Shown here: piece after piece, positions 1-47,752 of the stretch
How positions within the stretch are numbered: position 1 is the first letter of the stretch
Layout of the letters: every line of letters starts with the position of its first letter
Assembly (NCBI GenBank): GCA_021847795.1
Contig: JAJZPZ010000009.1
Location: 1-47,752 of the forward strand
DNA: 47,752 nucleotides
Direction of reading: 5' to 3'
Source: Nitrospirota bacterium
GTDB taxonomy: Bacteria > Nitrospirota > Thermodesulfovibrionia > Thermodesulfovibrionales > Dissulfurispiraceae
Notes under the pieces: generated by a model
What the model was told of the DNA's origin: nothing
The model's input: only the letters and a program-made list of their open reading frames with translations
The model's database searches: none
Made by a program: the position numbers and the translations under genes

Positions 1-2
1 CC

Positions 3-1028
3 GCGTATGCCGATGAGGTCAACGCAAGAGCAGCTGTTGTTATTGACGGCGCAACTGAAAAGATATTATATGCAAAAAATCCCCACTGGAAGCTTCAGCC
101 CGCCAGCACAACAAAGCTTGTTACCGCCATGGTTGCCCTGGACAGGCTGAACCCCGATTCGACCATCACCATCAGCGAGAATGCTGCAAATACCCCTTCC
201 GTCTCTCCGCACCTGAGGGCCGGGGAGAAGTTCACGGTAAGGGATGTCCTGCACCTTGCCCTGATGCGGTCCATCAACGGCGCGGCGGTTGCGCTGGCAG
301 AAGCCGTTGCGGGCTCTGAAGACAGGTTCGCCACCATGATGAACGAGAAGGCTTCGCTCCTGGGAGCTGAAAATACCTGGTTTGTAAATGCAACCGGGCT
401 GCCGGGGCCGGGACAGTACATTACGGCCTTTGACCTTGCGAAGGTCATGAGGGAAGCACTTAAATATCCCATGATCAGGGATATTATCGGCACAAAAGTC
501 AAGGAGGTCTCCTCGGAAGGCGGGAGGCGGATGGTCATCAAGAACACAGACCATCTCTTGTGGTCCGACGATGAGCTTATAGGCGGAAAGACAGGTTATA
601 CAAGGGCTGCCGGGCACTGCTTTGTCTGCGCTGCGAAGAGGGGGCAGAGCACGCTTATTACCGCTGTCCTGGGAGAGCATGTAAGGGATTACCTGTGGCA
701 GGATTCGAGCGGGCTCATTGCACGGGGCTATGATGTCATTACCCATAAATCCGAGCCCATGATTTACCTGAGTGCCGTTAAGGAAAACCCGGTCGTGTTC
801 GCGTCATACAAGGCAAAGCCGAAAAAGAGACACAGGGCGCATAAATATAAGGGTGCCCGGAAATCCGCCAGAAATTCCGGTAATGGTAAGAAGATTCTGG
901 CCGTCAAAAAGAAGCACAAAAAGACAAAGAGCGCCCACGTCAGGATGGCCAAGAACAGGAAAGGAAAAAAGTCCTCACCGAAAAAGCATTTGTCGGCCGG
1001 AAATCATGAATCGGTAAAGAGGTCTTAA
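3..1028 (+). CDS. D-alanyl-D-alanine carboxypeptidase (penicillin-binding protein 5/6 family), 5' truncated by window edge
   Basis: Frame open from base 3 (AYADEVNARAAVVIDGATEKILYAKNPHWKLQPASTTKLVTAMVALD); SxxK (STTK), SIN and KTG (GGKTGYT) motifs; Lys-rich C-terminal tail. Confidence 0.93.
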   Translation, partial: AYADEVNARAAVVIDGATEKILYAKNPHWKLQPASTTKLVTAMVALDRLNPDSTITISENAANTPSVSPHLRAGEKFTVRDVLHLALMRSINGAAVALAEAVAGSEDRFATMMNEKASLLGAENTWFVNATGLPGPGQYITAFDLAKVMREALKYPMIRDIIGTKVKEVSSEGGRRMVIKNTDHLLWSDDELIGGKTGYTRAAGHCFVCAAKRGQSTLITAVLGEHVRDYLWQDSSGLIARGYDVITHKSEPMIYLSAVKENPVVFASYKAKPKKRHRAHKYKGARKSARNSGNGKKILAVKKKHKKTKSAHVRMAKNRKGKKSSPKKHLSAGNHESVKRS

Positions 1029-1033
1029 CCTCC

Positions 1034-2443
1034 TTGGTCACGGCGCTTACGGATCTGGGGGGGAGGCCGGTTACTGTCGTCGGTCTTGCAAGGAGCGGGG
1101 TCTGCGCGGCCAATCTGCTCGTTTGTCTAGGGGCTGTTGTGACAGTAACGGACAGGAAGAAATCACAGGAACTTCAGGCATACCTTGATAAACTCAATCC
1201 TGCTGTAAGGCTCGCGCTCGGAAGCCATCCGCCCGAACTCTTTGAGCGGGCATCCCTGATTATCGTAAGCCCGGGAGTTCCGCTGGGTATCGCACCGCTG
1301 AAGCCGGCCTCGGGCAAAGGTATACCGGTAATCGGGGAACTGGAGCTTGCCTACCAGGTCATAAAGCAGAACGCGGAAGACGGGAAGCCCGGAACGGATT
1401 TTTTTGCGATAACCGGGACCAACGGGAAATCGACAACCACTGCCCTGCTGTACGAGGTATTCAAAAACAGCGGATTCAGCACAGCCGTAGGCGGCAACAC
1501 AGGCGATGCGCTGACAGGCGTGCTTTTCGATACTTCGTCCTGTGCTGTCCGCATTCCCCCCGTCCAATCCGTTGTGACGGAAGTATCCAGCTTCCAGCTG
1601 GAAGCTATCCGGGAGTTCAGGCCCAAAGGCGCTGCGATTCTCAATATCACACCGGACCACCTGGACAGGTATGCCTCCATGGAAGATTACTTTGAAGCGA
1701 AATGCAGGGTCTTTTTAAATCAGAGGGCAGGAGATTTCCTGGTGCTGAACGCCGATGACCCGGAGACTGCAGAGGCGCTGAAACGCGTCAGCGGGCCGGA
1801 GGTCTTCTTTTTCAGCAGGAAGAAAGAGGTGGCAGGAGCGTACTTCAAAGGCGGGTCAATCTGTTTCAATCTCCCCGGTGTGCCTTCAGCCTTCAGCCTT
1901 CAGCCTTCGACCTTTAAAATTAAGGGTGTTCACAACATAGAAAACGCTATGGCGGCGGCCGCGATGGCGCTCCTGGCGGGGTGCAGCGCTGATGCCATGG
2001 CAGATACCCTGGAGAGCTTTACCGGCCTTGAGCACAGGCTTGAGTTTGTGCGCGAACTGGACGGGGTGCGGTATATCAACGATTCCAAAGGGACCAATGT
2101 GGGCGCTGTGATGAAATCCCTTGAGAGCTTTCGCGAGCCGGTGATCCTGATTGCAGGCGGCAGGGACAAAGACAGCGACTTTACGGAACTGGGGCCCCTG
2201 GTAAAGGACAGGGTCAAAGCGCTCGTTCTCATCGGAGAGGCGCGGGACAAAATCAGGAAGGCCCTAGGCGATGTGAAGGAGACGTTTATGGCGGATGACC
2301 TGCAGGATGCGATAACCAGGGCGAGGGACATTGCCTCTCCCGGCGATGTTGTCCTGCTCTCCCCCGCATGCGCCAGCTTTGATATGTTCAGGGATTTTGA
2401 AGACAGGGGCGGAAAATTCAAGGAAGCGGTCATGGGCCTGTGA
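1034..2443 (+). CDS. murD: UDP-N-acetylmuramoylalanine--D-glutamate ligase
   Basis: ITGTNGKSTTTALL P-loop, NITPDHLDRY, HNIENAMAAAAMA, INDSKGTN; TTG start; dcw context. Confidence 0.95.
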   Translation: MVTALTDLGGRPVTVVGLARSGVCAANLLVCLGAVVTVTDRKKSQELQAYLDKLNPAVRLALGSHPPELFERASLIIVSPGVPLGIAPLKPASGKGIPVIGELELAYQVIKQNAEDGKPGTDFFAITGTNGKSTTTALLYEVFKNSGFSTAVGGNTGDALTGVLFDTSSCAVRIPPVQSVVTEVSSFQLEAIREFRPKGAAILNITPDHLDRYASMEDYFEAKCRVFLNQRAGDFLVLNADDPETAEALKRVSGPEVFFFSRKKEVAGAYFKGGSICFNLPGVPSAFSLQPSTFKIKGVHNIENAMAAAAMALLAGCSADAMADTLESFTGLEHRLEFVRELDGVRYINDSKGTNVGAVMKSLESFREPVILIAGGRDKDSDFTELGPLVKDRVKALVLIGEARDKIRKALGDVKETFMADDLQDAITRARDIASPGDVVLLSPACASFDMFRDFEDRGGKFKEAVMGL

Positions 2444-3729
2444 AACAATCCTACGATAAATGGCTACTGTTCATTGTCCTCCTGCTCATCCTGGTCGGCC
2501 TGACAGCCGTGTACAGCTCGACTTCGGTCATCTCCCCGGACGTCGTGGAAAAATTCAGGAGAAAAGGGGTGGCGCTGAGCCAGTTCGGGTTTGTCAAAAA
2601 ACAGCTCTTCACGGTCCTGCTCGGCGCCATGGCCCTGCTCATTGCTTATAAGACACCTCTTGAGCGCCTGAAAAAACTCTCCATTCCCCTGCTGGTTATC
2701 TCCCTTGCCTGCCTCGGCCTGGTCTTCACGAAGTTCGGCATCACTGCTGGAGGCGCGCGGCGATGGATAAGGGTGTGGCCGTCTACGTTCCAGCCTTCGG
2801 AGCTTGTCAAACTCGCCATGGTGATTTTCCTTGCGAAGTACGTGACCATGCCGGATTTCAAAAAGGACAAATTCTCCTCCTTTGTTGTTCCCATTGTCAT
2901 CATGGGGATGTTCCAGGTCGTGTTTTTAAAGCAGCCCGACTTCGGGGCTGTGATGAGCCTGGCGCTCCTCACCATGTGCATGCTCTTTTTATCGGGCATC
3001 AGGCTGCGCTACCTGCTCTCCCTCGGCGCCCTGGGAATCCCGGTCGTCATTAAGCTGATATCGGAGCCCTACAGATGGAGGAGGGTGGCGGCTTTTCTCG
3101 ATCCCTGGAAAGATGCGCAGGGCAGCGGGTTCCAGCTTGTCCAGTCCTTCATAGCCCTCGGGAGCGGGGGGCTGACAGGAGTGGGCCTTGGCCAGGGGAA
3201 ACAGAAACTCTCCTTCCTGCCCGAGGTGCATACGGACTTCATATTTTCCCTTATCGGGGAAGAGCTGGGTTTCATAGGGGCCGTATGTGTGGCGCTCCTT
3301 TTCTTCGCCCTGTTCATCAAAGGGATTCTCATTGCCCGGAAGGCTGCTGAACCTTTCCACTACTTCCTTGCCTTCGGGCTCTCCATGATGATCGCAATCC
3401 AGGCAATCATGAATTTTTCTGTGGTCACCGGGATGGTCCCTACAAAAGGACTGCCCCTGCCCTTTATCAGCTACGGGGGATCGTCGCTGATGATCAATAT
3501 GACAGCTGCGGGATTGCTGCTGAATGTATCGGGCGCCCGGGGCCGCAGCATGCAGGGCGGTTACGGGCCGGCAGCTGCTCATGAAGCGCCGGCCGGAAAG
3601 GCCCCCCTTACCGTTGCGCGCGCCTCTGTGCCTGCTGAAAGCTGCCCGAACTGGAACAGGGGATACGGGTATAGTTACTATAAAAAGAAGCTCTCTAAAA
3701 ACCAGAAGCCTTTCGGGCACAGGGGATGA
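2440..3729 (+). CDS. ftsW: Lipid II polymerase / cell division protein FtsW
   Basis: SEDS family: GGARRWIRV, FQPSELVKLAMV, KQPDFG, LPLPFISYGGSS; GTG start overlapping murD stop. Confidence 0.95.
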   Translation: MKQSYDKWLLFIVLLLILVGLTAVYSSTSVISPDVVEKFRRKGVALSQFGFVKKQLFTVLLGAMALLIAYKTPLERLKKLSIPLLVISLACLGLVFTKFGITAGGARRWIRVWPSTFQPSELVKLAMVIFLAKYVTMPDFKKDKFSSFVVPIVIMGMFQVVFLKQPDFGAVMSLALLTMCMLFLSGIRLRYLLSLGALGIPVVIKLISEPYRWRRVAAFLDPWKDAQGSGFQLVQSFIALGSGGLTGVGLGQGKQKLSFLPEVHTDFIFSLIGEELGFIGAVCVALLFFALFIKGILIARKAAEPFHYFLAFGLSMMIAIQAIMNFSVVTGMVPTKGLPLPFISYGGSSLMINMTAAGLLLNVSGARGRSMQGGYGPAAAHEAPAGKAPLTVARASVPAESCPNWNRGYGYSYYKKKLSKNQKPFGHRG

Positions 3730-4820
3730 GGATAATCATTGCAGGCGGCGGTACGGGGGGGCACCTTTTCCCCGGAATTGCCTTGGCCGACGAATTTAAA
3801 GAACAAGGCCTTTCCCGGGACATCGTTTTCGTCGGCACCGAGCACGGTATAGAGTCGAAGATTGTCCCCAGGGAGGGGTACCCCTTGAAGTTCCTGAGGG
3901 CTGAGGGAATTCTCGGGAAGTCCTTTTTCAAAAAGGTGAAGGCCCTTCTTGTATTCCTCCTCTCTTTTTTCGATTCCTACAAGATACTGAGGTTCATCAG
4001 GCCTGATATCGTGATCGGCGTCGGCGGCTACGCCTCAGCCGGCATCCTGCTGACCGCGCACTTCAGGGGAATTCCCACGATCATACTGGAACAGAACTCC
4101 GTTCCCGGTTTTGCGAACAGGCTTTTGGGAAAGTTCGTGGATGCAATCGCCGTCACCTACCAGGAGAGCATCGCCTTTTTCCCGCAGGACAGGACCTATC
4201 TGACCGGGAACCCCATACGGAAACATATCCTCAGGGCCGATGAGAACAAGGCCTACTCCCTTTTCCCCCTTGAGAGGGGCAAATTTACGGTCTTCGTCTT
4301 CGGGGGCAGCGCCGGGGCGCAAAGCATAAATCAGTCAATGACAGAGGCATTGAATTATTTGCTGGATTTAAGGCACAATATCCAGTTCCTCCATCAGACG
4401 GGTGAAAAGGACCATGCAAAGGTCACCGGGGCCTACAGGAACCTGGGGTTTTCCGGGATCGTGGTGCCTTTCATATACCAGATGGCGGAGGCATATTCGA
4501 TAGCCGATATTGTTGTCTGCAGGGCAGGCGCAACGACCCTTGCTGAGATTACGGCCATAGGGAAACCTGCAATCCTGGTGCCGTACCCCTATGCGGCATC
4601 GAACCACCAGGAGCACAATGCCAGAAGGCTGGAAGATATGGGGGCTGCACGGCTGATACTGGACAGGGATTTGAGCGGCGAGGCGCTGGCCGGGGCCGTA
4701 AGGGATTTGTACAACGATGAAAAGGCAAGGAAGGATATGCAAAAGGTCGCTTCCGTGTTCGGCCGGAATGATGCGGCGGAAAGGGTCGTTGATATAGCAA
4801 TGAGCCTGGTGAAAAAATAA
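3726..4820 (+). CDS. murG: UDP-N-acetylglucosamine--N-acetylmuramyl-(pentapeptide) pyrophosphoryl-undecaprenol N-acetylglucosamine transferase
   Basis: IIAGGGTGGHLFPGIALA, VGVGGYASAG, HQTGEKDH, CRAGATTLAEI; ATGA overlap with ftsW. Confidence 0.96.
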   Translation: MRIIIAGGGTGGHLFPGIALADEFKEQGLSRDIVFVGTEHGIESKIVPREGYPLKFLRAEGILGKSFFKKVKALLVFLLSFFDSYKILRFIRPDIVIGVGGYASAGILLTAHFRGIPTIILEQNSVPGFANRLLGKFVDAIAVTYQESIAFFPQDRTYLTGNPIRKHILRADENKAYSLFPLERGKFTVFVFGGSAGAQSINQSMTEALNYLLDLRHNIQFLHQTGEKDHAKVTGAYRNLGFSGIVVPFIYQMAEAYSIADIVVCRAGATTLAEITAIGKPAILVPYPYAASNHQEHNARRLEDMGAARLILDRDLSGEALAGAVRDLYNDEKARKDMQKVASVFGRNDAAERVVDIAMSLVKK

Positions 4821-4855
4821 CGGTTCAAGCCGTTCGGACCGGTTAAGGAGCATCC

Positions 4856-6223
4856 ATGTTTAATACATACAGGATTATTCATTTCGTCGGTATAGGCGGG
4901 ATCGGCATGAGCGGTATTGCGGAGGTACTGCACAACCTCGGGTACGAGGTGACCGGGTCCGATGTCAGGGAATCGGATACAACTGCCAGATTGCGGGGGC
5001 TCGGGATAAAGGTGTACATCGGCCATTCGGGCGAGAACATAGATCATGCCCATGTGGTGGTCATTTCTTCAGCGGTTTCTCCGGACAACCCCGAGGTCGT
5101 TGAGGCCCGGCACAGGGCCGTCCCCGTGATCCCCCGTGCCGAGATGCTTGCCGAACTGGGCAGGCTGAAATACGGGGTGCTGGTGGCGGGCGCCCACGGA
5201 AAGACTACGACGACGTCCCTTATCGCAACGATACTCGGGGAAGGGGACCTGGACCCTACCGTTGTCATCGGCGGCAGGCTCAATGCGATCGGCAGCAATG
5301 CAAAGCTGGGGCAGGGGGACTACATTGTTGCAGAGGCCGATGAGAGCGACGGGTCTTTTCTCAAGCTGAACCCCACGATTGCAGTAATAACGAACATCGA
5401 CAGGGAGCATATGGAATTCTTCAGGGATATGGAGACCCTGAAAAGCGCATTCCTGTCCTTTATAAACAAGATACCCTTTTACGGAATCGCCGTCCTCTGC
5501 ATAGAGAATCCATACATCCGGGACCTGATCCCCTCGGTCCGTAGGAAAATACTGACCTACGGGCTGTCCGACAGTGCGGACATCTATGCCGGTAATATAC
5601 GGCATTCCGGTACCAGGATGACCTTCGAGCCGGTCTACAAAGGGGAATCCCTCGGCGTCTTCAGCGTGCCCATGCCGGGAATGCACAATGTGCTGAACAG
5701 CCTTGCAGCCATAGCAGCGGCAATGGAGCTGCAGATCCCCGTGGCTGTTATAGCACGGGCGCTCAGCGGTTTCAGCGGCATTCACCGCAGGTTTGAATTA
5801 AAGGGAGAGACAAGGAACATAAAGGTGTTTGACGACTACGGCCACCACCCCTCTGAGATCTCGGCCACCCTGAAGGCAGCCAGGGAGTGCTTTGCCGGGA
5901 ACCGGTTGTTTGTGCTGTTCCAACCGCACAGGTATACGAGGACAAGGGACCTTATGGACGAATTCGCCGTAAGTTTCGGCAAGGCTGACAGGCTGTTCCT
6001 GATGGACATATACCCGGCAGGGGAAAAGCCGATCGAGGGAGTTAATGCCCAGAGCCTTTTGAAGAGCATCGAGAGATCGGGTGTCAGGGACATCCACTAC
6101 ATCCCCGACAGGAAAGAAATGATCAGAACCATCCTGTCCGCATTGGAGCCGGGCGATGTCCTCGTTACACTCGGGGCGGGCGATGTGTATAAAATGGGAG
6201 AGGAAGTACTGAAGGGGCTGTAA
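4856..6223 (+). CDS. murC: UDP-N-acetylmuramate--L-alanine ligase
   Basis: HFVGIGGIGMSGIAEVL, AGAHGKTTTTSLI, EADESDGSFL, DDYGHHPSEI, FQPHRYTRT. Confidence 0.96.
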   Translation: MFNTYRIIHFVGIGGIGMSGIAEVLHNLGYEVTGSDVRESDTTARLRGLGIKVYIGHSGENIDHAHVVVISSAVSPDNPEVVEARHRAVPVIPRAEMLAELGRLKYGVLVAGAHGKTTTTSLIATILGEGDLDPTVVIGGRLNAIGSNAKLGQGDYIVAEADESDGSFLKLNPTIAVITNIDREHMEFFRDMETLKSAFLSFINKIPFYGIAVLCIENPYIRDLIPSVRRKILTYGLSDSADIYAGNIRHSGTRMTFEPVYKGESLGVFSVPMPGMHNVLNSLAAIAAAMELQIPVAVIARALSGFSGIHRRFELKGETRNIKVFDDYGHHPSEISATLKAARECFAGNRLFVLFQPHRYTRTRDLMDEFAVSFGKADRLFLMDIYPAGEKPIEGVNAQSLLKSIERSGVRDIHYIPDRKEMIRTILSALEPGDVLVTLGAGDVYKMGEEVLKGL

Positions 6224-6298
6224 GGGATGGCCATCTGTCCGTCCGGACCGCTCGGGACCTGCTGTACCTGCCAGTGTTTGAATCTGTTTGCGCCTCTG

Positions 6299-6391
6299 AA
6301 CCCACCCCTCCCCCCTCACAAGAGGGGACTTCATAAAATAAACAGCGACTTCTCTCTAAGTACCCTCTTTGGAGGGGTGCAGGGGTGGGTT
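6299..6391. repeat. MITE-like inverted repeat between murC and ddl
   Basis: AACCCACCCCTCCCCCCTCACAAGAGGGGACTT (6299-6331) is an imperfect reverse complement of AAGTACCCTCTTTGGAGGGGTGCAGGGGTGGGTT (6358-6391). Confidence 0.8.
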
Positions 6392-6521
6392 GCATACTCC
6401 GGTGATATATTTTTGCCACTTCTTTCCCCTGCATTGGACCAAAAGAAAAGATGGAGATATTATAAGCGTCCCTGATAAAATAGGGGGCATTAAAATTGGA
6501 AGTGGCGAGGTGTATTGAGAC

Positions 6522-7466
6522 ATGAAAACTAAGAAACGCATAGGAGTTATTGCCGGAGGGACGTCCGCCGAGCGGGAGGTCTCCCTGAAAAGCGGCAATG
6601 CCATACATAAATCATTACTGTCCATGGGATATCACGCGGTCTTTATCGATGCCGGAGCCGATCTCTGCGAAGCCCTCAGGGAAGAGAAGATTGAAATCGC
6701 CTTTATGGCGCTCCACGGAGGCTCGGGTGAAAACGGCGCGGTGCAGGGGCTTCTCGAGGTCATGGAAATCCCCTATACGGGATCGGGTATCCTTGCCTCG
6801 GCGCTTGCCATGGATAAAGAGATGTCGAAGAAGATGTTTCTCGCCCATGATGTGCCTGTTCCCGCCTTTGTCACTGTGGAGAGGGAGCAGGCAGGCGGGC
6901 AGGGGAGGATAAACACACAGCTGATTACCGCTATTGTTGATTTCCCGTTGCCCTGGGTGGTCAAGCCCGTTGCAGAGGGATCGAGCATAGGGGTCAGTAT
7001 TGTAAAAAGCGACAGTGACATAGAGGAAGCGCTGAAAGAGGCCTTCTCATATGGCCGGAAAATCATCATAGAGCAGTACATAGCGGGAAAAGAGATCCAG
7101 ATCGGGATCCTCGGGCAGAAGGCCCTTGGCGGGGTGGAAGTGAGGCCTTCAGCGGAATTTTACAGCTATGAGGCCAAATACACTCCCGGCCTTACGCAGT
7201 ATATTTTACCCCCCGAGGTCGATGAGGCCGCCTATGATACGCTCCAAACCATGGCCCTGAACGCCCATAATGCCCTCGGCTGCAAGGGGGCCACGCGGGT
7301 CGATTTTATCCTCGATGATTCCAACAACCCCTACCTGCTCGAAGTGAATACGATCCCCGGTATGACTGAGACGAGCCTCCTGCCCAAGATCGCGAAACTC
7401 TCGGGTATGGAATTTTCCGATCTGATAGAGGAGATACTTGGTTCGGTATTGCAGGGCGAAGATTAA
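6522..7466 (+). CDS. ddl: D-alanine--D-alanine ligase
   Basis: [61 protein letters not shown]. Confidence 0.95.
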
Positions 7467-7498
7467 GATACGGGCTTTTTGATTGGCGGACACCGCGT

Positions 7499-8362
7499 AT
7501 GAACAGAAGAAATCTCAGGACATTGAAGAGGAAAAAAGAGGGCAGACGGTTCAGGCTCGTTATTTTCATCCCCCTTTTTATTGTTTCTGTCTGCCTCGGT
7601 ATTTTCTTCCTGGTCAGGCACTATGTTCTTCTGAGGGAGATAGTCTTTATCGGCAACAGCCATCTCAAGAACGAGGAGTTGAGGTCGCTTATCAGGATCA
7701 AAGAAAATGAAGGTATCTTCAGCGTGCCGGGCAGGACGATTTACAGCAGCCTCCGGCAGTCCCCGTGGATAAAGGACGCGGTAATACGCAAGGAGTTGTC
7801 GGGCAGGATGCTGATAAAAGTGACCGAAGGGGTTCCCGTGGCCATCCTGAGCCTGTCCGGTGTCCCCTATCTTGTAGACAAGGACGGATGTGTGCTGGAA
7901 CAGATGCGGGACGGCACGGTCTTGTTTTTGCCTGTCATCAAGGATATCGATCCCGGTAAAAATGCGGGAACGTTTATGGAAGCGGTAAAGTTTGTAGACG
8001 TTCTCCACGATAAAAAGATTCTGGCCTATGACGGGGAAGTGGAAATAACAGGGCAAAGGCCTGAAGACATTTCGCTCAAGGTGGACAAGGTCGTCATCAA
8101 GGTCGGGACCGGGGATTACGATAAAAAGCTGACAAGGCTTGAGGATATCAGGGATGAGATACAGAAAAGGAACATGGTGATCGATTATATCGACCTCAGG
8201 TTCGCCAATAAGATAATCGTAAAGCCTGTCAGTACTGCCGGGGGGGAGGACGTGAAAGCGCAGGACGCGGAAAAACAGGACGTGAAAGCGCAGGACGTGA
8301 AAACGGCGGACAAAGCCCCTGCCAGGCATGAGAATAAGAAAGCCCGCAAGAGAAAGAGATGA
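7499..8362 (+). CDS. ftsQ: Cell division protein FtsQ (POTRA domain)
   Basis: N-terminal TM, POTRA-like segment (LREIVFIGNSHLKNEELRSLI), position between ddl and ftsA. Confidence 0.88.
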   Translation: MNRRNLRTLKRKKEGRRFRLVIFIPLFIVSVCLGIFFLVRHYVLLREIVFIGNSHLKNEELRSLIRIKENEGIFSVPGRTIYSSLRQSPWIKDAVIRKELSGRMLIKVTEGVPVAILSLSGVPYLVDKDGCVLEQMRDGTVLFLPVIKDIDPGKNAGTFMEAVKFVDVLHDKKILAYDGEVEITGQRPEDISLKVDKVVIKVGTGDYDKKLTRLEDIRDEIQKRNMVIDYIDLRFANKIIVKPVSTAGGEDVKAQDAEKQDVKAQDVKTADKAPARHENKKARKRKR

Positions 8363-8365
8363 GCT

Positions 8366-9670
8366 ATGATGGCTGAGAAAAGAAAGAGCAGGGGCAGCAT
8401 CATTGTCGGCCTGGATGTCGGCACCACTAAGATATGCGCGATCCTGGGCGAAGTGACCGGGGACGGCATCAGCATCCTTGCCGTAAGCTCCCACCTGTCC
8501 ACAGGGCTTAAGAAGGGCATCGTTATCGATATAGAGGCCACTGCAAACTCCATAAAGAGGGCCGTCTCCGAGGTGGAGGAGCAGACGGGAATAGAGGTCA
8601 GGGAAGTCTACGTAGGGATAGCGGGAAGCCATATCAAGAGCTTCAACAGCTACGGCACTGTGGGCGTTAAGGGGAAGGAAGTGACCCGTGAAGACGTCGA
8701 AAGGGCAATAGATTCCGCGAGCGCAGTCTATGTGCCGCTGGACAGGGAAGTGCTCCATGTCATCCCCACGGATTTTACCCTCGACGGGCAGGACGGGATA
8801 AAGGACCCCGTGGGAATGGCAGGGGTCAGGCTTGAGGTGAAGGTCTTTATAGTCACCGGCGCGGTCACTTCCGTGCAGAACCTCCTGAAATGCTGCGAGA
8901 GAGCGGGGTTGGAGGTCATTGACATCGTTTTGCAGCCCCTTGCTTCCTCCGAAGCCACCCTGACTCCCTACGAACGGGAAATGGGGATAACCCTTATCGA
9001 TATCGGCGGCGGAACCACCGACCTTGCCACCTACCAGGATGAATGGCTGAGGCACACGACAGTGCTGGGCATCGGGGGGAACCATTTTACCAACGACCTG
9101 TCCGTAGGTCTGCGCTTGCCCTTCCATGAGGCCGAGAGGGTGAAAAAGCAGCACGGGTCCATACTGACTTCTGAAATGAGCGATATGACCGAGGTTGATG
9201 TGGTCGCTATCGACGGACAGGTGCGGGGGATACCCAGAAAATATATTGCAGAGATATTGCAGCCGAGGAGCCAGGAACTTCTCGAACTCATCAGTCAGGA
9301 GATGCAGATGCTGCACGGCAACGGCATCGCCGTGTCGGGAATCGTGCTCACCGGGGGGGCTTCCCTTCTGATCGGGTTTGACAGAATGGCTGAAGCCATC
9401 CTCTCGATGCCTGTCCGGGTCGGGTATCCCGACCTGGCGCCGGGCAGCTTTTCCAGGGACCGGTCCCCATACTCCCATGCAGAGATACACCGGATAGACA
9501 AGCTGAAGGGCGAGTTCAACAATCCGATGTATGCAACCGGCATAGGGCTTGTGTTGTACGGCGCGGAATCTCTTGTGCCTGCCGAGAGGGGCATGTTCTC
9601 TTCAGATGTGTTCAGCCGGGTTATCACTAAAATGAACGGTTGGTTTAAGCGGGTGGTGAGGAGCAAATAA
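8366..9670 (+). CDS. ftsA: Cell division protein FtsA
   Basis: IIVGLDVGTTKICAILGEV, LIDIGGGTTDLA, GIVLTGGASLLIG, C-terminal amphipathic helix FKRVVRSK. Confidence 0.95.
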   Translation: MMAEKRKSRGSIIVGLDVGTTKICAILGEVTGDGISILAVSSHLSTGLKKGIVIDIEATANSIKRAVSEVEEQTGIEVREVYVGIAGSHIKSFNSYGTVGVKGKEVTREDVERAIDSASAVYVPLDREVLHVIPTDFTLDGQDGIKDPVGMAGVRLEVKVFIVTGAVTSVQNLLKCCERAGLEVIDIVLQPLASSEATLTPYEREMGITLIDIGGGTTDLATYQDEWLRHTTVLGIGGNHFTNDLSVGLRLPFHEAERVKKQHGSILTSEMSDMTEVDVVAIDGQVRGIPRKYIAEILQPRSQELLELISQEMQMLHGNGIAVSGIVLTGGASLLIGFDRMAEAILSMPVRVGYPDLAPGSFSRDRSPYSHAEIHRIDKLKGEFNNPMYATGIGLVLYGAESLVPAERGMFSSDVFSRVITKMNGWFKRVVRSK

Positions 9671-9794
9671 AAGGATGAAAATAAAGGATGAAGGCTGAAG
9701 GATGAAGATTGAAATGAAGAACAGCAGGAAGAATGGCCGGGAAAGCGCTGCCGTACCGTTTTTCAACCTTCATCCCTCGTCCTTCAATCTTACC
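9671..9794. repeat. C-type heptad hairpin repeat between ftsA and ftsZ
   Basis: GAAGGCT/GAAGGAT/GAAGATT units on the left; TTCAACCTTCATCCCTCGTCCTTCAATCTT on the right (complementary). Confidence 0.75.
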
Positions 9795-9811
9795 GTATGA
9801 GGGAGGCCAAT

Positions 9812-11137
9812 ATGTTTGAGCTGGAAGATGCCGGAAGGCTGGTTGCAAAGATCAAAGTGATAGGTGTCGGAGGCGGCGGCGGGAATGCAATCAACAGCAT
9901 GGTTGCCGCCGATATTTTCGGCATTGAATTTATATCGGTCAATACCGACAGCCAGCACCTTGATGCGTCCCTGGCTCCGGTGAAAGTGCAGATAGGCGCT
10001 GAACTGACAAAGGGCCTGGGCGCGGGCTCGAACCCCACGGTAGGAAAACAGGCCGCCCACGATGACCGGGACGCCTTGATCAGCAGCATTGAAGGCGCTG
10101 ACATGGTTTTCATAACTGCCGGAATGGGCGGGGGAACGGGCACGGGGGCCGCTCCGGTCATTGCAAGCCTTGCAAAAGAGCTCGGCATCCTTACCGTCGG
10201 TGTTGTGACAAAACCCTTCTACTATGAGGGCAGGAAGAGATCGATAAACGCGGAAGACGGCCTGCGCGAACTCAAAAAGAATGTCGATACGCTTATAGTT
10301 ATCCCCAATGACAGGATACACCTTGTCGTGGAGAAAGGCACCCCGCTGCTGAAGTCCTTCTCCATCGCGAATGATGTCCTGCGGCAGGCCATCCAGGGCA
10401 TATCGGACCTGATCCTCATACCGGGGCTGATAAACCTTGATTTTGCCGATGTCAAGGCAGTCATGGAAAATGCGGGGAAGGCCGTGATCGGCATGGGAAT
10501 CTGCAGCGGGGACAGCGGCGCGTATGAAGCCGCGAAGAGGGCCATATCCAATCCCCTTCTTGAAGAGTCGTCCATAGAGGGCGCCAAGGGCATTCTCATA
10601 AATATAACCGGCGGGATCAACATGTCTCTTGATGCGGTGCAGCAGGCAGCCTCGCTGATACATGATTCCGCACACGATGAGGCAAATATCATACTGGGGG
10701 CGGTCATCAACTCCGATATGGAAGATGATGTGCGGGTGACTGTAATTGCCACCGGGCTTGAGGACAGGATCGAAAAAGCGGAACTGCCGCAGATCAAAAA
10801 GTGGGCGCCTAAAAGAACGCCTATGAATCTCAAAGGCTCGGAGAGGGTATTGGCCAAAAGCATCGGCTCAACGATAAAGGAGCTTGGACGGCAGCCCGAC
10901 GAGGTGCAGGAGATATTGCTGCACAAGGAATCAGGCGGCCCACCTGAAGATACACCGGACAAGATTCCCGGTTCCGAAGTCACGGGCAGCAAGGTTGCAG
11001 AGCCTGCAGCGCAGCAGTATGCAGTGGACCTTTCGGCATTACAGGAGGGTGGGCCGGGAGAGCCGCCCGCGAAAAAGCTGCCGGACAATCCTGATGATAT
11101 TTACGATATCCCTACGTTCCTGAGGAAACAGATATGA
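9812..11137 (+). CDS. ftsZ: Cell division protein FtsZ
   Basis: IKVIGVGGGGGNAINSMV, GMGGGTGTGAAPVIA, C-terminal DDIYDIPTFLRKQ; ATG at 9812 has a GGGAGG ribosome-binding site (ORF also open from ATG 9797). Confidence 0.96.
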   Translation: MFELEDAGRLVAKIKVIGVGGGGGNAINSMVAADIFGIEFISVNTDSQHLDASLAPVKVQIGAELTKGLGAGSNPTVGKQAAHDDRDALISSIEGADMVFITAGMGGGTGTGAAPVIASLAKELGILTVGVVTKPFYYEGRKRSINAEDGLRELKKNVDTLIVIPNDRIHLVVEKGTPLLKSFSIANDVLRQAIQGISDLILIPGLINLDFADVKAVMENAGKAVIGMGICSGDSGAYEAAKRAISNPLLEESSIEGAKGILINITGGINMSLDAVQQAASLIHDSAHDEANIILGAVINSDMEDDVRVTVIATGLEDRIEKAELPQIKKWAPKRTPMNLKGSERVLAKSIGSTIKELGRQPDEVQEILLHKESGGPPEDTPDKIPGSEVTGSKVAEPAAQQYAVDLSALQEGGPGEPPAKKLPDNPDDIYDIPTFLRKQI

Positions 11138-11253
11138 AAGACAGTGACTCTAAAGACAGTAACAAGTTAATAGTAACAAGTAACGAGTTAAAGACTAACG
11201 ACTCCAAAAACTCGTCACTCGTTACTCGTTACTGATAAGGTTAGTCGTTACTG
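11138..11253. repeat. A-type heptad hairpin repeat (A1)
   Basis: AGTAACA/AGTAACG/AGTTAAA/GACTAAC units followed by ACTCGTCACTCGTTACTCGTTACTG. Confidence 0.75.
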
Positions 11254-11261
11254 TAGCCGTC

Positions 11262-12953
11262 ATGGATCGTAAGCTGGTCGAAAAAGCAAAAGCACTCCTT
11301 TCAAAAGAACAGGGCACTGTCTATAAAGATCCCGGCGGAAAAATCAGCCTCTGCCTTGTTTATCCCAACACATACCATGTCGGCATGTCGAATCTCGGTT
11401 TCCAGGGTATATACGGGCTCCTCAATGCACGGGACGATGTGGTTTGCGAGAGGGCGTTTTTTCCTGACGGAGATGATGTCGAGATCTACCGGAGGACAGG
11501 GACCCCGGTCTTTTCGCTTGAATCAGGCAGGCCGCTGGACAGGTTCGACATAGTTGCTTTTTCCGTGTCCTTTGAAAATGATTATCCTAACATCCTCAAG
11601 ATACTGGACATTGCCAGGGTCCCCGCGCTCCCGTCGAAGAGGAATGAATTCCACCCGCTGATTATAGGAGGCGGTGTTTGCCTGTCCTTCAACCCAGAGC
11701 CGGTCTCGCCCGTGTTCGACATGATTTTCATCGGGGAGGCGGAAGAGTCCCTGAACGAGTTCCTCGACATGTACGGACATGAGATGGGACAACAGGAGGT
11801 CCCCCCGGGAGCCCGGGGCGCAGGGGGCCGGGCCGGAGGGTTTCACGGGCGGCTTAAAAGAAGCGCAGTGCGTATCGAAGGCGTTTATGTGCCGGAATTT
11901 TATTCCGTGGACTACGATGCAGAAGGGAGAATATCAGGAAGGACCGCGTCTAACGGGGCCCCTGAAACGGTCAGGAGGCGCTTTATCAAGGACCTGGCGC
12001 AATCTCCGGTTACAACGGCAATAGTCACGCCTGAATCGGAATTCTCCGGTATGTATCTTGTCGAGGCAATGAGAGGCTGCCCGTGGAACTGCAGGTTTTG
12101 CCTGGTCGGGCATGTTTACAGCCCGCCAAGGAGAAAGCCCCTGGACAGCATCCTTGCAGAGATAAACAGGGCGAGGGAGACAACAACAAAGGTGGGCATA
12201 ATAGGGCCTTCCCTTACGGACTACCCTTACATGGAAGATATACTATGCATCGAGGGCGTCGATTTTTCCATAACATCGCTGCGGGCGAGTGAAAAAAGCG
12301 CCGGGCTTGTCGAGCTTCTGAAGGGACACAAGAGCGTTTCCATTGCGCCTGAGGCAGGCACCGAGCGTATGCGCAGGATCATCAATAAAAGGATAACGGA
12401 GAAAGACATCCTGGACACTGCAAAGCTTATCCTGGATGCCGGGATCGAGAACCTGCGCCTTTATTTTATGATAGGCCTCCCTGCGGAAACCATGGAAGAT
12501 GTTTCAGGCATTGTCGAGCTTGTAAAGAAAATAAGGGGGTTTTCAGGCAGGAACTCTCTCATATTGAGTGTCAGCACCTTTGTCCCCAAGCCCTTTACTC
12601 CTTTTCAGTGGCACTCCATGGAGCCTCTCAACAGCGTTAAAGAGAAGCTGCATTTCATCAAAAAGGCCCTCAGGAACCTCAGGGGCGTTAAAGTATTTCA
12701 CGATGTGCCGAAATTCGCCCATATGCAGGGATTGTTTTCCCGGGGAGACAGGCGGGTCTTCAGTGTGCTGGAGTTCATGGCCGATACGGATGACTGGGTA
12801 AAGGCCTGCTCAGCAGCGGACGTGGACAGGGATTTTTACCTTTTCAGGAACAAAGAGTTCGGCGAGATGCTTCCCTGGGACTTTATCGATACCGGGATAT
12901 CAAAACAAAAACTATGGGACGAATATACCGAAGCGCTTTCCCTCCAGGGGTAA
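11262..12953 (+). CDS. Radical SAM protein, TIGR03960-like (B12-binding-type N-terminus)
   Basis: EAMRGCPWNCRFCLVG CxxxCxxC cluster motif, YPNTYHVGMSNLGFQGIYGLLN N-terminus, SIAPEAGTERMRRIINK. Confidence 0.85.
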   Translation: MDRKLVEKAKALLSKEQGTVYKDPGGKISLCLVYPNTYHVGMSNLGFQGIYGLLNARDDVVCERAFFPDGDDVEIYRRTGTPVFSLESGRPLDRFDIVAFSVSFENDYPNILKILDIARVPALPSKRNEFHPLIIGGGVCLSFNPEPVSPVFDMIFIGEAEESLNEFLDMYGHEMGQQEVPPGARGAGGRAGGFHGRLKRSAVRIEGVYVPEFYSVDYDAEGRISGRTASNGAPETVRRRFIKDLAQSPVTTAIVTPESEFSGMYLVEAMRGCPWNCRFCLVGHVYSPPRRKPLDSILAEINRARETTTKVGIIGPSLTDYPYMEDILCIEGVDFSITSLRASEKSAGLVELLKGHKSVSIAPEAGTERMRRIINKRITEKDILDTAKLILDAGIENLRLYFMIGLPAETMEDVSGIVELVKKIRGFSGRNSLILSVSTFVPKPFTPFQWHSMEPLNSVKEKLHFIKKALRNLRGVKVFHDVPKFAHMQGLFSRGDRRVFSVLEFMADTDDWVKACSAADVDRDFYLFRNKEFGEMLPWDFIDTGISKQKLWDEYTEALSLQG

Positions 12954-13209
12954 GCTTTTTGTTCATTTCCTTGTATAATTAAAGCAGGAGAATACCCTTT
13001 CCCTATATTTAAATCCCGGTATATTTATAACCAATTGAAATATAAATAAAACTCGGCAGCTATAAAAATAATATATATAATTATAATGGAAACTGCGATA
13101 GGATATAAGTAGGAAGAGCTTGCAAGCGATTCAGCCCCCCCATTCCTGCCGGAGCGGGGAGTGCCTTAGTTGATGTATTCACTCCAACCCCATTGTGTGG
13201 GAGGTCTCT

Positions 13210-13440
13210 ATGGATCATGAAGACAGAATAGGAGATTCCTCTACCCTGGTTTTGTGGACCGATTTAAGAAATCATCTTGCCGGCGAGAACTGGTGCTGCT
13301 CTGCCATCAAAGAGAGCGGGATAGAGTTCCTGCCCATAGAGGAAACATGCCCGGACTTTATTATGCACAGGATAAAAATAAACTTCTGCCCCCATTGCGG
13401 ACAGAGGCTGCACAATGACTGGAACCGGCATAGTTTTTAG
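13210..13440 (+). CDS. Small zinc-ribbon-like protein of unknown function
   Basis: MDHEDRIGDSS...NWCC...CPDF...NFCPHCGQRL; GGGAGG-like ribosome-binding site upstream of ATG 13210. Confidence 0.55.
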   Translation: MDHEDRIGDSSTLVLWTDLRNHLAGENWCCSAIKESGIEFLPIEETCPDFIMHRIKINFCPHCGQRLHNDWNRHSF

Positions 13441-13579
13441 CGGGCCCGGAATGACTGTGACACGACCTGAAGGGACCGCCCCTGCCGCAATAGCAGATAA
13501 ACCGCCTATGCAGGGAATTCAGGACGGAAATATCCAGGTGATTTTTCGCCGCTGAATTTTGTAGTATATCTGCACGGCA

Positions 13580-14107
13580 ATGGGACAGATAAAAAAAGCG
13601 ATAGGTGTTTTCCTTATTATCATGATGGCTGCCGTTTTTTTTCACCTGTTATCTCTCCCTGAGAGCGCATCGGCAGCAACGACCGGCGCCGACAGGGTAT
13701 TTATCGTCAAGAGCAAGAGGATCATGCTCCTGATGAGAGACGGGGAAATCCTGAAGGCATACAGGATATCCCTGGGAATGCAGCCTGTAGGGCGCAAGGT
13801 CCGGGCAGGTGATAAAAGGACCCCTGAAGGAAGCTATGTCCTGGACTCGAGAAATCCGAACAGCAGGTTCCATCTCGCACTCCATGTATCCTACCCGAAT
13901 GAATCCGATATGGCGAATGCGAGAAGACTCGGGGTATCTCCAGGCGGCGATATTATGATCCATGGACTGTCGGGCAACACGGCAGGGTTTGGGGAATTGT
14001 ACGGGCATGAGGACTGGACAAACGGATGCATTGCCGTCACCAATGCCGAAATTGAAGAGATATGGAAGCTTGTGCCCGACGGGACGCCCATCGAGATAAA
14101 ACCCTAA
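13580..14107 (+). CDS. L,D-transpeptidase (YkuD domain)
   Basis: IMIHGLSGN...DWTNGCIAVTNAEIEEIW (HGx..SxGC-type catalytic region), N-terminal signal sequence. Confidence 0.85.
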   Translation: MGQIKKAIGVFLIIMMAAVFFHLLSLPESASAATTGADRVFIVKSKRIMLLMRDGEILKAYRISLGMQPVGRKVRAGDKRTPEGSYVLDSRNPNSRFHLALHVSYPNESDMANARRLGVSPGGDIMIHGLSGNTAGFGELYGHEDWTNGCIAVTNAEIEEIWKLVPDGTPIEIKP

Positions 14108-14260
14108 GCACGAAGCAAACGACAAATCCGAAATCCGAATATCTAAATCCTAAACAATATCTAAATTCAAAATGCTCCAAACACTTTGTCGATGTGGCGC
14201 CGGGCTGCATGCGTGCATTTGTGGAAACTGAGCTGAAGGCACGAATGCAAGCCCGGCACT
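14103..14260. repeat. B-type heptad repeat arm (B1) plus GCCGGGC(T)TGCA hairpin
   Basis: CCTAAGCACGAA...AAATCCGAAATCCGAATATCTAAATCCTAAAC, then GCCGGGCTGCA 14199-14209 pairing with TGCAAGCCCGGC 14246-14257. Confidence 0.65.
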
Positions 14261-14313
14261 ATCTTCCCCCTATCTTCCCCATGACTCCGTCCAATCCCTT
14301 CCCCTTTATCACG

Positions 14314-15921
14314 TTAAACTTTAAACTGTCCCACGATCTCCGCAAGCTTTGTGGAGAGCCTTGCCAGGTCGGAGGCCGACTGGGCTATCTGTTCAGAACT
14401 GCTGTGCGTTTCTTTTGTAACATTTGCCACTGTCTCGATATCGCCGGTTATCTGTTCAGAAACCGTGGACATCTCTTCTGTTGCAGAGGCGATCTGCTGA
14501 ACCATGGATTGCAGACCATTCACGCTGCTTACTATATTGTTCAAGGCGCTGCCGGCCTTGGTTGATAATTCCACGCCTACATTTACCCTCTTCGTCCCCT
14601 CTTCCATGGAGGCAACAGCCTTTTCGACTTCGTCCTGAATCGCGTTTATCATCCCGCCTATCTCGGAGGTCGCTGTGGCAGTCCTCTCCGCCAGTTTTCT
14701 CACCTCATCTGCTACTACGGCGAACCCTCTCCCCTGCTCCCCCGCTCTTGCCGCCTCTATTGCCGCATTCAGGGCGAGGAGATTCGTCTGGTCAGCGATA
14801 TCATTAATTACACTCACTATCTTTCCAATCTGCTTTGAGCGCTCTCCAAGAGATTCCATAAGCGAAGCGGATTCCCCTACCGTAGTGGCAATTGCCTTGA
14901 CCTCTTCTACTGCATTGTTGACTATGCTCCCTCCTTCTTGCGCCACATCAGTTGTTTCTTTTGCAGAAGACGCAATAGTTGAAGCATTCTTCGCTATGTC
15001 AATAACCGTCTGGGACATCTCTGCTGTTGAAGTGGCGATCTGTGATGCCCTGCCGGACTGCTCAGCGACACCCCTGCTCATCTGCTCCGAACTGGCACTC
15101 AGCTGCTCGCTCGCCGAGGCAGCGCTGTCGGCAGTGGACTTTATTTCTGCCACGATTCTCTTCAATTTATCCGCCATCTCCCCTATGGAGGAAAGCAATT
15201 GCCCTGTCTCATCCTTGCTATCCACCTTGATCTTTACCGTAAGGTCCCCCTTTGCGATGGTATCCGCCGCCTCAACCGCCCTGCTCAAAGGGGTATTGAT
15301 CTTCCGGGACAGCCAGGTAAGGGTGATTGTGGTAAAAGCTGCAACTATCAGTCCGACAACGACGGCAAACATCCTGATGACCTCATTGCTGGAGACCACG
15401 CTGCCCAGATTTTTCCCCATTACCTGGACATGGATTTGAGTTATATCCGTTACGTCTTTTTCAAGTTCGGTCGTCATTTGGTCGAATTTATCCATCAATT
15501 TGTTGCCTTCGCTGCGGCTTTTTTCAAGGTAGACATTTGTCATCTCTTTCCCCAAACTGTAAAAGGCTTCGAACTGTGGCCCCAGTGTTTTTAATTTCCG
15601 GAGGTGCTCAGGAACCGTATCGGCCTGAATCGCATTCTCGAGGTGGCTTCTGAATTCGGCGGCGGCAAGATCCGCTTCCTTCAAAGACTCCCTATGGCCG
15701 GTCGCAGCAGCATCCGACAGATACTGCTGTACCTCTGCGAGGTAGAACCTCATCTCGTGCGTGTTGTTCAGCACGACGGAGATTTCCTTGTCCAGCCGTA
15801 TCAATTGGCTGTTCTGATCAGTCAATTTCTTTACTATTATCCCGGCATATAAAACCATACAGAACAGAATGAAGACAGTTACAAACCTCAATGTCTTTTT
15901 AACGCTTAAGTTCTTTAGCAT
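14314..15921 (-). CDS. Methyl-accepting chemotaxis protein
   Basis: Two TMs, HAMP, MCP hairpin tip [38 protein letters not shown]. Confidence 0.95.
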
Positions 15922-15932
15922 TTTACACCTCC

Positions 15933-16403
15933 TTAGCTGTTTTCATCAGCAATGTGCCCGGTTCTGCCAAATAACCCATCGATATCAAGCAATATAATCA
16001 ACCTTTCTTCTTGCTTTGCTATTCCCTCGATAAACTCCGTGTTTATATCCGATGCCATCTGCGGCGCCGGCTCCACAACGCTCGATGGGATTCGCAAAAC
16101 CTCCGATACCGAATCTACTACGAGTCCCGTGGTTATCTCCTGGATGTCCATTATCACTATCCTTGACTGCTCCTTGTTTTCACTTTCTGCCATTCCGAAT
16201 TTCTTCCTCAGGTTTATAACAGGGATAACCTTGCCCCTGAGGTTAATGACTCCTTCCACATAGGGCGGGGAATTGGGCATTCGCGTAATCTCTTTTATCC
16301 TGTTTATCTCCTGGACTTTCAGAATATCAACTGCGTAGTCATTATTACCGAGTGTAAAGGTAACAAATTGCAAAAGCTGATCCGTTGCCGCCAAAGTGCT
16401 CAT
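15933..16403 (-). CDS. Chemotaxis coupling protein CheW
   Basis: [38 protein letters not shown]. Confidence 0.94.
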
Positions 16404-16476
16404 TTTAAGCCTCCTTTCTTTTGCAGATTTGTCCGCATCTCCTCAAAAAACCCGATCTGTTCAATACGTCCTCTCA

Positions 16477-16878
16477 TTAAGATGAGGGGAAGCCTTTTTC
16501 ATGCCTACACAGAATATCTCCAACACGTTTCACCAACTCCTGCGAATCAAACGGTTTGACCAGTAAGTCGAAGCAGCAGTTGCGCACCAGTTCGGTGATC
16601 AAAATCCTGTCTACATGGTTGGTGGTCACGAGAATCGGAATAGAAAGGCACTGCCTCTCGAGCTTATAAATCAACTCCACACCGTGTATCCCGGGCATTT
16701 TCACGTCTATCAGCAACAGATCAAAGGGTTCGCCTTTCTCCTGTGCATCGAGTATCGTTGAGAGCGCTGCAGCCTCATCCTCCGCTTCGCTGATTTTGTA
16801 ACCGGCCTTTTGCAATGCGACAGCAGCTGCAAAACGGGAATTAGGCATTGTATCAATTACCAGAATATTGTTTTTCAT
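16477..16878 (-). CDS. Response regulator, receiver domain only (CheY-like)
   Basis: MKNNILVIDT start, LLLIDVKMPGIHG phosphoacceptor, VKPFDSQELV; the internal ATG start is more plausible than 16899. Confidence 0.88.
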   Translation of the reverse strand: MKNNILVIDTMPNSRFAAAVALQKAGYKISEAEDEAAALSTILDAQEKGEPFDLLLIDVKMPGIHGVELIYKLERQCLSIPILVTTNHVDRILITELVRNCCFDLLVKPFDSQELVKRVGDILCRHEKGFPSS

Positions 16879-17120
16879 GTCCTTTAACTCCTTCCTCAAA
16901 AAGAGGCTCGATTCTGCTATCCCTGAAGCATATGTAATGCCATTGCGTCTGGAATGCGTTTTTTTCTCGACAGATCAAATGGATCCGCAGACTCTCACAA
17001 AAATCCCGGTGGATGGATTGGTAAGACAATTATTAATAAGGCGACGGGGAAACAGTAAAAAGAGCTTTAATTAAAGCGGCTTATCAAGTTAAGAGAATTA
17101 TTGCAGGTGCAAAAAATGTC

Positions 17121-18536
17121 TCAGGTATTTCTTTTTAACCTCTTATTAAGGGCCTGGCGCGTTATGCCCAGAAGTGATGCGGCAATACCCTGGTTCCCAT
17201 TGGATCTCTTCAGCGCGTCCGATATGAGATGGTTTTCAGCTTCTTTCAATGTGGGGAAGCGCCCGGAATTGCCGGACAGTAGATTTGTCTCTTGCGCCGG
17301 CAGAGGGGAAATGTCCTGGTATGAAAGGCGTTCCTCTTCGATAATCTCTTTAAAGCTGTCCATTGACAGTATGCCGGACTTATGCCGCGCCACTGCATCA
17401 AAAACCATAGCTTGAAGCTCGCGTATATTGCCCGGGAAATCCGAAGTCGACAGAAATGTCATAAGCTCGGCAGGAGGCGTGGGTTTCTTTTTGTTCAAAG
17501 CCCCTGCCGCCTCTCTAAGGAAATGGTCTGTCAGGAGAGGGATATCCTCAAGTCTTTCTCTAAGAGGCGGGATATGGATTTGATGGGCGCGCAGGCGATA
17601 ATAAAGGTCTTTGCGGAACTTTCCCATGGAAATCAGCTTATGGAGAGCCTGGTTGGTGGCGAAAATAATACGGGCATCACTTTGCTTCGGGATGTCGGAT
17701 CCAAGGGGGTAATACTCATGTTCCTGGAGAAGGCGGAGAAGTTTCGCCTGAGAGGCTTCGCTTAAATCACCAATTTCATCAAGAAATAATGTTCCACCGG
17801 AAGCTTGGCTGATCAGCCCCTCTCTCGACTGCTCGGCTCCTGTAAATGAACCTTTCTTATGCCCGAATAATGTATCCGAAAACATGGTATCATCCAATCC
17901 CGCGATATTTATTGCAACAAAAGCCCCCTTACGTTTACTCAGGGAATGTATCGCCCTTGCAATCAATTCTTTACCTACTCCTGTTTCGCCGGTAATCAAA
18001 GCAGGCTGCTGGGAGGTGGCGATAACCTCTACGTATTTGAAAACAGCAAGCATTTTTTTGCTGCTCGTTATTATCGACGAAAAAACGGACTCATGTTCAA
18101 GCCGGTCTGTAAGGAGATATTGCTTTAAGGACGAGACCTCGTTGCGCAAAGAATAGATTTCCAGCGCCTTTGTAATTCTGGATATGAAAATACCATCATC
18201 CACCGGCTTTACAAGATAATCAAAAGCTCCTGCCTTCATACACTCCACTGCGATCTCGATCTCATTCACCGCAGTCATGACAATCACTGGGATGTGAGGG
18301 AAGTTGTGGCTGAGTTCGCCAAGCAACTCTTTCCCGGCGATGTGCGGCATCATGAGATCCAGTACGATCACCGCCACCTCCTGTTGTGCAAGGAGATGCA
18401 TGACCTCCCTGCTGTCTTCGACGGTTACGATATTCTCCACGCCCCTGATATGCAACATCCTGCTGATACTGCGCAGGGCATTCGGCTCATCATCTATGAG
18501 AAGTATCGGTAAGGCAAAGTTGATCAACCGGTCCAT
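17121..18536 (-). CDS. Sigma-54-dependent response regulator (REC-AAA+-Fis, NtrC family)
   Basis: ILLIDDEPNA, VLDLMMP, GETGVGKELIARAIH, GSFTGAEQ, GGTLFLDEIGDL, C-terminal Fis HTH. Confidence 0.94.
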   Translation of the reverse strand: MDRLINFALPILLIDDEPNALRSISRMLHIRGVENIVTVEDSREVMHLLAQQEVAVIVLDLMMPHIAGKELLGELSHNFPHIPVIVMTAVNEIEIAVECMKAGAFDYLVKPVDDGIFISRITKALEIYSLRNEVSSLKQYLLTDRLEHESVFSSIITSSKKMLAVFKYVEVIATSQQPALITGETGVGKELIARAIHSLSKRKGAFVAINIAGLDDTMFSDTLFGHKKGSFTGAEQSREGLISQASGGTLFLDEIGDLSEASQAKLLRLLQEHEYYPLGSDIPKQSDARIIFATNQALHKLISMGKFRKDLYYRLRAHQIHIPPLRERLEDIPLLTDHFLREAAGALNKKKPTPPAELMTFLSTSDFPGNIRELQAMVFDAVARHKSGILSMDSFKEIIEEERLSYQDISPLPAQETNLLSGNSGRFPTLKEAENHLISDALKRSNGNQGIAASLLGITRQALNKRLKRNT

Positions 18537-18833
18537 TATTTATCCTTATTACGTTGAGCGTACTGTTGGTCCCGGCATAACGACCATACCTGCACTCAAC
18601 CCCAACTGTATGCTGTTGCCAAGAGGACCAGGCACTTCATATTCTGCCATACTTGGAGCGCCCTCGCAGGACTTGCCGCTTGACTGGGCATGTCCCAGAC
18701 CAACAAACGTTTTGTCGCTATTTTACTTTAAAACCTGTATCATAGTCGATAGTTATGAAAGAGGATATGGTTTTACCGCCCGCACGCCGGTTGACCGCTT
18801 TCCTCTGTAAAGAGTTCTTGTAGGGTGAGCGGC

Positions 18834-18960
18834 GCCTGGCTTGCAGATGTGCAAATGCATAAATGCAAGCCAGGCACTTTGAATGCTGACACGTTTTGGA
18901 TTTGGGTCATTGGGATTTCGGATTTGTTTGGAATTTGGTGCTTGGGATTTGGCGCTTGCT
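18834..18960. repeat. Hairpin GCCTGGCTTGCA...TGCAAGCCAGGC plus B-type heptad repeat (B2)
   Basis: Perfect 12-bp stem (18834-18845 with 18864-18875); then TTTTGGATTTGGGTCATTGGGATTTCGGATTTGTTTGGAATTTGG. Confidence 0.7.
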
Positions 18961-19575
18961 TTAATAGATGAGGTCCAGCAGCCTGTCTGCACGCTCCCGG
19001 TCAAGGCCCTTCAGGACAATGTATTCCGCAATAGCTCCGTCCCTGTCGCCGCTCAGGATATAACCAACGCCGAGGCTGAAGTGCGCCGTCGGGTCTTCGG
19101 GCTTAAGCCCTACCGCCTTCCTGAGCATATTGAGGGCCTCCGGGTAATCTCCGAGAATCAGGGCAATGGCGCCGAGTTTGTTGTAGAGCGAAGGTTCCCC
19201 CGGCCTGAGGTCCAGGGCGCGCCGGTAAGAGTCCGCGGCTGCCCTGTACCTGCCGAGTTTGTAATATTCGGAGCCGAGACTGACATAGGCCTCGAAAAAA
19301 ACAGGCGCTATTTTCAATGCCTGTTTATACTCTTCAACGGCTTTTTCATATTTTTTTGCCTTGTCATAAGCAGAACCGAGCAGAAAACAGATATGTGCAT
19401 TATCCGGGTTTTCCTGTGGCAGTGCAGGTGATGCATGGGAAGGCAGTGTATTCATCTGCTTAAGCATGGCATCGGGCCTTTCTGTAAAGGCATGTGCAGG
19501 CGCCGCTATTAAGAGAGAGAGCAGGAGCAGGAAAGTGATGGGGGCGTAAGATTGTTTTTGTGCAGAGAGAACCAC
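18961..19575 (-). CDS. TPR-repeat protein, secreted or lipid-anchored
   Basis: Signal peptide-like N-terminus, three to four TPR units (ALKIAPVFFEAYVSLGSEYYKLGRYRAAADSYRRAL). Confidence 0.85.
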   Translation of the reverse strand: MVLSAQKQSYAPITFLLLLSLLIAAPAHAFTERPDAMLKQMNTLPSHASPALPQENPDNAHICFLLGSAYDKAKKYEKAVEEYKQALKIAPVFFEAYVSLGSEYYKLGRYRAAADSYRRALDLRPGEPSLYNKLGAIALILGDYPEALNMLRKAVGLKPEDPTAHFSLGVGYILSGDRDGAIAEYIVLKGLDRERADRLLDLIY

Positions 19576-20037
19576 TTATGTTGTAATTTCAAAAATGAAG
19601 TCTATTTCCACCGGCGAATTCAGGGGCAGAATGGAAACCCCTACCGCAGCCCGCGCATGTCTGCCGGCTTCTCCGAATATCTCGAAAAGAAGTTCCGATG
19701 CCGCATTCAGTACCTTTGGCTGGTCCGTAAAGTCAGCGCCGGATGCCACATAGCCGTTTACTTTTACGCACCTGCGTACCCGGTCAAGACCGCCGGTATG
19801 GGCTTTCAGCACGGAAAGGGCATTGATTGCGGCCTGCCGCGCATCTTCCCGGGCCTCCTCAAGGGTAACAGTCTCTCCCACCCTGCCTGTTCGCGTCAGC
19901 TTGCCGCTCCGGAGTGGAAGCTGGCCGCTCAGGAACAGGAGATTGCCTGCCTGCACGCAGGGCACATAAGACCCGAGCGGCTTCGGGATTTCAAAAAGGG
20001 TGATGCCCAGTTCTTTTATTTTATCTTCAGGTGACAT
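19576..20037 (-). CDS. RidA family protein (Rid/YjgF/UK114)
   Basis: GSYVPCVQAGNLLFLSGQLPLRSGKL, QAAINALSVLKAHTGGLDRVRR. Confidence 0.9.
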   Translation of the reverse strand: MSPEDKIKELGITLFEIPKPLGSYVPCVQAGNLLFLSGQLPLRSGKLTRTGRVGETVTLEEAREDARQAAINALSVLKAHTGGLDRVRRCVKVNGYVASGADFTDQPKVLNAASELLFEIFGEAGRHARAAVGVSILPLNSPVEIDFIFEITT

Positions 20038-20050
20038 TGTTTAAATCCTT

Positions 20051-20095
20051 AACCACAGAGAACACAGAGATATCCTTAGGGTTTTCTCTGTGGTT
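20051..20095. repeat. AACCACAGAG...CTCTGTGGTT dyad repeat between leuC and ridA
   Basis: AACCACAGAGAACACAGAGA / TTTTCTCTGTGGTTT. Confidence 0.65.
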
Positions 20096-20113
20096 TATTT
20101 AATCGTTTATCAA

Positions 20114-21373
20114 TTATAACCCCAATTCCATGGGCGTGCCGATCTTGCCGAGCACTGCTGTAGCTGCGGCTACCGCAGGGTTTGCAAGGTATACCTCGCT
20201 TTCGGGGTGTCCCATCCTGCCTACAAAATTCCTGTTCGTAGTCGCCAGGGCCTTTTCGCCCTTTGCGAGTATGCCCATATGGCCGCCGAGACAGGGGCCG
20301 CACGTAGGTGTTGATACGACTGCTTCAGCATCTATGAATATATCCAGCAGGCCCTCGTGCATTGCCTCTTTATAGATTTTCTGGGTGGCCGGGATAACGA
20401 TCAGCCTTACATTGGAATTGACCTTTCTGCCCTTGATCACTTCTGCAGCCTCCCTCAAGTCCTCGATCCGCCCGTTTGTGCACGAGCCGATCACCACCTG
20501 GTCTATGGTTATATGTGAAAGCTCTGCTGCGGGCTTCGTATTCGAAGGCAGGTGCGGGCAGGATACGGTCAGGGGTATTTTTGAACAGTCGTATTCCCTT
20601 ACCTCGGCGTATTTCGCATCGGGGTCCGAGGAGTAGAATGTATAGGGTCTCCTGGTCCTGCCCTTTACATATTCCTCTGTTGTCCTGTCGGGAACGATGA
20701 TGCCGTTTTTCCCTCCGGCTTCGATTGCCATATTGCACATGGTCAGCCTTCCATACATCGGGAGGGCCTTTATCGCCTCTCCTTCAAATTCCATGGCCTT
20801 GTATAACGCGCCGTCCACCCCTATGTCGCCTATGGTGTGCAGGATCAGGTCTTTCCCGCTCACCCACTTGTTCAGTTTCCCGAAGTAGATGAATTTCATC
20901 GATTCGGGCACCTTGAACCAGCACTCGCCTATTGCCATGGCAGCGGCTACATCCGTGGAACCGACCCCTGTTGCAAACGCGCCGAGGGCTCCGTAGGTGC
21001 AGGTGTGGCTGTCTGCCCCGATGACCAGATCACCGGGACCGACAAGGCCCTGCTCCGGCAGAAGCGCGTGCTCGACCCCCATCCTGCCCACCTCGAAATA
21101 AAGTCCGAGGCGGTATTCCTTGGAAAAGTCCTTCAGCAGTTTGCACTGTTCTGCTGCCTTTATGTCTTTTTGCGGTGCAAAGTGGTCCGGGATAAGCGCA
21201 ACCCTGTTTTTGTCGAACACTTCTTTTGCACCGGTTTTTTTGAATTCCTGTATGGCGATGGGAGCAGTAATGTCATTGGCAAGGATGAGATCAACCTTTG
21301 CATTTATCAATTCACCGGGAGCTACCTCTTTCTTCCCGGCATGTGCTGCAAGAATCCTTTCTGTAATCGTCAT
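20114..21373 (-). CDS. leuC: 3-isopropylmalate dehydratase large subunit
   Basis: [60 protein letters not shown] at 21373 ([13 protein letters not shown]). Confidence 0.94.
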
Positions 21374-21450
21374 GCGTCCTCCATAAAGGTAAACTTTCGA
21401 ATAGTTATTATATCTCCACGGGGCAGGGATTGACAAGGGATGGTTGTCAT

Positions 21451-21867
21451 CTAACTTTTCAGTTTATTGAAGCCCTCCGGCAGCCGGTGGGGCCTGCCGC
21501 TCCTGTCTATACAGGCAAAGGTGACGCAGGCCTCGGCGAGGAGGTCGGCCCCCCTGAAAACCCCGCTTTTCAAAGTAAGCGAAGCCTTCTTTGTTTCCGC
21601 GACTTCGGTGGTCACTTCAATGGTTTCACCAAGCCTGCCGGGCCGCTTGTAATGTATATCGACATGGGTTACGACGAAAAACAGGCCCCCGTTATGGAAC
21701 TCCGAAACACTGATGCCGTGCTCCAGGAGAAATTCCGTTCTCGCCCGTTCAAGGTAACGCAGGTAATTGCCGTAGTAGACAACTCCCCCGGCATCGGTAT
21801 CCTCGTAGTAGATCTTTACATGAAAGCGATGGACCATTTTATCTTCAGTAATTTTATATATAAACAT
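21451..21867 (-). CDS. Acyl-CoA thioesterase, YbgC/4-hydroxybenzoyl-CoA thioesterase family
   Basis: [28 protein letters not shown]. Confidence 0.9.
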
Positions 21868-21926
21868 TTTTAACCGGGGAAAGGGAAGAAAGGGTGACCG
21901 GAGGCGCCGGGCGCCTCCGAACAGGC

Positions 21927-24461
21927 TTACAGAACTTTGAATAGGACTTTATTAAGGTCGTTCATCTTATAGGGTTTCGCAACAACTCCTGAAAACCCGT
22001 ATTGCCGGTAATTGGCCATGATGGGATCGCTCGAATAGCCGCTTGAAACAATTGCCTTTACGCCGGGATCGAACGCGAGCAGTTCCCTGATCGCATCCTT
22101 TCCGCCCATGCCCCCCGGAATGGTAAGGTCCAGTATTACGGCATCAAAGGGCTTGCCTGATTCTTTGGCTTTCCTGTAGAGTTGCAGCGCCTGTCTGCCG
22201 TCCAGGGCGCATTCAACGGAGTAGCCGATCCTGCCCAGCATTGTCCCCACAGTGTCCCTGATGAGTTCCTCATCGTCCATGAGAAGAATTTTCCCTTTGC
22301 CCGTTCCGGAAGGAATATCTTCCGCGATATTCTTCTTTATCTCTACCGGTCCCGTGAGCGCGGGAAGGTAAATGGAGAAAACTGTTCCCTTACCCTCATC
22401 GGACTCTACTTCGATATGCCCGCTGTGGCTCTTGACAATGGAATAGGTTGTGGCAAGCCCGAGGCCGTTGCCCGACTGTTTGGTGGTGAAATAGGGCTCG
22501 AATATCCTGTTGAGGTTTTCCTTCGGGATGCCGGTCCCCGAATCCTTGATCGTTATCTTCACAAAGTTCCCTTCGATCTGCAGGGGCATTTCCGACGGGC
22601 CGATCACCGCATTTTCAGCGCATATGCGGATAGGCCCCCCTTCAGGCATCGCCTGGACAGCGTTCATTACCAGGTTGTTGATGACCTGGCTTATCTGGCC
22701 CTCATCTATTTCAGCATACCAGAGATCTTCAGGCAGTGAAAATTCGCTTTTTATGTTTGTTCCGCCGAGAACGAAATCCGCAGTGTCTTTTATCAACTCC
22801 CGGATGGACGCAGCCTTTCTTATCGGGGCCCCGCCTTTTGAAAAGGTAAGCAGCCGGCTTGTAAGGTCCCGTGCCCTCAGAGTTGCTTTTTCAGCCTGCG
22901 ACAACCTTCTGTAGACCTCGTCCCCGGGAGCGATCTTTGTCAGTGCGAGATCGATATTCCCCATAATGCCGTTCAGCAGGTTGTTGAAATCATGGGCAAT
23001 GCCTCCTGCGATAATGCCAAGGGATTCAAGTTTCTCTTTTTTGAGGAGATCGTTTTCCATTTTTTGCCTGAGTGTAATATCGTGGAACACCAGGACATAG
23101 CCGATAACCGTGCTGTTCTTGTCGATAATAGGAGCTATACTGTCCGTGACGATCCTTTCGGACCCGTCCCTGCCTATGAGCACCGAGTGGCCTGCGATAT
23201 CTGTAACTTTCCTGCCCTTCAAAACATTCCCGACAGGATTGTCGCAGCGCATACGGGTTGCTTCGTTTATGATATGGAATACTTCTGCGAGCGGCTTCCC
23301 CTCGGCCTCATTCTGTTTCCAGCCGGTCAGCTTCTCGGCAACTTTATTTACCAGGATGACTTTTCCCTTGGTATCGGTGGTGATGACGCCGTCGCCTATG
23401 CTCCGCAAGGTGACGGCAAGACGCTCTCTTTCAGAGGCTATCAGCTCCTCGGACTTCTTGCTTTCGGTGATGTCGCGGAATATGCCGCGTGTCCCGGCAA
23501 ATTTACCCTTTTCATAGATGGTATTAACGTTTCCTTCCACGATGATTGTCCTGCCGTCTTTTGTGACAAACTGCGTCACGATGCGGCCTGTCCTCTCGCC
23601 ATATACGATACTCTTGAATTCCACATTGCAGTCATCGCATTCGGGGTGAATAATGTCGAATATGGAAAGCCCGGGGATCTCGTCTTCGTGATACCCGAGT
23701 GTATCGCACCATGCGCGGTTTACATATAAGATGGAGCCGTCGGCGCCCACACTCTGGATAAGGTCATTGGCATTTTCAAAGAGATCGCGGTATTTCTCTT
23801 CGCTCTTGCGCAGTGTTTCCTCAGCACGAATCCTCCCGGTGATATCCATATAAACCAGCACCGCCCTCGTCATGTTTCCCTGGTCGTCCTTGATAGGGGT
23901 CCCGACAATGTTGTAGGAGCGGTTGCCTACTGTCCATTCCTGCTGGTGCAGGGGTTCTCCGGTCTTAAAAATCTTTTTGAACGGGCATTTATTGACCGGG
24001 ATTTCGGAATTGCATATCGCTTTATAGCAGAAATGCCCGGTGATATTGTTCTTTTCCTTGAAAAAGGAATCTTTCAGTTTTTTGTTGTAGGCGAGAATAT
24101 GCATTTTGCTGTCGAGGACCAGGATGCCCATCCCGGCTGAGTCGAATATCGCCTGAATTTCATGGTTTGTGATCTTGAGCCTCTGATTTGTCTTGTGAAG
24201 ATGATCAAGAATCTGGACGAAGGAATCACTGATTATCCCGACGGGATCCAGCTCGAGCAGGGTTTTATCATCAAGCTCTTCGGGCTTGATGGGTAAGGTC
24301 CCCATCACGGTCAGGAGTTGGTTGACTTTGTCCCGGATATACCGGATGGCGGAGGAGTATTTCCCCCTGAGTTCTTCATTTTCGCTCCTCAGGAGTTCGA
24401 GCACCCTCTCATCTTTTTGTGGAGCATCTGCACGGACGCCCTTTTTTTTGCCGGACCCCAT
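21927..24461 (-). CDS. Hybrid sensor histidine kinase (multiple PAS, HisKA, HATPase, REC)
   Basis: PAS repeats, GGIAHDFNNLLNGIMGNIDLAL H-box, GNGLGLATTYSIVKSHSGHI, REC VILDLTIPGGMGG. Confidence 0.92.
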   Translation of the reverse strand: MGSGKKKGVRADAPQKDERVLELLRSENEELRGKYSSAIRYIRDKVNQLLTVMGTLPIKPEELDDKTLLELDPVGIISDSFVQILDHLHKTNQRLKITNHEIQAIFDSAGMGILVLDSKMHILAYNKKLKDSFFKEKNNITGHFCYKAICNSEIPVNKCPFKKIFKTGEPLHQQEWTVGNRSYNIVGTPIKDDQGNMTRAVLVYMDITGRIRAEETLRKSEEKYRDLFENANDLIQSVGADGSILYVNRAWCDTLGYHEDEIPGLSIFDIIHPECDDCNVEFKSIVYGERTGRIVTQFVTKDGRTIIVEGNVNTIYEKGKFAGTRGIFRDITESKKSEELIASERERLAVTLRSIGDGVITTDTKGKVILVNKVAEKLTGWKQNEAEGKPLAEVFHIINEATRMRCDNPVGNVLKGRKVTDIAGHSVLIGRDGSERIVTDSIAPIIDKNSTVIGYVLVFHDITLRQKMENDLLKKEKLESLGIIAGGIAHDFNNLLNGIMGNIDLALTKIAPGDEVYRRLSQAEKATLRARDLTSRLLTFSKGGAPIRKAASIRELIKDTADFVLGGTNIKSEFSLPEDLWYAEIDEGQISQVINNLVMNAVQAMPEGGPIRICAENAVIGPSEMPLQIEGNFVKITIKDSGTGIPKENLNRIFEPYFTTKQSGNGLGLATTYSIVKSHSGHIEVESDEGKGTVFSIYLPALTGPVEIKKNIAEDIPSGTGKGKILLMDDEELIRDTVGTMLGRIGYSVECALDGRQALQLYRKAKESGKPFDAVILDLTIPGGMGGKDAIRELLAFDPGVKAIVSSGYSSDPIMANYRQYGFSGVVAKPYKMNDLNKVLFKVL

Positions 24462-24501
24462 GCCTATCCCCCCATGCCCGGAAACGTGTTCCGCACCGGT
24501 A

Positions 24502-24741
24502 TTATTGACCCCTGCCGATTTCTATGCAATAGTACCCCTTGGTCTTGATGACATGAGCAGCATATCCCATGTTTTTTGCCGACTCGGGGATTGTGGAAAC
24601 CGAGTCCCGGTTGTCTGTTTTAAAGGAAAGTCTTGCAGTCCCCTTTTTCAACTGCTCGCTATGCTTGTTGATCTCCCGTAAAGCGGTGAGCAATGTGGAG
24701 GGACAAACCTGGCCGCGGATATCGAACTCTACGGTATTCAA
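24502..24741 (-). CDS. TusA/SirA-like sulfurtransferase
   Basis: FDIRGQVCPSTLLTALREI (CPxx motif); TTG start at 24741 overlapping the yedE TGA. Confidence 0.82.
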   Translation of the reverse strand: MNTVEFDIRGQVCPSTLLTALREINKHSEQLKKGTARLSFKTDNRDSVSTIPESAKNMGYAAHVIKTKGYYCIEIGRGQ

Positions 24742-25880
24742 ACGGCAGTTCCTCCTTCCTTTTGCCGGTAGTCCCTTGTTGCCAGGGTTACGAGAAGTCT
24801 GCTGCCTGCCCATGCGCCCGGCAGCAGGCCGGCGGTGAAAAGCAGGCTTGATGCAGCAAGTATGGGTAATCCACCCATGAGATGCCATACATTGCAGGTC
24901 GGGGCCATTCTGGAAGCCAGCCCCATGATTATGCCGCCGCTGAATGCCGAAGCATGCTGCCTGAAAGGCGCCCTGAAATAGATCCTGAATTCCCGCAGCA
25001 TGATTGCAGAGAAGCAGCTCCCCAGAATAATCCCGGCCGCCAGGGGATACTGAATGAGGGAGAAGGCATCAAACCTCGGGCCTGCCCCCCCTTGCAGACG
25101 GAGCCCGGTCAGCGGGTGTATATAATTCAACGAAACTGCGCGGAAGAAAGGCAGCCCCGCTACATGCCCCCTGAAAAGGAAACTCTCAAGATAGCCTGCT
25201 GTTTTCGCGTATGCGGAAGTAACGCCAAGGGGCATCCCCACAAGCACATAGGAAGACAAACTGATGAGCGAGAGGCAGATAGCTGCTTTCCAGGGCTGCA
25301 GGTATCCCTCGGCATAGGAGGGCCGCTGCAATAATTTCTTTTTGTGCCATGTGAAGAGAAAAAACATCCCGAAGGCTGCTGCCGGAAATATGACCAGTGA
25401 CGGATCGACTCCCAGTATCTGGGGAATGGTTATTTTCCCCGGAAAGAATGTCGTGTTTTTGATAAAAAGCGCCCACAGCGGGTGCATTTCGGCATAGAGT
25501 GCGCTCCCTGCAATAAAGCCGCCGCAGGCCAGCATGCTCGGAAAATTGCCTGCCCCCATCTTATACAGGTTCCCTACAGCGCATCCGCCGGCCAGCACCA
25601 TGCCCGTACCAAAAAGGAACCCCCCGAGAAGATTGGCCGGCGTCGGAGAATACAGGAGAGGAAATGGGAGAAGCGGGAGGAGCCCTGCCTGCCGCGCCAG
25701 TTCGAAAAGTATCATGCTGACTACGATGAGCAGTACGAGGGAGCGGATCATGACCGTATGCCTGAAGAGGAAAAGATTACGGAACATGCCTGCTATGCAG
25801 TAATCGGAACGGTGCATGACAAAACCGGCAAGAGATCCCAGCAGAAAACATACAAGTGAGATGCCTGCATAGAGTTCCAT
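24738..25880 (-). CDS. YeeE/YedE family membrane protein (TsuA-type thiosulfate/sulfur transporter)
   Basis: GFLFGTGMVLAGGCAVGNLYKMGAGN; repeated Sulf_transp helices; GIIMGLASRMAPTCNVWHLMGG; coupled to TusA-like gene. Confidence 0.85.
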   Translation of the reverse strand: MELYAGISLVCFLLGSLAGFVMHRSDYCIAGMFRNLFLFRHTVMIRSLVLLIVVSMILFELARQAGLLPLLPFPLLYSPTPANLLGGFLFGTGMVLAGGCAVGNLYKMGAGNFPSMLACGGFIAGSALYAEMHPLWALFIKNTTFFPGKITIPQILGVDPSLVIFPAAAFGMFFLFTWHKKKLLQRPSYAEGYLQPWKAAICLSLISLSSYVLVGMPLGVTSAYAKTAGYLESFLFRGHVAGLPFFRAVSLNYIHPLTGLRLQGGAGPRFDAFSLIQYPLAAGIILGSCFSAIMLREFRIYFRAPFRQHASAFSGGIIMGLASRMAPTCNVWHLMGGLPILAASSLLFTAGLLPGAWAGSRLLVTLATRDYRQKEGGTAV

Positions 25881-26161
25881 AAAGATTCCTCCACTATCCG
25901 ATTCACTGTACTAAAACCACGGCATCTGCTCATTGTGCCTCCCCGGCTTGAGACACATCAGAGGAATAAAGCGTAAATAATAATGCCATTAACCGATCAG
26001 AATTGCAATAGTCCCGGGATTGCAATCCCGCCGAAATTCCTTTAAAAAAATTAAGGAATCGTGTAGATTATAACTGCTGAACTGCGGGTAATCTATTCTA
26101 AGCAGGGAAAACCCACATCGCAATACCTTTCCTGCATGTTAACCAACCTGCGGCGCATAAA

Positions 26162-28561
26162 ATGTCTATGGCACATGAAGATAAGACAAGAGAGCAGTTG
26201 ATTGCCGAAAACAGGGAACTGCGGCAGCAGATTTCCGCCCTGGAAAGACTGGAAACCCGGCACAGTTCAACGGAAGGCGCCCTTAGGGAAAGCGAGATCA
26301 AATTCAAAGCGATCTTTGAGAGTTCCATAGACGCCATCGGCGTTTCCAAAAACGGCATCCATCAGTTTGTGAATCGGGCCTACCTCGCTATGTTCGGATA
26401 CGACAGCAACGATGACCTCATAAACAAGCCTATTCTCGATGTAATAGCGCCTTGCTCCCACGCGATGGTGAGAGACTATGCAATGCGCCGCTCCAGGGGC
26501 GAAAGCGTTCCAACGTGTTATGAGCTGAAGGGGCTCCGGAAAGACGGAACCGAGTTCGACATGGAAGCAAATGTCTCTGCCTACACATTGGATGGGGAAA
26601 TGAACACAGTCTCGATATTAAGGGACATCACGAAACGCAAACGTGCGGAAGCTGATCTTCACAGGACCGAAACAAATCTCGCCCATGCCCAGCGCATTGC
26701 CCATATAGGAAGCTGGCAGTATGATCCGCATACGCAAATGCCCGCATGGTCTGCGGAGATGTTCCGCATTTTCGGACTGGACCCCTTGCTCGGACCGCCT
26801 TCCTATGAGCGGCACAGGGATTTGATTCATCCTGACGATTGGGAGCGGTTTGATGCGGCGGTAAGGGGTGCAGTCGGGGAAGGCAGGGGATATGAGCTTG
26901 AATTGCGTATCGTCAGGCCTGACGGTTCTGTGAGAAATATCATCACGCATTGTGAAGCGAGTTGCGGGAAAAGCGAAGGTGCGGGCGGACTCATTGGGAC
27001 GGTCCAGGATATCACCGAGCGCAAACAAGTGGAAGGATCTCTCCGTACTGCAGAAAAGAGATTCAGGAACCTGCTCGAAACCGTTCAGCTTGCTGCAGTC
27101 ATACTTGACCGGAACGCGAACATAACTTTCTGCAACGATTACTTTCTTGATCTGACAGGGTGGTCAAAGGACGAAGTGCTCAACAGGAGTTGGTTTGACC
27201 TGTTCCTGCCTGAAGACACCAAAGTCGAGGTAAGGTCCGTTTTCGAAGGTGCTGTTTCAGGCGGTCCCTTTCCCTTGCACTACGAGAATCCTGTGGTGAC
27301 GCGTGATGGGGCAAGATTGCTTATTGTATGGGACAATTCAGTTTTACGTGACAATGAGGGGAGGGTAATCGCTGTCGCCAGTATCGGCACGGACGTTACA
27401 GAACACAGAAAGCTTGAAGCACAGCTCCTGCAATCACAAAAGATGGAGTCCATCGGGAGGCTGGCCGGCGGAGTTGCACATGATTTCAACAATATGCTTA
27501 CTGCTATCATAGGGTGCGCCAGCCTCATCAGTTTAAAACTTAATGATCCTGTCCAGATCAAAGCCTATATAGATGAGATACTCCGCTCAAGCCAACGCGC
27601 ATCAGACCTTACCCAGAGCCTGCTCGCCTTTGCCAGAAAACAGATCATGAAGCCCTCGCCGGTCGACCTGAACAACATCATCAGCGGCCTTGAGAATATG
27701 TTGCAGAGGCTTATCGGCGAGGATATCGAACTGAAGACCGTTCTTTATCCGGGGGCGGTGACCGTAATGGCAGACAAGACCCAGATGGGACAGGTAATCA
27801 TGAACCTCTGTACAAACGCCCGGGATGCAATGCCCGAAGGGGGTCTGCTGGAGATAGAAACAGGGATAATCGTTGCCGATAAGCACTACAGGTGGAACCA
27901 CTTATTCGAGATGGAAGGAAAGTATGCGTTCATTTTCCTTTCCGATACGGGAATGGGAATGGACGGAGAAACCAGGGCAAGGATATTCGAGCCGTTCTTT
28001 ACCACCAAGGAAGCCGGTAAGGGGACCGGCCTCGGGCTGTCGATCGTCTACGGGATCGTAAAGCAGCACGGAGGATACGTCAATGTTTACAGCGAGCCCG
28101 GAAAAGGCGCGACGTTCAAAATCTATTTGCCTGTTCTCCCTGATAAAAGCGAGCATAAAGAGGGGGAGAGAGCAGATGCCATGCCCGGGGCGGGTTCAGA
28201 GACTGTCCTTCTGGCAGAGGATGAAAACAGCGTCAGGACGATTGTAAAGACCATTCTTGAGGAGTATGGCTATAACGTGATAGAAGCGGTTAATGGAGAG
28301 GAAGCGGTACAGGCTTTTCAAAAAAACAGGGAACGGATCGATATTGTTCTCCTCGATGTGATCATGCCCGGAAAAAACGGGAAAGCGGCCTTCGACGAGA
28401 TGAAGGGTGTAAAGCCGGATATCAAAGTCCTGTTCATGAGCGGATATACCGATGATATCATCAGCAGCAGAAACGGCGTTATCGGGGATGGCGTAGAGTT
28501 TATTGCAAAGCCGGTGGAGCCGGGCAGGTTACTCAAAAAACTGCGAAGCATGCTTGATTGA
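26162..28561 (+). CDS. Hybrid sensor histidine kinase (PAS x3, HisKA, HATPase, REC)
   Basis: GGVAHDFNNMLTAIIGCASL, GTGLGLSIVYGIVKQHGGYV, REC LLDVIMPGKNG. Confidence 0.93.
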   Translation: MSMAHEDKTREQLIAENRELRQQISALERLETRHSSTEGALRESEIKFKAIFESSIDAIGVSKNGIHQFVNRAYLAMFGYDSNDDLINKPILDVIAPCSHAMVRDYAMRRSRGESVPTCYELKGLRKDGTEFDMEANVSAYTLDGEMNTVSILRDITKRKRAEADLHRTETNLAHAQRIAHIGSWQYDPHTQMPAWSAEMFRIFGLDPLLGPPSYERHRDLIHPDDWERFDAAVRGAVGEGRGYELELRIVRPDGSVRNIITHCEASCGKSEGAGGLIGTVQDITERKQVEGSLRTAEKRFRNLLETVQLAAVILDRNANITFCNDYFLDLTGWSKDEVLNRSWFDLFLPEDTKVEVRSVFEGAVSGGPFPLHYENPVVTRDGARLLIVWDNSVLRDNEGRVIAVASIGTDVTEHRKLEAQLLQSQKMESIGRLAGGVAHDFNNMLTAIIGCASLISLKLNDPVQIKAYIDEILRSSQRASDLTQSLLAFARKQIMKPSPVDLNNIISGLENMLQRLIGEDIELKTVLYPGAVTVMADKTQMGQVIMNLCTNARDAMPEGGLLEIETGIIVADKHYRWNHLFEMEGKYAFIFLSDTGMGMDGETRARIFEPFFTTKEAGKGTGLGLSIVYGIVKQHGGYVNVYSEPGKGATFKIYLPVLPDKSEHKEGERADAMPGAGSETVLLAEDENSVRTIVKTILEEYGYNVIEAVNGEEAVQAFQKNRERIDIVLLDVIMPGKNGKAAFDEMKGVKPDIKVLFMSGYTDDIISSRNGVIGDGVEFIAKPVEPGRLLKKLRSMLD

Positions 28562-28633
28562 AGGGGCCGAAGAGTCTCCCGAGGGATCTCTTGAGAGGAA
28601 ACTGCGAACCCCTGCAGTGGGGAGCGGCGTGCT

Positions 28634-30139
28634 TTACTGCCTTTTCCGTGCTGCCAATTTGTTGAGCGCGGTTATATAGGCCTTTGCCGCGGCAACGATG
28701 ATGTCGGTGTCAGCCCCTTTGCCTTTGACTGTTTTTCCGTCCTCTTCAAGGGTGACAATGACCTCGCCGAGCGCATCGGTGCCGCCGGTGATGCCTTTGA
28801 CCTCAAACCTGAGGAGGTTGCTCTTTGTCTGCGTGACAGCCGAGATCGCCTTGTATGCCGCGTCGACAGGGCCATCTCCATGCTCCACCCTGTCTACGAC
28901 AGTGCCGTTGATTTTCAGCCTGAGCGCGGCAGTCGGTTTCGTACTTGTTCCGCTTGTGATCGACAGGTCCAGAAGGCTGTAGACTTCGGGGATCTTCGAC
29001 ACTTCCTCGGAAATGAGCGCTTCTATATCTTCATCGAAAATATCTTTCTTCTGGTCTGCAAGGCGCTTGAATTTGCCAAAAGCTGTTTCTATATCATCAG
29101 GTCCGAGTTCATAGCCAAGCTCTTTGAGACGTGCTTTAAAGGCGTGCCTTCCGGAATGCTTCCCGAGCACAAGCTCGGTCTGCTGCAGGCCGATGTCATT
29201 GGGGCGGATTATCTCGTAGGTCATCTTTTCCTTCAGGAGCCCGTCCTGGTGTATGCCTGATTCGTGGGCAAAGGCATTTGCCCCGACTATGGCTTTATTG
29301 GGCTGGACCTGTATCCCGGTTATCCGCGTGAGGAGCCTGCTCGTGCGGATGATCTCCTTTGTGTTGATGTTTGTCCGGGCGTTATAGAAGTCTTTGCGGG
29401 TGTGGAGGTTCATGACGATTTCCTCAAGGGAGCAATTGCCGGCGCGCTCTCCGATGCCGTTAATGGTGCACTCGATCTGCGCTGCGCCATTGAGGATCGC
29501 GGCGAGGGAATTGGCGACAGCCAGCCCGAGATCATTGTGGCAGTGCACGGAAATCACGGCCCGGTCGCCTATCCTCTCCTTGACGGCCTTTATCATTGCC
29601 CCGAACTCGGTGGGAGTGGTATACCCGACCGTATCCGGGATATTCACGGTTGATGCGCCTGCCTCTACTACCGCTTCAACGACATCAAGGAGGTAGGGTG
29701 TCTCTGTTCGTGTCGCGTCCATGGGGGAAAACTCCACGTCTTCTGCAAGACTCCCGGCGAGACGCACCATTTCCACCGATCTCTTCAGCGCCTCTTCGCG
29801 GCTCACCTTGAACTGGTATTTCAGGTGAATGTCCGATGTGGAGTGGAAGGTGTGTATTCGCCTCCGGGGGGCATCTTGTATCGCTTCCCACGCCCTTTTA
29901 ATGTCTGCCTCTCTGGCCCTGGCAAGCCCGGCAATGGTTGCCCCCTGCACCTCTGCAGCGATCCTTTTGACTGCATCGAAATCACCGGGGGACGCGATGG
30001 GGAAGCCTGCTTCGATGATGTCCACTCCCAGCTTCACGAGCTGTTTTGCCAGCTGGATCTTTTCCTCCACGTTCATGGATGCGCCGGGTGATTGCTCTCC
30101 GTCTCTCAGTGTAGTATCGAATATCCTAACGATTCTCAT
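28634..30139 (-). CDS. leuA: 2-isopropylmalate synthase
   Basis: FDTTLRDGEQSPGASM, SVHCHNDLGLAVANSLAAI, GIHQDGLLK, C-terminal LeuA allosteric domain. Confidence 0.95.
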   Translation of the reverse strand: MRIVRIFDTTLRDGEQSPGASMNVEEKIQLAKQLVKLGVDIIEAGFPIASPGDFDAVKRIAAEVQGATIAGLARAREADIKRAWEAIQDAPRRRIHTFHSTSDIHLKYQFKVSREEALKRSVEMVRLAGSLAEDVEFSPMDATRTETPYLLDVVEAVVEAGASTVNIPDTVGYTTPTEFGAMIKAVKERIGDRAVISVHCHNDLGLAVANSLAAILNGAAQIECTINGIGERAGNCSLEEIVMNLHTRKDFYNARTNINTKEIIRTSRLLTRITGIQVQPNKAIVGANAFAHESGIHQDGLLKEKMTYEIIRPNDIGLQQTELVLGKHSGRHAFKARLKELGYELGPDDIETAFGKFKRLADQKKDIFDEDIEALISEEVSKIPEVYSLLDLSITSGTSTKPTAALRLKINGTVVDRVEHGDGPVDAAYKAISAVTQTKSNLLRFEVKGITGGTDALGEVIVTLEEDGKTVKGKGADTDIIVAAAKAYITALNKLAARKRQ

Positions 30140-30977
30140 CTTTTCCCTCTTTCTGTTCCTGAAGGCCTTTCCCGGGTGAACTGCCCTGGGGGTCTTCCGG
30201 CGATGTCTGCTGCCCTGACTGCTTTGAGCGTATCCTCTTTATGAATAGAAAAATATTTTCAATTATACCCCAGGAGAGGTATGCCATTGCAAAAAAGAAA
30301 ATGGCGGACGAGGGGTGGATGAAAATAATGAAAAGGACTATGACAAATACGATGAGGACCCAAAAGGGTTTCTTCTCCCTGAAATCGATTTCTTTCAGCC
30401 CGTGATATTTCAGTGTGCTGACCATCAGCAGGGCGAGCAGGATGGTGATCACGAGAAAGAACGGGCTCTTTTCCGGCAGTCCTGTCCAGAATTCATAGTA
30501 ATAAATGACGATTGACGCTACGACCGTGGCTGCGCCGGGTATGGGCATTCCCTTGAACGCCTTTGATCCGGTCGCCCCTGTTTGTATGTTGAACCGCGCA
30601 AGCCTGAGCGCGCCGCATGCGACAAAAAGGAATGCAGCCGCCCATCCCAGCCTGCCGAAGGGCACAAGCGCCCACTTATAGATCATCACTGATGGGGCAA
30701 CCCCGAAGGCTACAAGGTCCGAGAGAGAATCCAGCTCTATCCCGAAACGTGTTGATGTATTGGTAAGCCGGGCGATCCACCCGTCAAGGCCGTCAAAGAC
30801 ATTGGCCAGGATTATGGCCCAGGCTGCGTTGAGATAGTTCCCGTTGATTGCCGAGAGGATTGCAAAGAAGCCCGCGAACATCCCGCAAAGCGTGATGGTG
30901 TTCGGCAGCAGGTATACGCCTTTTTTGGGTTTTTTTGAAAAGTCCCTTCTTTTTTCGAGATCTCTTTTTTTGAATGC
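30126..30977 (-). CDS. pssA: CDP-diacylglycerol--serine O-phosphatidyltransferase
   Basis: DGLDGWIARLTNTSTRFGIELDSLSDLVAFG CDP-alcohol phosphatidyltransferase signature; ORF also open from 30992. Confidence 0.93.
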   Translation of the reverse strand, partial: AFKKRDLEKRRDFSKKPKKGVYLLPNTITLCGMFAGFFAILSAINGNYLNAAWAIILANVFDGLDGWIARLTNTSTRFGIELDSLSDLVAFGVAPSVMIYKWALVPFGRLGWAAAFLFVACGALRLARFNIQTGATGSKAFKGMPIPGAATVVASIVIYYYEFWTGLPEKSPFFLVITILLALLMVSTLKYHGLKEIDFREKKPFWVLIVFVIVLFIIFIHPSSAIFFFAMAYLSWGIIENIFLFIKRIRSKQSGQQTSPEDPQGSSPGKGLQEQKEGKDENR

Positions 30978-30984
30978 CATACCT

Positions 30985-31107
30985 TTAAACAAATCCGAAA
31001 TCCTAATATCTGAATCCTGAACAAATTCAAATGACCGAAAATCAAAACGTTTTGAACGTTTGAGTTTGTAATTTCGATATTGTTCGGGATTTAGTATTTC
31101 GGATTTA
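30985..31107. repeat. B-type heptad hairpin repeat (B3)
   Basis: AAATCCGAAATCCTAATATCTGAATCCTG...ATCAAAACGTTTTGAACG...ATTTCGGATTTAGAATTT; psd stop codon lies inside. Confidence 0.75.
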
Positions 31108-31749
31108 GAATTTCTCCTTGTTTATTCTCCCCAGGATGGTTTCTCCTGCCTTTACCTTGTCGCCTAATTTTACCTTAATTTCCGTTTTGGGTGGGAGAAA
31201 AATGTCGAGCCGCGAACTGAACTTTATCATGCCGTAGCGCTCCCCTTTTTTCAGGGAATCTCCGGGTCTTACCCTGCAGACTGCGCGCCGGGCAATGGCC
31301 CCGGCCACCTGCCGCACCAGCACTTTATAAAAAGCGCCCTTCAGGAGCATGGCGATGTTCTCATTCATCAGTGACGCCTCGGGTTTGAAGGCGGAAAGGA
31401 ACTTCCCGGGCGTATGGACTACGGCTTCTACTGTCCCGTCGCAGGGGGCCCTGTTGACATGGACGTTCAGGGGCGACATGAAAATGCTGATCTCAACGGC
31501 ATTGCCCTGCAGATATTTCTCCTCAAGGACCTGCTGTATCTGGATGACCCGGCCGTCTGCAGGAGACACGAAGATATCGTCCTCTGCAGGAGTCGCTCTT
31601 TCCGGGTCCCTGAAAAAATAGAACATGAAGAGGAGCAGGATGAAAGGGACAACTGCAGGCGCTGCAGATCCGATAAAGTAAGCGACTGCAGTGAGCGCCG
31701 CAAAAAAAACGATGAAGGGATACCCTTCGGGTGCAAATTTCATTTTCAT
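31105..31749 (-). CDS. psd: Phosphatidylserine decarboxylase proenzyme (short type)
   Basis: FFRDPER, VSPADGRV, MSPLNVHVNRAP, GMIKFSSRLD (GSS-type cleavage region reads FSS). Confidence 0.92.
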   Translation of the reverse strand: MKMKFAPEGYPFIVFFAALTAVAYFIGSAAPAVVPFILLLFMFYFFRDPERATPAEDDIFVSPADGRVIQIQQVLEEKYLQGNAVEISIFMSPLNVHVNRAPCDGTVEAVVHTPGKFLSAFKPEASLMNENIAMLLKGAFYKVLVRQVAGAIARRAVCRVRPGDSLKKGERYGMIKFSSRLDIFLPPKTEIKVKLGDKVKAGETILGRINKEKF

Positions 31750-31761
31750 AAATTATATACC

Positions 31762-31937
31762 ATCAGTGACAAGTAACCTCTTTAGTAACGAGTAACATCA
31801 ACAACAGTAACGAGTAACAAGTAAAGGATCTGAAGACAGTGACAAGTGACGAGTCTGAAGGCAGTGACGAGTTTTTAGAGTCTTTAGTCTTTAACTTGTT
31901 ACTTGTTACTTGTGACTGTCTTTAGAGTTACTGTTGT
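31762..31937. repeat. A-type heptad hairpin repeat (A2)
   Basis: CAGTGACAAGTAACCTCTTTAGTAACGAGTAAC...GTTACTTGTTACTTGTGACTGTC; reverse complement near-identical to A3. Confidence 0.82.
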
Positions 31938-32957
<1,020 letters not shown>

Positions 32958-33044
32958 TTACCTCCTGCATTTTTAACTTTCCCAAAGGGTTAATCCTACT
33001 ATATTACATGTTTTCCAAAATATTTTCTCCCTGAGAGCGCTGGG

Positions 33045-33118
33045 GACAGTCCCCATTCTACGACTTCGCTGCGCTTCGTCCGTGCTTAAGGCACCTACGG
33101 TTGGTAAATTGGGACAGT
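33045..33118. repeat. GGGGACAGTCCCC palindrome pair (REP-like)
   Basis: CTGGGGACAGTCCCCA and TTGGGACAGTCCCTT. Confidence 0.55.
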
Positions 33119-33142
33119 CCCTTCAGGGATAGGGATTATGAA

Positions 33143-33308
33143 CAGGGCTGGCAGGTGTGACGAAGGGCCGTTCAGAGCGATACCTTGTGCCGAACCCTCC
33201 CGCCGTATAAAGGCAATTTCAGCACCACCTGTCCACGAGACAGAAAAACAGGCACTATGGTGATTTTATCGCATTATGAACGGCCCTTCGTCACACCTGC
33301 CATCCCTG
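33143..33308. other. Long-stem element E1 (candidate structured RNA/DNA element)
   Basis: 32-bp arms, 31/32 complementary (33143-33174 with 33277-33308); core GCGATACCTT...TTTTATCGCATT shared with E2. Confidence 0.8.
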
Positions 33309-33367
33309 CCTACGAATGATGTGCTGTCGCATTGTCAATTTTTCGCGCGAGGCTATACAATGATGTG

Positions 33368-33800
33368 ATGGAAAATTTATGGGTCCTGCCGGCCCCTTGT
33401 CTCTGCTTTTGCGCTTGCGACCAGCGATGCCCTCACAAAACGGGCCTTATCTGTCCATAACGTATACCTCATTGCGTGGCTGAGGCTGCTGTTCTCGCTT
33501 CCCCTTCTTCTGGCGTGCCTCCTGTTTGTTCCCGTTCCCCGTCTTGATTCCCACTTTTACAGGACAGTGCTGGTTGCGCTGCCCCTTGAGGTCATCGCGA
33601 TCATCCTATATACGAAGGCCTTAAAGATCTCTCCCCTGAGCCTTACAAACGTTGCATACATGATCTCGGTGAAAAGGCTGAGCCTGCTGATCGGGGTCTT
33701 TTACGGCCATGTGCTTTTCAGGGAAAGCGGAATACGGGAGCGCCTGCTGGGAACGGCACTGATGCTCACGGGTTTTGTCCTGATCGTGTTGTTTCACTGA
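33368..33800 (+). pseudogene. EamA/DMT-family transporter remnant (frameshift plus internal deletion)
   Basis: MENLWVLPA(frameshift)PLVSAFALATSDALTKRALSVHNVYLIAWLRLLFSLPLLLACLL...ILYTKALKISPLSLT joined to NVAYMISVKRLSLLIGVFYGHVLFRESGIRERLLGTALMLTGFVLI. Confidence 0.7.
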
Positions 33801-34723
33801 TCTTTCATCATCTCTTCAAGTGTGATCCTTACCGATTCTCCGAGCGCCGCTAAGTCATAGCCGCCCTCGAGGGAAAAAACAAAAGGTATTTGGGGGTCCC
33901 GGGGAGATGAAAGTATTCCCGATACTATGGAGCGTATCCCTTCATTCGTGACCCGGATATCCGACAGCGGATCAGCGGCATGGATGTCGTAGCCTGCCGA
34001 GACAAGAACGATGTCGGGGCCGAACTCCCTTATGAGCCCGGGGAGGATATCCTGGTAGGCTTGTGCATATTCCCTGTCTCCCGAGCCCGGCTTCATGGGA
34101 ACATTGTACGTATATCCCTCACCTCTGCCTTTCCCCTTTTCAAGACTGTTGCCTGTGCCGGGGTAGTGGGGGTACTGATGGGTGCTGAAGTAAAAAACCG
34201 TGTTATCCTCCTCAAAGGTGTGCTGCGTGCCGTTTCCGTGATGCACATCGAAATCGGCAATGAACACTTTCCTGTACCCGATCTTCTGCGCATACCGCGC
34301 TCCGATCGCGACGTTATTGAAGATGCAGAAACCCATTGCCCGGTCTGCCTCGGCATGATGCCCAGGGGGCCTTACCGCGCAAAAGGCATTCCGGATCTCG
34401 CCGGACCTGCATTTTTCTACAGCTTCGATCACGGCCCCGGCAGCATATAAGGCAGCTTCCAGGCTGTCTTTGGACGCATAGGTATCGGGATCGAGGTAGC
34501 CTGCTCCAAAGGCCCTGATCATCCCGATGTATGCATCGGTGTGGACGAGGGCGATGTCTCCGAAGCTTGCTTCCCGGGGCTTTATATGCATAAGCTCTGA
34601 CCACAGACCAGAGGTTTCAAGGCTGTTCAGGATGGCGGTCAGCCGTTCCTTTGTTTCAGGGTGCCACCGGGGTGTCTCATGTCTCAGGAAAATATCATCA
34701 TAGAGGAATCCCGTCTTTTTCAT
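33794..34723 (-). CDS. Histone deacetylase family protein (acetoin utilization/HDAC-like)
   Basis: RPPGHHAEADRAMGFCIFNNVAIGARYAQ, DFDVHHGNGTQHTFE, VSAGYDIHAADPL. Confidence 0.93.
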   Translation of the reverse strand: MKKTGFLYDDIFLRHETPRWHPETKERLTAILNSLETSGLWSELMHIKPREASFGDIALVHTDAYIGMIRAFGAGYLDPDTYASKDSLEAALYAAGAVIEAVEKCRSGEIRNAFCAVRPPGHHAEADRAMGFCIFNNVAIGARYAQKIGYRKVFIADFDVHHGNGTQHTFEEDNTVFYFSTHQYPHYPGTGNSLEKGKGRGEGYTYNVPMKPGSGDREYAQAYQDILPGLIREFGPDIVLVSAGYDIHAADPLSDIRVTNEGIRSIVSGILSSPRDPQIPFVFSLEGGYDLAALGESVRITLEEMMKDQ

Positions 34724-34765
34724 GAATAATTATACCCCGGAATAGGCATGAATAACAGATGCTGG

Positions 34766-34797
34766 TATAATTAAAATAGGCAAGTTCCGTTACGGAA
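34766..34797 (+). promoter_or_regulatory. Possible -10 element and palindromic operator upstream of PDO-TrxR gene
   Basis: TATAAT at 34766-34771; perfect palindrome TTCCGT-T-ACGGAA at 34785-34797. Confidence 0.35.
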
Positions 34798-34845
34798 AAA
34801 AGTGGAAGGCTTGCACCTTTATATTTGCATGGGAACGGAATAATT

Positions 34846-36459
34846 ATGGAAGACAAGCTGGATAAAATACTACCTCAAGAAGCACGGAAGGTTTTGCGTG
34901 AGACCTTTAAAGGCCTTGTCGGCAAAGTGCCCGTCGAGGTATTCACAGGTAAGGCCGGCAACCAGTATACCGAGGTTACCACAGGCCTGATCAGGGTTTT
35001 CTCGGAACTCAACGACAAGATCGAGCCGAAGTTCCATTCCCTGGACAGCGGCAAGGCAAAGGAGAGGGGAGTTGCAAAGTCCCCAACTGTCCTGATAAGC
35101 CCGGATAAATACAATATCCGCTATGTCGGCGCCCCCCTGGGCGAGGAAACACGCACCCTGATCATGGCCATACTGATCGCCTCGAGCGAAGGTACGATCC
35201 TCTCCGACCAGGCATTGAAGAGGCTTTTTGAGCTGAAAGAGCCGAGGCACATCCAGGTGTTCGTGACCCCCGCCTGCCCATATTGTCCCCAGCAGGCCAT
35301 GAACGCCATATCAGCCGCCATAGCCCTGCCGAAGCTGGTGACAGCTGAAATAGTGGAGATGTACGAGAACAGGGAATATATCGATAAGCACCATATCGTA
35401 ACTGTTCCGTTTACGGTAATAAACGGGGTCCCGATCGGCACCGGGGTCAAGCCTGCGGAACTGTTTATCGAGGAAGTGATCACCCTTGCTCCTGCGGACA
35501 GGCTGTCTGTTTCGGTTTCCGGGGACATTGTTGACGTGGACCTTGTCATTGTCGGCGGAGGCCCTGCCGGACTCACTGCCGGCCTCTATGCCGGGAGGAG
35601 CGGGCTGAAGAGCGTAGTCCTGGAGAAGGCGACTGTGGGCGGACAGGTGCTCATAACCCCTGTTGTGGAGAACTATCCCGGCTTCAGCCAGATAGGCGGC
35701 AGGGCCCTTGTCGATGTAATGTACCAGCAGGCCCTGCAGTATACGCAGATCTTCGAAGGTGAGGATGTGGTCGATATCCACAAGGACAACGATATCTTTG
35801 AGCTGAAGACAACCAGGAGGACATACAAAGCCAAGGGAATCATTATAGGGACAGGCGCGGAACACAGGGAACTGAAAGTGACCGGGGAAAGGACCTTTTA
35901 TGGAAAAGGCGTCAGCTACTGCGCCACCTGTGACGGTTACTTTTTTAAAGACGGAAGAAAAGTCATCGTCATCGGCGGCGGCAACTCAGCGGCCACGGAC
36001 ACTCTTTACCTGCACAGCATAGGCGCCGATGTTGCGCTGGTCCACAGAAGAGGCGCCCTGAGGGCGGAAGAGGCGTTGCAAAGGAGCTTGCGGGAGAGAA
36101 ATATCCCGGTGTACCTGGACAGTGTTGTGAAAGAGATAAACGGCAAAGATGCCGTAAGCAGTGTGAAACTCCAGAACCTCAGGGACAATACGGTAAAAGA
36201 ACTCCCTGTTGAGGGCGTGTTTATCGCTATAGGGTATACGCCGAGCAATGACATTGCAAAAATGCTGGGTCTTGCCCTGGACAAGGGAGGGTACATCAAA
36301 GTGGACGGCAGGCAGCGGACATCCATGGGCATGGTGTATGCTGCCGGGGATGTGACAGGAGGGGTCAAGCAGATAGCAACAGCTGTAGGGCAGGGCTCCA
36401 TAGCGGCGATCACCGCCTTTGAGGAACTGGCAACCCCATACTGGAAGGAAAAAGTATAG
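34846..36459 (+). CDS. Protein disulfide oxidoreductase (glutaredoxin-like, CPYC)-thioredoxin reductase fusion, AhpF-like
   Basis: VFVTPACPYCPQQAMNA; VIVGGGPAGLTAGLYAGR; SYCATCDGYFF; VIGGGNSAATDTLYL; ATG 34846 is the likely start. Confidence 0.9.
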   Translation: MEDKLDKILPQEARKVLRETFKGLVGKVPVEVFTGKAGNQYTEVTTGLIRVFSELNDKIEPKFHSLDSGKAKERGVAKSPTVLISPDKYNIRYVGAPLGEETRTLIMAILIASSEGTILSDQALKRLFELKEPRHIQVFVTPACPYCPQQAMNAISAAIALPKLVTAEIVEMYENREYIDKHHIVTVPFTVINGVPIGTGVKPAELFIEEVITLAPADRLSVSVSGDIVDVDLVIVGGGPAGLTAGLYAGRSGLKSVVLEKATVGGQVLITPVVENYPGFSQIGGRALVDVMYQQALQYTQIFEGEDVVDIHKDNDIFELKTTRRTYKAKGIIIGTGAEHRELKVTGERTFYGKGVSYCATCDGYFFKDGRKVIVIGGGNSAATDTLYLHSIGADVALVHRRGALRAEEALQRSLRERNIPVYLDSVVKEINGKDAVSSVKLQNLRDNTVKELPVEGVFIAIGYTPSNDIAKMLGLALDKGGYIKVDGRQRTSMGMVYAAGDVTGGVKQIATAVGQGSIAAITAFEELATPYWKEKV

Positions 36460-36494
36460 CTTCCTGGCAGCGGGTCAGTCTGCCGAAAAGCCTA

Positions 36495-36665
36495 AAGGCA
36501 GTAACAAGTAACTCTAAAGACAGTGACAAGTCACAAGTAACAAGTAACAAGTTAAAGACTAAAGACTCTAAAAACTCGTCACTGCCTTCAGACTCGTCAC
36601 TTGTCACTGTCTTCGGATCCTTTACTTGTTACTTGTCACTAAAGAGGTTACTTGTTACTGCCTTC
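36495..36665. repeat. A-type heptad hairpin repeat (A3)
   Basis: GCAGTAACAAGTAACTCTAAAGACAGTGACAAG...CTTGTCACTGTCTTCGGATCCTTTACTTGTTACTTGTCACTAAAGAGGTTACTTGTTACTGCC. Confidence 0.82.
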
Positions 36666-36716
36666 AGCAGCCATAATCTTATATAATAAAGGCGTGCATA
36701 AACACAGGAGGTTAGG

Positions 36717-36944
36717 ATGGTCGATAAAACAAAGGTCGAAGAGGTATTAAACAGGATAAGGCCTGCCCTTCAGAGGGACAGGGGAGATGTTGAGCTGGTT
36801 GAAGTTACTGCCGATAACGTGGTCAAGGTCAGGCTGAGAGGGGCATGCGGCTCCTGCCCCATGTCCATGATGACCCTGAAGGGCGGCATTGAGGCAGAGA
36901 TGAAACGGAGCATCCCTGAAGTGAAAGCTGTGGAAGCCGTTTAG
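36717..36944 (+). CDS. NifU C-terminal (Nfu) domain protein, copy 1
   Basis: VEEVLNRIRPALQRDRGDVELVEV...RLRGACGSCPMSMMTLKGGIE (CxxC). Confidence 0.92.
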   Translation: MVDKTKVEEVLNRIRPALQRDRGDVELVEVTADNVVKVRLRGACGSCPMSMMTLKGGIEAEMKRSIPEVKAVEAV

Positions 36945-36967
36945 GGGGCTATCCCTTTTGTTTCAAG

Positions 36968-37008
36968 CAGGGCAAACCAGCGTGCGCGGATAGCGCTTGG
37001 TTGCCCTG
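36968..37008. terminator. Bidirectional hairpin between convergent nifU-like and cupin genes
   Basis: CAGGGCAAACCAGCG ... CGCTTGGTTGCCCTG. Confidence 0.6.
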
Positions 37009-37353
37009 TCAGGACCGTATCATCACCAGCAGCATCTTGAACTTCTTCAGGGCCTTTAACGCATGTGGCTGGTTTGCGGGCATTATGATCATCTCCCCGG
37101 CCTTCAGCGCATGGGGCTCATGTGAAATGGTGATCTCCGCTTCGCCGTCAACAATATATGCGAGCGCATCGAACGGGGCGGTATGTTCGCTCAGGCCCTG
37201 CTCCTCGTCGAAGGCAAAGAGGGTCACAGTCCCCGTGCTCTTTTTGATGATTTCCCTGCTCACCACGGACTGCTCCTGGTAGTTGATCAGGCCGGGCAGT
37301 TCAATGACCTGTGAATCTGCGACCCCGGGTTTTTTCCCTGCTTCAATTTTCAT
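37009..37353 (-). CDS. Small cupin-domain protein
   Basis: AFDALAYIVDGEAEITISHEPHALKAGEMIIMPANQPHALKA. Confidence 0.88.
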   Translation of the reverse strand: MKIEAGKKPGVADSQVIELPGLINYQEQSVVSREIIKKSTGTVTLFAFDEEQGLSEHTAPFDALAYIVDGEAEITISHEPHALKAGEMIIMPANQPHALKALKKFKMLLVMIRS

Positions 37354-37460
37354 TGTCGTCCTCCTTCCTGCATTAGGCTGGAGCTATTGCCTGTCGCCTA
37401 TAGCTAATCCTATCCGATTCCCCTTCGGAAATCAACCACTCCCGCATACTTTAACTTACA

Positions 37461-37659
37461 GTTGCATAAAGCTCCTCAAAGCGGAAGGGGAGGGATGAAC
37501 CAAAAGCTTTACGGCGATACCTTTGAAGATTTTCATACCACCCCACCGAAATCATAAGCCGGAAGGCACTTCACGTGAACCTGTGCAATTCCCGATGAAT
37601 ACGGTTTTTTATCGCATTGTAAAGGTTTTGGGGCATTCCTCCCCTTCCGGTTATGCAAC
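37461..37659. other. Long-stem element E2 (candidate structured RNA/DNA element)
   Basis: GTTGCATAA/TTATGCAAC outer pair; CGGAAGGGGAGGGATGAACCAAAAGCTTTAC (37482-37512) pairs with GTAAAGGTTTTGGGGCATTCCTCCCCTTCCG (37619-37649); core GCGATACCTT...TTTTTATCGCATT. Confidence 0.78.
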
Positions 37660-37762
37660 GTTAAGGTTTACTCTTGATAAAAAGTTCACCTTTAGCTATC
37701 ATTTAAAGTAAAAAAACCGGCTGCCTGCCTTGAGGTCCCCGGGATTCGGACTGGAGGGTGCC

Positions 37763-37987
37763 ATGATAACCAGGGAGAGAGTAGAAGAGGTTTTGAATAA
37801 AATACGGGTCGGCCTCAAATCAGAGGGCGGTGACATTGAATTAATTGAAGTAAAAGACGATATAGTATATGTGAAGCTGAAAGGCGCATGCGGGACATGC
37901 CCTATGTCGACCCTGACCATGAAGAACTGGGTTGAAACAACAATGAAGAAGGAGATCCCGGAAGTCAAGGCTGTTCAGGCGGCATGA
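37763..37987 (+). CDS. NifU C-terminal (Nfu) domain protein, copy 2
   Basis: MITRERVEEVLNKIRVGLKSEGGDIELIEV...KLKGACGTCPMSTLTMKNWVE. Confidence 0.92.
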   Translation: MITRERVEEVLNKIRVGLKSEGGDIELIEVKDDIVYVKLKGACGTCPMSTLTMKNWVETTMKKEIPEVKAVQAA

Positions 37988-39408
37988 GGATAGGTACGGA
38001 ATACAGCAGTCGGAAAACAGTCGGAGCGGCTCTCAGCCCGATACGGACAAACTCCGCCACTCATAGGGAAGACCGGGAACAGAAGTCCGGAGTCAGGACC
38101 CCCGGGGTGTTTTCGTCTGCCCTCCGTCACATGGTTCCCGTCCTATATCTTCTGTCTTTTGTATTTCTGTTCCCCGCACCCGGCAGGGCCGACGGGCCTG
38201 TTGAAGTCAAGGGGCTCAGGTATTGGTCGACACCGGAATACACCAGGGTTGTTGTCGATCTTTCCGCTGCTGCGGATTTCACCAAAGGAAAGCTGTCCAA
38301 TCCTGCAAGGCTGTTTTTCGATCTCAGGAATTCAACCCTGACAAAAGAGTGCCCGAGGACCTTCTCGGTAAATGATAAACTGCTCAAATCCGTGCGGCTG
38401 GGGCAATTTAACGCCGACACCGTAAGGATTGTCTTTGACCTGGAAGTGTCGGACTACGATTTTAAGGTGTTCAACCTTGAAGACCCTGCCCGGCTTGTTA
38501 TTGATATACTTCCGAAAGGGGCCGCTGACGGCAAAAAGAAAGAGGCGGAGAGCACGGGAGCCAGGGAAACGGACATCAGAAAGCCTGATGCCGAAAAGCC
38601 GGATACAAGGACCGAGGCAGGGCTTCTCCGGAGAAAGATCGTCATTGATGCCGGACACGGCGGCCACGACCCCGGTGCAGTGGGTCCGACAGGCCTTAAC
38701 GAAAAAGATGTGGTGCTGGACATAGCGCTGAAGGTGCGGCAGATAATCCGGAGTGAATACCCGCAGTACAAGGTAATCCTTACACGGGACCGCGATGTGT
38801 TCATTCCCCTCCCGGAGAGGGCGAAGATAGCCAACAGCAATGATGCCGATTTCTTCCTGTCCATACATGCAAATGCGAGTCCCAACAGGCAGGCCCGCGG
38901 CATCGAAACATACTTTCTCAATTGGACTGATGATGAAGCGGCCCTGAGAGTTGCCGCGAGAGAGAATGCCATATCAGTCAAAGAGATGAGGAAGGCCAAG
39001 AGCGAAATGGACATCATCCTGGCCTCTCTTGACAGGGACAGGAAGCGGGATGATTCCCTGAGGCTTGCGGGATTTGTACAGAAGTCGATGATTTCCTCCA
39101 TGAAGCCGCAGTACCCCAGGGTGAATGATCTAGGCGTAAAATCCGCGTTGTTCTACGTGCTTGTGGGCGCAAAGATGTCTTCTGCGCTGGCTGAGGTGTC
39201 TTTTATCAGCAATCCTGATGAGGAAAAGCTGCTGTCCACTGATGCATACAGGGAAGAGATTGCAGAATCCCTTGTTTCCGGAATCAATGCCTATCTGGGC
39301 AACTCTTCCCGGCAGAGGACAGTCGCTGCCGCACACCAGCAGGAAATCAGTTATAATAGAGAAATGCCTAAGGCCGGGTCTGTTAAATATATCCGTAAAT
39401 TCAGGTAA
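37984..39408 (+). CDS. N-acetylmuramoyl-L-alanine amidase (Amidase_3) with N-terminal AMIN domain
   Basis: AMIN-like KGLRYWSTPEYTRVVVDLS; VIDAGHGGHDPGAVGPTGLNEKDVVLDIALKV; FLSIHANASPN; AEVSFISNPDEE. Confidence 0.93.
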   Translation: MRIGTEYSSRKTVGAALSPIRTNSATHREDREQKSGVRTPGVFSSALRHMVPVLYLLSFVFLFPAPGRADGPVEVKGLRYWSTPEYTRVVVDLSAAADFTKGKLSNPARLFFDLRNSTLTKECPRTFSVNDKLLKSVRLGQFNADTVRIVFDLEVSDYDFKVFNLEDPARLVIDILPKGAADGKKKEAESTGARETDIRKPDAEKPDTRTEAGLLRRKIVIDAGHGGHDPGAVGPTGLNEKDVVLDIALKVRQIIRSEYPQYKVILTRDRDVFIPLPERAKIANSNDADFFLSIHANASPNRQARGIETYFLNWTDDEAALRVAARENAISVKEMRKAKSEMDIILASLDRDRKRDDSLRLAGFVQKSMISSMKPQYPRVNDLGVKSALFYVLVGAKMSSALAEVSFISNPDEEKLLSTDAYREEIAESLVSGINAYLGNSSRQRTVAAAHQQEISYNREMPKAGSVKYIRKFR

Positions 39409-39412
39409 CTCA

Positions 39413-40036
39413 TTGCCTTCCGGGATCAATCTCTTCATATATGTGTGCTTCGCAGCGGGGGTCTTCGTTCTCAGGGACCTGACCTTTCATCTTATCGTAG
39501 CGGCCGTTGTCGTGATCGCCCTTTTCTTTATTCCCTTCAGAAAGGTCAGGGGCGGATTTTTGCCTATTATGCTCTTTCTGGGTTTTACGTTTTTCAGCAA
39601 TCTTTTTCACCAGTCGGGCAGGGTGCTCACTGTGCTGGGTCCTCTCACATTGACTAACGAGGGTCTGAGCCTCGCGGCAGTCAGGACGCTGCGGGTCTTT
39701 GACATGGTATTTGCCGCAAAGATCCTGACTGCAATGACGCCGCTGGAAGATATGATTGATTCCCTGCGGAGGATGTTGCGCCCCCTGGAGCGGGTCGGGG
39801 TGCCTGTTCATGATTTTTTCTCCGTCATGGTCCTTACCCTGAAGGCCTTTCCTGTTCTCAAGCAGAAGCTCCACGGAACGTACAGGGAAAGTGTGGGTGG
39901 AAAGGGGGCGGCGCCTTTCCACGAGAAGATGCGCCTGGCGGCATCTTTTCTGGTCCCCCTGTTTGTTGAAAGCATGAGGAACCCCGCGGTCTTTTTTGAG
40001 AAGGAAGAGCATATAAAAAATAAGCAATCACCATAA
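39413..40036 (+). CDS. EcfT/CbiQ-like energy-coupling factor transmembrane protein
   Basis: Multiple TM helices, ...LRRMLRPLERVGVPVHDFFSVMVLTLKAFPVLKQKL...SFLVPLFVESMR; TTG start after amidase stop (ORF caller extended upstream out of frame). Confidence 0.65.
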   Translation: MPSGINLFIYVCFAAGVFVLRDLTFHLIVAAVVVIALFFIPFRKVRGGFLPIMLFLGFTFFSNLFHQSGRVLTVLGPLTLTNEGLSLAAVRTLRVFDMVFAAKILTAMTPLEDMIDSLRRMLRPLERVGVPVHDFFSVMVLTLKAFPVLKQKLHGTYRESVGGKGAAPFHEKMRLAASFLVPLFVESMRNPAVFFEKEEHIKNKQSP

Positions 40037-40045
40037 AGGGGAACG

Positions 40046-40215
40046 GCAAATCCGAAATCCTAATTTCTAAATCCTAAACAAATCCCAATGACCAAAGTCC
40101 AAAACGGTTTTGAGCATTTGGATTTAGTATTTAGATATTGTTTGGAATTTCGTGCTTGGGATTTGGAGTTTGCCGTTTGTTCGGGATTTGGAAATTAGTG
40201 CTTCGGATTTGTCTT
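40046..40215. repeat. B-type heptad hairpin repeat (B4)
   Basis: AAATCCTAAACAAATCCCAATGACCAAAGTCCAAAACGGTTTTGAGCATTTGGATTTAGTATTTAGATATTGTTTGG; near-identical to reverse complement of B6. Confidence 0.82.
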
Positions 40216-40232
40216 TCAGCGGGAGGCAGAGC

Positions 40233-41804
40233 ATGCTTGATTATCTGATTGAAAACGGTCTTGTTGTCGATGGGAGCGGCTCTGCGCCGTTCGAAGCGAA
40301 GGTCGGCATCCGGGAGGGCAAGATAGCCTGTGTCGGCAGGGATGCGCCGGCAGCCGCAAACGTCATCGATGCAAAAGGTCTTGTCGTTTCCCCAGGTTTC
40401 ATCGACACCCATACCCATTCCGAATTCACCCTCCTTGCAGACGGGAGAGCTGAGGGCAAGCTGTCACAGGGAGTGACTACGGAAATCAACGGCAACTGCG
40501 GCCTGTCAGCGGGCCCTCTTTACGGCGAAGCAGCTGAACGCAGGAAAGCCGACCTGGAGGAGTTGGGGATAACCGAGCGGTGGTCTGCAATGCAGGAGTA
40601 TTTCGCTCTCCTGCAACACAAAGGCATAGCCATAAACTATGCCACCTTGTGCGGCCACGGAAATATACGGGCCTCGGTTATGGGATACAAGGCCCTTGCC
40701 CCAGGCAAGGGGGAGCTTTCGGAGATGAAAAGGCTCTTGGCTCAGGCGCTGAAAGATGGAGCACGGGGGTTCTCAACCGGGCTGATATATCCACCCGGTG
40801 TTTATTCCGAGACGGAGGAGCTTATCGAACTCGCGAAAGTCGTGGCTGAAACACTGCCGCTTCAGGGCATTTATGCCTCGCACATGAGGAGCGAAGGGGA
40901 TTCCCTTATTGAGGCGATAAAGGAAGCCGTCAGGATCGGGAAAGGGGCCGGTGTGCATACCCATATATCACATATAAAGACAGCGGGAGAGCGGAACTGG
41001 CATAAGATCGACCAAGCCGTTTCCCTGCTGGAGGAAGCGCGGGCTTCAGGATTAAGCCTGACCTGCGACAGATATCCCTATACCGCTTCAAGCACTGATC
41101 TCGACACCATACTCCCGGCATGGGTGTATGAAGGCGGCGCGGAAGAGGAGCTGCGGAGGCTTAAAGACCCGAAGACAGTCGAACGCATTAAGGCGGAGAT
41201 CGGCCCCAAAGATGACACGTACTGGAAAGGCGTCTCCATATCCTCGGTGGTAAATCCTGAAAACCGGTGGATGGAAGGCGAGAGCCTTTTCGACACTGCG
41301 GCGAAAATGGGCCGTAGGCCCCTGGATGCCCTGTTCGAGATATTGATACAGGAGCGGGTCAGGACAGGCGCTATATTCTTTTCGATGAGCGAAGAAAACC
41401 TCAGGCGCTTTATCTCGCTCCCCTATGCGATGATCGGGTCCGACAGTTCAGTGAGGTCTTTTACGGGCCCGACCTGCACCGGGAAACCGCATCCCAGGGG
41501 GGTCGGAAGCTTTTCAAGATTTATCGGCAGGTATGTGAGAGAAGAGGGGCTCATCGATCTGCCTGAGGCCATAAGGAAGATCACCGGCCTCTCTGCCGGA
41601 ACCTTCCGGCTTGCGGGCAGGGGGCTTCTCAAAGAGGGTTTCTCAGCCGATGTGACTGTTTTTGATTATAACCGGATCATTGATACCGCCACATTCAGGA
41701 ACCCTTTTCAGAAGTCGGAAGGTATCGCCCATGTATTTGTAAACGGAATCCAGGCAGTGAGGGATGGGGAGTTTACGGGAATGCGCTCAGGGAGAATCCT
41801 GTGA
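40233..41804 (+). CDS. N-acyl-D-amino-acid deacylase (D-aminoacylase family amidohydrolase)
   Basis: GFIDTHTHSEFTLL, GVTTEINGNCGLS, SHMRSEGDSLIEAIKEA, HISHIKTAG, IGSDSS; GGGAGG ribosome-binding site before ATG 40233. Confidence 0.92.
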   Translation: MLDYLIENGLVVDGSGSAPFEAKVGIREGKIACVGRDAPAAANVIDAKGLVVSPGFIDTHTHSEFTLLADGRAEGKLSQGVTTEINGNCGLSAGPLYGEAAERRKADLEELGITERWSAMQEYFALLQHKGIAINYATLCGHGNIRASVMGYKALAPGKGELSEMKRLLAQALKDGARGFSTGLIYPPGVYSETEELIELAKVVAETLPLQGIYASHMRSEGDSLIEAIKEAVRIGKGAGVHTHISHIKTAGERNWHKIDQAVSLLEEARASGLSLTCDRYPYTASSTDLDTILPAWVYEGGAEEELRRLKDPKTVERIKAEIGPKDDTYWKGVSISSVVNPENRWMEGESLFDTAAKMGRRPLDALFEILIQERVRTGAIFFSMSEENLRRFISLPYAMIGSDSSVRSFTGPTCTGKPHPRGVGSFSRFIGRYVREEGLIDLPEAIRKITGLSAGTFRLAGRGLLKEGFSADVTVFDYNRIIDTATFRNPFQKSEGIAHVFVNGIQAVRDGEFTGMRSGRIL

Positions 41805-41893
41805 TTCTGAATTCCAAATCCCAAGCCCCAAATTCCAATACATGTGGAAAAATCCGCTTTGGGATTTGGAGTTCGGAACTGGGAATTCGGGGA
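41805..41893. repeat. Short B-type hairpin repeat (B5)
   Basis: CCAAATCCCAAGCCCCAAATTCC...GGGATTTGGAGTTCGGAACTGGGAATTC. Confidence 0.65.
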
Positions 41894-41901
41894 GTGTCTT
41901 G

Positions 41902-42669
41902 ATGCAGCCGGTCATCGGCATTGCCTGCGACATGGACGACGAAGTGTTCAGGCTCAGGCGGAATTATGTTTCTGCAATAACTGATGCAGGCGGAATCCCG
42001 TTGGTGATCCCCCCTTCGGCAAAGGATTGCAATATAACCCGGATAGCGGATATTATCAGCGGACTCCTCCTGCCCGGAGGCGGAGACCTGCCCCCGGAGT
42101 ATTATGGAGAGGAGCTTTCCGTGCCCCGGGAGTGCCTGATATCTGTAAGGAAAGAGAGGATTGAATGGGAACTCGCGCTGCTGAAAGAGGCAATGAAAAG
42201 GGAGCTGCCTGTTCTGGGCATATGCCTCGGCATGCAGCTCATCAATGTTGCGCTCGGAGGAGACCTTTACCAGGACATCAACCTTCAGGTCCCCGGAGCC
42301 GGTGACCACAAAAAAGGCGCTCATGCAATAAAAGTCAGCCGGGCTTTTCTTTCAACCTTCAGTCTTCAACCTTCAGCCTTTGCCGTCAATTCCTACCACC
42401 ACCAGGCGGTAAAGACCCTTGCCGGGGGCCTGGAAGCGGATGCGGTTTCTGAAGACGGAATAACCGAGGGGTTTATCAAAAGGGATTATCCCTTTCTCGC
42501 AGGGGTACAATGGCACCCTGAGCGGCCCCTCTGTAAACAGACCTCTCCGGGAGCACAGGAAGAGGCATCGCGACTTTTGTTAAACTCCCGGAGTTGTGAT
42601 AAACTTTCAGTAAAGATATTCGCGACCTTCATCGAAAAGGCGAGGATAGGGAGAAATTCTAAATCCTAA
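41902..42669 (+). CDS. Gamma-glutamyl-gamma-aminobutyrate hydrolase-like class I amidotransferase (Peptidase_C26, PuuD-like)
   Basis: LLPGGGDLPPEYYGEE, PVLGICLGMQLINVALGG, VNSYHHQAVK, GVQWHPE. Confidence 0.9.
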   Translation: MQPVIGIACDMDDEVFRLRRNYVSAITDAGGIPLVIPPSAKDCNITRIADIISGLLLPGGGDLPPEYYGEELSVPRECLISVRKERIEWELALLKEAMKRELPVLGICLGMQLINVALGGDLYQDINLQVPGAGDHKKGAHAIKVSRAFLSTFSLQPSAFAVNSYHHQAVKTLAGGLEADAVSEDGITEGFIKRDYPFLAGVQWHPERPLCKQTSPGAQEEASRLLLNSRSCDKLSVKIFATFIEKARIGRNSKS

Positions 42670-42797
42670 GCACGAAACTCCAAACAATATCAAAATACTA
42701 AATCCAAATGCGCAAAACCGTTTTGGACTTTGGTCATTGGGATTTGTTTAGGATTTAGATATTCGGATTTCGTGCTTGTTATTTATTTGGGATTTGA
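42651..42797. repeat. B-type heptad hairpin repeat (B6)
   Basis: GAGAAATTCTAAATCCTAAGCACGAAAC...CAAAACCGTTTTGGACTTTGGTCATTGGGATTTGTTTAGGATTTAGATATTCGG. Confidence 0.82.
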
Positions 42798-42815
42798 AGC
42801 TTTCCGCTGGAGCTC

Positions 42816-43871
42816 ATGTCGATCAACAGGTTTTACCTAATCACCATGGTTGCCCTGGTCTTGGGGCTGGGTTATTTGACATTCCAGATAATCAGGCCCT
42901 TTCTGGCCCCTATAGGCTGGGCCGTTGTCCTTTCGATAGTGTTCTATCCCCTGTATGTTTTTATCCTGAGGTATGTGAGATGGAAGTCCATAGCCTCACT
43001 GATTACGTTGGTTGTCATAATACTGGTCATTATAGGGCCTTTTTCCTCCATCACTTATCTGCTGGTCAATGAGATCCAGAATATCCCGGCCTCTCTCGGC
43101 GGCGGGACGATTGAGTCGGTAAGGGGGCTGTTCAGCCATCCGGGTATCGAATACATCGTGAACAAAATCGGCTCTCTTTTAAACATCCCGATTACCGGAG
43201 CGGAGTTGAATAAATCCATTGCCGCTTATGCTTCGCAGATAGGCAATGAGCTGCTCGGGCGTATTCCTGTCGGATTGGGGAACGTGGCGTCGGTCGCCGC
43301 GAATTTTATTCTTATGGCCTTTTCCATTTTTTTCATTCTGCGGGACGGGGCTGATTTCCTGGAAAGGAGCAGCAATTATATGCCTTTTTCAGCGGCGCAG
43401 AAGAAAAGGCTCGTCACGCAGATCAGGGACATTGTCGTCTCAACGATTTACGGCGGGGTCATAGTGGCGATTCTCCAGGGCATTATCGGAGGTGTCTCCT
43501 ATGCGCTGCTCGGCCTAAGCTCTCCTGTTCTCTGGGGGCTGGCGACTGCGATATCGTCTTTTATTCCTTTGCTCGGAACCTTTGCCGTATGGGGGATCCT
43601 TTCCGCTTATCTTTTCTTTACGGGAGCGGCAGGGAAGGGCATTATCCTGGTAATCATCGGGATATTCGGGATCAGCATGGTCGACAATATCCTGAAACCC
43701 GTACTGATAGGGGCCAGGACAAGAATGCATGTTCTGGTGATTTTTTTCAGCGTCCTGGGCGGGATAAATCAGTTCGGGCTTATCGGGCTTATTATGGGTC
43801 CCCTGGTAGTGGCTCTTTTCTTTTCAGTTATAGAAATCTTCAGAAATTTTGAAGGAGGGCACCATGCTTGA
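42816..43871 (+). CDS. AI-2E family transporter (UPF0118/PerM)
   Basis: Eight-TM permease; LSSPVLWGLATAISSFIPLLGTFAVW, GPLVVALFFSVIEIF. Confidence 0.9.
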   Translation: MSINRFYLITMVALVLGLGYLTFQIIRPFLAPIGWAVVLSIVFYPLYVFILRYVRWKSIASLITLVVIILVIIGPFSSITYLLVNEIQNIPASLGGGTIESVRGLFSHPGIEYIVNKIGSLLNIPITGAELNKSIAAYASQIGNELLGRIPVGLGNVASVAANFILMAFSIFFILRDGADFLERSSNYMPFSAAQKKRLVTQIRDIVVSTIYGGVIVAILQGIIGGVSYALLGLSSPVLWGLATAISSFIPLLGTFAVWGILSAYLFFTGAAGKGIILVIIGIFGISMVDNILKPVLIGARTRMHVLVIFFSVLGGINQFGLIGLIMGPLVVALFFSVIEIFRNFEGGHHA

Positions 43872-45051
43872 CAGGGCGGAGCTGAAAGAGCTTGCATCGA
43901 TGGACGGCAAGGGCAGCTATTACGTGAGCCTGTACTTTAATGTCGACCCCATTCTGAATAAAAGAGGCGATTACGACATACACTTCAAAAACATGGTGAA
44001 GAGCAAAATTGAATCTCTTGATAAAGAGCAGTATAAAAGGGTAAAAGCCGATATCGATAAAATCACCGATTATGTCTTTTCCAACAGGAGAATGTTTAAA
44101 AAGGGCCTTGTCCTGATAAGCTCCGCAGGCAATTCCGTCTGGAAAGTGTACCATCTCGGGGTCCCGGTGCGGAACGAGCTGGTTATCGGCAAGACACCTT
44201 ACACGGAGCCCCTGGCTGATGTGCTGGACAATTATGAAAAATTCGCCGTGCTGCTTGTAGAGAAGGAGGATGCAAGGATCTTCGTCATCCATCTCGGAGA
44301 GATTGTGGAATACAGCGAGATCCATACTTCCGGCGTGCCGGGGAAGCATAAGCAGGATGTCTGGTTTGCACTTTCCAAAACTGCCGCCACGAAGCATATG
44401 GCAAATGCCGGAAAAGGGGGGCTTGGAGTCACCGGACTGAGGACTGACCACTACCAGAGGCACATAGACACCCATGTAAGAATGCATGTAGAAGATGCGA
44501 TTAAAGGGCTCGACTCCTTTGTGGAGGGGGAGCGCATCGGCAGGATCATTATCGGCGGCTCTGACGAGGCCGTTTCAATGACTAAGGGGCTGCTTCATAA
44601 GACGATCCTCGATAAAGTGGCGGGTGATGTGAAAGCAGAGATGTTTGCAACTCCGGACGAGGTCCTTAAAATAACGATGCCCATCGTTGAGGCATACGAG
44701 AGGAAGCAGGAAGAAGAGACTGTCGGAAAGCTGATCACCCTGGCATTGAGCGGCGGGGCTGCCGTATTGGGGCCGGCTGATGTAATTGCGGCGCTCCGGG
44801 AGAAAAGGGTGATGAGTCTTGTCATACTTAAGGACCTGCATGCAGAAGGTTTTGTTTGCGGAAACTGCGGGCTCCTGAGCGCCCGGAAGGTTGAACCCTG
44901 CCCTGCATGCGGGGGGAAGATGGAGCACGTTGATTACCTGGCCGATTCGGCCGGAGAGCTTGCGATCCGGCAGGGGGCGATCATTGAAGTGGTCAATGAC
45001 AACAAGCAGCTGGCGGAGCATGGCGGCATAGGGGCGTTTTTGAGATTTTAA
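43864..45051 (+). CDS. Bacterial eRF1-like / Vms1-like protein with zinc ribbon
   Basis: SYYVSLYFNVDP N-terminus; YQRHIDTHVRMHVEDAIKGL; RIIIGGSDEAV; CGNCG...CPACGG. Confidence 0.75.
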   Translation: MLDRAELKELASMDGKGSYYVSLYFNVDPILNKRGDYDIHFKNMVKSKIESLDKEQYKRVKADIDKITDYVFSNRRMFKKGLVLISSAGNSVWKVYHLGVPVRNELVIGKTPYTEPLADVLDNYEKFAVLLVEKEDARIFVIHLGEIVEYSEIHTSGVPGKHKQDVWFALSKTAATKHMANAGKGGLGVTGLRTDHYQRHIDTHVRMHVEDAIKGLDSFVEGERIGRIIIGGSDEAVSMTKGLLHKTILDKVAGDVKAEMFATPDEVLKITMPIVEAYERKQEEETVGKLITLALSGGAAVLGPADVIAALREKRVMSLVILKDLHAEGFVCGNCGLLSARKVEPCPACGGKMEHVDYLADSAGELAIRQGAIIEVVNDNKQLAEHGGIGAFLRF

Positions 45052-45053
45052 GA

Positions 45054-45228
45054 AAGCAACGAGTGACAAGTAACGAGTTGAGATAAGCTTACATGCAGTT
45101 ATGATTGTTATAGGTGTGATATATTAGACAAGTATGATTTTCGCTCATAGTGCGCGTAATACGTTCCGTGGTAATTCTTTTGTGAGTATGTTTTTTTTAC
45201 TCGTTACTCGTTACTTGTTGCTCGTTGC
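45054..45228. repeat. Split A-type heptad repeat (A4); right arm lies in the SBP signal peptide
   Basis: GCAACGAGTGACAAGTAACGAGTT (left) and TTTACTCGTTACTCGTTACTTGTTGCTCGTTGCTG (right). Confidence 0.72.
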
Positions 45229-46774
45229 TGTTTTCTCAGGTCTCCTTTCCTGCACTCCGGCCAAGCGCTCCTATGACTATATCTTCTACCGGATGAATGC
45301 AGATCCTACCACGCTCGATCCGGCACTTATTGTCGATGTCCCCGGGGCATCGATTGCTGCAAAGCTCTTTAACGGACTCGTAAGGCTCAATGAAAGCCTT
45401 GACATTTCTCCTGATATAGCCGGGAAATGGGAGATCTCGGGAGATGGGTTGAAGTACAGGTTCTCCCTCAGGAAAGGGGTAAAGTTCTCCAACGGCCGGG
45501 AGGTCAGGGCAGGTGACTTCAAATATTCCTTTGAGAGGATACTCGAGCCCCGGACAAAATCCCCCAATATCTGGGTTTTCGACAAAGTGAAAGGGACAAA
45601 AGAGTACCGTGAAGGGCATGCAAAGGAAGTAAGCGGCTTTAAAGTGATTGATGATTACACCTTTGAAATCCGGCTGAAAAGGCCGTTCTCCCCGTTCCTG
45701 AGCATGCTCACCATGACTGCAGCTTATGTCGTCCCCCGGGAAGAGGTGAAAAAATGGGGTGTGGACTTTTCGAGCCATCCCGCAGGCGCCGGGCCTTTTG
45801 TCCTGGCACGGTGGTTGCCGAACAGGGAGGTGGCGCTGGAAAGGAGGAAGGGGTATTTTGAGGGCGCTGCAACCGTCAAGGGCATTGTATACAAAATCAT
45901 CCCTGAAGACCTGACAGCGATCACGGAGTTTGAGCTCGGGAACCTTGACGTGATCTCCCTTCCGGCATCGGCGTATGCGAAATTCAGAAACGACAGCAGG
46001 TGGAGCGGGCATATCCTGTCGCTGAAAGGATTGAATACCTACTATCTCGGCCTCAATGCATCTAAGCCCCCTCTCAACGACGTGGAACTCAGGAAGGCCG
46101 TCTCATACGCGCTGGACAGGAAAAAAATACTCGACACCTTTTACGAGGGAAGGGGCCGGCTTGCTGCCGGGCCTGTCCCCGACCTGCTGAGAAAGTGGGA
46201 CCTGGATGCCGGTCTCAGGGACCTCTATGGCTATTCTCCGGACAAGTCAAAGGATATAGTCAGGAAGAAGAGCAGGGGGGGCATCGACGTTGCCCTGTAC
46301 ATAACTGCGGACCCGGATGTTGTGGACCTGGCTGAGATCATCCAGTCCTACCTTGCGGATGTCGGGATTCGCGTGCATATAAAACAATTGGAATGGAGCG
46401 CGTATAAAGAGGCGATAAACAGGGGGGAGCCGGATATGTTCTGGCTCAGCTGGTGGGCCGATTACCCTGATGCCGAGAACTTCCTGTTCCCTCTTTTCCA
46501 CTCCTCGAATTTCGGCCCTGCAGGCAACAGGACACACTATGCCGACAAGGAAGTCGATGCCCTGATAGAGCAGGGGCAGTACTCTTTGAACAAGGGGGAA
46601 AGGGACCGCTGCTATAAGAGTGCAGAGGAGATCATCATACGAGATGCGCCATGGGTGCCCTTCTGGCACAGGACTGACTTTCTCGTCGTCCAGCCGTGGG
46701 TAAAAGGCTATAAGGTCTATCCCATCTATTCCATGGACAAGGGTATGGGCATAGACCTGGAACAGAAGAGGTAA
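45188..46774 (+). CDS. ABC transporter substrate-binding lipoprotein (SBP_bac_5, OppA/DppA-like)
   Basis: Lipobox GLLSC; ADPTTLDPALIVD; LNGLVRLNESLDISPDIAGKWEISGDGLKYRFSLRKGVKFSNG; likely start ATG 45188 or GTG 45182. Confidence 0.92.
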   Translation: MFFLLVTRYLLLVAVFSGLLSCTPAKRSYDYIFYRMNADPTTLDPALIVDVPGASIAAKLFNGLVRLNESLDISPDIAGKWEISGDGLKYRFSLRKGVKFSNGREVRAGDFKYSFERILEPRTKSPNIWVFDKVKGTKEYREGHAKEVSGFKVIDDYTFEIRLKRPFSPFLSMLTMTAAYVVPREEVKKWGVDFSSHPAGAGPFVLARWLPNREVALERRKGYFEGAATVKGIVYKIIPEDLTAITEFELGNLDVISLPASAYAKFRNDSRWSGHILSLKGLNTYYLGLNASKPPLNDVELRKAVSYALDRKKILDTFYEGRGRLAAGPVPDLLRKWDLDAGLRDLYGYSPDKSKDIVRKKSRGGIDVALYITADPDVVDLAEIIQSYLADVGIRVHIKQLEWSAYKEAINRGEPDMFWLSWWADYPDAENFLFPLFHSSNFGPAGNRTHYADKEVDALIEQGQYSLNKGERDRCYKSAEEIIIRDAPWVPFWHRTDFLVVQPWVKGYKVYPIYSMDKGMGIDLEQKR

Positions 46775-46797
46775 GCTCCGGATTGCGCGCAAGGAGG

Positions 46798-47130
46798 TTA
46801 TACAACGACCTGGCCGCCTTTTTCAATATCTTCGAACATGCTCAGCTTTGCTGTCTCAAGGACCTCAGGCTGAACTTTTAATCTCCCGGCAAGCTCCTCA
46901 AGCGGGATCTTTTTTGCAAAATGCTCTTCAGCAATAATTACCTTGAGCATATCAGTGATGATCTGTTTCCGCAAATCCTCATCCTTTATCTCTACAGCTG
47001 CGCAGGCGTCGTCAAAACCGAGGCCTTCCTCAAGTCCCTTGCGGATTTGTGCAAAGGATTCCCTGTATGCCCTGTCGGCCTCACTTTCAAAAAAGTCTTC
47101 AGGCAGATCCTCAAACCATTTCTCCGCCAT
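46798..47130 (-). CDS. Hypothetical protein
   Basis: 110-aa ORF MAEKWFEDLPEDFFESEADRAYRESFAQIRKGLEEG...; plausible composition, no recognised family. Confidence 0.6.
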   Translation of the reverse strand: MAEKWFEDLPEDFFESEADRAYRESFAQIRKGLEEGLGFDDACAAVEIKDEDLRKQIITDMLKVIIAEEHFAKKIPLEELAGRLKVQPEVLETAKLSMFEDIEKGGQVVV

Positions 47131-47300
47131 TGCCGCCTCCCCGGGCAGAGAGAGCGCTCCCTTGTATGCTCATGCCCTTTTTCTTTAATTATACTACCGC
47201 AAAAAACAGATTGCTCATGCAGGCGGCGCCGCCACATTAGCTATTCTCCATCAATCTGATATATTTAAATTATAACGCCTGTACCGGAAGGAGGTTTGCT

Positions 47301-47486
47301 ATGGTAAGTAAGCTGATCCGGACAGATGACGATACCGCGGCCTTTGTGCTTCGGGTATTGCTGGGCATCGTTTTCTTTCCCCATGGAATGCAGAAGGTGT
47401 TCGGCTGGTTCGGGGGACCCGGCTTCAGCGCGGCTATGGCGCAGTTTACCGACGATGATGAAGGGAGGAGGCCGGTGGTCAATTGA
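47301..47486 (+). pseudogene. DoxX-family protein, 3'-truncated
   Basis: FVLRVLLGIVFFPHGMQKVFGWFGGPGFSAAMAQFT matches the DoxX N-terminus, then unrelated DDDEGRRPVVN and stop. Confidence 0.75.
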
Positions 47487-47495
47487 CAGGCAGGT

Positions 47496-47710
47496 AGTCC
47501 ATCCGTCCGGTTGCAGGCGCGATAATCACCATGGCGCGCAGTCTGAAGCTGAAGGTTGTTGCCGAAAGCGTTGAAACAGGGGACCAGCTTGCTTTTCTCC
47601 GTTCAGTTTTATGCGATGAGGTCCGGGGATATATCTTCAGCGGTCCGTTGCCGGAAAAGGAATTCAGGGATTTCATGGTTTTGTATGACCAGGGAACCCC
47701 TCAATCGTAA
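47496..47710 (+). pseudogene. EAL-domain C-terminal fragment
   Basis: AIITMARSLKLKVVAESVETGDQLAFLRSVLCDEVRGYIFSGPLPEKEF; no upstream EAL catalytic part. Confidence 0.75.
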
Positions 47711-47752
47711 CACGCCTCATCCCGTGCAGACATCAGGCCTTCTCACGATAAC

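Follow-up and report, generated by a model that had tools for sequence, protein, structure and literature searches.

Chromosomal repeats of the bcr1 type in Bacillus cereus look mobile, have a conserved RNA fold and are accompanied by a short target duplication. The bacterial MITEs ERIC, Correia/NEMIS, RUP and RPE are 100–200 bp long, with inverted termini, target duplications and transcripts predicted to form long stem-loops, and YPAL/RU-2 of Yersinia is a 168 bp element with internal inverted repeats, no TA termini and target duplications that vary from 3 to 26 bp (PMC2229807). The long stem-loops of bacterial MITEs have long been noted, and whether the fold does anything was previously left unclear. 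The family of the locus described here, E1, comprises dozens of diverged copies distributed over many genomes and thereby gives a strong comparative signal that the fold of one strand, together with a conserved mismatch in it, has apparently been selected across a phylum. The question of the fold thereby becomes directly testable, and the family points to an unknown enzyme mobilising hairpin elements in the poorly studied Nitrospirota.

E1 lies in a stretch of Nitrospirota DNA of 47,752 nucleotides, hereafter called the window. The bcr1-type repeats, as generally described, differ from the E1 family in phylum and in sequence. Like ERIC, Correia/NEMIS, RUP and RPE, the E1 family is non-coding and dispersed in intergenic DNA, with inverted termini and target duplications; unlike them, it has an unrelated sequence, termini of the form CC...GG rather than TA, a phylum-wide scaffold with varying arms, and a measured strand-specific covariation. 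YPAL/RU-2, likened here by its description, shares the internal inverted repeats, the lack of TA termini and the target duplications, which in the E1 family are 5–6 bp instead of varying widely. REP/BIME sequences with RAYT (Y1) transposases (for REP families, PMC3733652) are also palindromic extragenic repeats with strand-specific hairpins, whereas the E1 family is far longer (~210 nt), carries target duplications and occurs in genomes where Y1 was not found. An integron attC site is not supported, as GTTRRRY/RYYYAAC boxes at the stem base were not seen on direct reading of the aligned arms.

An earlier note, made from the letters of the window, had described a long near-perfect stem at 33143–33308 with an inner helix, an asymmetric internal loop, small interior hairpins and no ORF, and all of these are borne out. 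The stem corresponds to inverted repeat I13, with arms of 32 nt, and E1 folds at −91.7 kcal/mol compared to −49.0 ± 4.2 for shuffled sequences (z −10.2). The GCGAT/ATCGC helix and the asymmetry of the loop are present in the sequence, as are interior hairpins at 33202–33204/33212–33214 and 33229–33233/33239–33243, CTGTC(CACGA)GACAG among them, and no ORF of at least 90 aa overlaps E1. Inner helix 2 is paired in 99% of cells in 71 aligned copies and persists phylum-wide, while core helix 3 corresponds to pair columns 56–58/122–124 and shows double changes from C-G to G-C. At the position of a tandem G.A mismatch conserved in the family, the GA of E1 lies opposite TC (33288–33289) and is Watson-Crick paired. 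The parts of the element are listed in Table 1.

Table 1. Parts of E1 and related elements, with window positions or locus handles.
Feature	Position	Strand	Remarks
E1 whole element	33129..33322	+	left end approximate, truncated; consensus and model matches
E1 left arm, long stem	33143..33174	+	I13, 97% complementary; helix 1, covarying consensus
GA side, conserved tandem G.A mismatch position	33162..33163	+	alignment columns 27–28/164–165
GCGAT, inner helix 2, 5' strand	33177..33181	+	partner ATCGC 33268–33272, then 3'-side bulge
Core, family A type	33182..33267	+	E1 fold; sequence conserved across copies
GTGCC, core helix 3, 5' strand	33187..33191	+	partner GGCAC 33251–33255
ATCGC, inner helix 2, 3' strand	33268..33272	+	covarying consensus; persists across phylum
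E1 right arm, long stem	33277..33308	+	I13 partner; helix 1, covarying consensus
E1 right terminus, decayed	33309..33322	+	CCTACGAATGATGT, aligned to consensus ..TACGGATTATGG
E2, second member, ~213 nt	37454..37666	+	other core and end type ACTTACAGTTGCATAA...TTATGCAACGTTAAGG
Family B loci	L167, L180, L181, L187, L190, L191, L216, L228, L282, L283		
Third core type, contigs	C206, C127, C17, C230, C269, C120, C48		loci L389, L391, L392, L394, L396–L399

The extent of 166 bp first assigned to E1 proved too short, the element being ~210 nt long, as seen in E2 and on the right side of E1. A 210-nt consensus matches E1 at 33135–33321 (query 20–209); the left terminus is lost beside a GGGACAGTCCC repeat and the right end, reaching ~33322, is decayed. 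E1 is an older, decayed copy, and no target-site duplication is recognisable at E1 itself. The GGGACAGTCCC palindrome occurs twice at 33040–33130, bracketing ~90 bp immediately to the left of E1. It looks like a separate repeat family, and its two copies appear to have replaced or interrupted the left terminus.

The second member in the window, E2, was recovered with a covariance model built on copies of the E1 type, a check that had been suggested beforehand, at 37482–37649 (55.7 bits, E 1.5e-10), and its own fold (37479–37652) has a z of −5.1. The two were initially taken to have unrelated arms around a constant core. This holds for GCGATACCTT...TTATCGCAT, common to both; the interior sequence, by contrast, differs, and a diverged arm scaffold is common as well. 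In the same genome, contig C94 holds a second copy that agrees with E2 at 209 of 213 positions (98%) and lies in unrelated flanks; the C94 copy has a 7-bp duplication, TTGTTTA, on both sides, and at E2 itself the flanks match over only 4 nt (TTTA).

Comparison of copies shows that the family is mobile and that its insertion duplicates 5–6 bp of the target. Intact relatives have the termini CCATAATCC...GGATTATGG with terminal inverted repeats CCATAATCCG/CGGATTATGG, of which E1 lacks the left end. Among pairs of exact ends, abutting duplications of 6 nt were found in 18/98 (0/300 in shuffled pairings) and of 5 nt in 13/98 (1/300); in a first scan, 18 of 60 copies had shown a direct repeat of 6 nt or more in their flanks (control 6%). 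Mean identity of copies is 0.80 within a genome and 0.71 between genomes; copies within one genome are up to 95–97% identical, while most of their flanks are at chance identity. The E1 family, whose copies have defined ends and lie in flanks that are unrelated, is therefore MITE-like: small, non-coding and dispersed, with terminal inverted repeats and target-site duplication. The view that E1 is not a simple duplicated repeat accordingly finds no support, since it belongs to a mobile dispersed repeat with intragenomic copies; nor is E1 an RNA gene present in a single copy. A match to a known MITE had been named as grounds against a structured element; it applies in part, the family being MITE-like, and the covariation survives it. 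Palindromes of 39–51 nt consisting of the ends only (CCATAATCCGTAA...TTACGGATTATGG, without arms or core) were seen at L199, L210, L286 and L287 and are probably internal deletions of the element.

In its own genome (3.54 Mb) the family has about 15 strong copies and a few dozen weaker ones. E1 as a BLAST query gave 19 matches, with ~16 further homologous places at 75–84% identity in both orientations; the 210-nt consensus gave 29 matches, and the covariance model R1 gave 54, some of them both strands of one locus. Carriers are patchily distributed among relatives (12 of 60 genomes, this one included). At E ≤ 0.001, 43 of the 296 Nitrospirota genomes sampled match R1; they belong to many families and often have several copies. 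When one genome per species was scanned for the exact core pattern (85,462 species), all matches were in MAGs of Nitrospirota/Thermodesulfovibrionales, apart from a single MAG whose title reads just 'uncultured bacterium'. A viral origin was rejected, the core pattern having no match in IMG/VR viral contigs. If one mismatch is tolerated, the 14-mer ATTACGGATTATGG is found 71 times in genome G003 and 33 times in G005 (controls 1–2). Many contigs of the G003 assembly start or end inside the element (L065, L082, L084, L085 and L086), which suggests very many near-identical copies there. Rfam has no match at gathering score in the window, the best score at E1, 10.1 bits, lying below threshold, and nothing relevant on Nitrospirae MITEs was found in the open-licence literature. 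The E1 family is thus apparently an uncatalogued gene-free mobile element of about 210 bases, spread through many Nitrospirota genomes, and the initial description as an undescribed structured element stands, with no Rfam match and with compensatory change.

Distant matches (L342–L361) have unrelated arms and cores and the same order of features, as read by eye without a separate score. This order runs from the arm through a GA..GA mismatch beside AAAA/TTTT, an inner arm and a 3' bulge of 2–3 nt to GCGAU/AUCGC or an equivalent, ACC and a variable core. A constant core within varying arms, as at first proposed, is hence only partly right phylum-wide: the shape of arm and GCGAU is constant, and both arm sequence and core vary. 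The same termini enclose several cores (families A and B), and the same scaffold has several end types, namely CCATAATCC, CCTTACAGTTGCATAA (as in E2), CCGGATTATTCATAA and CCTAAATTGCCGATA. Core family B (~210 nt, motif CGTCATCTACTACATTGCTCAC or CGTCATCCGCATCGGCGG) has the termini of E1 and a similar arm layout, and its consensus fold has an energy of 0, computed from only 10 divergent sequences. A third core type, with arms of the GGCAGTGGGGCAG type, occurs in this genome and sometimes adjoins a family A copy (C230:12185–12562 and C48:1850–2233).

The covariation first suspected from two elements is evident in the alignment of 71 copies, both as compensatory changes and as a signature, specific to one strand, of folding as a single strand. 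Of the 34 pairs in the consensus, 27 have changed on both sides. Standard pairs fill 96.5% of cells, compared to 84.6% when the 3' letters are shuffled and 36–41% when partners are slid, and the covariation score of 0.389 falls to 0.164 on shuffling and to 0.05–0.07 on sliding, with controls that are uncorrected for shared ancestry. The cells are also strongly skewed between the strands, with G.U or U.G in 158 and A.C or C.A in 8 (~20:1), counts that overstate independent events as the copies share ancestry. By column, 27 of 28 informative columns lean one way and 1 the opposite; by copy, 60 of 71 have more G.U and 3 have more A.C. The skew is weaker in distant sets (32 vs 14) and in family B (19 vs 13, with poor arm alignment). 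Because transitions at unpaired columns are balanced (271 pyrimidine, 267 purine), the excess of G.U is not a mutational strand bias. Since G.U far exceeds A.C and the skew is absent at unpaired positions, these comparisons indicate that selection acts on a single strand in its folded form, either RNA or ssDNA, and not on the duplex.

We therefore read E1 as an old, decayed copy of a non-autonomous, MITE-like element of ~210 bp, mobilised in trans, of which one folded strand has been kept by evolution (probability about 0.75). A transposase supplied in trans would cut the element at its ends, and that transposase or a host factor may bind the folded single strand, which could be needed for the spread or the tolerance of the element. 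The weakest step is the nature of the selected strand, for which an RNA transcript is somewhat favoured over ssDNA, since ssDNA transposition by Y1 occurs without target duplication and the element has one. RNA is not proven, for ssDNA too tolerates a G.T wobble.

An unlikely alternative to the folded-strand reading is a plain DNA-transposon MITE, whose arms are ordinary terminal inverted repeats maintained by duplex recognition by the transposase and by palindrome-templated correction, the fold being irrelevant. It would account for the termini and target duplications, and also for the mismatch site in this genome, where GA/GA has become GA/TC or TC/GA as a unit (10 of 13 copies, E1 included), resembling templated copying from the other arm. 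However, neither recognition of the duplex nor extrusion of a cruciform nor repair of the palindrome would tell the strands apart, and the G.U excess on one strand is unexpected from duplex recognition or cruciforms. The tandem G.A mismatch, which ordinary maintenance of an inverted repeat would remove, is kept in 57 of 71 copies and in 54 of the 58 from relatives, and the compensatory C-G to G-C change in the 3-bp core helix also speaks against this alternative.

Most copies are no more than about 100 nt away from a gene. They lie between divergent (29), codirectional (37) or convergent (10) genes, the codirectional genes being antisense (23) or sense (14) to the element; all these figures are based on longest-ORF gene calls. 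The excess of divergent spacers may be an effect of spacer length. Because both orientations and all gene arrangements are represented, a role as cis-regulatory leader for particular genes was excluded. A conserved cellular non-coding RNA family, in which every copy works as a gene or a regulatory leader and amplification took some unrelated route, would be in keeping with the strong covariation and with some copies at orthologous sites in two genera (for example L064 and L072, 98% identical with flanks at 85%). We consider it highly improbable given the mixed gene arrangements and orientations, the target duplications and a patchy distribution in which, for example, no copy was found in G001, the only further species sampled in the genus to which this genome belongs.

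The partner enzyme was sought among five families in the carriers, and neither an autonomous copy nor a partner transposase was found. ISL3 (PF01610) was not found in most carriers, DDE_Tnp_1 (PF01609) and rve (PF00665) are absent from at least some, Y1 (PF01797) was not found in G003 and G022, draft genomes in which loss or gaps are possible, and RVT_1 (PF00078) was not found in G010, G013, G017, G022 and G027. Because each is missing from some carriers, none of the five is so far a universal partner, barring loss or assembly gaps. Putative autonomous copies at L075, L077 and L195 were discarded, as their outward-facing ends, some kb apart, enclose ordinary genes. At L192:1285–1514 a fragment of an ISL3-type transposase lies ~20 nt inside a lone element terminus; ISL3 was rejected as partner, the fragment having an in-frame stop and most carriers having yielded no ISL3.

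These searches bear on two further explanations. Transposition of ssDNA by an HUH (Y1) enzyme, with the family as a REP/BIME or IS200/IS605-type element and a RAYT-like enzyme reading one folded DNA strand, fits the strand-specific folding, the mismatches conserved in the hairpin and the frequency of Y1 genes, which are common in this bacterial family and number 13 in this genome. Y1 transposition leaves no target duplication, whereas the element has one, and the two carriers in which Y1 was not found also speak against this explanation, which we regard as highly improbable. Least probable is a retro-mobilised RNA inserted by target-primed reverse transcription, which would combine a single-strand fold with target duplications and fit the few copies whose truncated ends adjoin flanking repeats of more than 6 nt (for example 13 nt at L092), but which is opposed by the five carriers in which RVT_1 was not found and by symmetric inverted termini, typical of DNA transposition.

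A bolder extension of the trans-mobilised, folded-strand reading would make the family a phylum-wide RNA-dependent transposon: without a protein gene of its own, mobilised in trans, with a folded RNA, fixed in scaffold and free to change in sequence, as an obligate component of the transposition machinery and with exchangeable cores and termini. We offer it tentatively and regard it as doubtful.

The window contains other repeats as well. Low-complexity repeats of the TTTGGATTTGGGATTTCGG type are dispersed between genes (14116–14186, 18874–18959, 30990–31117, 40047–40219 and 42650–42804), some forming long inverted pairs (I1, 119 nt, 93%). A second type, GTAACAAGTAACAAGT / GTGACGAGT, is found at 31764–31934, 36507–36660 and 11141–11253, and includes an inverted pair of 112 nt (97%) whose members are 4.6 kb apart.

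Follow-up and report, generated by a model that had tools for sequence, protein, structure and literature searches.

A miniature transposon of Nitrospirota-type genomes whose plus strand looks selected as a folded nucleic acid

The genome of a Nitrospirota bacterium contains, within a 47,752-nucleotide stretch (assembly GCA_021847795.1, contig JAJZPZ010000009.1; hereafter the window), two long-stemmed sequences, E1 and E2. A sequence-only reading had placed E2 at 37461-37659 and considered it the second member of a long-stem family with different arms and the same core. What kind of sequence is E2: a stationary RNA gene, a mobile element, or a mobile element whose fold matters in itself? E2 proved to be a 213-bp insertion (37454-37666) with 16-bp terminal inverted repeats and TTTA on either side, and the earlier span had trimmed both of its ends. 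The exact ends, the TTTA duplication, the transposable-element nature and the strand-specific signal described below were absent from that reading. The features are as follows (R1 is the covariance model presented below).

33142-33310, plus strand: E1, an older, E1-type copy of the family to which E2 belongs, with decayed outer ends (R1, 161.8 bits, E=5e-39)
37450-37453, no strand: left copy of the target-site duplication, TTTA, a direct repeat abutting E2
37454-37469, plus strand: left terminal inverted repeat, ACTTACAGTTGCATAA (family form CCTTACAGTTGCATAA)
37470-37481, plus strand: 12-nt spacer at the junction of terminal repeat and stem, solely on the 5' side (from sequence and fold)
37482-37512, plus strand: 5' arm of the long stem
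37514-37617, plus strand: structured core, GCGATACC...TATCGCAT (from pattern match and R1 alignment)
37619-37649, plus strand: 3' arm of the long stem
37651-37666, plus strand: right terminal inverted repeat, reverse complement CCTTAACGTTGCATAA
37667-37670, no strand: right copy of the target-site duplication, TTTA

The interior of E2 is a long imperfect stem enclosing a core of about 100 nt. Its arms aligned with a score of 24, against a maximum of 16 among 5000 shuffles, and the plus strand folded at -84.2 kcal/mol (z -6.9), a value equalled by 0 of 200 shuffles; the fold of the minus strand gave z -4.7. The stem arms that had been proposed from the letters were borne out (37479-37512 / 37619-37652, 85% complementary), as were the outer pair (37455-37469 / 37651-37665, 87% complementary) and the 12-nt bulge on the 5' side, which is the spacer 37470-37481. 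Copies in another genome, G030, display a comparable 5'-side excess between terminal repeat and stem.

E2 is located between divergent neighbours, a frame for a cupin-domain protein (37009-37353, minus strand) and a frame for a NifU-domain protein (37730-37987, plus strand). The same genome (G000) has a second E2-type copy on contig C94, 98% identical over 219 bp and flanked on both sides by TTGTTTA. No empty orthologous site was found in the relatives G001 and G007: G001 aligns to the locus from 37672 rightwards only, and G007 retains both neighbours, separated by a longer, unalignable gap. The window also carries clusters of AGTAACAAGTAACAAGT-like short repeats, direct and inverted, that are unrelated to E1 and E2 (31764-31918, 36492-36667 and 45050-45234), and a second inverted-repeat set with AAATCCTAA / CCAAATCCCAA words (30991-31106, 40041-40217, 41805-41878 and 42653-42785).

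The relationship between E1 and E2 was addressed with R1, a covariance model constructed from 49 aligned and folded E1-type copies of this and related genomes, with E2-type sequences excluded. R1 matched E2 with 53.7 bits (E=7.7e-12) at 37480-37652. Palindromic structure by itself can earn a score, 47 bits with R1 for the reverse strand of E1; the reverse strand of E2 gave no match at E<=1. Because an E2-free model finds E2 while the reverse strand of E2 does not match, we conclude from the sequence comparison that E1 and E2 are homologous, what is clearly common being restricted to the core ends, GCGATACC...TATCGCAT, and the stem plan. The "same core" put forward earlier thus stands for the core ends and the bulge, and falls for the central hairpin, whose sequence is not common. 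Conversely, the arms, which had been said to share no clear sequence with E1, are remotely related, since the R1 alignment runs across them. Chance similarity of the two cores, which had been named as a refuting outcome, is ruled out by the R1 match and by covariation beyond that of shuffled alignments. The suspected multicopy family is real: the genome holds at least 18 R1 matches at E<=0.001, in addition to the 98% identical E2-type copy, and the suggested search for the core pattern returned 6 occurrences, with 0 for the reversed pattern. At two further loci of this genome (L142 and L143, on contigs C48 and C127), GGCAGTGGGGCAGTCTGCCGG arms accompany a core of a third type (GCGATACCTTATAAAGTG...); the one in C48 adjoins an inverted E1-type copy, and that in C127 adjoins E1-like arm sequence. 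The cores of L136 and L114 (146 and 134 nt) contain an extra small hairpin, between arms that are near-perfectly complementary.

The family extends well beyond this genome. The core pattern matched in 7 of 60 genomes, the source genome counted, and R1 matched in 44 of 130 genomes of the order (E<=0.001) and in 43 of 295 genomes of the phylum (E<=1e-6); R1 counts per genome are lower bounds, with 21 candidates scored in each genome of the order survey and 9 in each of the phylum survey. The R1-positive genomes of the phylum include other families of the class (f15, f19) and a remoter one (f23), in which the R1 matches of G205 and G211 directly adjoin the same 16-bp end. Genuine copies occur in records named as a Thermodesulfovibrionales MAG, a Nitrospirae groundwater MAG and a record labelled Nitrospira japonica. 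The core sequence varies between subfamilies, and GCGATACC and ATCGC are retained in distant families. A search of 72,556 plasmid and 50,697 phage records with E2 gave no match. Seven core-pattern matches in viral contigs were dismissed as chance, those inspected being without paired arms by eye, as were five of nine pattern matches in genome contigs (L039, L041, L043, L044 and L045), likewise without paired arms by eye; L049 had been merged with its duplicate and so was absent from this inspection. Chance loci were left out of later counts, and the duplicates L038 and L042 were also left out of one set. In G003, an identical 100-nt core forms the very start or end of several contigs (L270-L276), with different arms beyond; either assembly or a genuine burst of copies with identical cores may account for this, and it was not used as evidence.

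Evidence for mobility comes from genomes rich in copies. In G030, the end pattern matched 96 times, against 6 for the reversed pattern, and at least 40 places of 163-215 nt were 96-100% identical. Both ends and flanks were available for 27 copies out of 30 loci, of which 18 showed an exact 4-bp duplication, compared with 507 of 5000 mismatched flank pairs sharing 4 bp or more; the duplication consensus is TTWA, with T as base 1 in 26 of 27 and A as base 4 in 23 of 27. One copy is nested within an E1-type core and flanked on each side by TTCA, and the interrupted E1 copy therefore represents an empty site. G249, which belongs to another family of the class, gave 330 end-pattern matches and 0 reversed. 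In the 416 kb covered, 72 elements had both ends (45 lone left ends were left out) and fell into three size classes: 15 of 210-219 bp, 28 of 75-110 bp and 23 of less than 75 bp, besides 1 of 113 bp and 5 of more than 240 bp. Exact 4-bp duplications flanked 20 of the 72, against 452 of 5112 mismatched pairs, and were distributed as 10/20 among elements of at least 180 bp, 7/28 in the middle class and 3/23 in the short class. Most of the 14 middle-class copies inspected carry one common core deletion, which suggests that the short form itself may transpose; a deletion hotspot acting after insertion is the alternative. G135 follows the same plan, and 5 of its 9 paired elements show an exact 4-bp duplication.

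With 16-bp terminal inverted repeats, a target duplication, a small size (213-215 bp), multiple copies and no transposase gene, the family has the make-up of a MITE. A stationary, immobile family of RNA genes or riboregulators would explain the conserved structure and the intergenic location, but the target duplications, the recent burst and the nested insertion make it very improbable in general and refute it for G030 and G249. Just as improbable is an integron attC site, a REP/REPIN element, an IS200/605 end or a known Rfam RNA, even though long, imperfect and bulged hairpins look superficially alike. The core sites of attC are ordered RYYYAAC ... GTTRRRY, whereas the outer pair of E2 reads, by eye, GTT...AAC, the opposite order; real target duplications argue against RAYT and IS200/605. 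Rfam returned 0 matches at gathering score for the whole window and 0 at E<=1 for six loci, and further permissive searches gave weak matches only, all under the gathering score.

The ends are not uniform across the family. Besides the family end sequences, CCTTACAGTTGCATAA / CCTTAAYGTTGCATAA, an alternative type, CCATAATCCGTA, is found on E1-type copies of G010 and other genomes. Among 32 rows with both CCATAATCCGTA ends recognised (locus L148 counted twice), 12 displayed exact duplications of 5 bp (5 rows) or 6 bp (7 rows), compared with 0/992 and 8/992 mismatched pairs, respectively. CCTTA/CCCTA..GTTGCATAA ends with a 4-bp duplication are carried by E2-type copies and by E1-type copies of G013, the latter judged by eye on few copies. 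Given these differing end types and duplication lengths (4 vs 6 bp), one transposase does not explain all copies. In a set of 75 copies with a core of 95-106 nt, L130 and L148 (G010) and L112 (G030) have direct repeats of 13-20 bp at their ends, not 6 bp, and at least one of the three has a truncated end. Retrotransposition, first suggested by these three loci, was rejected, as the duplications of most copies are consistent with 6 or 4 bp.

No autonomous parent, with matching ends 400-3000 bp apart, was found among the loci examined; three longer end-to-end intervals of G249 contained, by eye, ordinary-looking reading frames, and no transposase with either end type was found in these loci and intervals. 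IS1380-type elements resemble the family in their CC-starting ends and AT-rich target (copies L243 and L246), but their ends do not match: none of 6 IS1380 loci, in 3 of 8 genomes, had the 16-bp ends of this family, and IS1380 was discarded as a partner.

Mobility alone leaves the palindrome to be explained. In an ordinary MITE, it would simply be long terminal repeats, with arms kept alike by hairpin-templated copying around a functionless core, as the near-perfect arms of some copies (L114, L136), the duplications flanking core-less forms and the differences in core sequence among subfamilies would have it. Alignment A1 has 95.5% of 1799 cells paired and double changes in 24 of 37 pairs, and its covariation of 0.407 exceeds that of shuffled alignments (0.167; 0 of 500 reach it) and of slid ones (<=0.077); such covariation may be inflated by relatedness and by arm-to-arm copying, palindromes covarying when one arm templates the other. 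Mismatches between the arms are more telling, since arm copying predicts equal numbers of G.U-type and A.C-type. In 70 distinct copies with a core of 88-106 nt, aligned without favouring G.U, mismatches of the G.U type numbered 145 and those of the A.C type 16; about 100 of the former fall at five stem positions and are thus not all independent, and counting by distinct context gave 73 and 13. Mutation bias is an unlikely cause of this excess because C->T and G->A changes are near equal in fresh G030 copies (18 and 19 cells). In G249, G.U to A.C was 11:3 in core-bearing copies and 11:14 in core-less ones, both small numbers. In addition, two adjacent stem positions, GA opposite GA, keep non-pairing bases in 59 of the 70 copies, a persistent mismatch that fits a tandem G.A motif and speaks against arm copying. 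With the persistence of GCGATACC and ATCGC across distant families also against it, we regard the ordinary MITE as unlikely. Taken together, the wobble asymmetry, the covariation and the tandem G.A retention point to selection on folding of the plus strand, which looks selected as a folded nucleic acid, likelier RNA than single-stranded DNA.

The orientation of copies relative to genes, taken here as simple open reading frames called without a gene finder, is strongly biased. Among 67 elements placed in G249 (those above 240 bp left out), 42 of those between co-directional genes are antisense and 1 is sense (p=1e-11), the antisense to sense ratio being 18:0 in the middle class, 15:0 in the short class and 9:1 among full elements. 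Genomes of the same family as the source gave 31:11 (13:3 in G030 and 18:8 in the others, a set that includes at least one palindrome, L005, counted on both strands), and G135 gave 3:1. With moderate confidence, we prefer the explanation that plus-sense insertions would harm operons over that of polarised insertion, in which a transposase/target complex reads the direction of transcription or the stop-codon context and so fixes orientation from the outset. The 42:1 ratio, core-less copies included, speaks for polarised insertion, as do 14 of 50 G249 copies 3' of a co-oriented gene that start <=8 bp from its stop codon. The equal bias of the core-less 48-110-bp G249 copies favours either polarised insertion or shortening after insertion. 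However, the bias is weaker (31:11) in same-family genomes and many insertions lie far from any stop codon, and we find orientation set at insertion rather improbable.

Our preferred reading, to which we give a probability of about 0.7, is that E2 is a MITE copy whose plus strand is maintained in folded form, most probably as RNA, with an effect at the level of the transcript. A putative trans-acting transposase would recognise the 16-bp ends and, on inserting the element, duplicate 4 bp of target (TTWA), and this non-autonomous DNA transposon would have spread through Nitrospirota-type genomes. Upon transcription in the plus sense, the hairpin may, much like ERIC or NEMIS RNA, serve as a signal for processing the transcript, for its stability or for its termination; selection would then purge plus-sense insertions inside operons, so that the copies that remain are antisense to the operon around them. 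A bolder proposal, which we offer tentatively and do not expect to hold in full, is a phylum-wide mobile RNA: a structured module carried by two or more kinds of miniature transposon (CCTTA..GTTGCATAA with a 4-bp duplication, and CCATAATCCGTA with a 6-bp one), selected as RNA, made antisense to operons, and inserted or retained almost one-way.

Several known systems are of the same kind. According to the part of the source cited here, ERIC/IRU/RU-1 of enterobacteria is a small non-coding mobile hairpin of 127 bp with terminal repeats and a duplication, and alters mRNA stability in one orientation (PMC2229807). It thus resembles this family in being a mobile hairpin with terminal repeats, a duplication and an orientation-dependent RNA effect; compared by description only, it differs in hosts, core and ends, this family being phylum-wide in Nitrospirota-type genomes. 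Correia/NEMIS elements of Neisseria are, in the same partial account, small mobile hairpins of 107/155 bp proposed as RNase III targets in mRNA, TA-ended with 24-bp repeats, whereas this family is CC-ended, with a TTWA duplication and a conserved core (PMC2229807). The bcr1-bcr3 elements of the Bacillus cereus group are MITE-like, with mobility tied to a TTTAT motif, and are often transcribed in UTRs; compared by description only, they are confined to one species group, and the portions of the two articles drawn on here report no one-strand selection (PMC6542083, PMC3446304). Set apart by these descriptions, the present family is of the same kind as ERIC, Correia/NEMIS and bcr1, yet a separate one. 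Searches of the open literature on Thermodesulfovibrio/Nitrospirae MITEs, on transposition in Thermodesulfovibrionales and on bacterial MITE RNA structure showed no description of it in the titles and abstract openings listed.

In the portions of the literature cited here, bacterial MITEs belong to single genera or species groups, whereas this family carries a structured, strand-specific hairpin phylum-wide. It combines recent bursts in some genomes with a 42:1 bias relative to transcription, and its natural series of full, core-less and ends-only forms would let the influence of a mobile RNA on operons be tested directly.
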